49,522 nt of DNA, taken from positions 1 to 49,522 of the forward strand of contig JAQVLN010000005.1 of assembly GCA_028704155.1 (NCBI GenBank), in the 5' to 3' direction. The notes under the pieces were generated by a model. It searched no databases and was not told where the DNA came from. It was given only the letters and a program-made list of their open reading frames with translations. The DNA is from Desulfitobacteriaceae bacterium. GTDB lineage: Bacteria > Bacillota > Desulfitobacteriia > Desulfitobacteriales > Desulfitobacteriaceae. Shown here piece after piece: positions 1 through 49,522 of this stretch. Every line of letters begins with the position of its first letter. Position 1 is the stretch's first letter. The translations under genes were made by a program, and so were the position numbers.

Positions 1-431
1 TAAGAGTGAGATAATTCATTTAAGTGGTGATAGCTATAGAATCAAACATCGGGAAACCATTTTTGGGAGTATCTAGGTGTTAAAAGTTATTTAGCGAAAT
101 TTGTTCAAAAGTACTTGACAGTCACAACTTTATGTCTTTGGAGAGCAAGAACCCATTTTTGACCTTCTTACTAATAAAAGACACAAAATAATAACTTTAT
201 TGAATATGTTCAACCATAGATTTGTTTATGCAAGGAACGTGCCGAAAGCATGATATATATATCTAACAGGCCGAAAATCAAAGACTTTATGAATCATTTA
301 GCATTAACTGACCGATTCATGGTACATATAATAGTTGCTTCATTGCATCATCACGAATTTTCCAAATATAGTAGTAACCAGCTTTATTACCTCTAAATAT
401 AGTAAGCTGATGAAATAAATTAAGTTATGCC
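1..431. other. AT-rich stretch with no recognisable gene
   Basis: I find no complete gene here. One open stretch on the plus strand, 119-253 (44 codons without a start codon), reads like coding sequence and could be a decayed gene fragment. I do not recognise it. The rest is AT-rich and has stops in all frames. Confidence 0.4.
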
Positions 432-473
432 AAAAAATCCTCGGCAATTTAATCAAATTGCCGAGGATTTTTT
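432..473. terminator. Bidirectional intrinsic terminator
   Basis: A perfect 19-bp inverted repeat (432-450 and 455-473) has a four-base AATC loop. The arms contain the core TCCTCGGCAATTT and carry A runs on one side and T runs on the other, so the hairpin can end transcription in both directions. It separates the gene-free left edge from the regulator at 702. Confidence 0.85.
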
Positions 474-623
474 CTGTAGAGGTCCCTTGTTATTTATTAT
501 CATCAGAATTTTTGATCTAATACTTATATATCATTGCGCAAAATTTATTTTCAGTTGTACCATTGTTTTAATTATGGACTGCAACACTGTAGCAATAAAA
601 CCACTCATAAACTACATTCAAAT

Positions 624-652
624 TTGCTTAAATAAGTCCAATATAATAGAAT
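624..652 (+). promoter_or_regulatory. Predicted sigma-A promoter of the Crp/Fnr gene
   Basis: TTGCTT (624-629) and TAGAAT (647-652) are separated by exactly 17 bp, about 50 bp ahead of the ATG at 702. No clear Fnr or Crp palindrome overlaps it. Confidence 0.5.
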
Positions 653-701
653 AAAATTAAAAAAATCTGTAGCTATGGCAACCAATTCTGAAGGTGATAT
701 A

Positions 702-1424
702 ATGTTGGAAATCCATATTGATGTTTTAATAAAATCAGCTTTATTTGATAATATTGAAACAAATGACTTAAGAACCATGTTAGCCTGCCTAAAACCTAAA
801 ATCAGTAAATTCCATAAAAACGATCTAATTGCCGCTGCCGGTGAGAAGTTCGAAAAAATGGGAATAATGCTTAGTGGAGAAGCTGCTGTTATTAAAGAAA
901 ATATCGCAGGGAACCGCATGATTATGGCAATCCTTCAACCTGGCGACTTATTTGGAGAGGCCGTGGTTTTTTCCCATAAATCGGTTTGGCCGGCAACGAT
1001 TATTGCCCAAAAGCCTTGCTATGCAATGTTTTTGGCACGGGAGAAAATTTTAGGACAGTGCAACAAGGCCTGTAACTGGCACCGTACAATTATCGAGAAT
1101 ATGCTAAGACTTATCTCCGACAAAACGCTGATGCTAAATAAGCAGGTAGAATACTTATCCATGAAAAGCATGCGGGAGAAAATCAGTTCTTTTCTTATCG
1201 AACAATATGAAAAGGCCGGGGATACAACCTTTATCCTTCCTATGATGCGCAATGAACTGGCTGACTTCCTGAACGTTTCCAGACCATCTATGTCACGGGA
1301 AATGGGCCGCATGCGGGATGAAGGTATAATAGATTTTCACAAATCATCCATTCAGATTAAAGATATCGCTGCCCTAAAACAAATGGCTGAATTAGTTAGA
1401 GTAGATGTTAATAAACGTAAATAG
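702..1424 (+). CDS. Crp/Fnr-family transcriptional regulator
   Basis: This is a 240-residue DNA-binding regulator of the Crp/Fnr superfamily. The N-terminal half has the cyclic-nucleotide-binding beta-roll pattern (for example LQPGDLFGEAVVF near residue 80). The C-terminal winged helix (about residues 170-225) includes the recognition segment ELADFLNVSRPSMSREMGRM. There is no Fnr-type N-terminal cysteine cluster, so an oxygen-sensing Fe-S cluster is unlikely and the effector is unknown. I chose the ATG at 702 because AAGGTGAT lies seven bases before it; an in-frame ATG at 675 has no good ribosome binding site. The gene stands alone, converges on the nitroreductase gene and ends in TAG. Family assignment is firm; the regulon cannot be told from the sequence. 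Confidence 0.9.
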   Translation: MLEIHIDVLIKSALFDNIETNDLRTMLACLKPKISKFHKNDLIAAAGEKFEKMGIMLSGEAAVIKENIAGNRMIMAILQPGDLFGEAVVFSHKSVWPATIIAQKPCYAMFLAREKILGQCNKACNWHRTIIENMLRLISDKTLMLNKQVEYLSMKSMREKISSFLIEQYEKAGDTTFILPMMRNELADFLNVSRPSMSREMGRMRDEGIIDFHKSSIQIKDIAALKQMAELVRVDVNKRK

Positions 1425-1514
1425 GAACCTGGATATTTGCGTGAGAAACATATGTCTGAAAGACTTTCGGGACTATTTTAAAATAAACAAATATGAATTA
1501 ATAAGTATTGATAA

Positions 1515-2090
1515 CTAATCTTCAAGCCAGTGGATTGTTTCGTGTTTGCGCAGCGGAGTAGGAGGCGTCTGATCAGGATACCCAATTGGAATAGCTGCAA
1601 CCATACGGGCGTCATCCTGCCGACCCAGATAAGCCAGAACTTCTTCTTCCACCCACAAAGGACCTGTCATCCAGCAGGCTCCCAATCCTTCAATATGGGC
1701 AGCCAGCAAAAGGTTTTGGATGGCGGCAGCACAACTCTGAATAGCTCCCTGCTGATATTGCTCAACCGGCAGTTTTTTGGAAAGCACAAGGATAATCGTC
1801 GGCGCTCCCCCCATGTCACTGAAAAAATACCGGACAATATTCTGCATTTTTTCCAGAAACAGCTCTTTAAGACGCGGGGTAATATTTTTATAAGACTTTC
1901 CCAGAATTTCTCCTATCCGCTCACGGGCCGCATTACTGAAAACATAGAACTCCCAAGGCTGAGTGTTCATAGCCGATGGTGCCCACATTCCTAGTTTGAT
2001 AATTCTTTCAAGTACTTCCTTGGGGATAGGGTCAGGCTTAAACTTACGAATACTGCGCCTTTCCATAATGACTTTGTAAAAATCGTTCAC
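1515..2090 (-). CDS. Nitroreductase-family flavoprotein
   Basis: This 191-residue protein belongs to the FMN-dependent nitroreductase family, which uses NAD(P)H to reduce nitro compounds, quinones or enones. The signature N-terminus is present: ERRSIRKFKPDPIP, then WAPSAMNTQPWEFYVF, where the Arg/Ser and Asn/Gln residues contact FMN phosphate and the isoalloxazine ring. The C-terminal half holds the GLGACWMTGP motif common to the family. Length is normal for the short, single-domain subgroup. The start is the ATG at 2090, preceded by AAGGAGGGGT. The gene appears monocistronic, converges on the Crp/Fnr gene and is followed upstream by 230 bp of non-coding sequence. The physiological substrate is not evident. 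Confidence 0.9.
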   Translation of the reverse strand: MNDFYKVIMERRSIRKFKPDPIPKEVLERIIKLGMWAPSAMNTQPWEFYVFSNAARERIGEILGKSYKNITPRLKELFLEKMQNIVRYFFSDMGGAPTIILVLSKKLPVEQYQQGAIQSCAAAIQNLLLAAHIEGLGACWMTGPLWVEEEVLAYLGRQDDARMVAAIPIGYPDQTPPTPLRKHETIHWLED

Positions 2091-2320
2091 AATTACCCCT
2101 CCTTAATTTCGTTAAGATATGTTCGCCAAAAGCTTGACCTGAATAATTATACTAAATGTTTAACCCGCAATTATTATGGTAGCATTATAGAGAATTACTG
2201 TCAATTTCTCTTTTTTCGAACATTTCAGCTTTGAGTCCAGGTTCAGCTATTTTAGTCGAGACCCTTTTCATCATTTGCAGAGAAATCCTACGACAGTCAA
2301 TTCTAAGATCCCCACTTGGC

Positions 2321-2737
2321 TTATTCACCGATTATTTTCACCAAAACCCGTTTTCTGCGCATACCATCATATTCCCCGTAAAACACTTGTTCCCAGGGGC
2401 CTAAATCCAAATCGCCATTTGTTACCGCTATTACCACTTCTCTGCCCATAAGCTGTCTTTTCAAGTGGGCATCGGCATTATCTTCATAACCATTATGATC
2501 ATATTGGCTATGAGGTTTTTCCGGAGCCAGTTTTCCCAGCCATTTTTCAAAATCATGATGAAGGCCACTTTCATCATCATTAATAAAAATACTGGCTGTA
2601 ATATGCATGGCATTGCAGAGCAGGATGCCTTCTTTGATACTGCTTTCCCGGAGACATTCTCTTACTTGTCCTGTAATATTGATATATTCCCTGCGCTTTT
2701 TGGTATTGAACCATAATTCTTTACGATAGCTTTTCAA
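2321..2737 (-). CDS. YjbQ-family (UPF0047) protein
   Basis: This is a 138-residue member of the YjbQ/UPF0047 (COG0432) family, small single-domain proteins with a conserved histidine-rich pocket. Visible family motifs are [18 protein letters not shown], the [10 protein letters not shown] segment, then [15 protein letters not shown] and the closing [14 protein letters not shown]. The family role is not settled; the E. coli member has been reported to show weak thiamine phosphate synthase activity. That is relevant because the thi operon at 23.7 kb ends with a TenI-like rather than a typical ThiE protein, though a functional link is only a guess. The gene is divergent from the DUF2889-like gene, with a shared 130-bp regulatory region. 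Confidence 0.88.
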
Positions 2738-2755
2738 ATTATTTCACTCTCTCTT

Positions 2756-2786
2756 TTCTTGATCTTTTGGTTATCAAGAATATTAT
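2756..2786 (+). promoter_or_regulatory. Promoter with operator-like palindrome before the DUF2889-like gene
   Basis: TTGATC (2759-2764) and TATTAT (2781-2786) are 16 bp apart. The spacer is occupied by a perfect 8-bp inverted repeat, TTCTTGAT (2756-2763) and ATCAAGAA (2773-2780), with a nine-base gap. A protein bound there would block the promoter. The half-sites recall TTGAT/ATCAA Fnr boxes, but the gap is nine rather than four bases. Confidence 0.4.
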
Positions 2787-2866
2787 AAAGTATTTCAATG
2801 ATTATTTATTTCTTGCGGAAACTTTTTAATAGAGACAGATTATACGGGAGGAGGAATGACTATATT

Positions 2867-3685
2867 ATGAAAAATCTTTTTCAACGCAATTGGTATATTG
2901 AGGTCCGCCGAAGTAATGACAGGGTGCTTAAAGCTGTAACCAGTTACTTGGATACGTATCGGGAAGCTGCTGCCAGACTGTTAATCGATACTAACTCATT
3001 CATAGTTGAAGAAGCCATATGGGAAGAACAAAGATCCGCGGGACCAATAAGTATTAATTCTCGCCAGGTTACACCTCTGCTTGGTTCAGAAGCCTACTTT
3101 AGTTCCGGTCCCAAGCTTAAAGAGGTTACAGCATTTCTTAATGATCCTCTGGCAGGTTCTTTATTTTCTGAAAGTATCAAAGCAATTATTCAGGCTGAGA
3201 CATTTCTTTGGGAAAAACGCGACTATTCCTCGGAAGAAGAATATGAAAACAAATGGATGGAATTCTATGCGGGCTCCTGCAGATACTACAGCAATCCGGA
3301 CCGGATAACCAGGAGTTGGTATACTCATGTGGGAGAAAGCAAAAGAGATGGTAATTTGTTTATTCGGTTCAAAACCCAAAGCCTACTTGGTTTAGGGAAT
3401 GATCACTACTTATTGACTGGAAATCTGAGTGATTCTTTCCATGAGCTTAATGTAAATCTTAAACTAAACGGGTTCACCGTTGAGGATACTGATGGAATAC
3501 TCCTGCGCTCACCTGACCGAGTTTGCAGAGAAGCGACTATTTTACTTAACAACCTGCACGGGAATAATTTACGAAACTTAAATAAAAAAGAAATAGCAAA
3601 TATTTTAGGTAAGGGACAAGGATGCGTTCATTTGATAGATTTAGTAAATGATTGCGCCCAAATTCTGGAACTTTTTAAGTTATAA
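2867..3685 (+). CDS. DUF2889-like protein, first paralogue
   Basis: This is a 272-residue protein of unknown function. The C-terminal half matches what I know of DUF2889: a D-x-x-H-E strand segment, a C-x-E-A motif, a predicted amphipathic helix, and the closing LGKGQGCVHLIDLVNDCAQI, which corresponds to the family's GC-T/V-HL-x-(D/E)L ending. The N-terminal half (residues about 25-110) looks like a weaker repeat of the same unit (DTYREAAARLL). No signal peptide or membrane span is visible. I start at the ATG at 2867, after GGGAGGAGG, because its paralogue at 13038 begins with the same residues (M-K-x-L-F-Q). The two paralogues sit on the outer flanks of the liv/ligase/isoprenoid-synthase block and both point rightward. 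Confidence 0.75.
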   Translation: MKNLFQRNWYIEVRRSNDRVLKAVTSYLDTYREAAARLLIDTNSFIVEEAIWEEQRSAGPISINSRQVTPLLGSEAYFSSGPKLKEVTAFLNDPLAGSLFSESIKAIIQAETFLWEKRDYSSEEEYENKWMEFYAGSCRYYSNPDRITRSWYTHVGESKRDGNLFIRFKTQSLLGLGNDHYLLTGNLSDSFHELNVNLKLNGFTVEDTDGILLRSPDRVCREATILLNNLHGNNLRNLNKKEIANILGKGQGCVHLIDLVNDCAQILELFKL

Positions 3686-3727
3686 AAATAGAACTTGACT
3701 AACCCCATCGTATTTGAATTATCGAAT

Positions 3728-3766
3728 TAAAACCCCTCTTGATTAAAAATAACAAGAAGGGCTTTA
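3728..3766. terminator. Bidirectional terminator between convergent genes
   Basis: The minus-strand hairpin CCCTTCTTG / CAAGAGGGG has an 11-base A/T loop and is flanked by A and T runs. It serves both the DUF2889-like gene ending at 3685 and the acyl-CoA ligase ending at 3789. Confidence 0.7.
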
Positions 3767-3788
3767 AGATTTATTAAAAAATTACATA

Positions 3789-5333
3789 TCAATTACACCA
3801 CTTTTCCCGAAGTTTGGGCTTCTCAATCTTTCCGGTCGGGTTTCTGGGTACTTTATCAAAAAAAATTTTTCTGGGCCTTTTATACCTCGCTAAGGCACTA
3901 CAATATTGAAGCAGGTTTTCCTCAGTCTGATTTCTTCCGGCTTTCAATTCAACAATAGCCATTGGAACCTCAATCAGTCGCTTATCCGGCATTCCGATAA
4001 CAGCAGCATCCTTTATGTCTTCATGAGCCTGAAGAAAGTCTTCAATCTCGACCGGGAATATATTCTCCCCTCCGGAAATAATAACATCCTTTTTACGGTC
4101 TACCAAATAGATAAACCCGTCTTCATCCCTGTAACCTACGTCTCCGGTATAAAGCCAGCCATCCTTTAATACTTGAGCGGTTGCTTCAGAGTTATTATAG
4201 TAACCCTTCATAACCCCCGGACCTTTGACAATAACTTCGCCTTTCTCTCCATCCTGCAAAGGAACTCCGTTCCCATCCACAATCTTTGCTTCCCAGCCGA
4301 AGCCGGGCACTCCTATGGCACCAACCTTATGAATATTTTCGATTCCCAAATGGACACAACCGGGACCAGTTGATTCACTCAACCCGTAATTAGTGTCATA
4401 TAACTGATTAGGAAAATACTTTTTCCACTGCACAATAAGGCTCGGTGGAACAGGTTGGGCACCTATATGCATTAAGCGCCATTGCTCCAAGTTATAATCT
4501 TTCAAGTCAATCTTTCCACTCTCAATTATGTCCAGGATATCCTGGGCCCATGGGACAAGCAGCCAGACAATCGTCGCCTTTTCTTCAGATACAGCCTTTA
4601 GGATCCATTCAGGCTTTACCCCACGAAGAAGTATCGCTTTGGAACCGACAAACAGGCTTCCGAACCAATGCATTTTGGCTCCTGTATGGTACAAAGGCGG
4701 AATACATAAAAAGTTGTCTTCAGGGGTTTGTCCATGATGAGTATATTCAGTAATACAGGCGGAATATAAATTGGCATGAGTTAGAATAATCGGTTTCGGA
4801 ATCCCCGTTGTCCCGGAGGTAAAATATAATCCGGCCTCATCTTCTCCGGAAATAACAATATCGGGAGTATTGGCAGGAAATTCAGCCAATAGTTTGTAAT
4901 AATTTTCTGCCTTATCCGGACAATTACTGCCAACAAAAACAAGACTCTGTAATTGATTCAGTGCAACATCAATTTTTCTTATTCTCTCCTGAAACTCCGG
5001 TCCATAAACCAGTACTTTTGTCGAAACGGTTTTGAGGCATTTTTCAATTTCATTTGCATCAAAGCGAAAGTTCAGCGGTACTGCAGTCGCTCCGGTTTTT
5101 AGGACGCCGAAATAAATCGGCAGCCATTCCAGACAGTTCATCATAAGCAAGGCAACTTTATCACCTTTTTTGATATTTCGGGATAAGAGAAAATTTGCAA
5201 ATCTGTTTGCCATACTTTCAAATTCAAGCCATGTAATTTCTTTACGTAAATTTTGTTCAGGTTCGAGTTCGATCAGACTTGTTTCATCAGGATATTTCTG
5301 TGAATTACTCCTGAGTAATTCCGTTATAATCAT
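3789..5333 (-). CDS. AMP-forming acyl-CoA ligase, last gene of the liv operon
   Basis: This is a 514-residue class I adenylate-forming enzyme that activates a carboxylic acid to acyl-AMP and then to acyl-CoA. All core motifs are visible in order: the phosphate-binding loop FTSGTTGIPKPIILTHANL (the usual PKG is PKP), the YGLSESTGPG adenine-site motif, GWLYTGDVGYRDEDGFIYL, the hinge DRKKDVIISGGENIFPVEIE, and the C-terminal catalytic lysine in PRNPTGKIEKPKLRE. The length fits fatty-acyl/aryl-CoA ligases, not acetyl-CoA synthetase. The start ATG has GAGGTG upstream. The gene follows livF after 130 bp on the same strand, with a small hairpin in the gap. This suggests that the transporter's substrate is the acid activated here. 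Chain length or aromatic preference cannot be read from the sequence. Confidence 0.9.
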   Translation of the reverse strand: MIITELLRSNSQKYPDETSLIELEPEQNLRKEITWLEFESMANRFANFLLSRNIKKGDKVALLMMNCLEWLPIYFGVLKTGATAVPLNFRFDANEIEKCLKTVSTKVLVYGPEFQERIRKIDVALNQLQSLVFVGSNCPDKAENYYKLLAEFPANTPDIVISGEDEAGLYFTSGTTGIPKPIILTHANLYSACITEYTHHGQTPEDNFLCIPPLYHTGAKMHWFGSLFVGSKAILLRGVKPEWILKAVSEEKATIVWLLVPWAQDILDIIESGKIDLKDYNLEQWRLMHIGAQPVPPSLIVQWKKYFPNQLYDTNYGLSESTGPGCVHLGIENIHKVGAIGVPGFGWEAKIVDGNGVPLQDGEKGEVIVKGPGVMKGYYNNSEATAQVLKDGWLYTGDVGYRDEDGFIYLVDRKKDVIISGGENIFPVEIEDFLQAHEDIKDAAVIGMPDKRLIEVPMAIVELKAGRNQTEENLLQYCSALARYKRPRKIFFDKVPRNPTGKIEKPKLREKWCN

Positions 5334-5424
5334 AAAAAATACACCTCAATTCTACTATTCTTACATAAAATTTTGAAGTTTACAATAAGCATGAGGGACC
5401 CCTTTCGGAGACAACAAATTATCA

Positions 5425-5449
5425 AGGCTTCTATGTTCCATAGAAGCCT
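5425..5449 (-). promoter_or_regulatory. Intercistronic hairpin between livF and the ligase gene
   Basis: A perfect 11-bp stem (AGGCTTCTATG / CATAGAAGCCT) has a three-base loop and lies 15 bp after livF. It lacks a good U-tract, so it is more likely an mRNA-stability or partial read-through element than a full terminator. Confidence 0.5.
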
Positions 5450-5463
5450 CGGATTCCGCTTAA

Positions 5464-6216
5464 TTATAAAGCCATGGCTACTGTGCCGGCTTGATCTCTG
5501 GTACGTCCCAGATAAGCCTGCTGGACTCTTTCATCATTTACAAGCTCACCAGGCTTGCCGCTAATTACCACCTGCCCCCGCTCAATTACGATAGCCCTGT
5601 CGGCAACTTTGAAAGCTGCTGCAGCGTTTTGTTCCACAAGGATTATTGACGTGCCGTCTTCTCTTAATTTACGCAGAGCTGTCATAATCTCGGCGACTAC
5701 CATTGGTGCAAGTCCTATTGAAGGCTCATCAAGCATAAGTAGTTTTGGGTTGGCCATCAGACCCCTACCTATTGCCAGCATCTGCTGCAGACCGCCGCTT
5801 AATATTCCGGCTGTTTGCTGCTCCTTACCCTGCAGGGCGGGAAATGTTTCAAGAACCCTTTCCATATCTTCATATAGTATACTTTTATCTTTATTATAAC
5901 GGTGGAACGCACCCAAAAGCAGATTATCCTGAACAGTAAGGGTATTGAATATCTGGCGATGCTCCGGCACCAGGATCAAGCCCTGCTTTACTATATATCC
6001 CGAAGTCCGACGGTTAATCGGTTTTCCATTAAACACTACTTCACCGGCTTTTGCATTGTATATGCCTGACAGTGCGCCGAGGAGAGTGCTTTTTCCGGCA
6101 CCATTTGCTCCCAAAACAGCAACAATCTCGCCCTTCCTGGCATGAAAAGTCACCCCTCGCAGGGCCTGCGCATGTCCATGAAACACTTTAAGACCATTTA
6201 CATCCAGAATATTCAT
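5464..6216 (-). CDS. livF: LivF-type ABC transporter ATPase
   Basis: This 250-residue protein is the second ATPase of a branched-chain-amino-acid-type (HAAT) importer. It powers substrate entry together with LivG on the inner face of the LivHM channel. The Walker A motif is GANGAGKST (about residue 37), the ABC signature is LSGGLQQMLAIGRGL, and the Walker B is LLMLDEPSIGLAP, followed by the H-loop region. I start at the ATG at 6216, eight bases after GGGGAGG; an upstream TTG at 6234 overlaps that ribosome binding site. The start lies 29 bp inside livG, so translation is probably coupled. The C-terminal tail (RTRDQAGTVAMAL) is slightly longer than usual. Confidence 0.95.
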   Translation of the reverse strand: MNILDVNGLKVFHGHAQALRGVTFHARKGEIVAVLGANGAGKSTLLGALSGIYNAKAGEVVFNGKPINRRTSGYIVKQGLILVPEHRQIFNTLTVQDNLLLGAFHRYNKDKSILYEDMERVLETFPALQGKEQQTAGILSGGLQQMLAIGRGLMANPKLLMLDEPSIGLAPMVVAEIMTALRKLREDGTSIILVEQNAAAAFKVADRAIVIERGQVVISGKPGELVNDERVQQAYLGRTRDQAGTVAMAL

Positions 6217-6976
6217 ACTGATCTTCCTCCCCAAGATAAGCTTTCTTCACTTCATCGTTCCTCTGTATCTCTTCCGGCGTCCCTTCAGCAATTACCGTAC
6301 CAAAGTTTAAAACCAGAATTCTGTCGGCTACATTCATCACTGTTTCCATATCATGCTCCACCAGAACCAAGGTAAAACCATCCTTCTTTAATTTTTTTAA
6401 ATAGTTTGCCAATTTTTTTGTCTCGCCGACGTTAAGCCCTGAGGCAGGCTCATCCAGAAAGAGCAGTTCAGGAGAACCTGCAAGCACCCTGGCAATCTCC
6501 AACAATCGCTGCTTACCAAAAGGCAAAACCGACGCAGGATTATTGATATCTTTTCCCAGCCCCAGTTCTTCAATGACTTCCAGAGATTTCTTTCGGACCT
6601 GCTCCTCTTCAGCTGCCACTCCTGAAAGACGCAGCAACGATTGAATAAAACCTTTCCTGCCGCTTAAATAAGCGCCTACCATAACATTTTCTAATACTGA
6701 AAGGCTGTTGAAAAGCTGCAGGTTCTGAAATGTACGCGCAATACCAATATTTCTGATTTGATAAGGCTTCAATCCGACAAGGTTTTTGCCTTTGAATTTT
6801 GCTCCGCCTTCATCCGGAGGGATCATGCCCGTAAGAAGGTTAAAAACAGTTGTTTTCCCCGCACCATTGGGCCCGATAAGTGCAAAGATCTCACCTTTAT
6901 TAACGTTAAATTTAATATGTTCGACTGCCATTACCCCACCAAAGTGCTTGGTCAGTCCGCTTACTTCAAGAAACAC
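6188..6976 (-). CDS. livG: LivG-type ABC transporter ATPase
   Basis: This 262-residue protein is the first ATPase of the LIV-type importer. The Walker A motif is GPNGAGKTT. The LivG-specific insertion IGIARTFQNLQLF is present, the ABC signature is the usual LivG variant (LPFGKQRLLEIARVL), and the Walker B is LLFLDEPASGLN, followed by VEHDMETVM with the H-loop histidine. The start is four bases after livM ends. The C-terminus overlaps livF. Nothing is missing, so the subunit should be functional. Confidence 0.95.
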   Translation of the reverse strand: MFLEVSGLTKHFGGVMAVEHIKFNVNKGEIFALIGPNGAGKTTVFNLLTGMIPPDEGGAKFKGKNLVGLKPYQIRNIGIARTFQNLQLFNSLSVLENVMVGAYLSGRKGFIQSLLRLSGVAAEEEQVRKKSLEVIEELGLGKDINNPASVLPFGKQRLLEIARVLAGSPELLFLDEPASGLNVGETKKLANYLKKLKKDGFTLVLVEHDMETVMNVADRILVLNFGTVIAEGTPEEIQRNDEVKKAYLGEEDQYEYSGCKWS

Positions 6977-6980
6977 GGCA

Positions 6981-7997
6981 CTACCTCCGAATTGATACTG
7001 TCAAGTTTTCTTTTTTTTGTTCCTGTTCTTCTGAATCTGAAACGGTTTTTTTTCTCCAACCTGTACTCAAGCCTTCCGGTTTAAAGATCATTGTCAGGAC
7101 AAGGATCAAACCGTAAAATATGATCTGATATTCTCCGCCGGCGTTAGGTATGAAAAGCGGTACCAACCATCTGAGCACCTCGCCCAGAGCCACCATCAAA
7201 CTCACTCCGAGGAGAGGACCCCAAATGGTACCCAGTCCTCCGATAACCGCCATTATTACAAATTGGATCGACATATTGAAGTTAAATGGTGCAGGGCTGA
7301 TAAAGGTGATGTAATAAGCATAGATTCCTCCACCTAGACCTGCAAGGAAAGCACTAAAAACAAATGCCTTTAACTTTAAAGCTGCAGAATTAATTCCGTT
7401 CGCCTCTGCGGCCACCTCACTATCCCGAATAGCCCGCAGCGAGCGGCCAATTCTGGAACGGTCAAGGTTGCGTACGCCCAGGAAAACCAGCAGTACAAAC
7501 ACACCGATGAGATAATAGAATTTATAATCCTGATCGAAAACAAGTCCACCGATCTTAAGGTAAGGAATTCCAGTCAGACCGGAAGGACCGCCGGTGAGTT
7601 CCCCACCCTCGTTGAAAAAGATGTGTACTAAAATTCCGATTGCCAACGTTGCCAAGGCGAGATAGTGCTCTTTAAGCTTCAACGTAGGCCTACCGATAAC
7701 AGCAGCAACCAGTGCGGGAAGAACAATCGCCGCCAGAAAAGCGGGAATGGTTCCCCAGCTATAGCGGGTTGTCAGAATAGCCACCGCGTAAGCGCCGATA
7801 CCAAAGAAAGCTGCCTGCCCAAAAGACACTTGGCCGGCATATCCCATAAGGACGCCAAGCCCCTCAACCACCAACGTATATATTCCAATAATGATAAGAA
7901 TGCTGAGCAGATAATTACTTTCCAGAACAAACGGCAAGATCACGAAACCTATGCTTGCAGCAGCGATAAGTAAATATTTCAAGCTTTCCCTTGGCAC
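6981..7997 (-). CDS. livM: LivM-type permease
   Basis: This 338-residue membrane permease has about nine hydrophobic segments. It forms the translocation path with LivH. The family hallmark GYAGQVSFGQAAFFGIGAYA lies near residue 55, and the cytoplasmic coupling (EAA-like) loop AIRDSEVAAEANGIN lies near residue 190. The start is GTG at 7997, sharing one base with the livH stop codon (TAGTG), and GGAGGAAAG lies upstream. The last 25 residues form a charged tail. It ends in TAG just ahead of livG. Length and motif order are normal for the family. Confidence 0.93.
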   Translation of the reverse strand: MPRESLKYLLIAAASIGFVILPFVLESNYLLSILIIIGIYTLVVEGLGVLMGYAGQVSFGQAAFFGIGAYAVAILTTRYSWGTIPAFLAAIVLPALVAAVIGRPTLKLKEHYLALATLAIGILVHIFFNEGGELTGGPSGLTGIPYLKIGGLVFDQDYKFYYLIGVFVLLVFLGVRNLDRSRIGRSLRAIRDSEVAAEANGINSAALKLKAFVFSAFLAGLGGGIYAYYITFISPAPFNFNMSIQFVIMAVIGGLGTIWGPLLGVSLMVALGEVLRWLVPLFIPNAGGEYQIIFYGLILVLTMIFKPEGLSTGWRKKTVSDSEEQEQKKENLTVSIRR

Positions 7998-8875
7998 TAC
8001 ACTTTCCTCCCAATTACAACACCAATTATGCCCTGCGGCCTAAATAAAAGAACGATAATCAAAACTATTAAGGCGATTGCGTCTTTTAATCCGGAAGAGA
8101 TCAGACCGGCCCCGAAAACTTCAAGAACACCGAGCAGGAGTCCACCGATAATAGCACCTCCTACATTGTTGATTCCTCCGATAATAGCTGCTACAAATCC
8201 TTTAAGCCCGAGAGCGAAGCCCATATCATAGGTAGCCAGTGTAATCGGGGTAATAAACACGCCCGCAGCAGCACCCAGCGCCCCACTGATGACAAACGCC
8301 ATTAATGACAGGATGTCAGGGTTAATACCCATAAGTTTCGCTGCCATACGGTTGATGACACATGCCCTGACAGCCTTTCCCCAATAAGTCTTTTCCATAA
8401 AGACGAACAATCCTGTAACAGTTACAATTAAAAGCCCGAAAACCCAAATGCTCTGGGGGTTAATCGCAGCTCCAAATACCTGCAAAGGACCTCCCTGGGT
8501 GAAAGCCGGCAGGGAATAAGGATTAGTCCCCCAGATTAAAAGGGCCAGCCCGCGGATAATTATGGACAAGCCAATAGTAATAATAATGAGGGTTATACTG
8601 GATGCGTTACGTACCGGGTTAATTGCCAGCCTCTCTATCAGGGCACCAACAATTGCAATTATTACTACTGAAATCAGGAATGACGCAGGAAGGGAAAAAC
8701 CGGCTGAATAAAAAGTACAGGCAGTCAGTGCGCCCAAGGCGACAAACTCCCCTTGGGCCATATTCAGAATGCCGGTTATATTATAGATTGTCACAATGGC
8801 AAGTGCGATCAAGGCATATATACTCCCAAGCGTCAGGCCAGAAATAAGAAACTGTAAATACAGATTAACGTGCAT
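7997..8875 (-). CDS. livH: LivH-type permease
   Basis: This 292-residue membrane permease is the partner of LivM. It is hydrophobic throughout, with the family start QFLISGLTLGSIYALIALAI, the NMAQGEFVALGALTA motif near residue 38, and the coupling-loop region ACVINRMAAKLMGIN near residue 170. The GGINNVGGAIIGGLLLGVLE segment near the C-terminus is typical. It begins 18 bp after livK and overlaps the livM start by one base, so it is clearly cotranscribed. Confidence 0.94.
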   Translation of the reverse strand: MHVNLYLQFLISGLTLGSIYALIALAIVTIYNITGILNMAQGEFVALGALTACTFYSAGFSLPASFLISVVIIAIVGALIERLAINPVRNASSITLIIITIGLSIIIRGLALLIWGTNPYSLPAFTQGGPLQVFGAAINPQSIWVFGLLIVTVTGLFVFMEKTYWGKAVRACVINRMAAKLMGINPDILSLMAFVISGALGAAAGVFITPITLATYDMGFALGLKGFVAAIIGGINNVGGAIIGGLLLGVLEVFGAGLISSGLKDAIALIVLIIVLLFRPQGIIGVVIGRKV

Positions 8876-8893
8876 TATAACACCGCCTTGAAG

Positions 8894-10078
8894 CTATTTA
8901 ATCAGAACCCACTTGCTGTCTGTTACATTCACCATAGCCATACAGCTGTCGTCAAGCCCATTATGATTTGTTTCCGACATATTGAATACACCGGAAATTC
9001 CAACAAAGTTTTTGGTCTTTTCCAACGAATCACGTATTTTAGCTCGATCGGTACCGGATTCATTGATCGCATTAACCAACATGTAGAAAGCATCCCAGGC
9101 ATGTCCGCCGAAGGTGCTGGGTGGAGTGTTATATTTGGCAGTAAAGTCTGTTGTATATGACATGAGAACTTGTTTCTGAGGATCATTGTCAGGCAGCTGG
9201 GCAGCTACAACAATTTTACCTACCGGGAATTCAATTCCGTTAGCAGCGTCGCCGGCAAGGTCAAGAAAGTTTTGGTTAGCAATGCCGTGGCTGTGAATCA
9301 TGGGTATGTTTAAAGCGATTTCACGGTAATTACGGGTTACAATCGAAGCAGAGGGAGGAATCGCCCACACCATAACCGCCTGGGCATCACTGTTCTTAAT
9401 TTTAGCCAGTTGGGCAGACATATCTTTGTCGGTTGCCTCAAACTTATCCAGCAAAACAACACTTATGCCATTATCTGCCGCGGCTTGGTTCAAGGCCTTT
9501 TGCCCCCCGTCACCGTATGCATTATTCATATAAAGGATGGCTGTTTTTTGAATACCTTTAGATTTTGCGTATTTAATCATACTGTTGGCAATTAGCTCGT
9601 CACTTTGGGCCATTTTAAAAACCCACTTGCGCTCACTTACCGGCTCTACTATTTTACTATTGGTAGCCAGCGATATCAGGGGGACTCCTTCCTTCTGCAC
9701 CGTATCAACCATAGCCAGTGACGTTCCGCTGGCGCTTGAGCCGATAATAGCCACTACATTCTCCTGGTCAATTAATCTTTTAACAGCTAAAACACCTTCT
9801 GTTTCTTCGCTTTTATTGTCAAGAATAGTCAATTTAACCTGACGACCATTGATTCCGCCCTTGGCATTCAACTGGTCTGCCAGCATCCGCAAGGTATCTC
9901 TTTCCGGAATACCGAGGGAAGAAGACGAACCGCTGATATCAAGCACGGCACCTAGATTTATTGTTTCACCTGATTTGGATGCAGAATCTGTATTATCCTG
10001 TTTAGAACAGCCACCTGCAAAAACCAAGGTTAATAAAGTCAAAATACTAATTGATAAGACAATTATTCTTCTAACCAT
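8894..10078 (-). CDS. livK: LivK-type substrate-binding lipoprotein
   Basis: This 394-residue extracytoplasmic solute receptor is of the type-1 periplasmic-binding fold (Peripla_BP_6). The N-terminus is a lipoprotein signal peptide with the lipobox AGGC, cleaved before Cys24. The mature protein begins NLGAVLDISGSSSSLGIPERD, then VKLTILDNKSEETEGVLAVK and the conserved IIGSSASGTSLAMV ligand loop. It delivers substrate to LivHM. Family members bind branched-chain amino acids, amides, urea or aromatic and aliphatic acids, and sequence alone does not decide among them. The downstream acyl-CoA ligase argues for an organic acid. The gene is first in the operon, with AATGGAGGCTG ahead of its ATG. Confidence 0.93.
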   Translation of the reverse strand: MVRRIIVLSISILTLLTLVFAGGCSKQDNTDSASKSGETINLGAVLDISGSSSSLGIPERDTLRMLADQLNAKGGINGRQVKLTILDNKSEETEGVLAVKRLIDQENVVAIIGSSASGTSLAMVDTVQKEGVPLISLATNSKIVEPVSERKWVFKMAQSDELIANSMIKYAKSKGIQKTAILYMNNAYGDGGQKALNQAAADNGISVVLLDKFEATDKDMSAQLAKIKNSDAQAVMVWAIPPSASIVTRNYREIALNIPMIHSHGIANQNFLDLAGDAANGIEFPVGKIVVAAQLPDNDPQKQVLMSYTTDFTAKYNTPPSTFGGHAWDAFYMLVNAINESGTDRAKIRDSLEKTKNFVGISGVFNMSETNHNGLDDSCMAMVNVTDSKWVLIK

Positions 10079-10120
10079 TTAATCAGCCTCCATTGAATAA
10101 TATTATCATTTACTAAAAAA

Positions 10121-10147
10121 CAAAAAAACACCCCCGAATGAGAGTGC
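10121..10147 (-). terminator. Attenuator-like terminator in the liv leader
   Basis: On the minus strand the stem CACTCTC / GGGGGTG (10146-10140 and 10135-10129) closes on a four-base ATTC loop and is followed by seven U residues. It lies between the promoter at 10201-10229 and livK. An upstream GAATGA (10167-10162) is complementary to TCATTC, which spans the terminator loop and stem (10141-10136). A GGTCG/CGACC hairpin (10175-10171 and 10155-10151) encloses that segment. Mutually exclusive folds are therefore possible. I cannot match it to a known riboswitch. Confidence 0.6.
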
Positions 10148-10200
10148 CCCGGTCGACATCTTCATTCTACCGACCTACCAATACTACTATGTTAATACTG

Positions 10201-10229
10201 ATTATATAACCACCTGCCTTTAATTCCAA
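10201..10229 (-). promoter_or_regulatory. Strong sigma-A promoter of the liv operon
   Basis: On the minus strand TTGGAA (10229-10224) and TATAAT (10206-10201) are separated by exactly 17 bp. Transcription would start near 10194, giving a leader of about 115 bases that contains the attenuator-like hairpin. Confidence 0.75.
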
Positions 10230-10328
10230 AAGAAAAAAGGTTCGATTCAAATCACCATTCTTCAACACTGCAATATAAATTTATCATAATATTGGAACAG
10301 ATACAATAGCAAAAAATGCAGGGCCTTT

Positions 10329-12743
10329 TTAGTGATCCCTGTTAACAATGTAATTCAGCAACTGTTTGAGAAAAGTGGTATCAACCTGAATATCAGCCAA
10401 TTTCTCAATAGACTGACAGTAATGGTCCCACATTTCTTTTTGGGCATCCTCAGGTCCGAGAATTGTCACAAAAGTTGCACTGCTGTTCTCAGTATCTTTA
10501 CCGGTGAGTTTTCCGAGCAAGTCAGGATCACCTTCGGCATCAAGCAAGTCATCCTTGATTTGGAAGGCAATACCGGCATGACGGGCAAATTCTTTTATAG
10601 CCTTGATCTGAGCTTCTGTTTCCCCGACAAGAAGGGCCGGCATAACAAGTGAAGCCTCAAAAGCAAGCCCGGTTTTATAAAAACACATCGTGTTCAACTG
10701 TTCCAGGGTTAATTGTTTGCCTTTGGAATCCAGGTCCATCAATTGTCCCTTACACATTTCCTGAGTTGAGTAGGCTACATAACGAATTAAATCCAGCATA
10801 GTTTGGGAAGAAAAACGGTTAAGATAAGTGAGTTCTTCAATAGCCTTTTGGGTCAAAAAGAGACCGGTTAATTCAGCTACGGCAATATTATAGGTTAAAT
10901 GCAGAGTAGGACGGCAACGGCGGGTATCGGCATTATCCTGGGAAGGCAGATCATCGTAAATTAGTGATGCTGTATGCATATATTCCAATGAACGCATAAG
11001 CGGTATTATCGCTTCCGGCTCTAATCCATACCCCTTGACACCAATAGCCCAAGCCATCAACGGCCGGATGTGTTTCCCCCCACCTTCCAAGCTGTAATTA
11101 GCAGCATTGACAATTGTTTGATTAAGCAAAGGATTACTGAAAGTTTTGGGAATACTCATCATACCGCTGATCTGTCTACCTATATTTTTTATAGTATCTG
11201 TGAAGGCTTCGCGTTCAGCTCTTTCTTTTTTCAGCATAGTAATCATCCGATCACAAAGTAGTTTGTCCAGAAAATCTACACCATCTGCTTTACTGACCAT
11301 ATTCTGTACAATATCGTTGAATTTTGAATCAGCAGGAGTAAACAGCAACATAACTTCATTATATTTTTCAGTTCCTATTCGTTCTTTAAAACGTTTCAGT
11401 TCATTAAAGGTACGGTCCAGAATCACTTCACAGGTTTTGTTATCGGAATGGTACACATTATGAATCAGATTACAAATTACTGTCCAGTATAACTCAAAAG
11501 GGTTGATCAAGTCTGGCCGCAGATTATGATATTTCATATAGTAGGTATAGGGTGTTACTGTACCTTCCTTTATGTCTTCAAACATATCTGCAAAATCATC
11601 GGCCAATTGGTTATAGATGCCATAATAAAATATCCTGTTGACAAAGCCGTCATCCTCAGTGGCACCGATTACCGAACGGGCTATCAATCTGGAATAAGAT
11701 GACTTCAAAATAATCGGAATATATAAATCTTCATTGCTGTAATTAGGACAGGACAGATCTTTCATTCTGTCTACTTCTTGTGAATGAAAAAACACATAAG
11801 CCTGCTCAACAAATAATCTTAAAGCATCAGGCGGCTGATTGGCCTTGATATACTCGAAGAAATCCCGTAGTTCCGACTGGATATGGTGTATCAGTTCAGC
11901 ATGTTTCCCAGCCCATTCTCTTAATTCCGGCACATATCCGGTTATCAGTGTTGTACGGATTAGATCAGAATACTCGATTTTCTCGTCAGGGAATAAAACA
12001 TTGGAACCCAAAAGATCATCGATTAACCAATAGGTCAGACCATATGAATAACCCAGCCGGATAGCTTCCTCTATTTTGCGGGACTTTACTTCCGGTGAGG
12101 TCTTATTACCGATTTCTTCAATCGCATGCATCAGGACACTGGCAATAATTTTAAACAGTTTTCGTTGAGCGTTCTCGGCATCCATCTCTTGCGGAAGATA
12201 ATTGGACATAGTCTTCAGTTTATCCATCAGCCACAGCATTGTTGATTCAACGCCTTCTTCCTGAGCCTTTCTGTACCACTTAACCAAGCTTATCTCCTGA
12301 GCTTTGTCTGCTTTATTTGCAGAAACCAAACGGAGCAGTTGATCCTTTATACTATCAACAGCCTGCCGGATATGTGCTTGGGTAAGTGGTGAATCCAGTT
12401 CTTTTCCCATATCACGCATGAAAATATAGGAAATGCTTCGATCTAGATAATTATCCAGCTTTCCGGTGTAATCCAACCATTTGATATACTGGTGATAATC
12501 CAGCGGATTAAGTTTGTTATTCCTGCCTAAAAAATGTTGGAAATAACGAGTATTATGCTTGTATTTCCACGACTTAATATCTTCTATCAGGACCGGAACA
12601 TAGGTTCTGAGGGTAACCTGCTGGTAAAGAAATTTAAAATAAGCAGCAGCCTTCTGTTCCACCAACCGGTAACATTCTGTGCTATCAATAAGAGTGTCAT
12701 TAATCAGTTTTGGTGCGTGAGTGTCTAAAATTCTTGCATTCAT
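10329..12743 (-). CDS. Chimeric isoprenoid synthase: C-terminal polyprenyl synthase plus a divergent N-terminal domain
   Basis: This 804-residue protein is more than twice the usual size of a polyprenyl synthase. Residues about 520-800 are a full trans-prenyltransferase domain: GGGKHIRP (about 554), first Asp-rich motif DDLPSQD followed by TRRCRP (about 597-610), KTGLAFEASL, and second Asp-rich motif DDLLD (about 731). It should condense isopentenyl diphosphate with an allylic diphosphate; the DDx4D form fits farnesyl/geranylgeranyl synthases. Residues 1-500 are helical and unrecognised. They contain two acidic motifs in the order seen in class I isoprenoid synthases, YWLIDDLLGS (about 238-247) and NQLADDFADMFEDIKEG (about 378-394). 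The second resembles the helix-H motif of squalene/phytoene-type enzymes. This would make a two-domain synthase like fungal cyclase-prenyltransferase fusions, which is an inference. No membrane spans are seen. The gene is upstream of livK on the same strand, but livK has its own promoter. Confidence 0.85.
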   Translation of the reverse strand: MNARILDTHAPKLINDTLIDSTECYRLVEQKAAAYFKFLYQQVTLRTYVPVLIEDIKSWKYKHNTRYFQHFLGRNNKLNPLDYHQYIKWLDYTGKLDNYLDRSISYIFMRDMGKELDSPLTQAHIRQAVDSIKDQLLRLVSANKADKAQEISLVKWYRKAQEEGVESTMLWLMDKLKTMSNYLPQEMDAENAQRKLFKIIASVLMHAIEEIGNKTSPEVKSRKIEEAIRLGYSYGLTYWLIDDLLGSNVLFPDEKIEYSDLIRTTLITGYVPELREWAGKHAELIHHIQSELRDFFEYIKANQPPDALRLFVEQAYVFFHSQEVDRMKDLSCPNYSNEDLYIPIILKSSYSRLIARSVIGATEDDGFVNRIFYYGIYNQLADDFADMFEDIKEGTVTPYTYYMKYHNLRPDLINPFELYWTVICNLIHNVYHSDNKTCEVILDRTFNELKRFKERIGTEKYNEVMLLFTPADSKFNDIVQNMVSKADGVDFLDKLLCDRMITMLKKERAEREAFTDTIKNIGRQISGMMSIPKTFSNPLLNQTIVNAANYSLEGGGKHIRPLMAWAIGVKGYGLEPEAIIPLMRSLEYMHTASLIYDDLPSQDNADTRRCRPTLHLTYNIAVAELTGLFLTQKAIEELTYLNRFSSQTMLDLIRYVAYSTQEMCKGQLMDLDSKGKQLTLEQLNTMCFYKTGLAFEASLVMPALLVGETEAQIKAIKEFARHAGIAFQIKDDLLDAEGDPDLLGKLTGKDTENSSATFVTILGPEDAQKEMWDHYCQSIEKLADIQVDTTFLKQLLNYIVNRDH

Positions 12744-12936
12744 TTCGATATCCTTTCACTTGAAATAGTAAGCTAACAGATTAATCATTACTTACGTTTT
12801 CCTTAGCACACTCTGCACCCCGTATAAACGAGATCTAAAAATAACGGCTAAGTTACAAAAACAGTGTTATAATCCATTATACCTGATGGAAGCAGATTGA
12901 GAAAACTTTTTGCCAAAATTATGTATCTGCCCGATA

Positions 12937-12998
12937 TTAAAGGATTTATTTGTTAAAGGATTTATTTTTTTGATGCAGAATACTCTACAGAATACTCT
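12937..12998 (+). repeat. Two short tandem duplications upstream of the second DUF2889-like gene
   Basis: TTAAAGGATTTATTT occurs twice (12937-12951 and 12953-12967), and CAGAATACTCT occurs twice (12976-12986 and 12988-12998), each pair with one base between copies. They end 30 bp before the AGGAGG of the gene at 13038. They may be protein-binding half-sites or slippage products. Confidence 0.7.
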
Positions 12999-13037
12999 TT
13001 AAGACAGTCTATTGAACAATATTATTCAGGAGGATTA

Positions 13038-13865
13038 ATGATGAAAAGCCTTTTTCAATGCAATTGGTATACAGAGGTAAATCGTACCACCAACAGGCAG
13101 CTTAAGTCTAAAACAAGTTACCTGGATACACAGCGCGAAGCTGCTGCCTGTTTACTGGTTGATACAAATACATTCATAATTGGAGATGCCGTTCTGGAAG
13201 AACAAAGGTCTTTTGAATCAATAGGTTCCAGGTCCCGCCAAGTCGCCCCCCTGATTGGCTCACAGGCCCATTTGGGTGCCGGTCCCAACTTAAAAAAAAC
13301 AGCAGCCTTTCTTGATGACCCTCTGGCAGTTGCCTTATTTGCGGAATCAATCAAAGGAATTATTCAGGCTGAACGCTTTCTTCTGGAAGAACGCGGTTAC
13401 GCTTCCCTGGAAGACTTTTTTCTCATGTGGAGAAAAAACGGCCTGAACTCCTGCTGTTTGTACAGCAACCTGGACCGAGTAGCTTTTAATAAGATTGACC
13501 GGGGCGATTATCTTCGGCCTGAGGGCAATTTATTTGTCCGTTTTAAAACCCAAAACCTATATCGGTTAGGACAGGAGCAATACCTATTGACAGGCTATTT
13601 CAGCGACAGTCGGCACGAGACAAGTGTCATTCTTAAATTAAAAGGCACTACCGTAATAGAAGCAGACGGCGGATTCGTACGTGCTCCCAATCCAATTTGC
13701 CCGGAGGCGGATATTGTTCTGTCCAATCTGCTCGGTGTTGACCTAAAAGGCCTGGCTAAAAAAGAAATAGCAGCCATCCTGGGCAAAGGTCAAGGCTGCG
13801 TCCATATGATTGATCTGGTAAATGATTGTACACAAATACTCAGTTATCTCCAGCTTTCCAGATGA
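13038..13865 (+). CDS. DUF2889-like protein, second paralogue
   Basis: This is a 275-residue paralogue of the protein at 2867. They align end to end, with the same opening (M-K-x-L-F-Q-x-NWY), the DTQREAAACLLVDTNTF segment, the FVRFKTQ block and the closing GKGQGCVHMIDLVNDCTQI. The C-terminal half fits DUF2889. The N-terminal half repeats the pattern in weaker form (D-T-x-R-E, then IG-x-x-x-x-LG-x-G-x-x-x-K-K, then ending IIQA). The function is unknown. No signal peptide or transmembrane segment is visible. AGGAGG lies five bases before the ATG; a second ATG follows immediately. The gene diverges from the chimeric isoprenoid synthase and converges on sbcC with a gap of only 23 bp. Confidence 0.75.
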   Translation: MMKSLFQCNWYTEVNRTTNRQLKSKTSYLDTQREAAACLLVDTNTFIIGDAVLEEQRSFESIGSRSRQVAPLIGSQAHLGAGPNLKKTAAFLDDPLAVALFAESIKGIIQAERFLLEERGYASLEDFFLMWRKNGLNSCCLYSNLDRVAFNKIDRGDYLRPEGNLFVRFKTQNLYRLGQEQYLLTGYFSDSRHETSVILKLKGTTVIEADGGFVRAPNPICPEADIVLSNLLGVDLKGLAKKEIAAILGKGQGCVHMIDLVNDCTQILSYLQLSR

Positions 13866-13888
13866 TTTATAATTTCCTCACAATTATT

Positions 13889-16800
13889 TTATTTTCCACT
13901 AACTAATTTAATTGTACTGCCGGCAATATCTTTTTGGATTAGAATCTTTTTATCGATCTGATCTTTCAACTCACTGACGTGGGAAATAATACCAACAAGC
14001 CTATTTCCGGCCGTTAATCCGTGCAGCGTTACAATGGCTTGTTCCAGTGATTCGGCATCCAAAGCACCAAAACCTTCATCGATAAACATCGTATCGATTT
14101 CCACGCCTCCGGCGTAGCTTTGGATGACGTCGGAAAGTCCTAAAGCAAGGGCAAGCGATGCCTTGAATGACTCTCCACCAGACAGAGTTTTAACTGTGCG
14201 GACTTTGCCAGTGTAATTATCCTGGACATCCAGATCAAGACCTGACTGCGACCGGTTGTCGGCAGCATTCTCTTTGCGCAGCAGTTCATAGCGCGAATTT
14301 GTCATGATAGCCAGCCTTTTGTTGGCTTCCGCGATAATTTGGTTAAAGTAAGAAGCCTGCACAAATTGTTCAAAGGCTAGTTTTTGTTTGCCGGCAAGTT
14401 CGCCATTAGCAGTTTTGGATAAATTCATGATCACGAGATACTCTTTTTCCAAGCGACGGCGTTCGGCATCCGCTTCTATAATATATTTGGCAAGCATATC
14501 GTTGTTCCGGAGTCTGTTCGCGATTATTTGATAATCTTGATCGGCCTGATCTTTTTCTGCCTGCAAGCCATTTTGCTCTTTAAAAATCCTGGCTATGTCT
14601 TTTGGCTGCTTATCTTTAGTATCTTTCTGCAGCCTGATCAGGTCTGCATTCGCGGCTTTGTACGCTTCCCGGTAGGCAGCGTTACGTTCCTTCAGGTCGG
14701 CCAAAGCTTGCTCGGATATTAAGGCTGCGTGATACGAATCTGCAGCACCGAAGCCGGCCTCTTCATACTTAACTTTAAAATTCTCCAGGGCTTGTTCGAT
14801 GGCCCGGATTACAGTTTCTTTTCTCCTCTCCTGGTCTTCCAGCAAGGTATTATTGCTGTCTAAGGCCTGCTTTCTGCTGCGATAATCTTTTTCTGCTTTC
14901 TGCAGGGTGAGTTTTAATCTTTCTAATTTTCCGGTTGCCTCTGCGATCACTTGCTTGGCTGCTTTCAACGACGGGTATTCCAATTCCGCTTGGAGGTTAG
15001 CTATATCCCGCCCTGTTTTAGCCAGTTCAATATCCAGGTTCCTTTTCCGCTCCGTCAGCTGAGTAAGAGCATCTTCAACCTGCTTCATCTGCTCTTCGGT
15101 TTGCCGCAGCTCTGCTAAACATTTTTTTCTCCGGTCACTCTTGGCTTGCAATTCCTGTTTTTCGAGCGCTTGCTTCTGTTTGCGTTTTGCCACCAATTCA
15201 AGTTCATTTTGCACAAAAGACGCCAAAGTGGGAAGACTTTCCGGAATGCTTTGGGTGAATACATTCCCGGCCGTATCAAATAAATTCGCTATGGTTGTCT
15301 CGATTTCTGTTCGTTTCCGGCCGACTTTATCACTTAGCACTTGCATCGCCAGCTGTTTTTTATCCCGGTGGGCTTTCAATTTTTGAATATCGGCTTCACT
15401 TGGAGCATCAGCCGTTGGCTCGGCCTTATGCGGATGGACCGTGGAACCGCAGACTGGACAAGGATCTCCATCTGCCAAGCTTTTGGCCAGGATCCCGGCC
15501 TGTTCACGGAAGAAGGCGCTTTCTTTCTTAACATATTCTGTATTGGTATTGTTATAAATCTTCTCTGCGGTCAGAAAAGTCCTCTGCAGTTCGGAATACT
15601 CAGCTTGCATTTTCTTAACCGCGGAAATTCCTGACTGAAGATTATGAATACCTTTTTCCAGAGTTATTAATTGAGTCAGTGTAGTGTTACATGCTAATAG
15701 ACGGGTATCCACATCGCTTAAGCTTTCCGATTCCGCCGATAATTTATCTTTGTTGCCGGTAAGAGCTTGCTTTTGGTTATTCAGCTTGGCCAGGGACTCC
15801 TCCAAGGTTTTCTGGTCTTTTTCCTGCTTGTTCTTTTCCAGTCTGAGTGCCTCTGCCTTGTCATACTTGGGTAAAGTTTCTCTGAGTCGCGAGATATCGT
15901 TAGCCAGACTCACTCGCTTGGGCTCTTTTTCCTGTTCAGTGATCCAGGTGGTATGGAGGTTTTCTACTTGTGGCGCTTGGTCGGAGATGGTAATTTTTAA
16001 TTGCTGGATACTGTGGAGGAGTTCATCGCCTGCTCTTTTTTCCCGTAAATAAATAGCCTCCAGCGGTTTAACGCTGTAGAGCGCTTTTTCGGCGGCTAAA
16101 GCGGCCTTTTCATTTTGTTCTGCCCCCTCCTTCTGAAGTTGCAGCTCATGCAGGGTTTTTTGGGTGGCTTCCAGATCGGCAAAGGCTTTATTGATATACT
16201 CGGCTTCTTTCAATTCGGCAGCCTTAGAAAGCAGGGATTGCACCAGTGCTGCAGATTGTTGTTTTGCTTGCCCCTGAAGCATTTGATCGTCGGCAATTAA
16301 AGTCTGCACTAAAGACTGGATCTGTTCTGTTGCGTGAATATTGCGCCCGGACAAAAGTTCCGCCAACAACGGATAATCCTGATGTTCCTCGGCACATTGA
16401 ATACCGTCAATATATTGCAAAATGCTTTGAATAGCTTGCTCGCATTCCGATTTTAACTCTCTTTCTCGTCGTTTCAGCGTATCCTGAATGGTCAAATAAA
16501 TATCGGTGTTAAAGACCTTGCGGAAAATTCCCGCCCGTTCATTGCTGTCCGCCAGCAATAGCTTGAGAAATTCTCCTTGAGCAATCATGGCAATTTGCTT
16601 AAATTGTTTGAAGTTTATCCCGAGCAGATCGACGATTTTGTCAGTCACCTTATTGTTCCCGCTTATAACCTCGCCACCGGGCATAAGTAAAACAGCATCC
16701 GCATTTTCCTTGGTAAAGCCGGTCCCGCTTTTCTTGGGACGCTCATATTTGGGATTGCGCGTGACTTTGTAAATTTTCCCTTTATGTGCAAATTCCAATT

Positions 16801-17038
16801 CGACATAGGTTTTCGTATTGATGGCAGCAAAGTCACTGCGCAGAGTATCCACTGTCCTGATCGAGCCGCTGGCGCCGTCAAAAAGGGCGAAGGCAATCGC
16901 GTCAAAAATGGTTGTTTTACCAGCTCCCGTATCCCCGGTGATCAGGAACAAGCCCTCCTTGCCGATTTGCTGAAGGGGAAGTTCCACTTGCCCGGCGTAA
17001 GGGCCGAAAGCACTCATCACGACATTCAGTGGTTTCAT
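13889..17038 (-). CDS. sbcC: SbcC: ATPase subunit of the SbcCD nuclease
   Basis: This 1049-residue SMC-like (Rad50-type) ATPase works with SbcD to open hairpins and process double-strand breaks. The N-terminal Walker A is GDTGAGKTT (about residues 34-42) with the AQGEF Q-loop near 153. Long coiled coils follow, broken in the middle by the zinc hook CPVCG (DGDPCPVCGSTVHPHKAE). The C-terminal lobe has the ABC signature LSGGESFKASLALALGLSD and Walker B MFIDEGFGALD. Length and layout are complete. It starts with ATG overlapping the sbcD stop codon (ATGA), so the two are translationally coupled. Confidence 0.97.
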   Translation of the reverse strand: MKPLNVVMSAFGPYAGQVELPLQQIGKEGLFLITGDTGAGKTTIFDAIAFALFDGASGSIRTVDTLRSDFAAINTKTYVELEFAHKGKIYKVTRNPKYERPKKSGTGFTKENADAVLLMPGGEVISGNNKVTDKIVDLLGINFKQFKQIAMIAQGEFLKLLLADSNERAGIFRKVFNTDIYLTIQDTLKRRERELKSECEQAIQSILQYIDGIQCAEEHQDYPLLAELLSGRNIHATEQIQSLVQTLIADDQMLQGQAKQQSAALVQSLLSKAAELKEAEYINKAFADLEATQKTLHELQLQKEGAEQNEKAALAAEKALYSVKPLEAIYLREKRAGDELLHSIQQLKITISDQAPQVENLHTTWITEQEKEPKRVSLANDISRLRETLPKYDKAEALRLEKNKQEKDQKTLEESLAKLNNQKQALTGNKDKLSAESESLSDVDTRLLACNTTLTQLITLEKGIHNLQSGISAVKKMQAEYSELQRTFLTAEKIYNNTNTEYVKKESAFFREQAGILAKSLADGDPCPVCGSTVHPHKAEPTADAPSEADIQKLKAHRDKKQLAMQVLSDKVGRKRTEIETTIANLFDTAGNVFTQSIPESLPTLASFVQNELELVAKRKQKQALEKQELQAKSDRRKKCLAELRQTEEQMKQVEDALTQLTERKRNLDIELAKTGRDIANLQAELEYPSLKAAKQVIAEATGKLERLKLTLQKAEKDYRSRKQALDSNNTLLEDQERRKETVIRAIEQALENFKVKYEEAGFGAADSYHAALISEQALADLKERNAAYREAYKAANADLIRLQKDTKDKQPKDIARIFKEQNGLQAEKDQADQDYQIIANRLRNNDMLAKYIIEADAERRRLEKEYLVIMNLSKTANGELAGKQKLAFEQFVQASYFNQIIAEANKRLAIMTNSRYELLRKENAADNRSQSGLDLDVQDNYTGKVRTVKTLSGGESFKASLALALGLSDVIQSYAGGVEIDTMFIDEGFGALDAESLEQAIVTLHGLTAGNRLVGIISHVSELKDQIDKKILIQKDIAGSTIKLVSGK

Positions 17039-18201
17039 CGGTTAGCACCTCCCACCTGCTCCAGGATCTCCCGCATAATCCTGTGCTGTTCTTCATTCAA
17101 TTCGCTGTTATTTTGCTTGAGATAAAACTCTGCAAAGAGTTCCAAGGGACTTTTCCGGGCCACATCGCCCGATGCCGCCGATGCAGAATCCGTTACCTGC
17201 CTATGACGGCTGTTTTCAAAATCAAGGCGCATGATATGGGGATACACTTGACGGAGCTGACCGATGGCATCAAAAATCTCCTCCTCATCGGTTAGAACAG
17301 CCCGCAGATAATCCTCGCAAATGCTGTTCTCTGAAGTGCCCGCCAAAGCGCCCGCCTGGAGCAACTCCACCAGCGGACCCTTAATTTCGCGCATATCCCG
17401 CTGAGCGGTTAAGTTTAAGGTCTGAATATTAAGTGTGCCTTTTTGGGCAAACTCAATCAAGGTGACAGATTTATGCTGACGGACTTCGGAAAAAGAGTAT
17501 TTTAACGGTGAACCGGAATAACGAATGGTTTCCCTGCCAATGGACTGCGGACCATGGAGATGACCGAGCGCAACATAATCAAACGGCTCAAACACGGAAG
17601 CTTCGATATTGTCCAGCCCGCCAACGGCAACTGTTTCAGAATCGGAGCGTTCGGGCTGCAGCGCGCCGCTGGTGATGAACTGGTGAGCTGCCAGGATGTT
17701 TCGTTCCCTATTGTCGACCTGGGTAGCCTGAATCACCACTCTCGCGGCATCCTCATGGGATTCAATACTCTGATCGGGAAAATGAGGCCGGACCATAGCC
17801 GGCTTAATGAAAGGCAACAGAAAAATATTTAGCGGGCCATATTCATCCTGAAGGGTGATTTTCTTTAGCGAACCATCAAAAGTCCCGGCAATATGTACAC
17901 CGTTTTTTGCCATGATGCGGCTGCCAAAATCCAAACGTTCGGGAGAATCATGGTTGCCGCTTACGATAAATATTTGCACCTGCCGAGCTGCCAGCACTGT
18001 CAGGAAATCATCCAGGACCTCCACTGCTTCGCCCGCCGGCATGCTTTTATCGTAGATATCTCCGGCTATCAGGATACCGGCTGGTTTGACTTCATCGACC
18101 AGGCGCAGGATATCCTGTAATATGTACTTTTGGTCTTCCAGCATACTAAATTCGTTGACGCGTTTGCCGATGTGCAGATCGGCGATGTGGAGGAATTTCA
18201 T
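17035..18201 (-). CDS. sbcD: SbcD: nuclease subunit of the SbcCD complex
   Basis: This 388-residue Mre11-type calcineurin-like phosphoesterase supplies the exo/endonuclease of SbcCD. The metal-binding motifs appear in order: HIADLHIGK, AGDIYDKSMP, VSGNHDSPERLDFG, AAHQFITSG and ALGHLHGPQ. I take the ATG at 18201, because AAGGAG precedes it by about eight bases and the protein then begins MKFLHIADLH as in homologues. An upstream in-frame start at 18282 would add 27 unconserved residues. It is followed directly by sbcC with a 4-bp overlap. Confidence 0.96.
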   Translation of the reverse strand: MKFLHIADLHIGKRVNEFSMLEDQKYILQDILRLVDEVKPAGILIAGDIYDKSMPAGEAVEVLDDFLTVLAARQVQIFIVSGNHDSPERLDFGSRIMAKNGVHIAGTFDGSLKKITLQDEYGPLNIFLLPFIKPAMVRPHFPDQSIESHEDAARVVIQATQVDNRERNILAAHQFITSGALQPERSDSETVAVGGLDNIEASVFEPFDYVALGHLHGPQSIGRETIRYSGSPLKYSFSEVRQHKSVTLIEFAQKGTLNIQTLNLTAQRDMREIKGPLVELLQAGALAGTSENSICEDYLRAVLTDEEEIFDAIGQLRQVYPHIMRLDFENSRHRQVTDSASAASGDVARKSPLELFAEFYLKQNNSELNEEQHRIMREILEQVGGANR

Positions 18202-18484
18202 TCGACATGGCTCCTTTGCCTTTAAATATTTACAAACTAAATACAAACGATTATTGTAATGCTGATCCACCCATGAGTTCAATCCATTTAAAATATCTTT
18301 TCGTCAATGTACATTAACAAAGGCAATTGTATTATTATAAAACCTGTAAGGACTCCTCGACTTTGAAGGTGTATAATAAAGAAGTGGTTAACACTCTTTT
18401 TCTTGCAAAAATACTCTCACCTAATTTTCATACCTCCCTGTGAACTGAAAGTTTATGAAAGTTTATTTTGAAAGGGGTCAACCT

Positions 18485-18697
18485 ATGAGGGCGTTTATTC
18501 AGCGATTATTAAAAGCAGCTGGAAAATATACTATTACAGACTATGCATTTTTTAAAGCCACTCTTATTTCCTTAGGCATCCTTCTTGGGGCTTACTTTGC
18601 ACAATTTTTCTTAAACCATGCCTTTTTCTTATGGGCGGTTTTTATTGTTTCCTATCTTTGGATCATGTATAGAACTTTAATTACTCATCGGAATTAA
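18485..18697 (+). CDS. Small membrane protein of unknown function
   Basis: This is a 70-residue protein with two hydrophobic segments (about residues 24-42 and 44-60) separated by a very short turn, a basic N-terminus (RLLKAAGKY) and a basic tail (YRTLITHRN). It has no domain I recognise. I start at the ATG at 18485, eight bases after GAAAGGGG; an in-frame ATG at 18455 lacks a ribosome binding site. It stands alone between sbcD and the scrap zone. A weak promoter (TTAACA 18314, TATAAA 18336) lies upstream. Short clostridial proteins of this look exist, so I think it is real, but no function is inferred. Confidence 0.6.
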   Translation: MRAFIQRLLKAAGKYTITDYAFFKATLISLGILLGAYFAQFFLNHAFFLWAVFIVSYLWIMYRTLITHRN

Positions 18698-18786
18698 AAC
18701 ATGTATCAATTTTACTGGTTGCCATCGATACGACGATTGTTACTACTGTATGCCCCTCATTGTTAAACAGTTGGGTGGTTTTGAAA

Positions 18787-19026
18787 CTAATCAGTATAAT
18801 CGTAGCAGAAAAATGACGAAAGTGACAGTCCATCCATAAGCCGGCGGAACTCCCGGTAGCTGATACTGACTACAAAGACATTGGTTGTTGGCCAATTAAA
18901 CTTACCTCTCTCCAGACGCCGATAATGAAGCCAAAATCCATTGTGCTCCCACTGTAATATTTTTTTACATTTAGTTCTCCACGCTAACAAGCTTATTAAT
19001 GCTGTACCCCCATTCTCCGGGGTCAT
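18787..19026 (-). pseudogene. Remnant of an IS66-family tnpB (Orf2)
   Basis: The 79-codon frame contains ILQWEHNGFWLHYRRLERG followed by K-F-N-W-P, and a closing R-R-L-M-D-GLSL. These match the C-terminal half of the IS66 accessory protein TnpB. The first half of TnpB is missing: the first 12 or so residues come from unrelated sequence that overlaps the end of the nuclease gene. No tnpA, tnpC or terminal repeats are nearby. It is a decayed insertion scar. Confidence 0.75.
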
Positions 19027-20351
19027 ATCCGTCTGACCGGAAAACGAAACCGGCCTCCTTCTCGCGTAGCTGTAGCACTTCTCCTTTGATCATGTGCCCT
19101 CGGTCGGTTGGGGTTAAGTGCTTCACAGATTCTTTGATGTTCTACAGTTATTCTTTCGGCAATACGTCTTGCTTCCAATTGCAAATGATCATTATCCCGT
19201 AATCTGATACAGCTTTCGGAGAATTGAGCAAAATCGAACTTTTCTTCATTGCTATCAAATATATAGGACCAATGCAATATATTTGAATTCTCCTTGTCGA
19301 CCTCAAGCTGATCGTATACAGACTGAAGTGCAGCACTTATTTTTCCTGCTGCTCTTTTGCCAAATTGCTCTGGCACCATGACACCCCAATCATCTTCGTC
19401 CGGCGCTATTTCCACCAGTTCAACCGACATAAAAAGTGCCCAATTCACACATATGGACAAGGTAACAGCCTTTTTATTTTGGGATTTCCCAACAGTTCCA
19501 AACTCTTTGAGTTCATAACAAAGCCACGGCGCATACTTGCCCTTTGAATAATAATTTGTAGATTCGTCATCGTAATAATCGGGATGCAAATCCAGTACTA
19601 TACATTCTTCCTGAATACGCTCAAAAAGGTTTCGCATAACCTCAGCCTTGATATTATTCAACTCGTTGGATATCGCAATTGCTCCTCTTAAATGGTCAGC
19701 TCCCTGGATTAAATCGCTTATTTGTTCTGACATGCTTTCTTCCTCCGTGATTTTATTAATCAACCTTTGGTATTGTTGAATAAAACTATATGCACTTGAA
19801 GAAGCAGGCGTTTCTTCGAGACAAGCTGTCAGCCATCTTTGGATGTGTCCAGAAAAAGACAGGTTCTGAAAACTCTTTTCATTGACGCCTTGCGCACTTT
19901 GCTGAGATGGTGAAGAACCTTGAAGTGTCAAGTAACAAACCCGGTAAATATCAGACTTTGTCTTGGCGTATTGTTCATAACGAAATAGCTGTGCATCTTG
20001 GTCGCCAGCATCAATTTTCATTTCAATGGCAACGCACATCTCGGGACAGTGCAAAAAAAAGTCAATGCGCCCGTGAGAGAAAACCCATTCTCGTTCTACT
20101 TGCCATGGTCGTTTCCTCAAGGGAAGAGGTACATCAATTTCCCTTAAGAATAATTTGAGATATTTGTCCTTCTGCCTATGGGTGCCATTCGGGGACATTA
20201 ATGAAAAAAGGATGCGGGAGTGTGTCCCGACCTCTTTGCGCTCAACATCAAGAACGGAAAATATGTTATAATCCGCACCTGTTCGTTCTTTTTGAGCGTT
20301 GTATTGTATTATAGCTTTAGATACTTTTTCAAGAAGTTCTTGTTTATGCAT
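19023..20351 (-). CDS. PD-(D/E)XK nuclease-superfamily protein
   Basis: This is a 442-residue protein of the PD-(D/E)XK_4 type (PF14281-like). The N-terminal part has the family pattern NIFSVLDVERKEVGTHSRIL and a GTHR segment. The nuclease core is GRIDFFLHC followed by VAIEMKIDAGDQDAQL, with Asp, Glu-x-Lys and a Gln/Tyr motif in the right order. The C-terminal half is typical variable sequence. Members are often found with restriction systems and phage-defence genes; here an HsdM remnant lies just upstream. The final 35 residues (from about NPNRPRAHDQRR) are Arg-rich and unlike the rest. Another frame through the same DNA also looks coding, so the end was probably altered by a rearrangement at the IS66 scar. 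The ATG at 20351 has GGGGGTG upstream, and a ten-G tract lies 29 bp before the start. Confidence 0.8.
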   Translation of the reverse strand: MHKQELLEKVSKAIIQYNAQKERTGADYNIFSVLDVERKEVGTHSRILFSLMSPNGTHRQKDKYLKLFLREIDVPLPLRKRPWQVEREWVFSHGRIDFFLHCPEMCVAIEMKIDAGDQDAQLFRYEQYAKTKSDIYRVCYLTLQGSSPSQQSAQGVNEKSFQNLSFSGHIQRWLTACLEETPASSSAYSFIQQYQRLINKITEEESMSEQISDLIQGADHLRGAIAISNELNNIKAEVMRNLFERIQEECIVLDLHPDYYDDESTNYYSKGKYAPWLCYELKEFGTVGKSQNKKAVTLSICVNWALFMSVELVEIAPDEDDWGVMVPEQFGKRAAGKISAALQSVYDQLEVDKENSNILHWSYIFDSNEEKFDFAQFSESCIRLRDNDHLQLEARRIAERITVEHQRICEALNPNRPRAHDQRRSATATREGGRFRFPVRRI

Positions 20352-20379
20352 TGTTCTTCACCCCCTTTTTTGAACCTTA

Positions 20380-20389
20380 CCCCCCCCCC
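20380..20389. repeat. Ten-base G tract upstream of the nuclease gene
   Basis: There is a run of ten C on the plus strand, hence ten G on the coding strand, 29-38 bases ahead of the nuclease start codon. Such tracts slip easily and can vary promoter or leader spacing. Confidence 0.8.
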
Positions 20390-20400
20390 TTAGGAAGCCC

Positions 20401-20532
20401 TCAAAATAGGGCAATTAAATTGTATACTCTGCCTTTATAAGATTCAATTATACCGACCAGCGGTTTTACAATCGCAGGTGGGGTGTAAATACTCACCTTC
20501 ACTGGAGCCGAGCTTTCCCAGGAATTATTCAT
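20401..20532 (-). pseudogene. Fragment of a type I restriction-modification methylase (HsdM)
   Basis: Forty-three codons with an ATG (20532) and a TGA (20401) contain IYTPPAIVKPLVGIIESYKG followed by R-V-Y. This matches the HsdM region just before the catalytic methylase loop (YTPxxVVKLLVEIIEPYKGRVYDP). The sequence diverges exactly where the DPxxGSGG AdoMet motif should begin, so the fragment cannot be active. Nothing of the rest of hsdM, hsdS or hsdR is visible. Confidence 0.6.
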
Positions 20533-20587
20533 AAACCCGCCCCGGTGCAGTATATCAATATTATGTTAATATTTGAATCAACGTAAA

Positions 20588-20614
20588 AAGAGCGCCTTAT
20601 TAAAGGTGCCCTCT
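20588..20614 (-). terminator. Intrinsic terminator after the 20.7-kb gene
   Basis: On the minus strand AGAGGGCACCTT and AAGGCGCTCT pair (one bulge/mismatch) around a short loop and are followed by TTTTT. It lies 125 bp beyond the annotated stop at 20738, but the stop (20600-20602) of the in-frame extension falls right in its loop. Confidence 0.7.
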
Positions 20615-20737
20615 ATTTCTCACCAAAATAGCCCGCGTGGATTTGTTAGATTTCTTCTTTAACATTTCGTCCAATAAAACAAAATCCGGCAAATATGTTA
20701 TGTCACTAATGCTGTACTGATCGGTATCGGTAGAAAT

Positions 20738-21310
20738 CTAATCCCCTATATCTTCCTTAGAAACTTCAAACTTGTCTATCTTCCAGGTTCCTCTCTCTTT
20801 TTTAACTATAAGTGTATAACTGATGCTAAAAGAATTTCCCTTGCTAATTCTATTTTTGTTATTGCTCTTTTTGTTTAGCTCCTTAAAGTATTTGCTTTCG
20901 GCACTTATCAGGCAAGTCTTTACGTTATAAACTACCACAGCCTGCTCCTGGTCCGAACTAAAAGTTATCAAGAGAAATTCACAATCTTCATACTTGGATT
21001 TAATCTTGTTTTCTTTAAACAGTCTTATAGTATTTTGCTCATCATTGTTCTTTATGAGCTCTATGATATGATCCACTGTATAGAGATGATACTCCGCCCT
21101 GCCATCCAAAGACTCAAAGTCGCGGTCGTTTAAAGTTTTTGCAAACTCCCTGGATAATTCCTTTATTGCTTGTTCATCGACTGTATCATCTGTTAAAGTT
21201 GCTGTACCACTGTCAACTTGACTGCAGTTGTTATTTATACTCCCATCCGAAACGGACAGAGATTCTTGGATCACTTCCAAGACCTTTTGTATGATATTTA
21301 ACTTGTTCAT
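20738..21310 (-). CDS. Hypothetical protein, possibly continuing past an in-frame UAG
   Basis: This 190-residue protein is not recognised. It is acidic and hydrophilic, with no signal peptide or transmembrane helix. The region after about residue 45 (VDEQAIKELSREFAKTLNDR onward) alternates helix and strand and ends with a beta segment (SYTLIVKKERGTWKIDKFEV). That recalls small cystatin/NTF2-like domains of secreted clostridial proteins, but this is only an impression. It ends in TAG at 20738. The same frame then stays open for 45 more codons with a normal codon look (ISTDTDQYSISDITYLPDFV then LLDEML) to a TAA at 20600, inside the terminator. The ATG at 21310 is preceded by AAGGAGACG. It is a single gene, divergent from the TetR gene. 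Confidence 0.6.
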   Translation of the reverse strand: MNKLNIIQKVLEVIQESLSVSDGSINNNCSQVDSGTATLTDDTVDEQAIKELSREFAKTLNDRDFESLDGRAEYHLYTVDHIIELIKNNDEQNTIRLFKENKIKSKYEDCEFLLITFSSDQEQAVVVYNVKTCLISAESKYFKELNKKSNNKNRISKGNSFSISYTLIVKKERGTWKIDKFEVSKEDIGD

Positions 21311-21434
21311 TCGTCTCCTTCTTTCACACTTTTCAAAAAACTTAAGTCAATATATCTTATGAACAATGAAAGAATTCGGAGACTCGGGCACCTTTATCTG
21401 CTTCAATCCAGTTTTCAGGAGAACAAGAAATAAA

Positions 21435-21480
21435 TTGACAAACTAATATCTTAATGCTAATATTAGCCTAACTAGCATTA
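21435..21480 (+). promoter_or_regulatory. Promoter and probable autoregulatory operator of the TetR gene
   Basis: TTGACA (21435-21440) and TAATAT (21458-21463) are 17 bp apart. An inverted repeat, TAATGCTA (21452-21459) and TAGCATTA (21473-21480), overlaps the -10 element and the start site. This is the usual position for TetR self-repression. Confidence 0.65.
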
Positions 21481-21493
21481 GGTAGGCATTGGA

Positions 21494-22093
21494 GTGAATC
21501 AGTTGAGTGAATCAACTAGAGAAATTATTAAAAAAATGGCTCTTTCGTTATTTGCCCAAAAAGGCTATTATGGTACAACTATGAATGAGATAGCAGAACT
21601 GGTTGGGATTAAAACACCCTCGCTTTATTTTCACTTTAGCGGAAAAGAGGAATTGTTCTTTTCTGTTTACGAAGATTTGGCAAACGAATATGTTAGCTTG
21701 ATGGACCGAATAATGACTACCATTGAAAGCACGGATATTGAAGACAGGCTTTTTTATATTTTTGAACAATACATCATTTACTATATTGACAATCCGGAAA
21801 AACAATACTTTTGGAATCAAATTATCTTTTTCACCCCATCAGAATTAAAAGAGCAGTTTTTTTCACATATTTCAAATTGTGATACCCGTAGTCAAAAAAA
21901 GATGCAAGAAATACTTGCCAAGGAAATAGAACGAGGACAACTCCGTAATAGCAGCCCGTTTAAAATGTCTTGGTCTTTCCGGTCTATGAGGCAAGGTATA
22001 ATTTTTTGGCTTATGATGGCTCCGGAATTAAGAAGAGATGAATTAATTAAAGCCTGTTGGTCGGATTTGTGGTTAGGGTTAAAAAAACGTTAA
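21494..22093 (+). CDS. TetR/AcrR-family regulator
   Basis: This is a 199-residue one-domain repressor type. The N-terminal helix-turn-helix is clear (ALSLFAQKGYYGTTMNEIAE then LVGIKTPSLYFHFSGKEELF). The rest is the variable ligand-binding helical domain. The start is ambiguous: GTG at 21494 has TAGGTAGG upstream, and TTG at 21503 has GGAG eight bases before it. A palindrome overlapping its own promoter suggests autoregulation. The DUF362 gene follows on the same strand 146 bp later and is a natural target candidate. The ligand is unknown. Confidence 0.9.
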   Translation: MNQLSESTREIIKKMALSLFAQKGYYGTTMNEIAELVGIKTPSLYFHFSGKEELFFSVYEDLANEYVSLMDRIMTTIESTDIEDRLFYIFEQYIIYYIDNPEKQYFWNQIIFFTPSELKEQFFSHISNCDTRSQKKMQEILAKEIERGQLRNSSPFKMSWSFRSMRQGIIFWLMMAPELRRDELIKACWSDLWLGLKKR

Positions 22094-22239
22094 TCCATCC
22101 TCTTGCTCAATACTGCTAATCTCCAATATGCCTTGGTAAGTTTTAATTTTAGAAAAGCCCTCAGCAGAAATACGGCAGAACTGTTAAGTATTTTTTTTGT
22201 AAATATTTTGACAAATAGCGTGAGAAAGGATGTATGATC

Positions 22240-23418
22240 ATGGCAGTAGCATTGGTAAAGAGACAAGACGACCAAACCTTGGCAGCATTACGTAAGGCAA
22301 TTGAGGCATGCGGCGGTTTTGAGGGTTTAAAACCCGGGACTAAGATTATTCTTAAACCAAATATGGTTATGCGTGGTTTTGCTCCCGATCAACTGCCTAA
22401 TGGAATGGTTACCCTGGCGGAGACAATGGAGAGTATGATTATCCTGCTCCGTGAACATGGTTATAATGATATTACAATTGCCGACGGAAGTGTGATTCAT
22501 CCGGAACTCAAGCTCAATACAAATACAGCTTATAGATGGGCCGGTTATAATGAATTATCGCAGCGTTTGAATGTGCCGCTGATTGATCTCAATGAGGGTC
22601 CGTTTGAAACAGTATATATGGAAGGTTTTCCGATTAAAATTGCCAAACTGATCACTGAAGCGGAATTTTTAATCAACATGCCCGTTCTTAAGACCCATAA
22701 CCAAACCAAAGTTTCTTTGGGGCTAAAAAACCTCAAAGGGGTTATAGCTTATGAATCTAAAAAAGATTGCCACCGTCATGATCTGATGAGGTCTATTGCC
22801 TTGTTGGGAAGGGCTGTTAAAGTAGACCTAACGGTACTTGACGGTACTTATGGTTTACAAAAAGGTCCTACCAGTGCTGATCATCATAGGATGGATATAT
22901 TTGTAGCCGGTAAAGACATTCTTGAAGTTGATATTGTCGGCAGCTGGCTCCTGGGCTATAATCCCGCTGAGATAGAACACCTGCGTATTTATGCTGAACT
23001 TGCTGAGCGCAGTCTGAGTTTGGAGAAAATTGAGATAATTGGTGAAGAGATTAACAATTTGGCAAAACCCTTGGATTGGAATGCGACCTGGACAAAAGAT
23101 TTAATAACATTATATAAAATTAAAGGTATCAGCATTGAACCGCCTGACCCAACCTGCTGCTCCGGTTGCAGTTTTGGTATTGTTGCAACTCTCTTCAAAT
23201 TTTTTCAGCAAAATGTCGGCAAGGATTTTGGAAATATGGCCCTTGTTATGGGAAAGCAAAAAGTTACCGATCCCAGTGTGCGCAAAGTAATTGCTTTGGG
23301 TAAGTGTGCCTGTGAGACTAACGGTTCTCATCCCAATATTGTAAAAGTTCCCGGTTGTCCCGCAGGTGTTAAACATATGACTGAATGTTTAAAGGTTGTG
23401 GCAGATGAAATTATTTAA
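22240..23418 (+). CDS. DUF362-family protein with a cysteine-rich C-terminus
   Basis: This 392-residue member of DUF362 (COG2006) has a wide distribution in anaerobes and no settled reaction. The N-terminal domain shows the family pattern IILKPNMVM, TIADGSVIHPE, FLINMPVLKTHNQTKVSLGL followed by K-N-L-K-G, and VDLTVLDGTYGLQKGPTSAD. The C-terminal 90 residues carry seven cysteines, in TCCSGCSFG, GKCACETN and VPGCPAG, spaced as if to hold an Fe-S cluster or metal. This differs from the simple 2[4Fe-4S] ferredoxin tail of many DUF362 proteins. I start at the ATG at 22240, nine bases after GAAAGGA; the ATG at 22234 is too close to it. It lies downstream of the TetR gene and may be controlled by it. 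Confidence 0.85.
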   Translation: MAVALVKRQDDQTLAALRKAIEACGGFEGLKPGTKIILKPNMVMRGFAPDQLPNGMVTLAETMESMIILLREHGYNDITIADGSVIHPELKLNTNTAYRWAGYNELSQRLNVPLIDLNEGPFETVYMEGFPIKIAKLITEAEFLINMPVLKTHNQTKVSLGLKNLKGVIAYESKKDCHRHDLMRSIALLGRAVKVDLTVLDGTYGLQKGPTSADHHRMDIFVAGKDILEVDIVGSWLLGYNPAEIEHLRIYAELAERSLSLEKIEIIGEEINNLAKPLDWNATWTKDLITLYKIKGISIEPPDPTCCSGCSFGIVATLFKFFQQNVGKDFGNMALVMGKQKVTDPSVRKVIALGKCACETNGSHPNIVKVPGCPAGVKHMTECLKVVADEII

Positions 23419-23559
23419 TATAAGTATCGCTGTTAATTGTTGACCTGGGTTGCCTCTTTGAACTACCGCCTCTCCCGACCTTGTTTTTTACTTTGTGATT
23501 GCCTCATTTTCCTCCTATAGATTCCAGTTCTTCCAAAATCGCGGATCTGTAAAACATTC

Positions 23560-23605
23560 TTGACAAACCGGATTGGCTTATGATATGTTATTGTTAAAAT
23601 AACAA
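23560..23605 (+). promoter_or_regulatory. Promoter and operator-like palindrome of the thi operon
   Basis: TTGACA (23560-23565) and TATGTT (23584-23589) are 18 bp apart. A 6-bp inverted repeat, TTGTTA-AAA-TAACAA (23591-23605), covers the expected start of transcription and would suit a repressor. Confidence 0.55.
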
Positions 23606-23628
23606 CTCCATAAAGTTGACATGATTTT

Positions 23629-23688
23629 AAAAAAGCATAAAAAGGGGTACACCACCGCGGGTGTAGATCTTTTTATGCTTTTTATTTT
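23629..23688 (+). terminator. Long hairpin in the thi leader, attenuator-like
   Basis: AAAAAGCATAAAAAG pairs with TTTTTATGCTTTTT, and an inner TACACC pairs with GGTGTA around an ACCGC loop. A U-rich tail (TTTATTTT) follows. It sits between the promoter and thiS, so it must be read through or opened for expression. It is not a TPP riboswitch: the conserved CUGAGA and ACCUGAU elements are absent. Confidence 0.6.
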
Positions 23689-23716
23689 ACGTATCATCCG
23701 GGGAGGGATAATTCAG

Positions 23717-23911
23717 ATGAAATTTAATGGTGAAATACTACAATTAAGCCGGGACATTTCACTGCTCCAATTTGTACAGGAAAATAAATATGATATTTCC
23801 AAAATTGCAGTTGAGCTTAACGGTGATATTGTCCCCAAAACATCTTATGCAGACGTTATGCTGAGGGAAGAGGACATTTTGGAAGTAGTAAGTTTTGTAG
23901 GCGGGGGTTAA
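23717..23911 (+). CDS. thiS: ThiS sulfur-carrier protein
   Basis: This 64-residue ubiquitin-like sulfur carrier is used in thiazole synthesis. It begins MKFNGE, has the family core DISKIAVELNGDIVPKT, and ends in the obligatory C-terminal Gly-Gly (SFVGGG), which is adenylated by ThiF and converted to a thiocarboxylate. I start at the ATG at 23717, ten bases after GGGAGGGA; the reading frame upstream runs through the leader hairpin and is not coding. thiF follows after three bases. Confidence 0.95.
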   Translation: MKFNGEILQLSRDISLLQFVQENKYDISKIAVELNGDIVPKTSYADVMLREEDILEVVSFVGGG

Positions 23912-23914
23912 GCA

Positions 23915-24718
23915 GTGAGGATTACAGTTAACGGCAAGGAAATCGAAACAAACTGCAATACTATATATGAATTATGCGAATATCTGGGTAAACTTAAGGA
24001 TGTAGTCATCATTAACGGCTACCAAACCTCGGAAAACTGCACCCTGTCAGAACAGGATGTTGTCTTTGTTATCGAAAAAGGGGTCATGCCTGAGCAAAAT
24101 GATTTAGAAAGTATGATGGCTGCCCGTCATACTCCGCAAGTCCATGCTCGGGCAAAAGCAGCTAAAGTAGCTATCGCCGGTCTGGGCGGCTTGGGATCGA
24201 ATATTGCAGTGGTACTCGCCCGCACAGGTGTAGGCAGTTTACTACTGGTGGATTTTGATATTGTTGAGCCCAGTAATCTCAACCGCCAGAACTATCATAT
24301 AGACCATTTGGGACTGCCCAAGACAGTTGCCCTGCAGAAACAAATCAGGAAAATCAATCCCTTTATCAAGGTGAAAATAAAAACAGTCCGGGTAGAAGAA
24401 GCCAATATTCCTGAACTATTTGCAGGATATGATGTGGTCTGCGAGGCCTTTGATAACCCTGAAGCCAAAGCTATGCTGGTAAATACGGTTCTGGAACAAC
24501 TGCCCGGTGTGAAAATAGTAGCTGCCTCCGGCATGGCAGGCTATGCAAGTTCAAACCTGATCAGGACTGAACAAAGGCTGAAAAATCTCTACATCTGCGG
24601 TGATTCTGAAAACGCCGCCCGGATAGGCAATGGACTAATGGCCCCCCGGGTCCAGATTTGTGCCGGACACCAGGCCAATATGGTTTTGAGGCTTTTATTA
24701 GGGATAGAAGAAGTTTAG
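23915..24718 (+). CDS. thiF: ThiF adenylyltransferase with an N-terminal ThiS-like domain
   Basis: This 267-residue E1-like enzyme adenylates the ThiS C-terminus. Residues about 80-265 hold the nucleotide-binding motif VAIAGLGGLGSNIAV, the DFDIVEPSNLNRQNY segment with the catalytic Arg, and KTVALQKQI. The zinc-binding CxxC pairs of MoeB-type enzymes are absent, as in the short clostridial ThiF group. Residues 1-60 (MRITVNGKEIETN ... LSEQDVVFVIEKG) have the beta-grasp pattern of ThiS itself but no Gly-Gly end, so this is a fused, non-carrier ubiquitin-like domain. The start is GTG at 23915, with a G-rich site in the thiS end. It ends in TAG, in frame with thiG. Confidence 0.92.
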   Translation: MRITVNGKEIETNCNTIYELCEYLGKLKDVVIINGYQTSENCTLSEQDVVFVIEKGVMPEQNDLESMMAARHTPQVHARAKAAKVAIAGLGGLGSNIAVVLARTGVGSLLLVDFDIVEPSNLNRQNYHIDHLGLPKTVALQKQIRKINPFIKVKIKTVRVEEANIPELFAGYDVVCEAFDNPEAKAMLVNTVLEQLPGVKIVAASGMAGYASSNLIRTEQRLKNLYICGDSENAARIGNGLMAPRVQICAGHQANMVLRLLLGIEEV

Positions 24719-24775
24719 CGGACAGAAGAAGTCGATCATATACGCAATCAAGAAGTTAAACAAAGGAGATATGAG

Positions 24776-25543
24776 ATGAGTGACAAGTTAATTATCGGCG
24801 GACACGAGTTTAATTCCAGATTCATTTTGGGTTCAGGTAAATTTTCACTGGAGATGACCAAAACGGTTATTGAAAATGCCGGAGTTGAGATGGCAACCGT
24901 AGCCCTGCGCCGGGCTAATGTTGACGGTAAAGAAAATATCCTTGATTATATTCCCCAAAATGTTACCCTGCTGCCCAATACTTCAGGAGCCAGGACTGCC
25001 GAAGAAGCTGTGAGGATTGCCAGGCTGGCCAGAGAAATCGGCTGCGGCGATTTTGTAAAAATCGAGGTTATCTCCGACTCCAAATATCTGCTGCCGGACA
25101 ATTATGAAACCATCAAGGCCACGGAAATCCTGGCTAAAGAAGGCTTCGTCGTTATGCCATACATGTACCCTGATTTAAATGTAGCCAGAGCTCTGGTCAA
25201 TGCCGGTGCTGCAGTTATTATGCCCTTGGGCGCACCTATAGGCAGTAATAAAGGTTTACTGACAGGTGATTTTATCAAGATATTGGTAGATGAAATTGAT
25301 CTGCCCATAATTGTAGATGCCGGCATCGGCAGGCCTTCCCAAGCCTGTGCCGCCATGGAAATGGGGCTAGCTGCCGTAATGGCCAACACTGCTATTGCTA
25401 CTGCTAAAGATGTGGGCTTGATGGCTACAGCATTCAAGCTTGCGATAGAGTCAGGCAGGGCTGCTTATTTGGCGGGACTGGGCCGGGTGCTTGATTCCAG
25501 GGCAGATGCCTCCAGTCCCCTGACAGGATTCCTGGAGGGTTAA
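24776..25543 (+). CDS. thiG: ThiG thiazole synthase
   Basis: This 255-residue TIM-barrel enzyme joins deoxyxylulose 5-phosphate, dehydroglycine and ThiS thiocarboxylate to make the thiazole phosphate. Family marks are [41 protein letters not shown], the Schiff-base lysine in [23 protein letters not shown] and [25 protein letters not shown] leads the ATG. It is followed by thiH after three bases. The protein is complete. Confidence 0.97.
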
Positions 25544-25546
25544 CAA

Positions 25547-26701
25547 ATGAATAAACAGCAAATTGATATTATGGAGCATCTGGAAGGCATGGAGGTTATT
25601 GATTCCGACCTGATGGACAAGGTCCTGACTTTGACCCAAAAATATGATTATTCCCAATTCACGGGAAAAGATGTGGAAAATGCTTTGGCAGCAGAAGTCC
25701 TGACCATAGCTGATTTTGCCGCCATATTAGCGCCGGCAGCATTTTCTCACCTGGAATCGATGGCCCAAAAGGCCAAATATGAAACCAGACAGCATTTCGG
25801 CAACTCTGTTTCAATATTTACGCCCTTGTATATTTCCAATTATTGCGAAAATAATTGTGTCTATTGTGGTTTCAATTGCCAAAACAAAATTCTGCGCGGA
25901 AAATTAACTGTCGATGAAATTGATAACGAACTGAAAACTATTGCCAAAACAGGCCTGAAAGAGATCCTGATCTTGACTGGTGAGTCCCGGGATATGAGTA
26001 GTGTCATGTATATAGGCAAGGCTATTGAGTTAGCCAAAAAATATTTTTCCACTATAGGGGTTGAAATTTATCCTCTGAATACGGAGGAATACCGATATCT
26101 GCAGCAATGCGGCGCTGATTTTGTCAGTGTTTATCAGGAAACCTATAACCCGGAAGCCTATGGGGAAGTACACCTGAGCGGACCGAAAAGGGTCTTCCCT
26201 TACCGTTTTAATGCCCAGGAACGGGCTATCAGGGCAGGAATACGTGGGGTAGCCTTCGGGGCTTTGCTGGGCTTGGATGATTTCCGCAAGGATGCTTATG
26301 CTGCCGGAATTCACGCCTATCTTCTGCAGCAAAAATACCCTCATGCCGAAATTTCTTTCTCTGTCCCCAGATTACGTCCCTATATCAACCACAGTGACAA
26401 TAATCCCAAAGATGTTCACGAACCTCAGCTTCTGCAGATTATGCTGGCCTTTCGTTTATTTATGCCTTTTGCCGGCATCACAATCTCAACCCGTGAAAGT
26501 GCCCGTTTCCGCGACAATGTTATCGGCATGGCGGCAACTAAAATTTCTGCCGGGGTAAAGGTAGGGGTGGGCGGACACGAGACCGAAGCCAAGGGGGATG
26601 AACAGTTTGAAATCTCTGATCCCCGAGCTGTGAATGTCATTCATCAAATGATCATCTCCCAGGGCCTGCAGCCTGTTTACACAGATTATATCCGCATGTA
26701 A
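25547..26701 (+). CDS. thiH: ThiH, radical-SAM tyrosine lyase
   Basis: This 384-residue radical S-adenosylmethionine enzyme cleaves tyrosine to dehydroglycine and p-cresol for thiazole synthesis under anaerobic conditions. The cluster motif CX3CX2C is CENNCVYC (about residue 105), followed by GFNCQNK and LTGESR. The C-terminal ThiH part has FSVPRLRP and RDNVIGMAATKISAG. This is the oxygen-sensitive alternative to ThiO, in keeping with an anaerobe. It overlaps the operon flow with no gap (three bases after thiG). Confidence 0.96.
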   Translation: MNKQQIDIMEHLEGMEVIDSDLMDKVLTLTQKYDYSQFTGKDVENALAAEVLTIADFAAILAPAAFSHLESMAQKAKYETRQHFGNSVSIFTPLYISNYCENNCVYCGFNCQNKILRGKLTVDEIDNELKTIAKTGLKEILILTGESRDMSSVMYIGKAIELAKKYFSTIGVEIYPLNTEEYRYLQQCGADFVSVYQETYNPEAYGEVHLSGPKRVFPYRFNAQERAIRAGIRGVAFGALLGLDDFRKDAYAAGIHAYLLQQKYPHAEISFSVPRLRPYINHSDNNPKDVHEPQLLQIMLAFRLFMPFAGITISTRESARFRDNVIGMAATKISAGVKVGVGGHETEAKGDEQFEISDPRAVNVIHQMIISQGLQPVYTDYIRM

Positions 26702-26718
26702 TTTGACAGGAGTTAATT

Positions 26719-27303
26719 ATGATTATTGCAGTTACCAACAGATTGCTCTGTCAGGGCAACTTCCTGGAACGTCTTGAACAAATTGCCCAATGCCGACCGC
26801 AGGGCATTATTTTAAGGGAAAAAGATTTGTCTCCGGAAGAATACGAACATTTGACTGCTGAATGCTCAAATATTTGCAGCAGGTACAATGTACCCCTGGC
26901 AACAAATTCATATATTGACGTTGCCCGAAAATTAAAGATTACCCATATTCATCTTCCCTTGGATACATTTATAAAGCACAAGGATGAATTAGGGGGTTTT
27001 CAGCAAATAGGTGTTTCCGTCCATTCGGTAGAAGAAGCAATACGTGCGCAAGATTTGGGGGCAAGCTATTTGATTGCGGGGCACATTTTCCCGACGGACT
27101 GCAAAAAAGGGGTCCCTCCCCGCGGCCTTGAATTTTTGCAGGCAATATGTGCGACCGTTTCCATCCCTGTCTTTGCGATTGGCGGCATTATGCGGTTTAA
27201 TGTCAGAAATGTTATCAAGGCCGGGGCAGCCGGTGTTTGTATTATGTCCCAATTGATGACCTGCGAAAATCCTGTAGATGTGATAAAGGCATTACGGAAT
27301 TGA
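26719..27303 (+). CDS. tenI: TenI-type thiazole tautomerase (ThiE family)
   Basis: This is a 194-residue TIM-barrel protein of the ThiE/TenI family. It keeps ILREKDLS and the block SVHSVEEAIRAQ ... GHIFPTDCKKG ... PRGL. The GH-I/V-F-x-TDCKKG form is that of B. subtilis TenI, in which the histidine is catalytic for aromatising the thiazole tautomer. ThiE instead has T-x-TK here and NDR-x-D-x-A-x-x-x-G-x-HLGQxD. In this protein that region reads TNSYIDVARKLKITHIHLPL, so the pyrimidine-diphosphate site of ThiE is missing. I therefore favour tautomerase over thiamine phosphate synthase; annotation pipelines may call it thiE. It is the last gene of the operon. Confidence 0.75.
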   Translation: MIIAVTNRLLCQGNFLERLEQIAQCRPQGIILREKDLSPEEYEHLTAECSNICSRYNVPLATNSYIDVARKLKITHIHLPLDTFIKHKDELGGFQQIGVSVHSVEEAIRAQDLGASYLIAGHIFPTDCKKGVPPRGLEFLQAICATVSIPVFAIGGIMRFNVRNVIKAGAAGVCIMSQLMTCENPVDVIKALRN

Positions 27304-27355
27304 AGCGTTTTTATATTTTCTGATCTACTTAAGCTAAACATCAAAATCAAACAAC

Positions 27356-27385
27356 TTGAATAGTATCCGAATTTTATGCTATACT
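27356..27385 (+). promoter_or_regulatory. Predicted promoter of rplY
   Basis: TTGAAT (27356-27361) and TATACT (27380-27385) are 18 bp apart and lie about 100 bp ahead of the rplY start. Confidence 0.55.
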
Positions 27386-27484
27386 CTTAAATATATGCCA
27401 ACAAACATTCAACATAACGTGACTGATATGGTTCCGTCGATACAAGAAGAAGATCTAAAATATGTCATACGAGGAGTGAATTAC

Positions 27485-28081
27485 ATGGAAGAAACTATTT
27501 TAAATGCTTCTGAAAGGACTATGAAACCTGCGCAATGCAGAAAAGCTGGCTATACACCGGGAGTACTTTATGGTGATACTCTTACAAATACCTTATCCGT
27601 TCAATTTGAAACGGCAGGTCTAAGAAAAGTACTTGCTGGACATGGCTCGAATGCCAAGGTATGGGTAATGTATGACGGCGCCAAAAAATTCGGATTTATT
27701 AAGGAAGTCCAAAGGCACCCTGTTACAGCAAGAGTCACCCATATAGATGTATTCCTTGTATCTCAGGACCACGAGGTAAAAATGCAGATTCCTATCACTT
27801 TTGAAGGTCGGGATAGTCTAGAAAATCTACTGCTTCAAATTTATAAACCCGTGATAGAAGTATTTGGAACCCCGGCTTTGATACCTAACACTGCAGTTGT
27901 TGACGTATCGGAAATGGTGCCGGGAGATACGATTACTGCAAAGAACTTTAATTTCGATAAACAATTAATAATTACCGATAGCGAAGATGAAATCTATGCA
28001 GTCATAACAACCCTGAAAGAATCGCTCATTGAACCGGAAACCGAAGTTGTTGACGAAACGACAACTGAAACCGAAACCTAA
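27485..28081 (+). CDS. rplY: 50S ribosomal protein L25 (Ctc form)
   Basis: This 198-residue L25/TL5/CTC protein binds 5S rRNA. It starts METILNASER-like at 27485 after CGAGGAGTG; the longer frame from 27356 runs through the promoter. The N-terminal L25 domain (about 1-90) includes the RKAGYTPGVLYG and EVQRHPVTARVTHIDVFLV motifs. The C-terminal beta domain typical of the Ctc form follows, with an acidic tail (EPETEVVDETTTETET). The first residues are METIL with an extra E (MEETIL). Its stop codon overlaps the addA stop codon on the other strand by three bases. Confidence 0.93.
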   Translation: MEETILNASERTMKPAQCRKAGYTPGVLYGDTLTNTLSVQFETAGLRKVLAGHGSNAKVWVMYDGAKKFGFIKEVQRHPVTARVTHIDVFLVSQDHEVKMQIPITFEGRDSLENLLLQIYKPVIEVFGTPALIPNTAVVDVSEMVPGDTITAKNFNFDKQLIITDSEDEIYAVITTLKESLIEPETEVVDETTTETET

Positions 28082-31000
28082 TACTCCAGTACTTCACCAT
28101 TTGAGAAAAGATAGATCAGCTTGTCCTTAACCTTTTTTTCTGTAAGTTTCTCCAGGGCCCAGGCATAATAATTAATCTGGGTCGTGTACCTTTCCCTGAT
28201 CAAATCCGCCCGGCCCGGGGCTACATAATCTGTCTTATAATCCAGGAGGACAAGCCCGTCTTCTTCCTCAAAATAGCAATCGATAACTCCCTGCAATAGC
28301 AGGGTTTCATTTTTATAGGCCTTTCCCACAAGTTCCTTGTACACTTCCTGGCAGAGTATCTCAATATTAAAGGGTATTTCCCGGCTGACCTTCTCGGAGG
28401 CCAGCATTCTTTTGCCCAATGGTGATTCTAGGAAAGTCCGGATTTTTACAACATCTATACTCTGTGCTTGCTGTTCAGACAAGAGATCTTTAGTTATCAT
28501 TTCCTCTATTTGAACCTCAAGGTCTTCCTGTTGGAAATCCAGATACTGCAGGACAAAGTGCAGGATTGCCCCAGTTTCAGCGGCACTTAAACCAATCTTT
28601 TCTTCAAGGAACTTCGGTTTCTTGACAAGTACCGGGATAGAAGCGGCCAGGATACCGCTTCCCTCTGCCATTTCAGCCTCAAAACGCCTTTTGAGCTCGG
28701 TTACCGATACCTTGGCCGGGACCTTGGAGATCCTGGCATAGGGATATTCCCAGCTCAGCCTTCTGGTAATTTCGGCCGAAAACTCATACCCTGTCTCCTC
28801 AGATTCCTTTCCAATAGGTAATTCACCTGAATCCCGTCCTTCCGGTAACTGATTTCTATTCTCTTCATCCAAGCTGTCCTGCTTCTCTGGACCTGCTTCT
28901 TCATCAAATCTATCCTGCGATTTATCCTCTTCCTCTGATTTATCCAGACTGTTATGCAATTCAGCCAGCCACCGGCAGAATTCGCTTTCCGAATATTCTT
29001 TAGTAATTTTACTGCTTAAGACATCGTTTTTATTCCAAAGGCGGACAGACCAGGATGAAGAGTCTTCAAGAATAAGCCCGGAAAACCCCTTCTCGCTCTC
29101 ACTTACGCTGCCAGCCCTTTCCCTCAAAATTCCACAATCCTGATGCCTGAGTAGTGCTGGGCCCAGCCAATCAAGGTACCGCCAGCCTTTGACCATTTCG
29201 TAGGTTGACAGCTTGTCCTCGGAAACTGTGGCAGTCTTAAGCCATTTGGCTCCTACTTTGGGAATATCGCTCACTGTACCGGTAATAATCAACTTCTCCC
29301 TCGCCCTGGTCAAAGCAACATAAAGAATCCTCATTTCTTCGGAAAGAGTTTCTGTTTTGATTTTTTCCCGAATGGCCTGCTTGGGCAGCGAAGGATAGGA
29401 AAGCCTCAGTTTACTGTCTACAATATCCGGGCCAAAGCCTAATTCCTGGTGGAGCAGAATACTTTTGTTCATATCCTGCAAGTTAAACTTTTTGCCGCAG
29501 CCGGACAGGATCACTACAGGAAATTCCAGACCTTTGCTTTTATGAATACTCATAATCCGCACGACATTCTCATTTTCGCCCAGGATCTTGGCGCTCCCCA
29601 TCTCCCCCTTACTGCTTTTTAATCTATCAATAAAATTAATGAAATTAAACAGTCCTTTATAACTGGTTTCTTCAAACTGTCTTGCTCTTTCGAACAAAAT
29701 TCTGAGGTTAGCCTGTCTTTGTTCGCCTGCCGGCATAGCCCCGATAATCCCATAGTAGCCGGTTTCATTATAGAGCTGCCAGAGCAGTTGATCAGTCGGG
29801 AGATACAAGGCTATGTCCCTCCACCTTTGCAGTTTTTCTAAAAAGGCAGCAGCTTTGTCGGCAGCCTGACTATAGTTTCCCTGACTTAGTTTTCCTGCCG
29901 CCAAGACCTTCAGAGCCTGATAGAGTGCTGCTTTGCGGTCTGCCAGACGCAGTTCCACCAACTCATCGGTTGTGAAAGAGACCAGCGGCGAACGGAGCAC
30001 TGCCAATAAAGGAATGTCCTGGAGGGGGTTATCAATAATCTGCAAGAGGGAGAGAATTACCTGTACTTCAGGGGTTTTAAAAAAACCCAGTCCGGTATCG
30101 GCAAAAGCCGGAATCCCCTGGGCAGCCAGTTCTTCCAGGAAGGTGCCGGACCATTTTCTAGTGGTACGCAAAAGGACAACAATATCCCGGTACTCGACCT
30201 TACGGTATTCCTCAAGTTCTTTATCGAAAACGCAGAACATTCTGCCCTGTTTGTCCGGCTGCCTCAACTCCAAGATCCGTTTGGCCACCAGCCGGGCTTC
30301 ACATTGTATACTGTCCAGCATCTCCTCATCATCCGGAGCAGCTTCATTTATTTCCTGTCCTTCACTAACGTAAGCTTCTTCACTCATGGGATCTTCCGGA
30401 AAACCGAACTCATCCCCAACTTCTGTCTGAATAAGATGAAACTCAGTTTTGCCCCCAACTACATTCGTTTCGATCTCATTCCCGACAAAAACAGCTCCAG
30501 AATTCAAGGCTTCAAGTTCTGTATAGTCCAGTTCTCCTATAGTAACCGACATAATCTGGCTAAAAATAAAATTAACGGCGGTCACAATTTCTGTCCGGCA
30601 GCGAAAATTTTTCAGCAGGAGAATTTTCCGGCGGAGATCTCCCTGCTCCCGGGAATAAGTGTTGTATTTCTCCAAAAACAATTCGGGTTTTGCTTGTCTG
30701 AACCTGTAGATGCTCTGCTTGACATCTCCGACCAAAAATACATTGGGCGACTCGGGTTCGTCTCTGGAAATCAGCTTAATAATAATTTCCTGGACCAAAT
30801 TGCTGTCCTGGTATTCGTCCACATAAATTTCCTGAAAACGTTTTTTATAACCTAAAGCAATCGCCGAGGGCCTTATCTCTCCCTGTTCATCCTCTTCCGA
30901 AAGTATTTTCAGGCAGAAATGTTCAAGGTCATTAAAATCAACAACCGCTTTTTGGCTCTTTCTGGCAGAATATCTTTCGCTGAAATCCAGCACCAACCTG

Positions 31001-32073
31001 ACCAAGTACCTCAGCCTGGGATACATAGTTTTCATATCCTCAATAGTGTCTGTGGAATCACTGGTAAACAGTTTAGTTTTCAGGTACTTGATCCGGGCTT
31101 TGACATCGTCCCGGATTTTTTTTACTGTTTCCTTCTTTTCCTTGTCAGCCTCTTTACCTGCAGACGGTAAACGGCTAAATTCCAGTTTATGCAGCATTCG
31201 AAAAACCCGGTCCCAACTTTGCTCGCGTTGCACTGAGCAAACCTTCAACAAGGTTTCCAGGTTGGCCAAATCCTCACAAAAAACAGAAAGATACTTTTCT
31301 AACCCCCAGCCAGCCTCTATAATCCCAATAGCCCGGCTCATTCTGCCTGCTAACCCCTCAAGCTCACACCGGACAGACTGTAGCAGGACCTGTCCCCAGG
31401 AAGTTTCACCAAAATCCGACCCCGGAGAAACATTAAACTTTTCCAGCATTTGTTCCAGCCATTTTTCCGGCCAGGGACAACTTTGAATAAAATGGTACAA
31501 ATTCAGGACTATCTCTTGCAGAGCATGGTCATCCCGATTGCCGCCATAACACTCCAGCAATTTAAAAAACTCTTCAGCTTGGCTTTCTTCGGTTTCACCT
31601 TCTTTGGCTTCATTTTCTTCACGTTCGTATTGATCTTCGAACAACTCCTTTAAAATCTCCAGCTTCATTAAAGTAGCTTCGGTTTCATCGGCAATCCGGA
31701 AACCGGGGTCGATATTAAGGCTTGAAAAATTACTGCGGATTACCTCCAGGCAAAAAGAGTGGATCGTGCTGATACTGGCTTTATTTAATAATGACAACTG
31801 CCTGTGCAGGGCCTGGGAATCAGGATTCTTCTCCAGGACTGCCATGATGGCTTCGCCAATCCTTTTTCTCATTTCTGTCGCAGCAGCATTGGTAAAGGTC
31901 ACAACCAGCAAACTATCGATATCTACAAGATCGTCCGGATTTGTTATTTTGCGGATAATCCTTTCCACCAGCACCGCTGTTTTACCGGCACCGGCTGCTG
32001 CAGCCACGAGAATGGTACAGTCTTTTTCCGTGATAGCCTGCCATTGTTCCTGTGTCCATTCAGTTTTCCCCAT
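28078..32073 (-). CDS. addA: AddA: helicase-nuclease subunit of AddAB
   Basis: This 1331-residue UvrD-type helicase with a C-terminal RecB-like nuclease forms, with AddB, the Gram-positive RecBCD equivalent for double-strand-break repair and Chi-regulated resection. The Walker A is AAAAGAGKTAVLVERI (about residue 24). DEYQDSN is the Walker B, GDVKQSIYRFRQA is motif III, and VRIMSIHKSKGLEFPVV plus VALTRAREKLIITG are motifs V and VI. The nuclease motif is GVIDCYFEEEDGLVLLDYKTD near residue 1285. I start at ATG 32073 (GGAAGGGGAAAG upstream), where homologues begin M-x-x-x-x-WT-x-EQ. A Glu/Asp-rich insert lies at about residues 1020-1085. It overlaps the end of addB by 14 bp. Confidence 0.95.
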   Translation of the reverse strand: MGKTEWTQEQWQAITEKDCTILVAAAAGAGKTAVLVERIIRKITNPDDLVDIDSLLVVTFTNAAATEMRKRIGEAIMAVLEKNPDSQALHRQLSLLNKASISTIHSFCLEVIRSNFSSLNIDPGFRIADETEATLMKLEILKELFEDQYEREENEAKEGETEESQAEEFFKLLECYGGNRDDHALQEIVLNLYHFIQSCPWPEKWLEQMLEKFNVSPGSDFGETSWGQVLLQSVRCELEGLAGRMSRAIGIIEAGWGLEKYLSVFCEDLANLETLLKVCSVQREQSWDRVFRMLHKLEFSRLPSAGKEADKEKKETVKKIRDDVKARIKYLKTKLFTSDSTDTIEDMKTMYPRLRYLVRLVLDFSERYSARKSQKAVVDFNDLEHFCLKILSEEDEQGEIRPSAIALGYKKRFQEIYVDEYQDSNLVQEIIIKLISRDEPESPNVFLVGDVKQSIYRFRQAKPELFLEKYNTYSREQGDLRRKILLLKNFRCRTEIVTAVNFIFSQIMSVTIGELDYTELEALNSGAVFVGNEIETNVVGGKTEFHLIQTEVGDEFGFPEDPMSEEAYVSEGQEINEAAPDDEEMLDSIQCEARLVAKRILELRQPDKQGRMFCVFDKELEEYRKVEYRDIVVLLRTTRKWSGTFLEELAAQGIPAFADTGLGFFKTPEVQVILSLLQIIDNPLQDIPLLAVLRSPLVSFTTDELVELRLADRKAALYQALKVLAAGKLSQGNYSQAADKAAAFLEKLQRWRDIALYLPTDQLLWQLYNETGYYGIIGAMPAGEQRQANLRILFERARQFEETSYKGLFNFINFIDRLKSSKGEMGSAKILGENENVVRIMSIHKSKGLEFPVVILSGCGKKFNLQDMNKSILLHQELGFGPDIVDSKLRLSYPSLPKQAIREKIKTETLSEEMRILYVALTRAREKLIITGTVSDIPKVGAKWLKTATVSEDKLSTYEMVKGWRYLDWLGPALLRHQDCGILRERAGSVSESEKGFSGLILEDSSSWSVRLWNKNDVLSSKITKEYSESEFCRWLAELHNSLDKSEEEDKSQDRFDEEAGPEKQDSLDEENRNQLPEGRDSGELPIGKESEETGYEFSAEITRRLSWEYPYARISKVPAKVSVTELKRRFEAEMAEGSGILAASIPVLVKKPKFLEEKIGLSAAETGAILHFVLQYLDFQQEDLEVQIEEMITKDLLSEQQAQSIDVVKIRTFLESPLGKRMLASEKVSREIPFNIEILCQEVYKELVGKAYKNETLLLQGVIDCYFEEEDGLVLLDYKTDYVAPGRADLIRERYTTQINYYAWALEKLTEKKVKDKLIYLFSNGEVLEY

Positions 32074-35000
32074 GACTTTCCCCTTCCTTTTCCTCAGAGG
32101 ATTCAGCCAGCAAGACCCAAACCTCTTCATCCTTTCGCTCATAGATAGTTTTATAAGTATTCTCTTCCCGGGCAGTATCAAACTGACAAACTGCAGGAAA
32201 ACTACAATAATTGCAAAAGGTAACGGTTTTTTTTCTATAGGGTTTGATAGCTGTATTTCCCAGCATGATTTCGCTGCATAACCTTCTTAGAAGCTTGCTG
32301 ACATGGCTGCGCAGCAGTCTGAACTGCTCCAGGGAAGCTGCCGAGGATTTACCCAGGACCTCTCCCTTATTGATCCTTGCCGGAACAATCAGCGACGCTC
32401 CATCAATCCGGCTATCCATAGCCTTGACCAACTGTACATCTGCCAGAAGCAAACCTTTCATTTTTAACGCCTTCATGATCGCCAATTCAATTTCTGCTTC
32501 ACTGATTTTACCCTGCTTTTTGACCATCGGATCATCAATCCGGAAATACAGGACTCCTCCCGGCAGAACCGGCGGGGTAATATTCGGTCCGCCATTTTGC
32601 CATAAGACATCCAGGTAGGTAATCAACTGAAGCTGCAGACCGTAGAAGACATCCGATAGTTTGAAATCCTTAGACCCCGATTTATAGTCTATAATCCGCA
32701 GGTAGGTGCCTTCGGCTTTCCTCAAAGCATCCACCCGGTCAATCCGGCCTGTTAAATGAATCTTTTCCCTGGATTCCAATTCAATGATCATAGGGGGAAA
32801 TTGGCCGCTGTCGGAAAAATCCAGTTCGTAGCCAATAGGATCAAAGCTGCTACGCCGGATATGTTCGGCAATCAGCCAGACTGCCCGGGCGATGACCCGC
32901 TTCAGCCTCAGAGTAAGGGTGGTATATCTTTTGGAAGCGGACAAACCCGAACCCTGCATCTTGTCCAGCATTTCCTGCATAATTTCCCCAACTTTAGCGT
33001 CACACCATTCCCGCTCAAAATTCCTCCACGAAAGGTTCTCGCGCACAACCTCACCTGAGAACCTTTCGATCACCGCATGCATAAACGTACCTGTATCAGG
33101 CGGATTTAAGCGATATGTTTTGCGTTCTTTAGCCCCCAGGCCATACTGGACAAAATAAGCAAAGGGGCAAGAGCTAAACCTCTCAAGCCTTGAGACACTG
33201 GAATAAACTGTGTCTCCGTAAAGGGCGGTAATTTTCGCTTTGCTTACTGGCAGTGAAAGATTTTTATACTGAAACGCTGCGCGGACAAACTCACATTTGA
33301 GCTTCCAGCCCTCCTGACCGGCAAACCAGCGGTACACTTCCGGCCACAAGGGCCACAGTTTTTTACCCTCGGCTTTCTGGCGAAAGGCAGCCACCATTTG
33401 TCTGAAAGCCGGGGCTTTACCGCTTACAAGTTCCATTTCAGCCTGATCTGATTCAGGCTTTAAGATATTGCTTGCTTCAGTAATAGCCGGGAACAACTTC
33501 CTCAGCCTGGCAATAATCAATGACGGCCGCAGTGTCCGCCCTTCATGGTCGGCAATGGGCCAGCTTAAGCGCAGGTAGTTGCCGGCAGTAGTCAAAGCCC
33601 TGTAGACCAGGTATTGTTCATCAAAGGTCTTGCCTCTGGTATCACTTGCCAGCTCCAGACCGGCCTTATTCAGGGTCTCCTTGTCCAGATCGGACAAGAT
33701 ACCTTCTTCAGCAGTTGTTGCAGGAAACACCCCATCATTTGTACCAAGGATATACAAAGCCTTGACCTCATGACTTTTGGAACGTTCCACACTTCCGACC
33801 AATACCTGATCCAGGGCAGCCGGTATCAACCCCAGCTTATATTCACTCAGACCGATTTTTAAAATATTGGCAAATCTCTCCAAGCCGAAGGTTTCATCTC
33901 CCATTACCTCCACCATCTGATCAAATACTTCCATAACAATATTCCAGACTTGGGAGGCCTCATTAGCCAGATTCAGCTGCCCGCTGTTTTTAAATTGCTT
34001 AACCATCGTTTCTATGCTTGCGGGTACTCCGAGTTCACAAAGGAAGTTATACAAGGCACCGCAGAATTCGGTCGCCTTTCTGCGGCCCTTCGTTTGCCTG
34101 CGGAACTTGAGCAGAGGTCCGGTAACAGCAGCCCTGACCCAGTTAATTTCCTCCAATCCCCTCCGGGAAGCCTCGGTGTTTCTTTCTTCAGGAATAAGAC
34201 CGGGGCTCATAGTCCAGTCCTGCCCGTTTGTCCAACGGCTGCCTCTAATACCACAAGCCAGTACATAGTTTTCCAGTTTGTCAATACAGGATTGCTTAAT
34301 GCCTGTCAGTCCTGTTTTCAGATAACAGAAAACGGCTTCATAAGACCAGTTTTCAATAAAGATATCCAGCATGGACAGCAGCATCCGGACCAGGGGATGA
34401 TTGGATATCTCAACTTTTTGATCAATAAAATAGGGAATCTCATAGTCGGCGAAAATTACCTCTATCTGCTTCTCATAATTTGCCAGATTTCTTGCTAATA
34501 CGGCTACATCGCGATAGCGCAGACCGTCGTCCCTGCAGAGGCGGACAATATCTCTGGCTGCAGCTTCAATCTCGGAAAAGATATTAACTGAAGAAAACAA
34601 AGAAATATCCCGGGTTTTTTCATGATAGGTTTTATAGGGATAGGCATTCAGGTTCTGTTCCAGGTGAGAAAGTTCCACACTGCTCTCAAATCGAAACAAT
34701 GGCACATTTAAAATTACAGGATGCTCAACCTCAATCCCAAGTTCCAGGGACATTTTTATTAATCTGTGGTTAGTCCTTTTTACTGCTGAGAAAACATCAG
34801 TTCCCTCAAAACCCGCTACCCCCTCCGGTCGGTCACAGCACAAACAGATATTAACCCTCTTCGCCTTTTGCAGCAGTTGGGCAATTATCTTGTATTCCTG
34901 GGGAGTAAAACCGGCAAAACCATCAATCCAGATTTCCGCCCCATCCTACATGTCAGTCAGGTTTAACTCGTCCGCAGCCAAGGTCAGGTAATCATCCGAA

Positions 35001-35527
35001 TCACAGTATCTGTTTATCAGGTTTTTTTCAAAAGCAGCATAAATGGCCTGGAGCTCCAGAAGCTTATCCTTCAAAGGACTATCCTCTGTCAAGTCTTCAC
35101 AGCTTTTCGCTAAATCTTCCGGACTTATATTATATTGTTTGAACTCAGTAAATAACGAAGTTAAAGTATTTACAAATCCCTGACGGTCTGCCGATTTGGC
35201 AAATACCTTGAGACTGCTTCTCATTTTGTCGAGGAGCCTGTAAACAATCATCGATTTGCCGGCTACATGGATGTGGGGATAGGTAATACCCCCGACCTTA
35301 TTGAATATCCTGAAGGCCAGCCGGCGGAAGCTCAATACTTCAGTTTTGAGGATTCCACCGCTTTCCAGGACTGTAATCAAATCCCTTTCGGCCTGAAAAG
35401 TGAATTGCTCAGGAACTAGTAAAATCAGAGGATAGGAAACCTCACTCCTGATTTTTTCCTTGAGTTCATTCAGGCAATAGTATGTTTTACCGCTGCCTGC
35501 TCTGCCATAGATAAATCTCAAACTCAT
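32060..35527 (-). pseudogene. addB: AddB, interrupted by one in-frame UAG codon
   Basis: Read through, this is a full-length AddB of about 1155 residues. The inactive helicase domain begins MSLRFIYGRAGSGKTYYC (Walker A). The C-terminal nuclease domain has VDALRKAEGTYLRIIDYKSG and the Fe-S staple cysteines (FSSCPFAYFVQYGLG and FCNYCSFPAVC). Codon 194 is TAG (plus-strand 34946-34948). No base is lost or gained: the frame continues directly as DGAEIWIDGFAGFTPQEYKI, a strongly conserved AddB segment. Without suppression the product would be a 193-residue fragment; downstream starts such as TTG at 34843 would give a piece lacking Walker A. Causes to weigh are a nonsense mutation, a sequencing error, or UAG decoding. 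Downstream codons remain intact, so any loss is recent. Confidence 0.85.
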
Positions 35528-35892
35528 ATATCTTGCTCCATCTCACATTTGATACTCGATTTCAGAATTGTTCTAATTTGCATTATAGCATTGTTCGCTG
35601 ACAATAATCTGATCAGGATTAAGAAAAGATTTCAAAGGCCCATTCCACGTCTTGGTGCTCTTCACAGTCCCCCAGGGATTCGAATACCCGCATTATCAAT
35701 AAGCCCGGCTTTTCGATACTCTTATCTGACAATACTTGCTGCGAGACCAGATTATCGTCGAAAACAAACTGGATAAACCAAACAGCAGCCCCTAGAGCTG
35801 CTGAGATAATTCTATTAATTATCAAGGATCACAGATCACAAATTCTAAATATCAAATATTTAGCCGGGTATCTCATAATCTTTTTGTAGAAA
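35528..35892. other. Gap between addB and the thioesterase, with a doubtful short ORF
   Basis: A 68-codon frame on the minus strand (35619-35825, TTG start, no ribosome binding site) ends in an acidic stretch (EHQDVEWAFEIFS). It could be a small gene or chance. Its 5' part contains a 7-bp perfect hairpin (CAGCAGC / GCTGCTG around TCTAGGG, near 35782-35802). I see no promoter I would trust for addB. Confidence 0.3.
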
Positions 35893-36297
35893 TCACTCAG
35901 ATGTAATCATCTCTTTCTTTCTAAACACCATACCTGTTAGTCTGGCAATATGTCCCCCGTTTTCATCAAATACATCAATATTATAACTGGCAAGCTTATT
36001 GGTTATGGAAATTTCTTTAGCTTCAGCAACTAGTATTTTTCCTGTTGGCGGTCGGAAATACGATATAGTGGTATTAACTGACAAGCTTAATTGTCCATGA
36101 GAATTTGAGGCAGCAGCAAATGCAAAATCTGCCAATGTAAAGGTTACACCACCTTGAACAATATCTGCAGCATTCAAATGCTTATCAGAAATCTCCAACA
36201 TTGCTTTTGCATACCCAGGTTTTACTTCAACAAGTTTGGCTCCTACGAAGGCAGCAAATCTATCCTTTTCAAAATAACTTATTATTCCATCACTCAA
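35893..36297 (-). CDS. PaaI-type hotdog thioesterase
   Basis: This is a 134-residue single hotdog-fold protein of the PaaI/4HBT group, which hydrolyses acyl- or aryl-CoA thioesters. The diagnostic segment is HLNAADIVQGGVTFTLADFA, in which the Asn-Gly-Gly surroundings and following Asp form the active site in PaaI. The strands ISYFRPPTGKILVAEAKEIS and the closing HIARLTGMVFRK are typical. The start ATG has AAAGGAGTT upstream. It is a single gene. The acid-activating enzymes elsewhere in the window make an acyl-CoA housekeeping role reasonable, but the substrate is unknown. Confidence 0.9.
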   Translation of the reverse strand: MSDGIISYFEKDRFAAFVGAKLVEVKPGYAKAMLEISDKHLNAADIVQGGVTFTLADFAFAAASNSHGQLSLSVNTTISYFRPPTGKILVAEAKEISITNKLASYNIDVFDENGGHIARLTGMVFRKKEMITSE

Positions 36298-36452
36298 ATG
36301 TCATAACTCCTTTCAGATCTATTATTTACTTGCTTTATAACTTTCTCAACATAATTAGCCGAGTTTCTCTATGAGTCTTCTTAATTCCGCAGGCATTCTA
36401 TGTTATCAAAACAAATTCCTGCTTTAGATATTCCTAAATAGCCACAATTCAA

Positions 36453-37127
36453 CTACCTATTTATACTCCTGTAAACAATATAGGAATAAACTGCTGATCC
36501 AAGCGCCAATACCACGATAATAATAAACAACAGCGGTACCATAAGATATTTTGGCAAAAAGCCAAGCATTAAGAAAATCACTCCACTCACTACCCACCAG
36601 GGACCCACTGTACGGTGAGTTTTATTCCAGACCTCTTCACTGGCTAAGGTCCAGGGAGTGCGTATCCCAAAAAAGTAATTATGTTTAATTTTACCCATAT
36701 AAAAACCAATTACGATAAAGAGAACCCCAATACCTGCAAAGGACAATAAAGGTACCAGGCTGGTTTTTAGCATTCCTAAAGTAATCATTAATATTCCAAG
36801 ATGGAGAAGGCAGAGGAATAGAATTACAGTAAAACTAAACAGCCAAAATACCTTGCCCATTTTTTTATAGTTGTCTTTACGGGGATCGATCAAAGGAATC
36901 AACAGGAAAAACAGCCACATAGCCAGGGTAATCAGCGGCAAAAGAAAAGCTCCGCTAAAGGCACTGCTGTAGCCATCTATTTCTCCAGCGACATTCCAAT
37001 GGGATGGAACCCGGTAAGGAAGCCGGGGATATGCCCAGAACGAAATAACCAGAGTAGCCAAAACCGATAAACCGGTCAATTTTTTAAAAGGGTTACCGTT
37101 ATTTTGGTCAGATGCCTGTCCTGTCAT
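36453..37127 (-). CDS. SdpI-like membrane protein (DUF1648 plus SdpI domain)
   Basis: This 224-residue membrane protein has six or so hydrophobic segments. The N-terminal DUF1648 mark is YPRLPYRVPSHWNVAGEIDG, and the SdpI part has KIKHNYFFGIRTPWTLASEE followed by V-W-x-x-T-H. B. subtilis SdpI gives immunity to the SdpC toxin and signals to SdpR. No sdpR, sdpC or sdpAB genes are here, so immunity is only a family-level suggestion. I start at the ATG at 37127, eight bases after AAGGAG; the GTG at 37136 overlaps that site. It lies 72 bp after the phosphoesterase gene and is probably cotranscribed with it. Confidence 0.88.
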   Translation of the reverse strand: MTGQASDQNNGNPFKKLTGLSVLATLVISFWAYPRLPYRVPSHWNVAGEIDGYSSAFSGAFLLPLITLAMWLFFLLIPLIDPRKDNYKKMGKVFWLFSFTVILFLCLLHLGILMITLGMLKTSLVPLLSFAGIGVLFIVIGFYMGKIKHNYFFGIRTPWTLASEEVWNKTHRTVGPWWVVSGVIFLMLGFLPKYLMVPLLFIIIVVLALGSAVYSYIVYRSINR

Positions 37128-37199
37128 GTAAACCACTCCTTCTTCAATTTGAAAGACTGAAATATTTAATAATTTTTGATAATCAATTCTTGTTTCATA

Positions 37200-38366
37200 C
37201 TAAAATTCAGAACCTTTATCAAAAGTGATAGTAATATCTACAATTTCCGGTTTGTTCCCAACTCTCATTGGCGGTCCCCAAGTGCCATAACCTGATGAAA
37301 CAATTACCTGAAGATTGCCTGTACGCTTAAAACCATAGTCGTTTTTGAAAATTTTGCGTGTAACAAATTGAACAGGAAAAAGCTGTCCCTGATGTGTGTG
37401 ACCTGATAGCTGGATATCGATCCCCTCGGCTTGAGATTCATCAAGCTGGGAAGGCTGATGATCCAATACTATTAAGGGCCTATTTTTATTTATACCATTC
37501 ATCAGAGAATTCAAATCCTTCCGTCTTTGATTTCCGATGTTAGTACCTGATATATCCTCACGGCCAATTAGATAAAAACTGTCTTCTATACATATCCAAC
37601 AATCATTCAGAACAATAACCCCGGCTGCCTCTAAAGTTTCTGTAGTTAAATCAGCATTTCCACCAATATACTCATGATTGCCAAGAACAGCGTAAACACC
37701 ATATTCTGCTTTCAGATCAGGAAATTCAGAACTTATCTCTTTTTCAACAAATGAATTAATTTCTTCATCAATAATATCGCCTGTAAACAATACTACATCC
37801 GGTTTTTGTTGATTAATCAGTTCAACGAGTTTTCTTAAATACCCATCATGGTTAATTGTGCCCAAGTGAATATCTGAAACCATTACCACATGCAAAGAAG
37901 ATATGGCTCCTGCCTGTTTTTCAACCTCCAGGTCATAATGAGTTACTTGGGGATGTTGAGCATTCCAGACTCCGTAAATAACAATTCCCAAAACAGACAG
38001 AAAAATAATTAAACCTGGCCATGGTCTTGAAGTATTTCTTCTTGGCCAAATACGAAAAACAGCTCCCAACAAACCTATTGTATCGAAAATAACGATAATC
38101 GGAAAAAGATAAAACAATACACCCAACCAAAATGCACCCAGTATACTTAAAATTCTGGTCAAAACGACCGGTAATATTTGCTCACCTAAACGGGCTGCTA
38201 TGTAAGCAAAAGAAAAAACGAAAAATATCAACCAGTAGGCTTGTTTGTTTAGTCTTTGGACGTGTCTGAAAAGAATTTGCCAACTACGTTTGCCAATATA
38301 AAGATTAATTGCTCCATAGGAAACAATTACTGTCAAAAATATTAAAAGAAACGGCAGTTTATGCAT
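37200..38366 (-). CDS. Membrane-anchored metallophosphoesterase
   Basis: This 388-residue protein has about four or five transmembrane helices in its first 150 residues and a calcineurin-like phosphoesterase domain in the rest. The metal-binding motifs are in order: MVSDIHLGT, LFTGDIIDEE, AVLGNHEYIGG, LDHQP and LSGHTHQGQLFP. The layout matches YaeI/YkuE-like phosphoesterases, which act on membrane lipids or nucleotides, though the substrate is unknown. The catalytic domain follows the last helix directly. The ATG at 38366 has GGAG about ten bases upstream. It ends in TAG, in frame with the SdpI-like gene downstream. Confidence 0.9.
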   Translation of the reverse strand: MHKLPFLLIFLTVIVSYGAINLYIGKRSWQILFRHVQRLNKQAYWLIFFVFSFAYIAARLGEQILPVVLTRILSILGAFWLGVLFYLFPIIVIFDTIGLLGAVFRIWPRRNTSRPWPGLIIFLSVLGIVIYGVWNAQHPQVTHYDLEVEKQAGAISSLHVVMVSDIHLGTINHDGYLRKLVELINQQKPDVVLFTGDIIDEEINSFVEKEISSEFPDLKAEYGVYAVLGNHEYIGGNADLTTETLEAAGVIVLNDCWICIEDSFYLIGREDISGTNIGNQRRKDLNSLMNGINKNRPLIVLDHQPSQLDESQAEGIDIQLSGHTHQGQLFPVQFVTRKIFKNDYGFKRTGNLQVIVSSGYGTWGPPMRVGNKPEIVDITITFDKGSEF

Positions 38367-38500
38367 TCTACTTAAACTCCAACGTTATTAAACTTACTTA
38401 AGCTGAATAAATTCACTTTATATTGATTTGAACTGAAATGACATAAGCTTATTACTACTATTGTAACCAACACTATAATTAATGGAAACTCTTCTGACAA

Positions 38501-38533
38501 TAAAAATGCCGCAGGAGATTTTTCCACGGCATG
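38501..38533 (-). terminator. Terminator after the first tandem TetR gene
   Basis: ATGCCG (38506-38511) and CGGCAT (38527-38532) form the base of a hairpin that includes TCC/GGA, followed on the minus strand by TTTTTATT. Confidence 0.65.
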
Positions 38534-38569
38534 CTATATATCATAAAAGATATCTTCAATAAAATATAT

Positions 38570-39247
38570 TTATAAAGCTTTATATCTTTTTTGCCGCGGT
38601 ATCCTTTCTTTTTCAATAAATCCGCTGATAGATTCCATAAGTTCTACCAACAGTCCATCATTTTTAGCAGGCCTGGCCAATAAACCGGTATAATATATCT
38701 TGGCAATCTTTTCGGCAATTTCCAGGGGAGTTAATTCTCCTTCCGGTGTATACCAGTTTGTAATATAGTTAATTGAACCCAAAATAGCCAGTCTGGCAAA
38801 CTTAACATCTATAGGGTTAAATATATTTAATTCTATTCCTTCCTTAATAACTGAACTAAACATTTGTTCAAACTTATCTCTTTGGCGCGTTACATTTTGC
38901 AATTGAACTGATTGAGAAATAAATTTCTTCTCGAAATTAAAATTTGTAAAATATGATGTACTCCCTATTACACTTTGTACATGGGCTTTTATCATATTAT
39001 ATAGTTTAATATCAGGAGAAAGACTGCTTTCATATATCGGACGAATGTTACCCATTGCTTTATCAAGTGTATACATGTGACATTTCAACCATAATTCTTC
39101 TTTGCTCGACACATAATAATAGAGTGCCCCTTTGGTCATCTTGATACGATTTGTTATTTCTTCCAAAGTTGCCCCTTTATATCCCCTCTCAGTAAATACC
39201 TGAGAAGCTCCATTTAGTATTACCTGCCATGTATCATTTTCGGCCAT
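38570..39247 (-). CDS. TetR-family regulator, tandem copy 1
   Basis: This 225-residue protein has a strong N-terminal helix-turn-helix (ASQVFTERGYKGATLEEITN then RIKMTKGALYYYVSSKEEL). The C-terminal domain resembles the FadR/AcuR-type TetR regulators of acyl-CoA metabolism (TetR_C with NYITNWYTPEGELTPLEIAE). By hand count it is about 78% identical to the next gene upstream (39590-40291) over 216 residues, so the pair is a recent tandem duplication. The two have separate terminators. The adjacent acetyl-CoA synthetase is a plausible target, but no operator is proven. Confidence 0.92.
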   Translation of the reverse strand: MAENDTWQVILNGASQVFTERGYKGATLEEITNRIKMTKGALYYYVSSKEELWLKCHMYTLDKAMGNIRPIYESSLSPDIKLYNMIKAHVQSVIGSTSYFTNFNFEKKFISQSVQLQNVTRQRDKFEQMFSSVIKEGIELNIFNPIDVKFARLAILGSINYITNWYTPEGELTPLEIAEKIAKIYYTGLLARPAKNDGLLVELMESISGFIEKERIPRQKRYKAL

Positions 39248-39526
39248 TTCACTATCCCCCTATTTAGAATAAATATATTTAAAAAAAATGATTATTAACT
39301 TTAAAATACTAGAACTATAAAGAATCTTGACATCTAAATTATATGCAATAATCGTGCCAAAATCATTAAGTTGTGATAATATGTTACTGTATTTCTTAAA
39401 AATATTAACCGGGTTTCATAATTACTTTATGATTACGCATTTCCTCGTCAATCTTTTGCGTTTTAATATTATTAGCTTGTATTATTTATGGACTGGGACA
39501 CTGTTGCAGGAAAGATATGAATAGTA
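39248..39526. other. Spacer between the tandem TetR genes
   Basis: This AT-rich spacer has no credible gene. It contains a 23-base sequence (39486-39508) that matches 572-594 near the left end of the window at 20 of 23 positions. Confidence 0.5.
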
Positions 39527-39562
39527 AAATGCAGTTAATTCTTGTCAAAATTAGCTGCATTT
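39527..39562. terminator. Terminator after the second tandem TetR gene
   Basis: AAATGCAG (39527-39534) and CTGCATTT (39555-39562), extended by TAATT/AATTA, form a 13-bp hairpin with one internal mismatch. It lies 28 bp beyond the TetR stop at 39590. Confidence 0.65.
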
Positions 39563-39589
39563 CTACTTTCGCCTACCTAATAGTTATAT

Positions 39590-40291
39590 TCACAATTTCT
39601 CCCCGTTATATTCAATAAGATCCGTTTTCTCTGCAAGCTGAATTAATCTTTCTTTTTCTAAAAAATCACTTATCGATTCCACAAGGTTTACCAGCAACCC
39701 GTCATTCTTAGCCGGTCTGGACAGGAAACCTGTGAAAAAAAATCCAGCTATCTTTTCAGCTATCTCCAAAGGTGATAACTTTCCCTGGGGAGTATACCAA
39801 TTTGTAATATAGTTCATTGAACCTATTAAAGCTAGTTTGGCAAATTTGACATCAACAGGGTAAAAAATATTTAATTCTATCCCATCTCTGATAACGGTAC
39901 TGAATAATTGTTCAAATTCGTCCCTTTGACGGGAAAGATTTTGTAATTCAACTGACTGGGGAATAAAGTTTTTTTCAAAACTATAATTTGTATAATACGT
40001 TGCACTGCCGATTACCCCTTGGACATGGGCTTTAATCATTTCATATAGTTTAATGTCGGGAGAAAGACTGCTTTCATATATGGGACGAACGTTATCAGTA
40101 GCTTTATCCAGCGTGTATATATGGCATTTTAGCCATAACTCTTCTTTACTGGAAACGTAGTGATACAGTGCTCCTTTGGTCATCTTGATACGACTGGTTA
40201 TTTCATCTAAAGTCGCCCCTTTATATCCTCTCTCAGTAAACACCTGGGAAGCCCCATCAAGTATCACCTGCCACGTATCATGCTCAACCAT
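39590..40291 (-). CDS. TetR-family regulator, tandem copy 2
   Basis: This is a 233-residue near-copy of the preceding TetR. The DNA-recognition region is almost identical (RIKMTKGALYHYVSSKEEL), so both copies probably bind the same operators. Most differences fall in the ligand-binding domain and the last 20 residues, which suggests different or broader effector sensing. The ATG is preceded by GAAAGGGGG. A TTGTT-TTT-AACAA palindrome lies in the promoter region upstream, a possible autoregulatory site. Confidence 0.92.
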   Translation of the reverse strand: MVEHDTWQVILDGASQVFTERGYKGATLDEITSRIKMTKGALYHYVSSKEELWLKCHIYTLDKATDNVRPIYESSLSPDIKLYEMIKAHVQGVIGSATYYTNYSFEKNFIPQSVELQNLSRQRDEFEQLFSTVIRDGIELNIFYPVDVKFAKLALIGSMNYITNWYTPQGKLSPLEIAEKIAGFFFTGFLSRPAKNDGLLVNLVESISDFLEKERLIQLAEKTDLIEYNGEKL

Positions 40292-40546
40292 GTACTCTAT
40301 CCCCCTTTCAAATATTCTATCTTTATTATATTGCGTATTGTTAAAAACAATCCATAAACGTCATAATTCATTGCTGCGAAAATTCCAGGTTATAAAAAGT
40401 AATATTATAAGCTGATAGAGGCCTTTTGTGAATGTGCGTTCTTAAACAAGGGGAACTTCTGGAATACAAAGAAATTCTTCAAGAAAATAAGCCCTGGGGC
40501 TTACCTTTTGGCGCAACCAAGGCTTATTTGTTTAACCAAAATTTAT

Positions 40547-40628
40547 CCAATCGCAAGACCCCCACTTCGGTGGGGGTAGACTCCCCCACCGAAGTCTCGA
40601 TGTTCAACTTAAGCTGAACGAGTTCACT
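40547..40628 (+). repeat. Structured 82-bp repeat, copy A (IS200/IS605 right-end-like)
   Basis: It begins CCAATCG and contains ACTTCGGTGGGGG pairing with CCCCCACCGAAGT (13 bp, six-base loop). An alternative hairpin, CCCCCAC-TTCG-GTGGGGG, is also possible. A near-palindrome GTTCAACTTAAGCTGAAC follows, then GAGTTCACT. It lies just after the acs stop codon. The layout resembles the right end/omega-RNA scaffold of IS200/IS605-type elements, but no tnpA or tnpB is present. Confidence 0.7.
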
Positions 40629-40634
40629 GATTAT

Positions 40635-42566
40635 TTATTTTACTCCTGCGATAGCTGCTTTAATTTCTTCAATAGAAGCACCTTCTTCCATTGTAGAAAC
40701 GTCTCCCAGATCCTGACCTGTAAGAAGGGCCTTCATTACACGACGCATAATCTTACCACTTCTTGTCTTTGGCAGTGCAGAAACGAATGTGATACCACCG
40801 ATAACAACGATGGGACCCATTGTTGCTCGTATGTGAGCGATCAGTTCCTTTTTCAGTTCTTCTGTGCCTTCGATACCCGCTGTTAAGACAACAAACGCAC
40901 TCGCAACTTCGCCTCTAAGTTCATCAGGAACACCGGAAACACCGGCTTCAACTACTGCCGGGTGAGAAATAAGAGCACTTTCAATCTCAACAGTACCAAT
41001 ACGGTGAGCGGCGATCTTAATAACTTCGTCAGAACGACCAGCAAACCATATATAACCGTCTTCATCAATATGCGCAGCGTCACCTAAATACCATTTCTTC
41101 AGTGTTTGTGGAGTTTTCTCCCAGTATTCTGTTCTGTATCTATCCGGATTTTCCCACAAGGAGGAAATTAAACCGGGGAAAGGTCTGGTAAATGTAACAA
41201 TCCCTTTTTCGCCGGGAACCACCGGATTGCCATCCTTTTCGTTGACTACTTCAGCTATTACTCCAGGTACCGGAATGCCTGCAGAACCTGGTTTAATAGG
41301 AATCATGCCTAAACCGTAGAAGTTTGCAAATGCCGGACCACCGGTTTCAGTTTGCCACATATGGTCAATAACAGGAATTCTATCTTCAAATACATCTTTT
41401 TGCAGCCATTCCCAAGCCGGCGGGTTCAATGTCTCACCGGCACTGAAGATTCTCTTGACTGTGCTAAGGTCGTTCTTTTTAGCTTCATCGATTCCATAGG
41501 ACATAAGGGCTCTGATTCCGGTTGGGGACAGCCACATTGCCGTAGCTTTATTTTTGGCGCAAATCCGCCACCACATATCCTTATGGGGATAATCCGGGGT
41601 GCCTTCATAAATAACATTTGTACAACCACAGAGTAATGGTCCGTATACATTATAACTATGTCCTACGATCCAGCCAATGTCAGAGGTGCAGAACCAAACA
41701 TCATCTTCATTAAGACCATAAATCCATTTTGCCATGCAATAAACCCAAATCTGATATCCGCCGTGTTTATGCACAGTGACCTTGGGCTTGGAAGTGGTTC
41801 CGGAAGTCGGTAACAGGAAGAGAGGATCATCAGCTTCCATTTGTTCAACTTCAGAGCTTTGTCCTTCGCCCAGAGCCAGCCATTGATCCCAGTGAAAGTC
41901 TCTGCCTTCCATCATTACAGGTTCAGCTTGGCCCTTGGATCGCAGAACAACTACCTTCTCTACAATACCGGGTACTCTCTCAAGAGCGTCATCAACTATT
42001 GACTTAAGCTCAAAAGGTTTGCTGCGGCGTAAGGAACCATCCTGGATAAACATATATTTGGCATCGGTAATTTCCAGACGGTCAGCTACTGCACCAGCAG
42101 AAAATCCGGCAAAAATAGCTACGTGGATAGCACCAATTCTTGCGCACGCGTATAAAACGGTTATGGATTCAATACTCATCGGCATGTAGACAGCTACGCG
42201 GTCACCCTTTTTAACTCCCATTCCTCTGAGGGCGGCTGCATATTTCTTAACCAGATCTAATAATTGGGCATAAGTAATTACGTGAGTCTCTCCGGTTTCG
42301 CCAGACTCAGAAACGATGGCGGCTCTTCCGCCTCTACCTTTTATTACATTATAATCAATACAATTATAGCTGATATTGGTTAGACCACCGCTAAACCATT
42401 TATAAGTTGGGTAATCATGTTCAAATACCTTATCCCATTTTTTAAACCAATAAATATCATCGGCAGCATTATTAACTGCATCAGTCCAGAAACCCTCCGG
42501 GTCATCCTTAGCATATCTCAGGAACTCTTTAACATGAGGTGGAATCAGATTATTATCCTTATACAA
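40635..42566 (-). CDS. acsA: Acetyl-CoA synthetase (AMP-forming)
   Basis: This 643-residue protein is close to the usual ACS length. It makes acetyl-CoA (or propionyl-CoA) from the acid, ATP and CoA. The N-terminal ACAS_N region has WFSGGLTNISYNCID. The core has RVAVYMPMSIESITVLYACA, DHMWQTETGGPAF with the Trp that limits acid size, KPGSAGIPVPGV, YLGDAAHIDEDGYIWFAGRS followed by DEVIK, and the regulated lysine in PKTRSGKIMRRV. The phosphate-binding loop reads PTSGTTSKPKVTVHKHGGYQ, where homologues have TSGTTGKPKG, so a Gly is Ser and the next Gly is Val. Whether activity or specificity is changed is open. Tandem TetR genes and two structured repeats flank it. Confidence 0.92.
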   Translation of the reverse strand: MYKDNNLIPPHVKEFLRYAKDDPEGFWTDAVNNAADDIYWFKKWDKVFEHDYPTYKWFSGGLTNISYNCIDYNVIKGRGGRAAIVSESGETGETHVITYAQLLDLVKKYAAALRGMGVKKGDRVAVYMPMSIESITVLYACARIGAIHVAIFAGFSAGAVADRLEITDAKYMFIQDGSLRRSKPFELKSIVDDALERVPGIVEKVVVLRSKGQAEPVMMEGRDFHWDQWLALGEGQSSEVEQMEADDPLFLLPTSGTTSKPKVTVHKHGGYQIWVYCMAKWIYGLNEDDVWFCTSDIGWIVGHSYNVYGPLLCGCTNVIYEGTPDYPHKDMWWRICAKNKATAMWLSPTGIRALMSYGIDEAKKNDLSTVKRIFSAGETLNPPAWEWLQKDVFEDRIPVIDHMWQTETGGPAFANFYGLGMIPIKPGSAGIPVPGVIAEVVNEKDGNPVVPGEKGIVTFTRPFPGLISSLWENPDRYRTEYWEKTPQTLKKWYLGDAAHIDEDGYIWFAGRSDEVIKIAAHRIGTVEIESALISHPAVVEAGVSGVPDELRGEVASAFVVLTAGIEGTEELKKELIAHIRATMGPIVVIGGITFVSALPKTRSGKIMRRVMKALLTGQDLGDVSTMEEGASIEEIKAAIAGVK

Positions 42567-42782
42567 AATACCAATCCTCCCTAATTATATTTTTATTTTT
42601 TCTTTATAATTTATTTGAGCCACTCACTAAACTCTTACGTTCCCTACATAATCTCCTTTCCTGTAATTTCCTTAGCCAGTGAGCTTAACGGCCTGACCTG
42701 AAAAATTAAAACATTAGCAAGACTATTGATTATTGCTTGCATCAGGAGTTAGAAATTGTTACTTGGTTATATTAAAGATTTT

Positions 42783-42867
42783 CCAATCGTGAGACCCCCA
42801 CTTCTCCAAGTGGGGTAGACTCCCCCATCGAAGTCTCGATGTTCAACTTTAGTTGAACGAGTTCACT
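42783..42867 (+). repeat. Structured 85-bp repeat, copy B
   Basis: This is the second copy of the repeat at 40547, in the same orientation, upstream of acs. It shares CCAATCG, AGACCCCCACTTC, GTAGACTCCCCCA, CGAAGTCTCGATGTTCAACTT and GAACGAGTTCACT. The terminal palindrome is perfect here (GTTCAACT-TT-AGTTGAAC); relative to copy A the arms changed together, which suggests that the structure is kept. Confidence 0.7.
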
Positions 42868-42901
42868 TATTTTTGGACATATTCGACTATTGTATTAATA
42901 T

Positions 42902-42925
42902 TATAATGTAAGATTTTACATTATA
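42902..42925. repeat. Perfect 10-bp inverted repeat in the acs/SAM-riboswitch gap
   Basis: TATAATGTAA (42902-42911) and TTACATTATA (42916-42925) have a four-base loop. It is AT-rich, without a U-tract, and could be an operator. The rest of 42567-43014, apart from repeat copy B, shows nothing I can name. Confidence 0.55.
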
Positions 42926-43014
42926 GTTATTATTATGGAACATACCAATTGTTATGCTTAATATACCAGCCGTTATAATTGTTGTCAATATATTTGTTTA
43001 AAAAGCAGTACCCA

Positions 43015-43043
43015 TTGACACACTTCCTTACTACTGCTAAACT
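43015..43043 (+). promoter_or_regulatory. Promoter of the homocysteine operon
   Basis: TTGACA (43015-43020) and TAAACT (43038-43043) have a 17-bp spacer. Transcription would start near 43050, a few bases before the riboswitch. Confidence 0.75.
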
Positions 43044-43054
43044 TAAAATAACAT

Positions 43055-43185
43055 CTCTTATCCGGAGTGGTGGAGGGACTGGCCCGATGAAACCCGGCAA
43101 CCCGCTCTGTACCATAGATTGCCTTGGTACACTCAGAGCATGGTGCTAATTCCTGCAGGAGAGAAAATCTTCTGGCAGATAAGAG
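43055..43185 (+). ncRNA. SAM-I (S-box) riboswitch
   Basis: P1 is CTCTTATC (43055-43062) with GATAAGAG (43178-43185). Between them come the S-box hallmarks in order: GAGTGGTGGAGGGACTGGCC, CGATGAAACCCGGCAACC, the P3/P4 stems and GGTGCTAATTCCTGC. With the terminator at 43202-43230 it should switch transcription off when S-adenosylmethionine is plentiful. Confidence 0.97.
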
Positions 43186-43201
43186 GGGTAGAATCAAACT
43201 G

Positions 43202-43230
43202 CCTCTTCTGCCAAAAAAGAAGGGGTTTTT
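43202..43230 (+). terminator. Riboswitch-controlled terminator
   Basis: CCTCTTC (43202-43208) pairs with GAAGGGG (43219-43225), followed by TTTTT. It is the expression platform of the SAM-I riboswitch. Confidence 0.88.
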
Positions 43231-43277
43231 CTGATTTTATAATATATTAAAACATCGCTGAAGGAGAGGAACAGCTT

Positions 43278-44471
43278 ATGGGTGTTGAAAAGACTTACGC
43301 AGAAATCAATGCCAGGATCAAGTCGGGTCAGGCCGTGGTCGTCACGGCAGATGAACTAATTACTATTGTCAAGGAAAAGGGTCTGAGCCAAGCCACTCGG
43401 GAAGTCGACGTTGTTACAACCGGCACTTTTGCACCAATGTGCTCCTCCGGCGCATTTCTCTCCCTTGGACATACTACTCCGCGTATGAAAATGCAAAAAG
43501 TATGGCTGAACGGTGTACCTGCCTATTCAGGTTTGGCTGCAGTAGATGCATATATCGGAGCCACAGAGGTACCGGAAGATGATCCCTTAAACGGTAATTA
43601 TCCCGGTGAGTTTCGTTATGGCGGCGGGCATGTAATCCAGGACCTGGTGGCCCGCAAACCCATTAGAATGAAAGCCCTGGCTTATGGTACCGACTGTTAT
43701 CCACGCCGGGAAATCGATACTACCATTACAATAGATTCTATTAATGAAGCTACTTTATTTAACCCGCGCAATGCTTATCAAAATTATAACTGTGCCGTAA
43801 ATCTTACTGATAGAATAATCTATACCTATATGGGTATGCTTAAACCTCGGCTTGGAAACGCCCACTATTCTACTTCCGGACAGCTCAGTCCGCTCCTGAA
43901 GGACCCCAATTTTCAAACAATTGGAATTGGCACGCGTATCTTCCTGGGAGGCGGAATTGGCTATATAGCTTGGCACGGTACTCAGCATTTTCCTTCAATT
44001 CAGTCAGTAGATGGAAAAGATCTTGGGCCGGCAGGAGGTACCTTGGCGGTAATCGGTGATTTAAAACAAATGAGCCCGCGCTGGCTGGTAGGAACCAGCT
44101 ACCTTGGTTATGGTGCTACACTCAGTGTGGGAATCGGGGTGCCTATCCCAATATTAAACGAAGAAATCGCCAGATATGCCGCTGCAACAGATGAAGAATT
44201 GTTCGCTCCCATTGTCGACTATGGTGATGATTACCCTAGTATGAAACCAGGCAACCTTGGCTTCATCAGTTATGCCGATCTTAAATCCGGTGAAATTACC
44301 GTAAATGGCCGAAAAACCAAAACCGCTCCTCTCTCCAGTCTGCCCAGAGCACGGGAAATTGCCTCCACTCTGAAAAATTGGATCCTGGAATGTCAATTCC
44401 TCATAAACGAGCCAGTTCAATTGCTGCCGTCACCGACTGATGGTCTTAAATCCAATACTCTGAAAGGCTGA
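43278..44471 (+). CDS. Homocysteine biosynthesis protein (DUF39, COG1900)
   Basis: This 397-residue DUF39 protein belongs to the L-aspartate-semialdehyde sulfurtransferase group, which makes homocysteine directly from aspartate semialdehyde in methanogens, sulfate reducers and related anaerobes. It has two cysteines in conserved contexts, FAPMCSSGAFLSLGH (Cys55) and YGTDCYPRREIDT (Cys140). Other family segments are GGGIGYIAWHGTQHFPS and SPRWLVGTSYLGYGATL. The C-terminal CBS pair found in some archaeal members is absent. The ATG at 43278 has AAGGAGAGG upstream. It heads a three-gene operon under a SAM-I riboswitch, which fits a methionine-pathway role. Confidence 0.92.
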   Translation: MGVEKTYAEINARIKSGQAVVVTADELITIVKEKGLSQATREVDVVTTGTFAPMCSSGAFLSLGHTTPRMKMQKVWLNGVPAYSGLAAVDAYIGATEVPEDDPLNGNYPGEFRYGGGHVIQDLVARKPIRMKALAYGTDCYPRREIDTTITIDSINEATLFNPRNAYQNYNCAVNLTDRIIYTYMGMLKPRLGNAHYSTSGQLSPLLKDPNFQTIGIGTRIFLGGGIGYIAWHGTQHFPSIQSVDGKDLGPAGGTLAVIGDLKQMSPRWLVGTSYLGYGATLSVGIGVPIPILNEEIARYAAATDEELFAPIVDYGDDYPSMKPGNLGFISYADLKSGEITVNGRKTKTAPLSSLPRAREIASTLKNWILECQFLINEPVQLLPSPTDGLKSNTLKG

Positions 44472-44501
44472 TAAATACCGTTTTAAGAAAGGAGTGTATG
44501 T

Positions 44502-44903
44502 ATGTCTCCAAAAAGAATAGTATTATATTTTAATGCTGATACCTCAGATAAACCAATGATCTACCGTTTGGTTAAAGACTATGATCTGATAATTAATATT
44601 GTAAAAGCCAATGTTAACCCACAAAAAGAAGGCACTATGGTTTTAGAAGTCGAAGGTGAACAAAGTATCCAAGGCCTGGATTATCTGCGCAATCTGGGGG
44701 TAAAAATTGAAGATCTGAACAAAGAGATTGTTCATAATGAGGAGAAATGCGTTATGTGCGGAGCCTGCACAGCTATTTGTCCTACAGGTGCCCTTAAACT
44801 GGAACGACCCTCAATGGAGGTAAGTTTCAATGGAGATGAATGCGTAGTATGTGAGTTGTGTATTAAAGTATGCCCCATGAAAGCTATGGAGGTAAGCCTA
44901 TAA
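44502..44903 (+). CDS. NIL-domain ferredoxin of the homocysteine system
   Basis: This 133-residue protein has an N-terminal NIL domain (about residues 1-75, as in the C-terminal regulatory part of the MetN ATPase, a methionine-binding fold) and two [4Fe-4S] motifs: CVMCGACTAICPTGAL and CVVCELCIKVCPMKAM. In Methanosarcina and Desulfovibrio such NIL-ferredoxins are needed for homocysteine formation with the DUF39 protein, probably giving electrons for sulfur transfer. AAAGGAGTG precedes the ATG. It is directly followed by the UPF0280 gene. Confidence 0.93.
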   Translation: MSPKRIVLYFNADTSDKPMIYRLVKDYDLIINIVKANVNPQKEGTMVLEVEGEQSIQGLDYLRNLGVKIEDLNKEIVHNEEKCVMCGACTAICPTGALKLERPSMEVSFNGDECVVCELCIKVCPMKAMEVSL

Positions 44904-45644
44904 TTGGAATATCTGGAACGATCATACCGCGAATTACACCGCCAGGATGACCTTGTTCATTTTCAGGTTGCTGTTAAAGAAACTGATCTCGATATAGGAG
45001 TTCGTAAAGAACGCTTCTCACCTGAATTGGTTAGGTGGGTGGAAGATATAATCAGAACCAGCCGCCAACCACTGGAAGAGTATCTTAAGCGTGATCCACA
45101 ATTTATCAAGGCATTAACACCCCATCCTTTGCTGCCTGATGCACCTGCGATTGTTCAGGAAATGGCCCAGGCAGCAGAATTAGCCGGAGTAGGTCCAATG
45201 GCAGCTGTGGCAGGTACTATGGCCGCTTGGGTTGGCAAAGCACTTGCTAAAAGAACACGCGATCTGATCGTGGAAAACGGCGGTGATATCTATATTCGCA
45301 CTAATAGGGTGCGCACCGTAGGTATTTTTGCAGGCAAATCTCCCCTCTCCAACCGTATTGCTTTGGAAATCCGCCCTAACCAAAGCCCTTTGGGTATCTG
45401 CACATCTTCCGGACGTGTCGGTCCTTCTTTAAGCTTAGGTAAGGCCGATGCGGTCGTGATCCTTTCCCCTTCAGCTGCCTTGGCTGATGCTGCTGCTACC
45501 GCAGCAGGAAATCTGGTCCAGGCAAAGGAAGATATTGAAAAGGCAGTTAATCTTGCTTCCGGAATTCCCGGCGTAACCGGAGCGGTCGTTATTATGAATG
45601 ATCAATTAGCGGTATGGGGCCAGGTAAAGCTTTGTCCCATGTAA
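44904..45644 (+). CDS. UPF0280-family protein (COG2122), third gene of the homocysteine operon
   Basis: This is a 246-residue UPF0280 protein, distantly related to ApbE flavin transferases. It shows LTPHPLLPDAPAIVQEMAQA, GPMAAVAGTMAAWVG, VENGGDIYI and GICTSSGRVGPSLSLGKADA. The ENGGDIY and TSSGR segments match the FAD-binding parts of the ApbE fold. In Methanosarcina its homologue has been tied genetically to homocysteine synthesis, with the DUF39 and NIL-ferredoxin proteins. The start is TTG at 44904, immediately after the ferredoxin stop and eleven bases after GGAGG. A strong terminator follows. Confidence 0.88.
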   Translation: MEYLERSYRELHRQDDLVHFQVAVKETDLDIGVRKERFSPELVRWVEDIIRTSRQPLEEYLKRDPQFIKALTPHPLLPDAPAIVQEMAQAAELAGVGPMAAVAGTMAAWVGKALAKRTRDLIVENGGDIYIRTNRVRTVGIFAGKSPLSNRIALEIRPNQSPLGICTSSGRVGPSLSLGKADAVVILSPSAALADAAATAAGNLVQAKEDIEKAVNLASGIPGVTGAVVIMNDQLAVWGQVKLCPM

Positions 45645-45668
45645 CTATTAATATAATGATTTAATGAA

Positions 45669-45710
45669 AATAATAGCGTTTATCAATAAGATAAACGCTA
45701 TTATTTTTTT
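45669..45710 (+). terminator. Terminator of the homocysteine operon
   Basis: A perfect 16-bp stem (AATAATAGCGTTTATC / GATAAACGCTATTATT) has an AATAA loop and is followed by a T run. Confidence 0.9.
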
Positions 45711-45751
45711 CTTAGCATTTAGCCCTCCTCGAGAATATCTGATCTTCAATA

Positions 45752-46486
45752 TTATTCAAGGACTATAGCCTTGTAAGGTTCTACAATATGCATTCCCTGA
45801 CTATTAATTCTGGCAGCTGTGGTTTTTAAATAGATATTCTCACTATAGTGCATACAATAAATTTTTTCCCTGATTTCCTTTGGCAGTGATAGTAGGCTTT
45901 CTAAATTAGTATGAACTTCATTATCGTTTTTTTCTACTCTTGTTTCATGAAAGATGAAACGAATTCCGCACAAATCACGGACTGTCCAATCAATAAATCT
46001 AGTATCACCGGTAAATATAAAAGTATTATAAAAGAGCATATAAGCCGGCATAGTTCCTATATGTTCGGTCTTTTCTTGCTTAAAAGTCCTCCTGCCAATC
46101 CTAAACTCTTTATTGATCATTATAATATTGAAATAATCAGCAATAGCAAGTTGCCTCGTAACACCATATTTCAGCGTAGCTAATAGATATTGTTCCAAAT
46201 CCGGAAAAATGTCCCGACTGATAAAGAGGTTAATACGCCGTCCTTGAAAAAAGTTTTTAAAAGCGATTTCTTCCAAACCCCCGATATGATCTGCATGCAT
46301 ATGAGATATCCAAATATTATCGATCATGGTTTCTTTTATTCCCATTTTTCTCAGGCGGACAGGCGTAGAATAACCACAGTCCAGCAGTAAATTTGTATTG
46401 TCAAACTGAAGGAGGGCAGAATTATTCCCATATTCAGGTGTAAACGCCCCGCCAGTACCAATAAATGTTATCATCATCTTCTCCAT
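45752..46486 (-). CDS. MBL-fold metallohydrolase
   Basis: This is a 244-residue metallo-beta-lactamase-fold protein. The metal motif is SHMHADHIGGLE. Upstream is TFIGTGGAF and LLLDCGYSTP, and downstream are FIFTGDTRFIDW, FHETRVE and the final MHYSENI. The layout is that of the RNase Z/ElaC-like branch, but without the tRNase-specific exosite arm, so I would not call it RNase Z. The start is taken at the ATG at 46486, eight bases after GGAG; TTG 46492 is also open. It is a single gene. Confidence 0.85.
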   Translation of the reverse strand: MEKMMITFIGTGGAFTPEYGNNSALLQFDNTNLLLDCGYSTPVRLRKMGIKETMIDNIWISHMHADHIGGLEEIAFKNFFQGRRINLFISRDIFPDLEQYLLATLKYGVTRQLAIADYFNIIMINKEFRIGRRTFKQEKTEHIGTMPAYMLFYNTFIFTGDTRFIDWTVRDLCGIRFIFHETRVEKNDNEVHTNLESLLSLPKEIREKIYCMHYSENIYLKTTAARINSQGMHIVEPYKAIVLE

Positions 46487-46577
46487 ATTCAACGCTCCAT
46501 TATCATAATTTCAATGTGCCAACCCAGGTATTAAAATAGTTATAATTTTTAAATCCCAAAAGCAAATAAACTTATAA

Positions 46578-46608
46578 AAGGAGGCAATCGTATTCAGATT
46601 ACCTCCTT
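46578..46608 (-). terminator. Terminator after the GerM-domain lipoprotein gene
   Basis: On the minus strand AAGGAGG-x-AATC pairs with GATT-x-CCTCCTT and is followed by TTT. It lies 15 bp beyond the stop at 46623. Confidence 0.75.
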
Positions 46609-46622
46609 ATTCAATACTTTTG

Positions 46623-47669
46623 TTAATTCTGTTGTATTTCAACACTATTATTCGTGTTAACGCTTAAGGTCTCTCCTTTTTTAAACAGAAAATGGCCGGA
46701 AGAATAAGGATTACCTTCAATAGTCAAGTAAACTTTTTCTGCGCCGTAATATAGTCCGAATGTATTAGCAATACATTGTAAAATCATACCTTCAAAACCT
46801 GAACCGGCGTTCATTTCGCTGACTAACTCTTTAGTAAAATCTATATAAACCATGTTATCTTTATTTAAATAAAGGCTATTAATTTTTGCGGTAGTGCTTA
46901 AAACTTCCCCAATCTTTCCCTTAGGTAATTCCTTATAAGCGTCTTCCATAACAATTTTCGTAATATCGTTTGTTTTAAAGGATAATTGCCTTTCAACAAA
47001 ATTAAGAGTATTTCCATCTACATTCGGATAATAAAACTTAACCGTTTGTGTTAAAACAACATTTTCCTCCAGTTTCTTTAGTGTTGAGGTAATTTCTGTT
47101 TCATTTGAAGTAAAAATTGTTTTAACCAGACCTATATTTGGAGCATAATAGTCTACATTTTTATCATCTTTACCTTCGGTTGTAACCTCAAGTGTTTTAT
47201 AAGTACCGGAAGGTGTAGTTATTTCAACATCCATATTGGTAATAGAGCGTTTCCTATTGTCTGACAAGGTCCATTCTGTACCTTTCGTCAGTGGTTCTTT
47301 TAGAATTATCTCAGATTTTTCACCGGAGTTTTGGGTTAAGTTCTCCCGGTAATAGCATTCACCTCTTTCTAGTATCAATTGTAACTGTCCGTCTTTATTT
47401 TCTAGGACCTTCACCATTTCAGTCCCACCGTTATTTGTTCTTGTTTGAATACGGTTCCCTTCGATATAATCTACTGTTGTGTTGTAGGAGGCATACTCGT
47501 TGTTCATACCTTCATAAATGTATCTTACATTTTCCTTAAATGGATAATAATCATTAATTTTTGCAGTATCAGAGACATTATTAGGGTTAGCATTATTATT
47601 TCTGTCAGCACAACTACTCAAAAAAACAAGAGAAAAAATTAAGCTAAGAATTAATAATAACTTTTTCAT
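46623..47669 (-). CDS. Lipoprotein with a C-terminal GerMN domain
   Basis: This is a 348-residue secreted lipoprotein. The signal peptide MKKLLLILSLIFSLVFLSSC ends in lipobox LSSC (Cys20). An Asn-rich linker is followed by a beta-rich middle region (about residues 40-205), which looks like the soluble beta domains of clostridial lipoproteins (YYPFKENVRYIYEG ... YYAPNIGLVKTIF). The last 140 residues are a GerMN (sporulation/germination) domain: VKFYYPNVDGNTLNFVERQL, ELPKGKIGEVLSTTAKINSL, and VYIDFTKELVSEMNAGSG. GerM is a spore-envelope lipoprotein in Bacillus. The domain supports an endospore former, but this architecture is not the two-GerMN GerM itself. Confidence 0.85.
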   Translation of the reverse strand: MKKLLLILSLIFSLVFLSSCADRNNNANPNNVSDTAKINDYYPFKENVRYIYEGMNNEYASYNTTVDYIEGNRIQTRTNNGGTEMVKVLENKDGQLQLILERGECYYRENLTQNSGEKSEIILKEPLTKGTEWTLSDNRKRSITNMDVEITTPSGTYKTLEVTTEGKDDKNVDYYAPNIGLVKTIFTSNETEITSTLKKLEENVVLTQTVKFYYPNVDGNTLNFVERQLSFKTNDITKIVMEDAYKELPKGKIGEVLSTTAKINSLYLNKDNMVYIDFTKELVSEMNAGSGFEGMILQCIANTFGLYYGAEKVYLTIEGNPYSSGHFLFKKGETLSVNTNNSVEIQQN

Positions 47670-47763
47670 ATTTAGCCCCCTCTTTTTGTTTAATTTATAT
47701 TAATATACCTATATTATACCACTTTTAATATTTCATATCACTAGAATTGCATTAACTTAAAAT

Positions 47764-48645
47764 TTACTTGTCAATTATCAATTCCCCGTCATATGATGCT
47801 ATAATCCCGTATAAGTCTGGTCGTCGGTCACGAAATATTCCCCATTCCAGTCTTTGTTTCTCCAATAATTCCAAATCAAATTCAGATATCAAAACTGTTT
47901 CTTTAGTTCGACCGGCTTCTCTTATAATATTTCCTTGAGGGCCTGCTATGAAAGAAGAACCATAAAAAGTTATTTTGGATTCTTCGTCTTCCTCTGTCCC
48001 TATTCTATTGGAAGCAACCACTGGTATAAGATTAGCTGCCGCATGCCCCAACATACAGGCCTGCCAGTGTTCCTTGGAGTCAATAGACCCGTCCTGAGGC
48101 TCCGAACCAATAGCAGTCGGGTAAAGCAGAATTTCAGCACCCATCAAAGTCATACATCTGGCAGCTTCCGGATACCATTGATCCCAACAGATTCCGATAC
48201 CGATCCTCGCATAGCAGGTGTCCCATACCTTGAAACCCGTATCCCCAGGATTAAAATAAAATTTTTCTTCATAACCGGGACCGTCAGGAATATGACTTTT
48301 TCGGTATTTTCCCAATATTTCTCCATTGGCATCAATAACTGCCAATGAATTATAACGGGCATAATTTTTTTTCTCATAAAAACTTACCGGAAGTACAACT
48401 TGAAGTTCTTTAGCTACTTTTTTAAAATGATTAATTGCCTTATTATATTCTAATTCGGTAGCATAAACGTAATAATCAGCTTTTTCCTTCTGACAGAAAT
48501 ACGGAGTTTCAAATAGCTCTTGCAATAAAATAATTTGTGAGCCTTCAGCAGCTGCTTTCCTAACCAGTACTTCAGCTTTAGCAATATTTTTATCAATATT
48601 ATTAGTACATGACATTTGGGTTGCTGAGACTTTTACTTTTCGCAT
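47764..48645 (-). CDS. aguB: N-carbamoylputrescine amidase
   Basis: This 293-residue nitrilase-superfamily enzyme hydrolyses N-carbamoylputrescine to putrescine, CO2 and ammonia. The catalytic Glu is in LLQELFETPYFCQ, the Lys in KYRKSHIPDGPGYEEKFYF and the Cys in GIGICWDQWYPEAAR. The PYFCQ and HIPDGPGYEEK segments are specific for this family rather than for generic nitrilases. It overlaps the end of aguA by 13 bp, so the two are translationally coupled. Confidence 0.95.
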   Translation of the reverse strand: MRKVKVSATQMSCTNNIDKNIAKAEVLVRKAAAEGSQIILLQELFETPYFCQKEKADYYVYATELEYNKAINHFKKVAKELQVVLPVSFYEKKNYARYNSLAVIDANGEILGKYRKSHIPDGPGYEEKFYFNPGDTGFKVWDTCYARIGIGICWDQWYPEAARCMTLMGAEILLYPTAIGSEPQDGSIDSKEHWQACMLGHAAANLIPVVASNRIGTEEDEESKITFYGSSFIAGPQGNIIREAGRTKETVLISEFDLELLEKQRLEWGIFRDRRPDLYGIIASYDGELIIDK

Positions 48646-49522
48646 ATATATCCCTTCTTTCGACCCATCGGCATCTGCTGGGTCATACAGTGAACATTAC
48701 CACCCTCATTAATTATCAGCATCCCATTTACAGTACGGACCCGTCTTTGAGAAAAAACTTCACTCAATATCTCGACTGCTAATCGGTCTGTTTCCTGAGC
48801 TTGACCGCCAAAAACCGGTAATATTATTCCGCCGTTAACGAAATAAAAGTTAAGGTAACTTAAAGTTAAACGCTTGTTATTATGGAACATTTGAGGAGGC
48901 TGTTGTATTGGTATAATTTTAAATTTTCTTCCTAAAGCATCTGTTTCACTGTTTATTACTTTCAGGTTTTCCCGAGTTATTGCATAATTTTTATCATACT
49001 GATCATTACAAACCTGCATCAATATTTTTCCCGGTGCTGCAAAACAAGCAATATTATCTACATGGCCATCGGTTTCATCGCCATCTAATCCATTTTTTAA
49101 CCAGATAACTTTATCAATATTTAAAATCTTTTTTAATTCATTTTCAATTTGTTCCCTGGTAAGTTCCGGATTCCTGTTAGGGTTCAGCAGGCATTCCTCT
49201 GTCGTGATTAATGTACCTTCCCCATCAACATGAAAAGAACCACCTTCCATTACCAGTGGTGCATCAAAGCATTCAATACCAAAATGCCGGAGAACCTGAC
49301 AAGCTATCTGGTCATCTAAGTCCCAGGGAGCGTACTTTCCGCCCCAGGCATTAAACTTCCAATTAACTCCTGCAACTTCCCCTTCTTCATTAAATCTAAA
49401 CGTCGGTCCGTTATCCCGGATCCAGGAATCATTATGTTCAATCTCGAGATATTTAATTTGTACATTATGAAATAAACAAGAAACCTTTTTTGCATCTGTA
49501 GAGTTTACCACAATTGTCACTG
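48633..49522 (-). CDS. aguA: Agmatine deiminase, cut by the right window edge
   Basis: At least 296 codons of a roughly 340-370-residue enzyme that converts agmatine to N-carbamoylputrescine and ammonia are present. The guanidino-group hydrolase motifs are EHNDSWIRDNGPTF, the FNAWGGKY block, MEGGSFHVDGEG, ETDGHVDNIACF with the catalytic His, and GGNVHCMTQQMP with the catalytic Cys near the C-terminus. The first visible residues (VTIVVNS) are internal to the family. The N-terminal 50-70 residues lie beyond the window. With aguB it makes putrescine from arginine-derived agmatine. Confidence 0.95.
   Translation of the reverse strand, partial: VTIVVNSTDAKKVSCLFHNVQIKYLEIEHNDSWIRDNGPTFRFNEEGEVAGVNWKFNAWGGKYAPWDLDDQIACQVLRHFGIECFDAPLVMEGGSFHVDGEGTLITTEECLLNPNRNPELTREQIENELKKILNIDKVIWLKNGLDGDETDGHVDNIACFAAPGKILMQVCNDQYDKNYAITRENLKVINSETDALGRKFKIIPIQQPPQMFHNNKRLTLSYLNFYFVNGGIILPVFGGQAQETDRLAVEILSEVFSQRRVRTVNGMLIINEGGNVHCMTQQMPMGRKKGYICEK

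Follow-up and report, generated by a model that had tools for sequence, protein, structure and literature searches.

A bacterial two-domain isoprenoid synthase combining a trans-prenyltransferase with a divergent, putatively class I amino domain

Introduction

Fungal prenyltransferase–terpene synthases (PTTS) join an amino class I terpene synthase domain to a carboxy prenyltransferase domain and have been described as unique to fungi (PMC8307374), with PaFS as an example of a fusion that channels GGPP (PMC8190136). In insects, prenyl synthases that have turned into terpene synthases can be told by substitutions at their IPP-binding residues (PMC12376265), and in fungi IDS-derived terpene synthases arose recently from GGPP synthase, one active-site Arg-to-Pro change being enough to make a nerolidol producer of a GGPP synthase (PMC7484799). 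The small subunit of plant GPPS is devoid of the DDxxD motif (PMC7839719). Here we analyse a gene for a protein of 804 residues in a 49,522-nucleotide stretch (the window; contig JAQVLN010000005.1) from a Desulfitobacteriaceae bacterium, for which a preliminary description from the sequence had proposed a fusion of two isoprenoid synthase domains.

Results

A prenyltransferase fused to a second domain of about 500 residues

The gene and its parts are arranged in the window as follows.

10329–12743, minus strand: whole gene of the two-domain isoprenoid synthase, 804 aa (ORF with ATG start, ribosome-binding site and full-length orthologues)
12309–12743, minus strand: helical amino extension, residues 1–145 (invariant L96, R102, S103, Y106, R110, D111 and G113)
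11268–12308, minus strand: divergent core, very probably class I and trans-prenyltransferase-like, residues 146–492 (prenyl synthase profile matches, weak PF00348 matches)
11154–11267, minus strand: interdomain linker, residues 493–530 (between the core and the PF00348 match)
10332–11153, minus strand: trans-prenyltransferase domain, residues 531–804 (PF00348, NCBIfam FPPsyn)

A ribosome-binding site (AAAGGA, 12756–12751) stands ahead of the 804-codon ORF. Pfam placed PF00348 at residues 542–779 (E 1.3e-50; 172 bits against a gathering cut-off of 27) with no match within residues 1–540, and NCBIfam likewise recognised the carboxy part only (best FPPsyn, 215 bits, under its cut-off). Solved FPP and GGPP synthases matched the protein only from about residue 510 onward. 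Pfam, NCBIfam and PADLOC models left the amino ~500 residues unassigned, and no known family was found for the extension (residues 1–145).

That the prenyl synthase is genuinely joined to a second domain of ~500 residues, as first proposed, was borne out by end-to-end homologues of ~800 residues in many genomes. Alignments with the window protein ran from end to end for a homologue in its own family (69% identical) and for those of Lysinibacillus telephonicus (56%) and Oceanobacillus luteolus (50%). Matches to an amino-half profile occurred in 9 of 399 genomes of the phylum and in 134 of 250 genomes, mostly of 4–8 Mb, of one Bacilli family, which we take to be, probably, the Paenibacillaceae; nearly all copies in this family are single, co-linear ORFs of about 800 codons. 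Since co-linear homologues of ~800 residues recur across families, the fusion is real and not an artefact. Split or frameshifted copies in a few genomes of the Bacilli family (G671, G588 and G561) point to the gene being dispensable there. Within the window's own family the fusion is patchy (3 of 37 genomes), and the trio from this family is nested among Bacilli sequences in a 65-protein tree, which suggests that the family gained it horizontally. Pairwise dN/dS came to about 0.15 in the amino core and 0.17 in the carboxy domain, values indicative of purifying selection on both halves over the time that separates the species.

In the window, a branched-chain amino acid transporter operon lies on one side of the gene and a DUF2889 gene on the other. 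Two DUF2889 paralogues, ~9 kb apart (2798–3682 and 13038–13862, both plus strand), flank the transporter and synthase genes, and a SAM riboswitch (S box leader, RF00162, 86 bits) is found at 43055–43185 (plus strand), just upstream of an ORF at 43278. No conserved neighbour of the fusion gene emerged from the 22 loci compared, and a gene-cluster explanation was therefore rejected; this fits a one-gene pathway. A reading as a defence gene was rejected for want of a PADLOC match.

The carboxy domain is a plain trans-prenyltransferase

Three elements of the carboxy domain bear on its activity and product.

10935–10955, minus strand: FARM, DDLPSQD, residues 597–603 (D597, D598 and D603 invariant)
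10968–10970, minus strand: A592, five residues ahead of the FARM (Ala in 63 of 64)
10539–10553, minus strand: SARM, DDLLD, residues 731–735 (D731, D732 and D735 invariant)

Besides the FARM (DDx4D) and the SARM (DDxxD), K557/R560, R608/R609, GQxxD, KT and Q728 were invariant in 64 sequences, and with these motifs intact the domain should be active. The prenyltransferase motifs ascribed to this part in the preliminary description, and backed by the PF00348 match, are thus in place, save that RRG reads RRC in the window copy (G610C), C610 being unique among 65 homologues. A small residue five positions before the FARM permits products of C20 or longer. The small A592 of the fusion occupies this position, at which the housekeeping IspA of related genomes has Tyr, and its presence suggests that the carboxy domain makes products of C20 or longer. 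Separate IspA-type and long-chain synthases are also encoded in the window's genome, so the carboxy domain of the fusion is dedicated rather than housekeeping.

Conserved motifs of the amino core

The amino core contains four conserved elements.

12003–12020, minus strand: motif 1, DDLLGS, residues 242–247 (a third Asp in all other members)
11769–11780, minus strand: Q322-x-x-D325, equivalent of the prenyl synthase GQxxD (in hhalign register with carboxy Q667/D670; Q322 invariant, stand-alone relatives included)
11676–11705, minus strand: K347-S-S-x-S-R352-x3-R356, counterpart of the KT motif (K347, S351, R352 and R356 invariant in 64)
11574–11621, minus strand: motif 2, residues 375–390, G-x3-QLADDFADMFED, SARM-like (G375, Q379, D382, D383, D386 and D390 invariant)

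The two acidic motifs that had been picked out by eye go beyond chance: when the homologues were checked for them, D242, D243, D382, D383, D386 and D390 proved invariant in all 64 homologous fusions. Motif 2 reads D382-D383-F-A-D386-M-F-E-D390 and lies 140 residues from motif 1, a spacing within the ~130–145 of the class I superfamily, although the models are too weak to show the facing of the two motifs. As had also been remarked, the amino half carries no canonical NSE/DTE triad, the second motif being DDxxDxxxD in 64 of 64 fusions, and hence cyclisation by this domain is not diagnosed. At the place corresponding to the canonical GGKRxRP the amino core has AQRKLIK (in an extended, low-confidence alignment), and no RRG pair follows motif 1, the sequence reading x-E-K with x253/E254 where the carboxy domain has R608/R609. 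Conserved basic residues (R194, K195, K198, K255 and R263) lie close to where motif I and RRG would fall and make a second diphosphate site in the amino core possible.

The window copy departs from its relatives at two positions of this region, both unique among the 65 homologues. G246 replaces the third Asp of motif 1 (D246G; D in 63 of 64; codon 246 at 12006–12008), and W239 stands in place of Pro; in the tree of 65 the protein sits on a longer branch than its two sisters do. The aspartate-rich site of this copy may be altered, and D246G may have reduced the activity of its amino site. An earlier suggestion that the amino half could be dead or regulatory is, as regards death, unlikely for the family, given its invariant metal-ligand positions and the low dN/dS of the core, while reduced activity is possible for this one copy.

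Stand-alone relatives of the amino half

A search covering one phylum turned up three relatives of the amino half without a prenyltransferase domain: L108 of 419 aa, L109 of 496 aa, and L031/L107, of which 397+ aa are present before its contig ends. Used as query, L108 recovered fusions at E 4e-6 to 8e-4 and L109 at E 2e-16, and brought in further fusions from additional families of the class. Across fusions and stand-alone proteins 11 columns were invariant (D242, E291, Q322, F372, G375, Q379, L380, D382, D383, D386 and D390, in window numbering, which is core numbering plus 145), and seven of them (D242, Q322, G375, Q379, D382, D383 and D386) fall on motif positions of prenyl synthases. In L109, motif 1 is EDDFID (DDFID) and motif 2 is GMGAIFQLMDDLHDIEIDLEEG, a sequence that very closely resembles the second aspartate-rich motif of prenyl synthases, GxxFQxxDDxxD; this protein also matched PF00348 (0.0085) and SQS_PSY (0.087). 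In the region L127 7538–16747, its gene directly adjoins those for a PLD-like protein, two AAA helicase-type proteins and an Hsp70-like protein, surroundings that resemble a defence-type island. A search for plasmid-borne relatives of the amino half found none.

Profile comparisons place the amino core near trans-prenyl synthases

Profile A7, built from 28 fusion cores and the three stand-alone proteins with no carboxy-domain sequence, gave nine PDB matches at E<=10, of which six were trans-prenyl synthases (E 0.077–1.7), and in its alignment with 6kd7 motif 2 fell on the SARM. With the stand-alone proteins only (profile A8), IspA came first (E 0.19), SARM on SARM; PDB searches with the earlier profiles A3 and A4 brought up no prenyl synthase. 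PF00348 was the commonest weak Pfam match among 38 amino halves (10 of 38; best E 0.0016, sub-threshold), and its gathering cut-off was not reached by the amino core (18.1 bits against 27 for L025; no match for the window copy). When A7 was aligned by hhalign to a carboxy-domain/IspA profile, the score was 28.4 (E 0.0054 in a single comparison) as against 17.2 (E 0.22) for the reversed-profile control, and the register placed Q322/D325 on GQxxD and motif 2 on the SARM. Extended at low confidence, the alignment remained co-linear, with AQRKLIK opposite GGKRxRP and LTYPFIDDL opposite the FARM sequence ASLIxDDL. Against SQS/PSY and DUF2600 the amino core did not rise above reversed controls, in comparisons of low power for shallow alignments, with which hhalign is powerless even for known superfamily pairs; and a prenyl synthase profile scored single amino halves hardly higher than shuffled sequences.

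AF2, given three sequences as input, returned a full-length model of pLDDT 38.7 and, for the core, an all-helical but weak model (pLDDT 51.9, pTM 0.49). Foldseek of the core model against the PDB and viral models gave no significant match. Among the 50 matches listed, the type I diterpene synthase 9m25_B ranked 48th (E 3.2) and had the highest probability (0.41) and the lowest rmsd (5.6), and is only suggestive for a model of this quality.

Taken singly these profile items are weak (E 0.005–1.7), but they agree, in register, on the right family, and residues 146–492 are therefore best read as what is very probably a highly divergent trans-prenyltransferase-like class I domain. The helical context had been likened beforehand to class I terpene synthases or SQS/PSY; the class I type is supported by profile, the likeness being to trans-prenyltransferases rather than to SQS/PSY, DUF2600 or NSE-type enzymes. 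It is very unlikely that the amino half is instead an unrelated all-helical domain with coincidental acidic motifs, for example one with a winged-helix-like motif 1 segment. Such a reading could appeal to the indecisive structure prediction and to the best A7 match in the PDB, the winged-helix protein F93 of an archaeal virus (2co5, E 0.0011). This match spans the motif 1 segment only (11916–12167, residues 193–276, core profile positions 48–131) and leaves motif 2 outside, and probably arose by chance from an LYPxIDxLxDxxxL pattern; six of the nine matches are prenyl synthases, and L109 carries both DDFID and GAIFQLMDDLHD.

A distant homology to prenyl synthases would also suit a non-catalytic partner that sets how long a chain the carboxy domain makes or how it oligomerises, like an intramolecular small subunit, and the loss of D246 and P239 in the window copy points the same way. 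We regard this as improbable, because the plant GPPS small subunit has no DDxxD (PMC7839719), whereas the acidic residues of the amino half are among its best conserved and recur in the stand-alone proteins, which lack a carboxy domain, and because dN/dS of the core about equals that of the carboxy domain.

Proposed function

With scarcely more confidence than an even chance would give, we read the gene as encoding a self-contained bifunctional class I isoprenoid synthase, whose amino domain would convert the carboxy product to a cyclic or rearranged terpene. In a first step, to which the intact motifs point strongly, the carboxy domain would condense IPP with an allylic diphosphate to an all-trans prenyl diphosphate of C20 or longer, most likely a GGPP-like diphosphate. 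In a second, the amino domain, which retains the Mg-binding aspartate motifs, Q379, K347 and QxxD and has lost the canonical GGKRxRP and RRG, would ionise this product and cyclise or rearrange it to a terpene. The fusion would pass the intermediate on to the amino site, in the manner of fungal PT-TS chimeras, and the gene would act alone, without a conserved cluster. The ionisation and cyclisation step is proposed because metal-diphosphate positions are kept and IPP-binding motifs lost, the latter as in the IDS-derived terpene synthases of insects and fungi.

The same residues bear on another possibility, two prenyltransferases in series, with the amino domain as a second coupling enzyme (irregular or head-to-head, or transferring to another acceptor). 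Here the second metal motif, DDxxD as in coupling enzymes and not NSE, the retained QxxD and K, and the invariant R194/K195/K198 where GGKRxRP falls in the extended alignment would all be expected, but the canonical GGKRxRP and RRG pair is absent (x253/E254 against R608/R609) and SQS_PSY profiles show no detectable similarity to the amino core, so that we hold a coupling enzyme to be unlikely, if less so than a non-catalytic partner.

Discussion

If the amino domain does act as a terpene synthase, a single gene may carry the whole path from basic building blocks to a finished terpene, and since one gene should suffice, the product should be findable by a single expression experiment. More tentatively, and with rather less than even confidence, the amino cores and their stand-alone relatives could represent an undescribed bacterial family of terpene synthases, one that evolved from prenyl synthases on a route separate from that of the NSE-type cyclases. 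The fusions would then be the first PT-TS chimeras from bacteria, widespread among Bacilli and building as yet unknown di- or sesterterpenes out of C5 units. Genome mining, in which they register only as 'polyprenyl synthetase', would in that case have overlooked an entire class of terpene-producing enzymes. A literature search covering few subscription journals found no paper on this fusion, and an earlier description is possible.

Among known systems, members of PF00348 such as IspA and CrtE are matched plainly by the carboxy domain; the amino core shares with them QxxD, K and GxxxQLxDDxxD, without GGKRxRP and RRG and below the Pfam cut-off. The amino half resembles the small subunits of heterodimeric prenyl synthases (GPPS-SSU, HexA, HepS) in being remotely prenyl synthase-like and paired with a catalytic unit; unlike the GPPS small subunit, which has no DDxxD (PMC7839719), it keeps both acidic motifs, invariant except for G246 of the window copy. 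The DUF2600/YtpB tetraprenyl-beta-curcumene synthase and SQS/PSY are class I enzymes of Bacilli that likewise have two acidic motifs, and no profile similarity to them was detected. Fungal ILTPS and insect IDS-type TPS are, like the amino core, derived from prenyl synthases with loss of IPP-binding residues, the insect enzymes keeping FARM and SARM. They are single-domain proteins clearly alignable to GGPPS or FPPS, whereas the amino core is far more divergent and is fused to an apparently working prenyltransferase.

A close parallel is with fungal PTTS such as the fusicoccadiene synthase PaFS, which, as the present protein probably does, unite an amino class I-like synthase, a linker and a carboxy trans-prenyltransferase in one chain, with a carboxy domain that, to judge by A592, would likewise be of the C20/C25 type. 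The idea of a bacterial counterpart of the fungal cyclase–prenyltransferase fusions, raised at the outset, holds for the domain order and for an amino domain that is class I-like by profile, and does not extend to the NSE/DTE triad, which is absent. The present protein differs further in being bacterial, in an amino domain that is DDxxD/DDxxD and related to prenyl synthases rather than NSE-type, and in an extra helical extension of ~145 residues. By analogy the fusion may work like a PTTS, but since kingdom, ancestry of the amino domain and second metal motif all differ, we do not file it as one.
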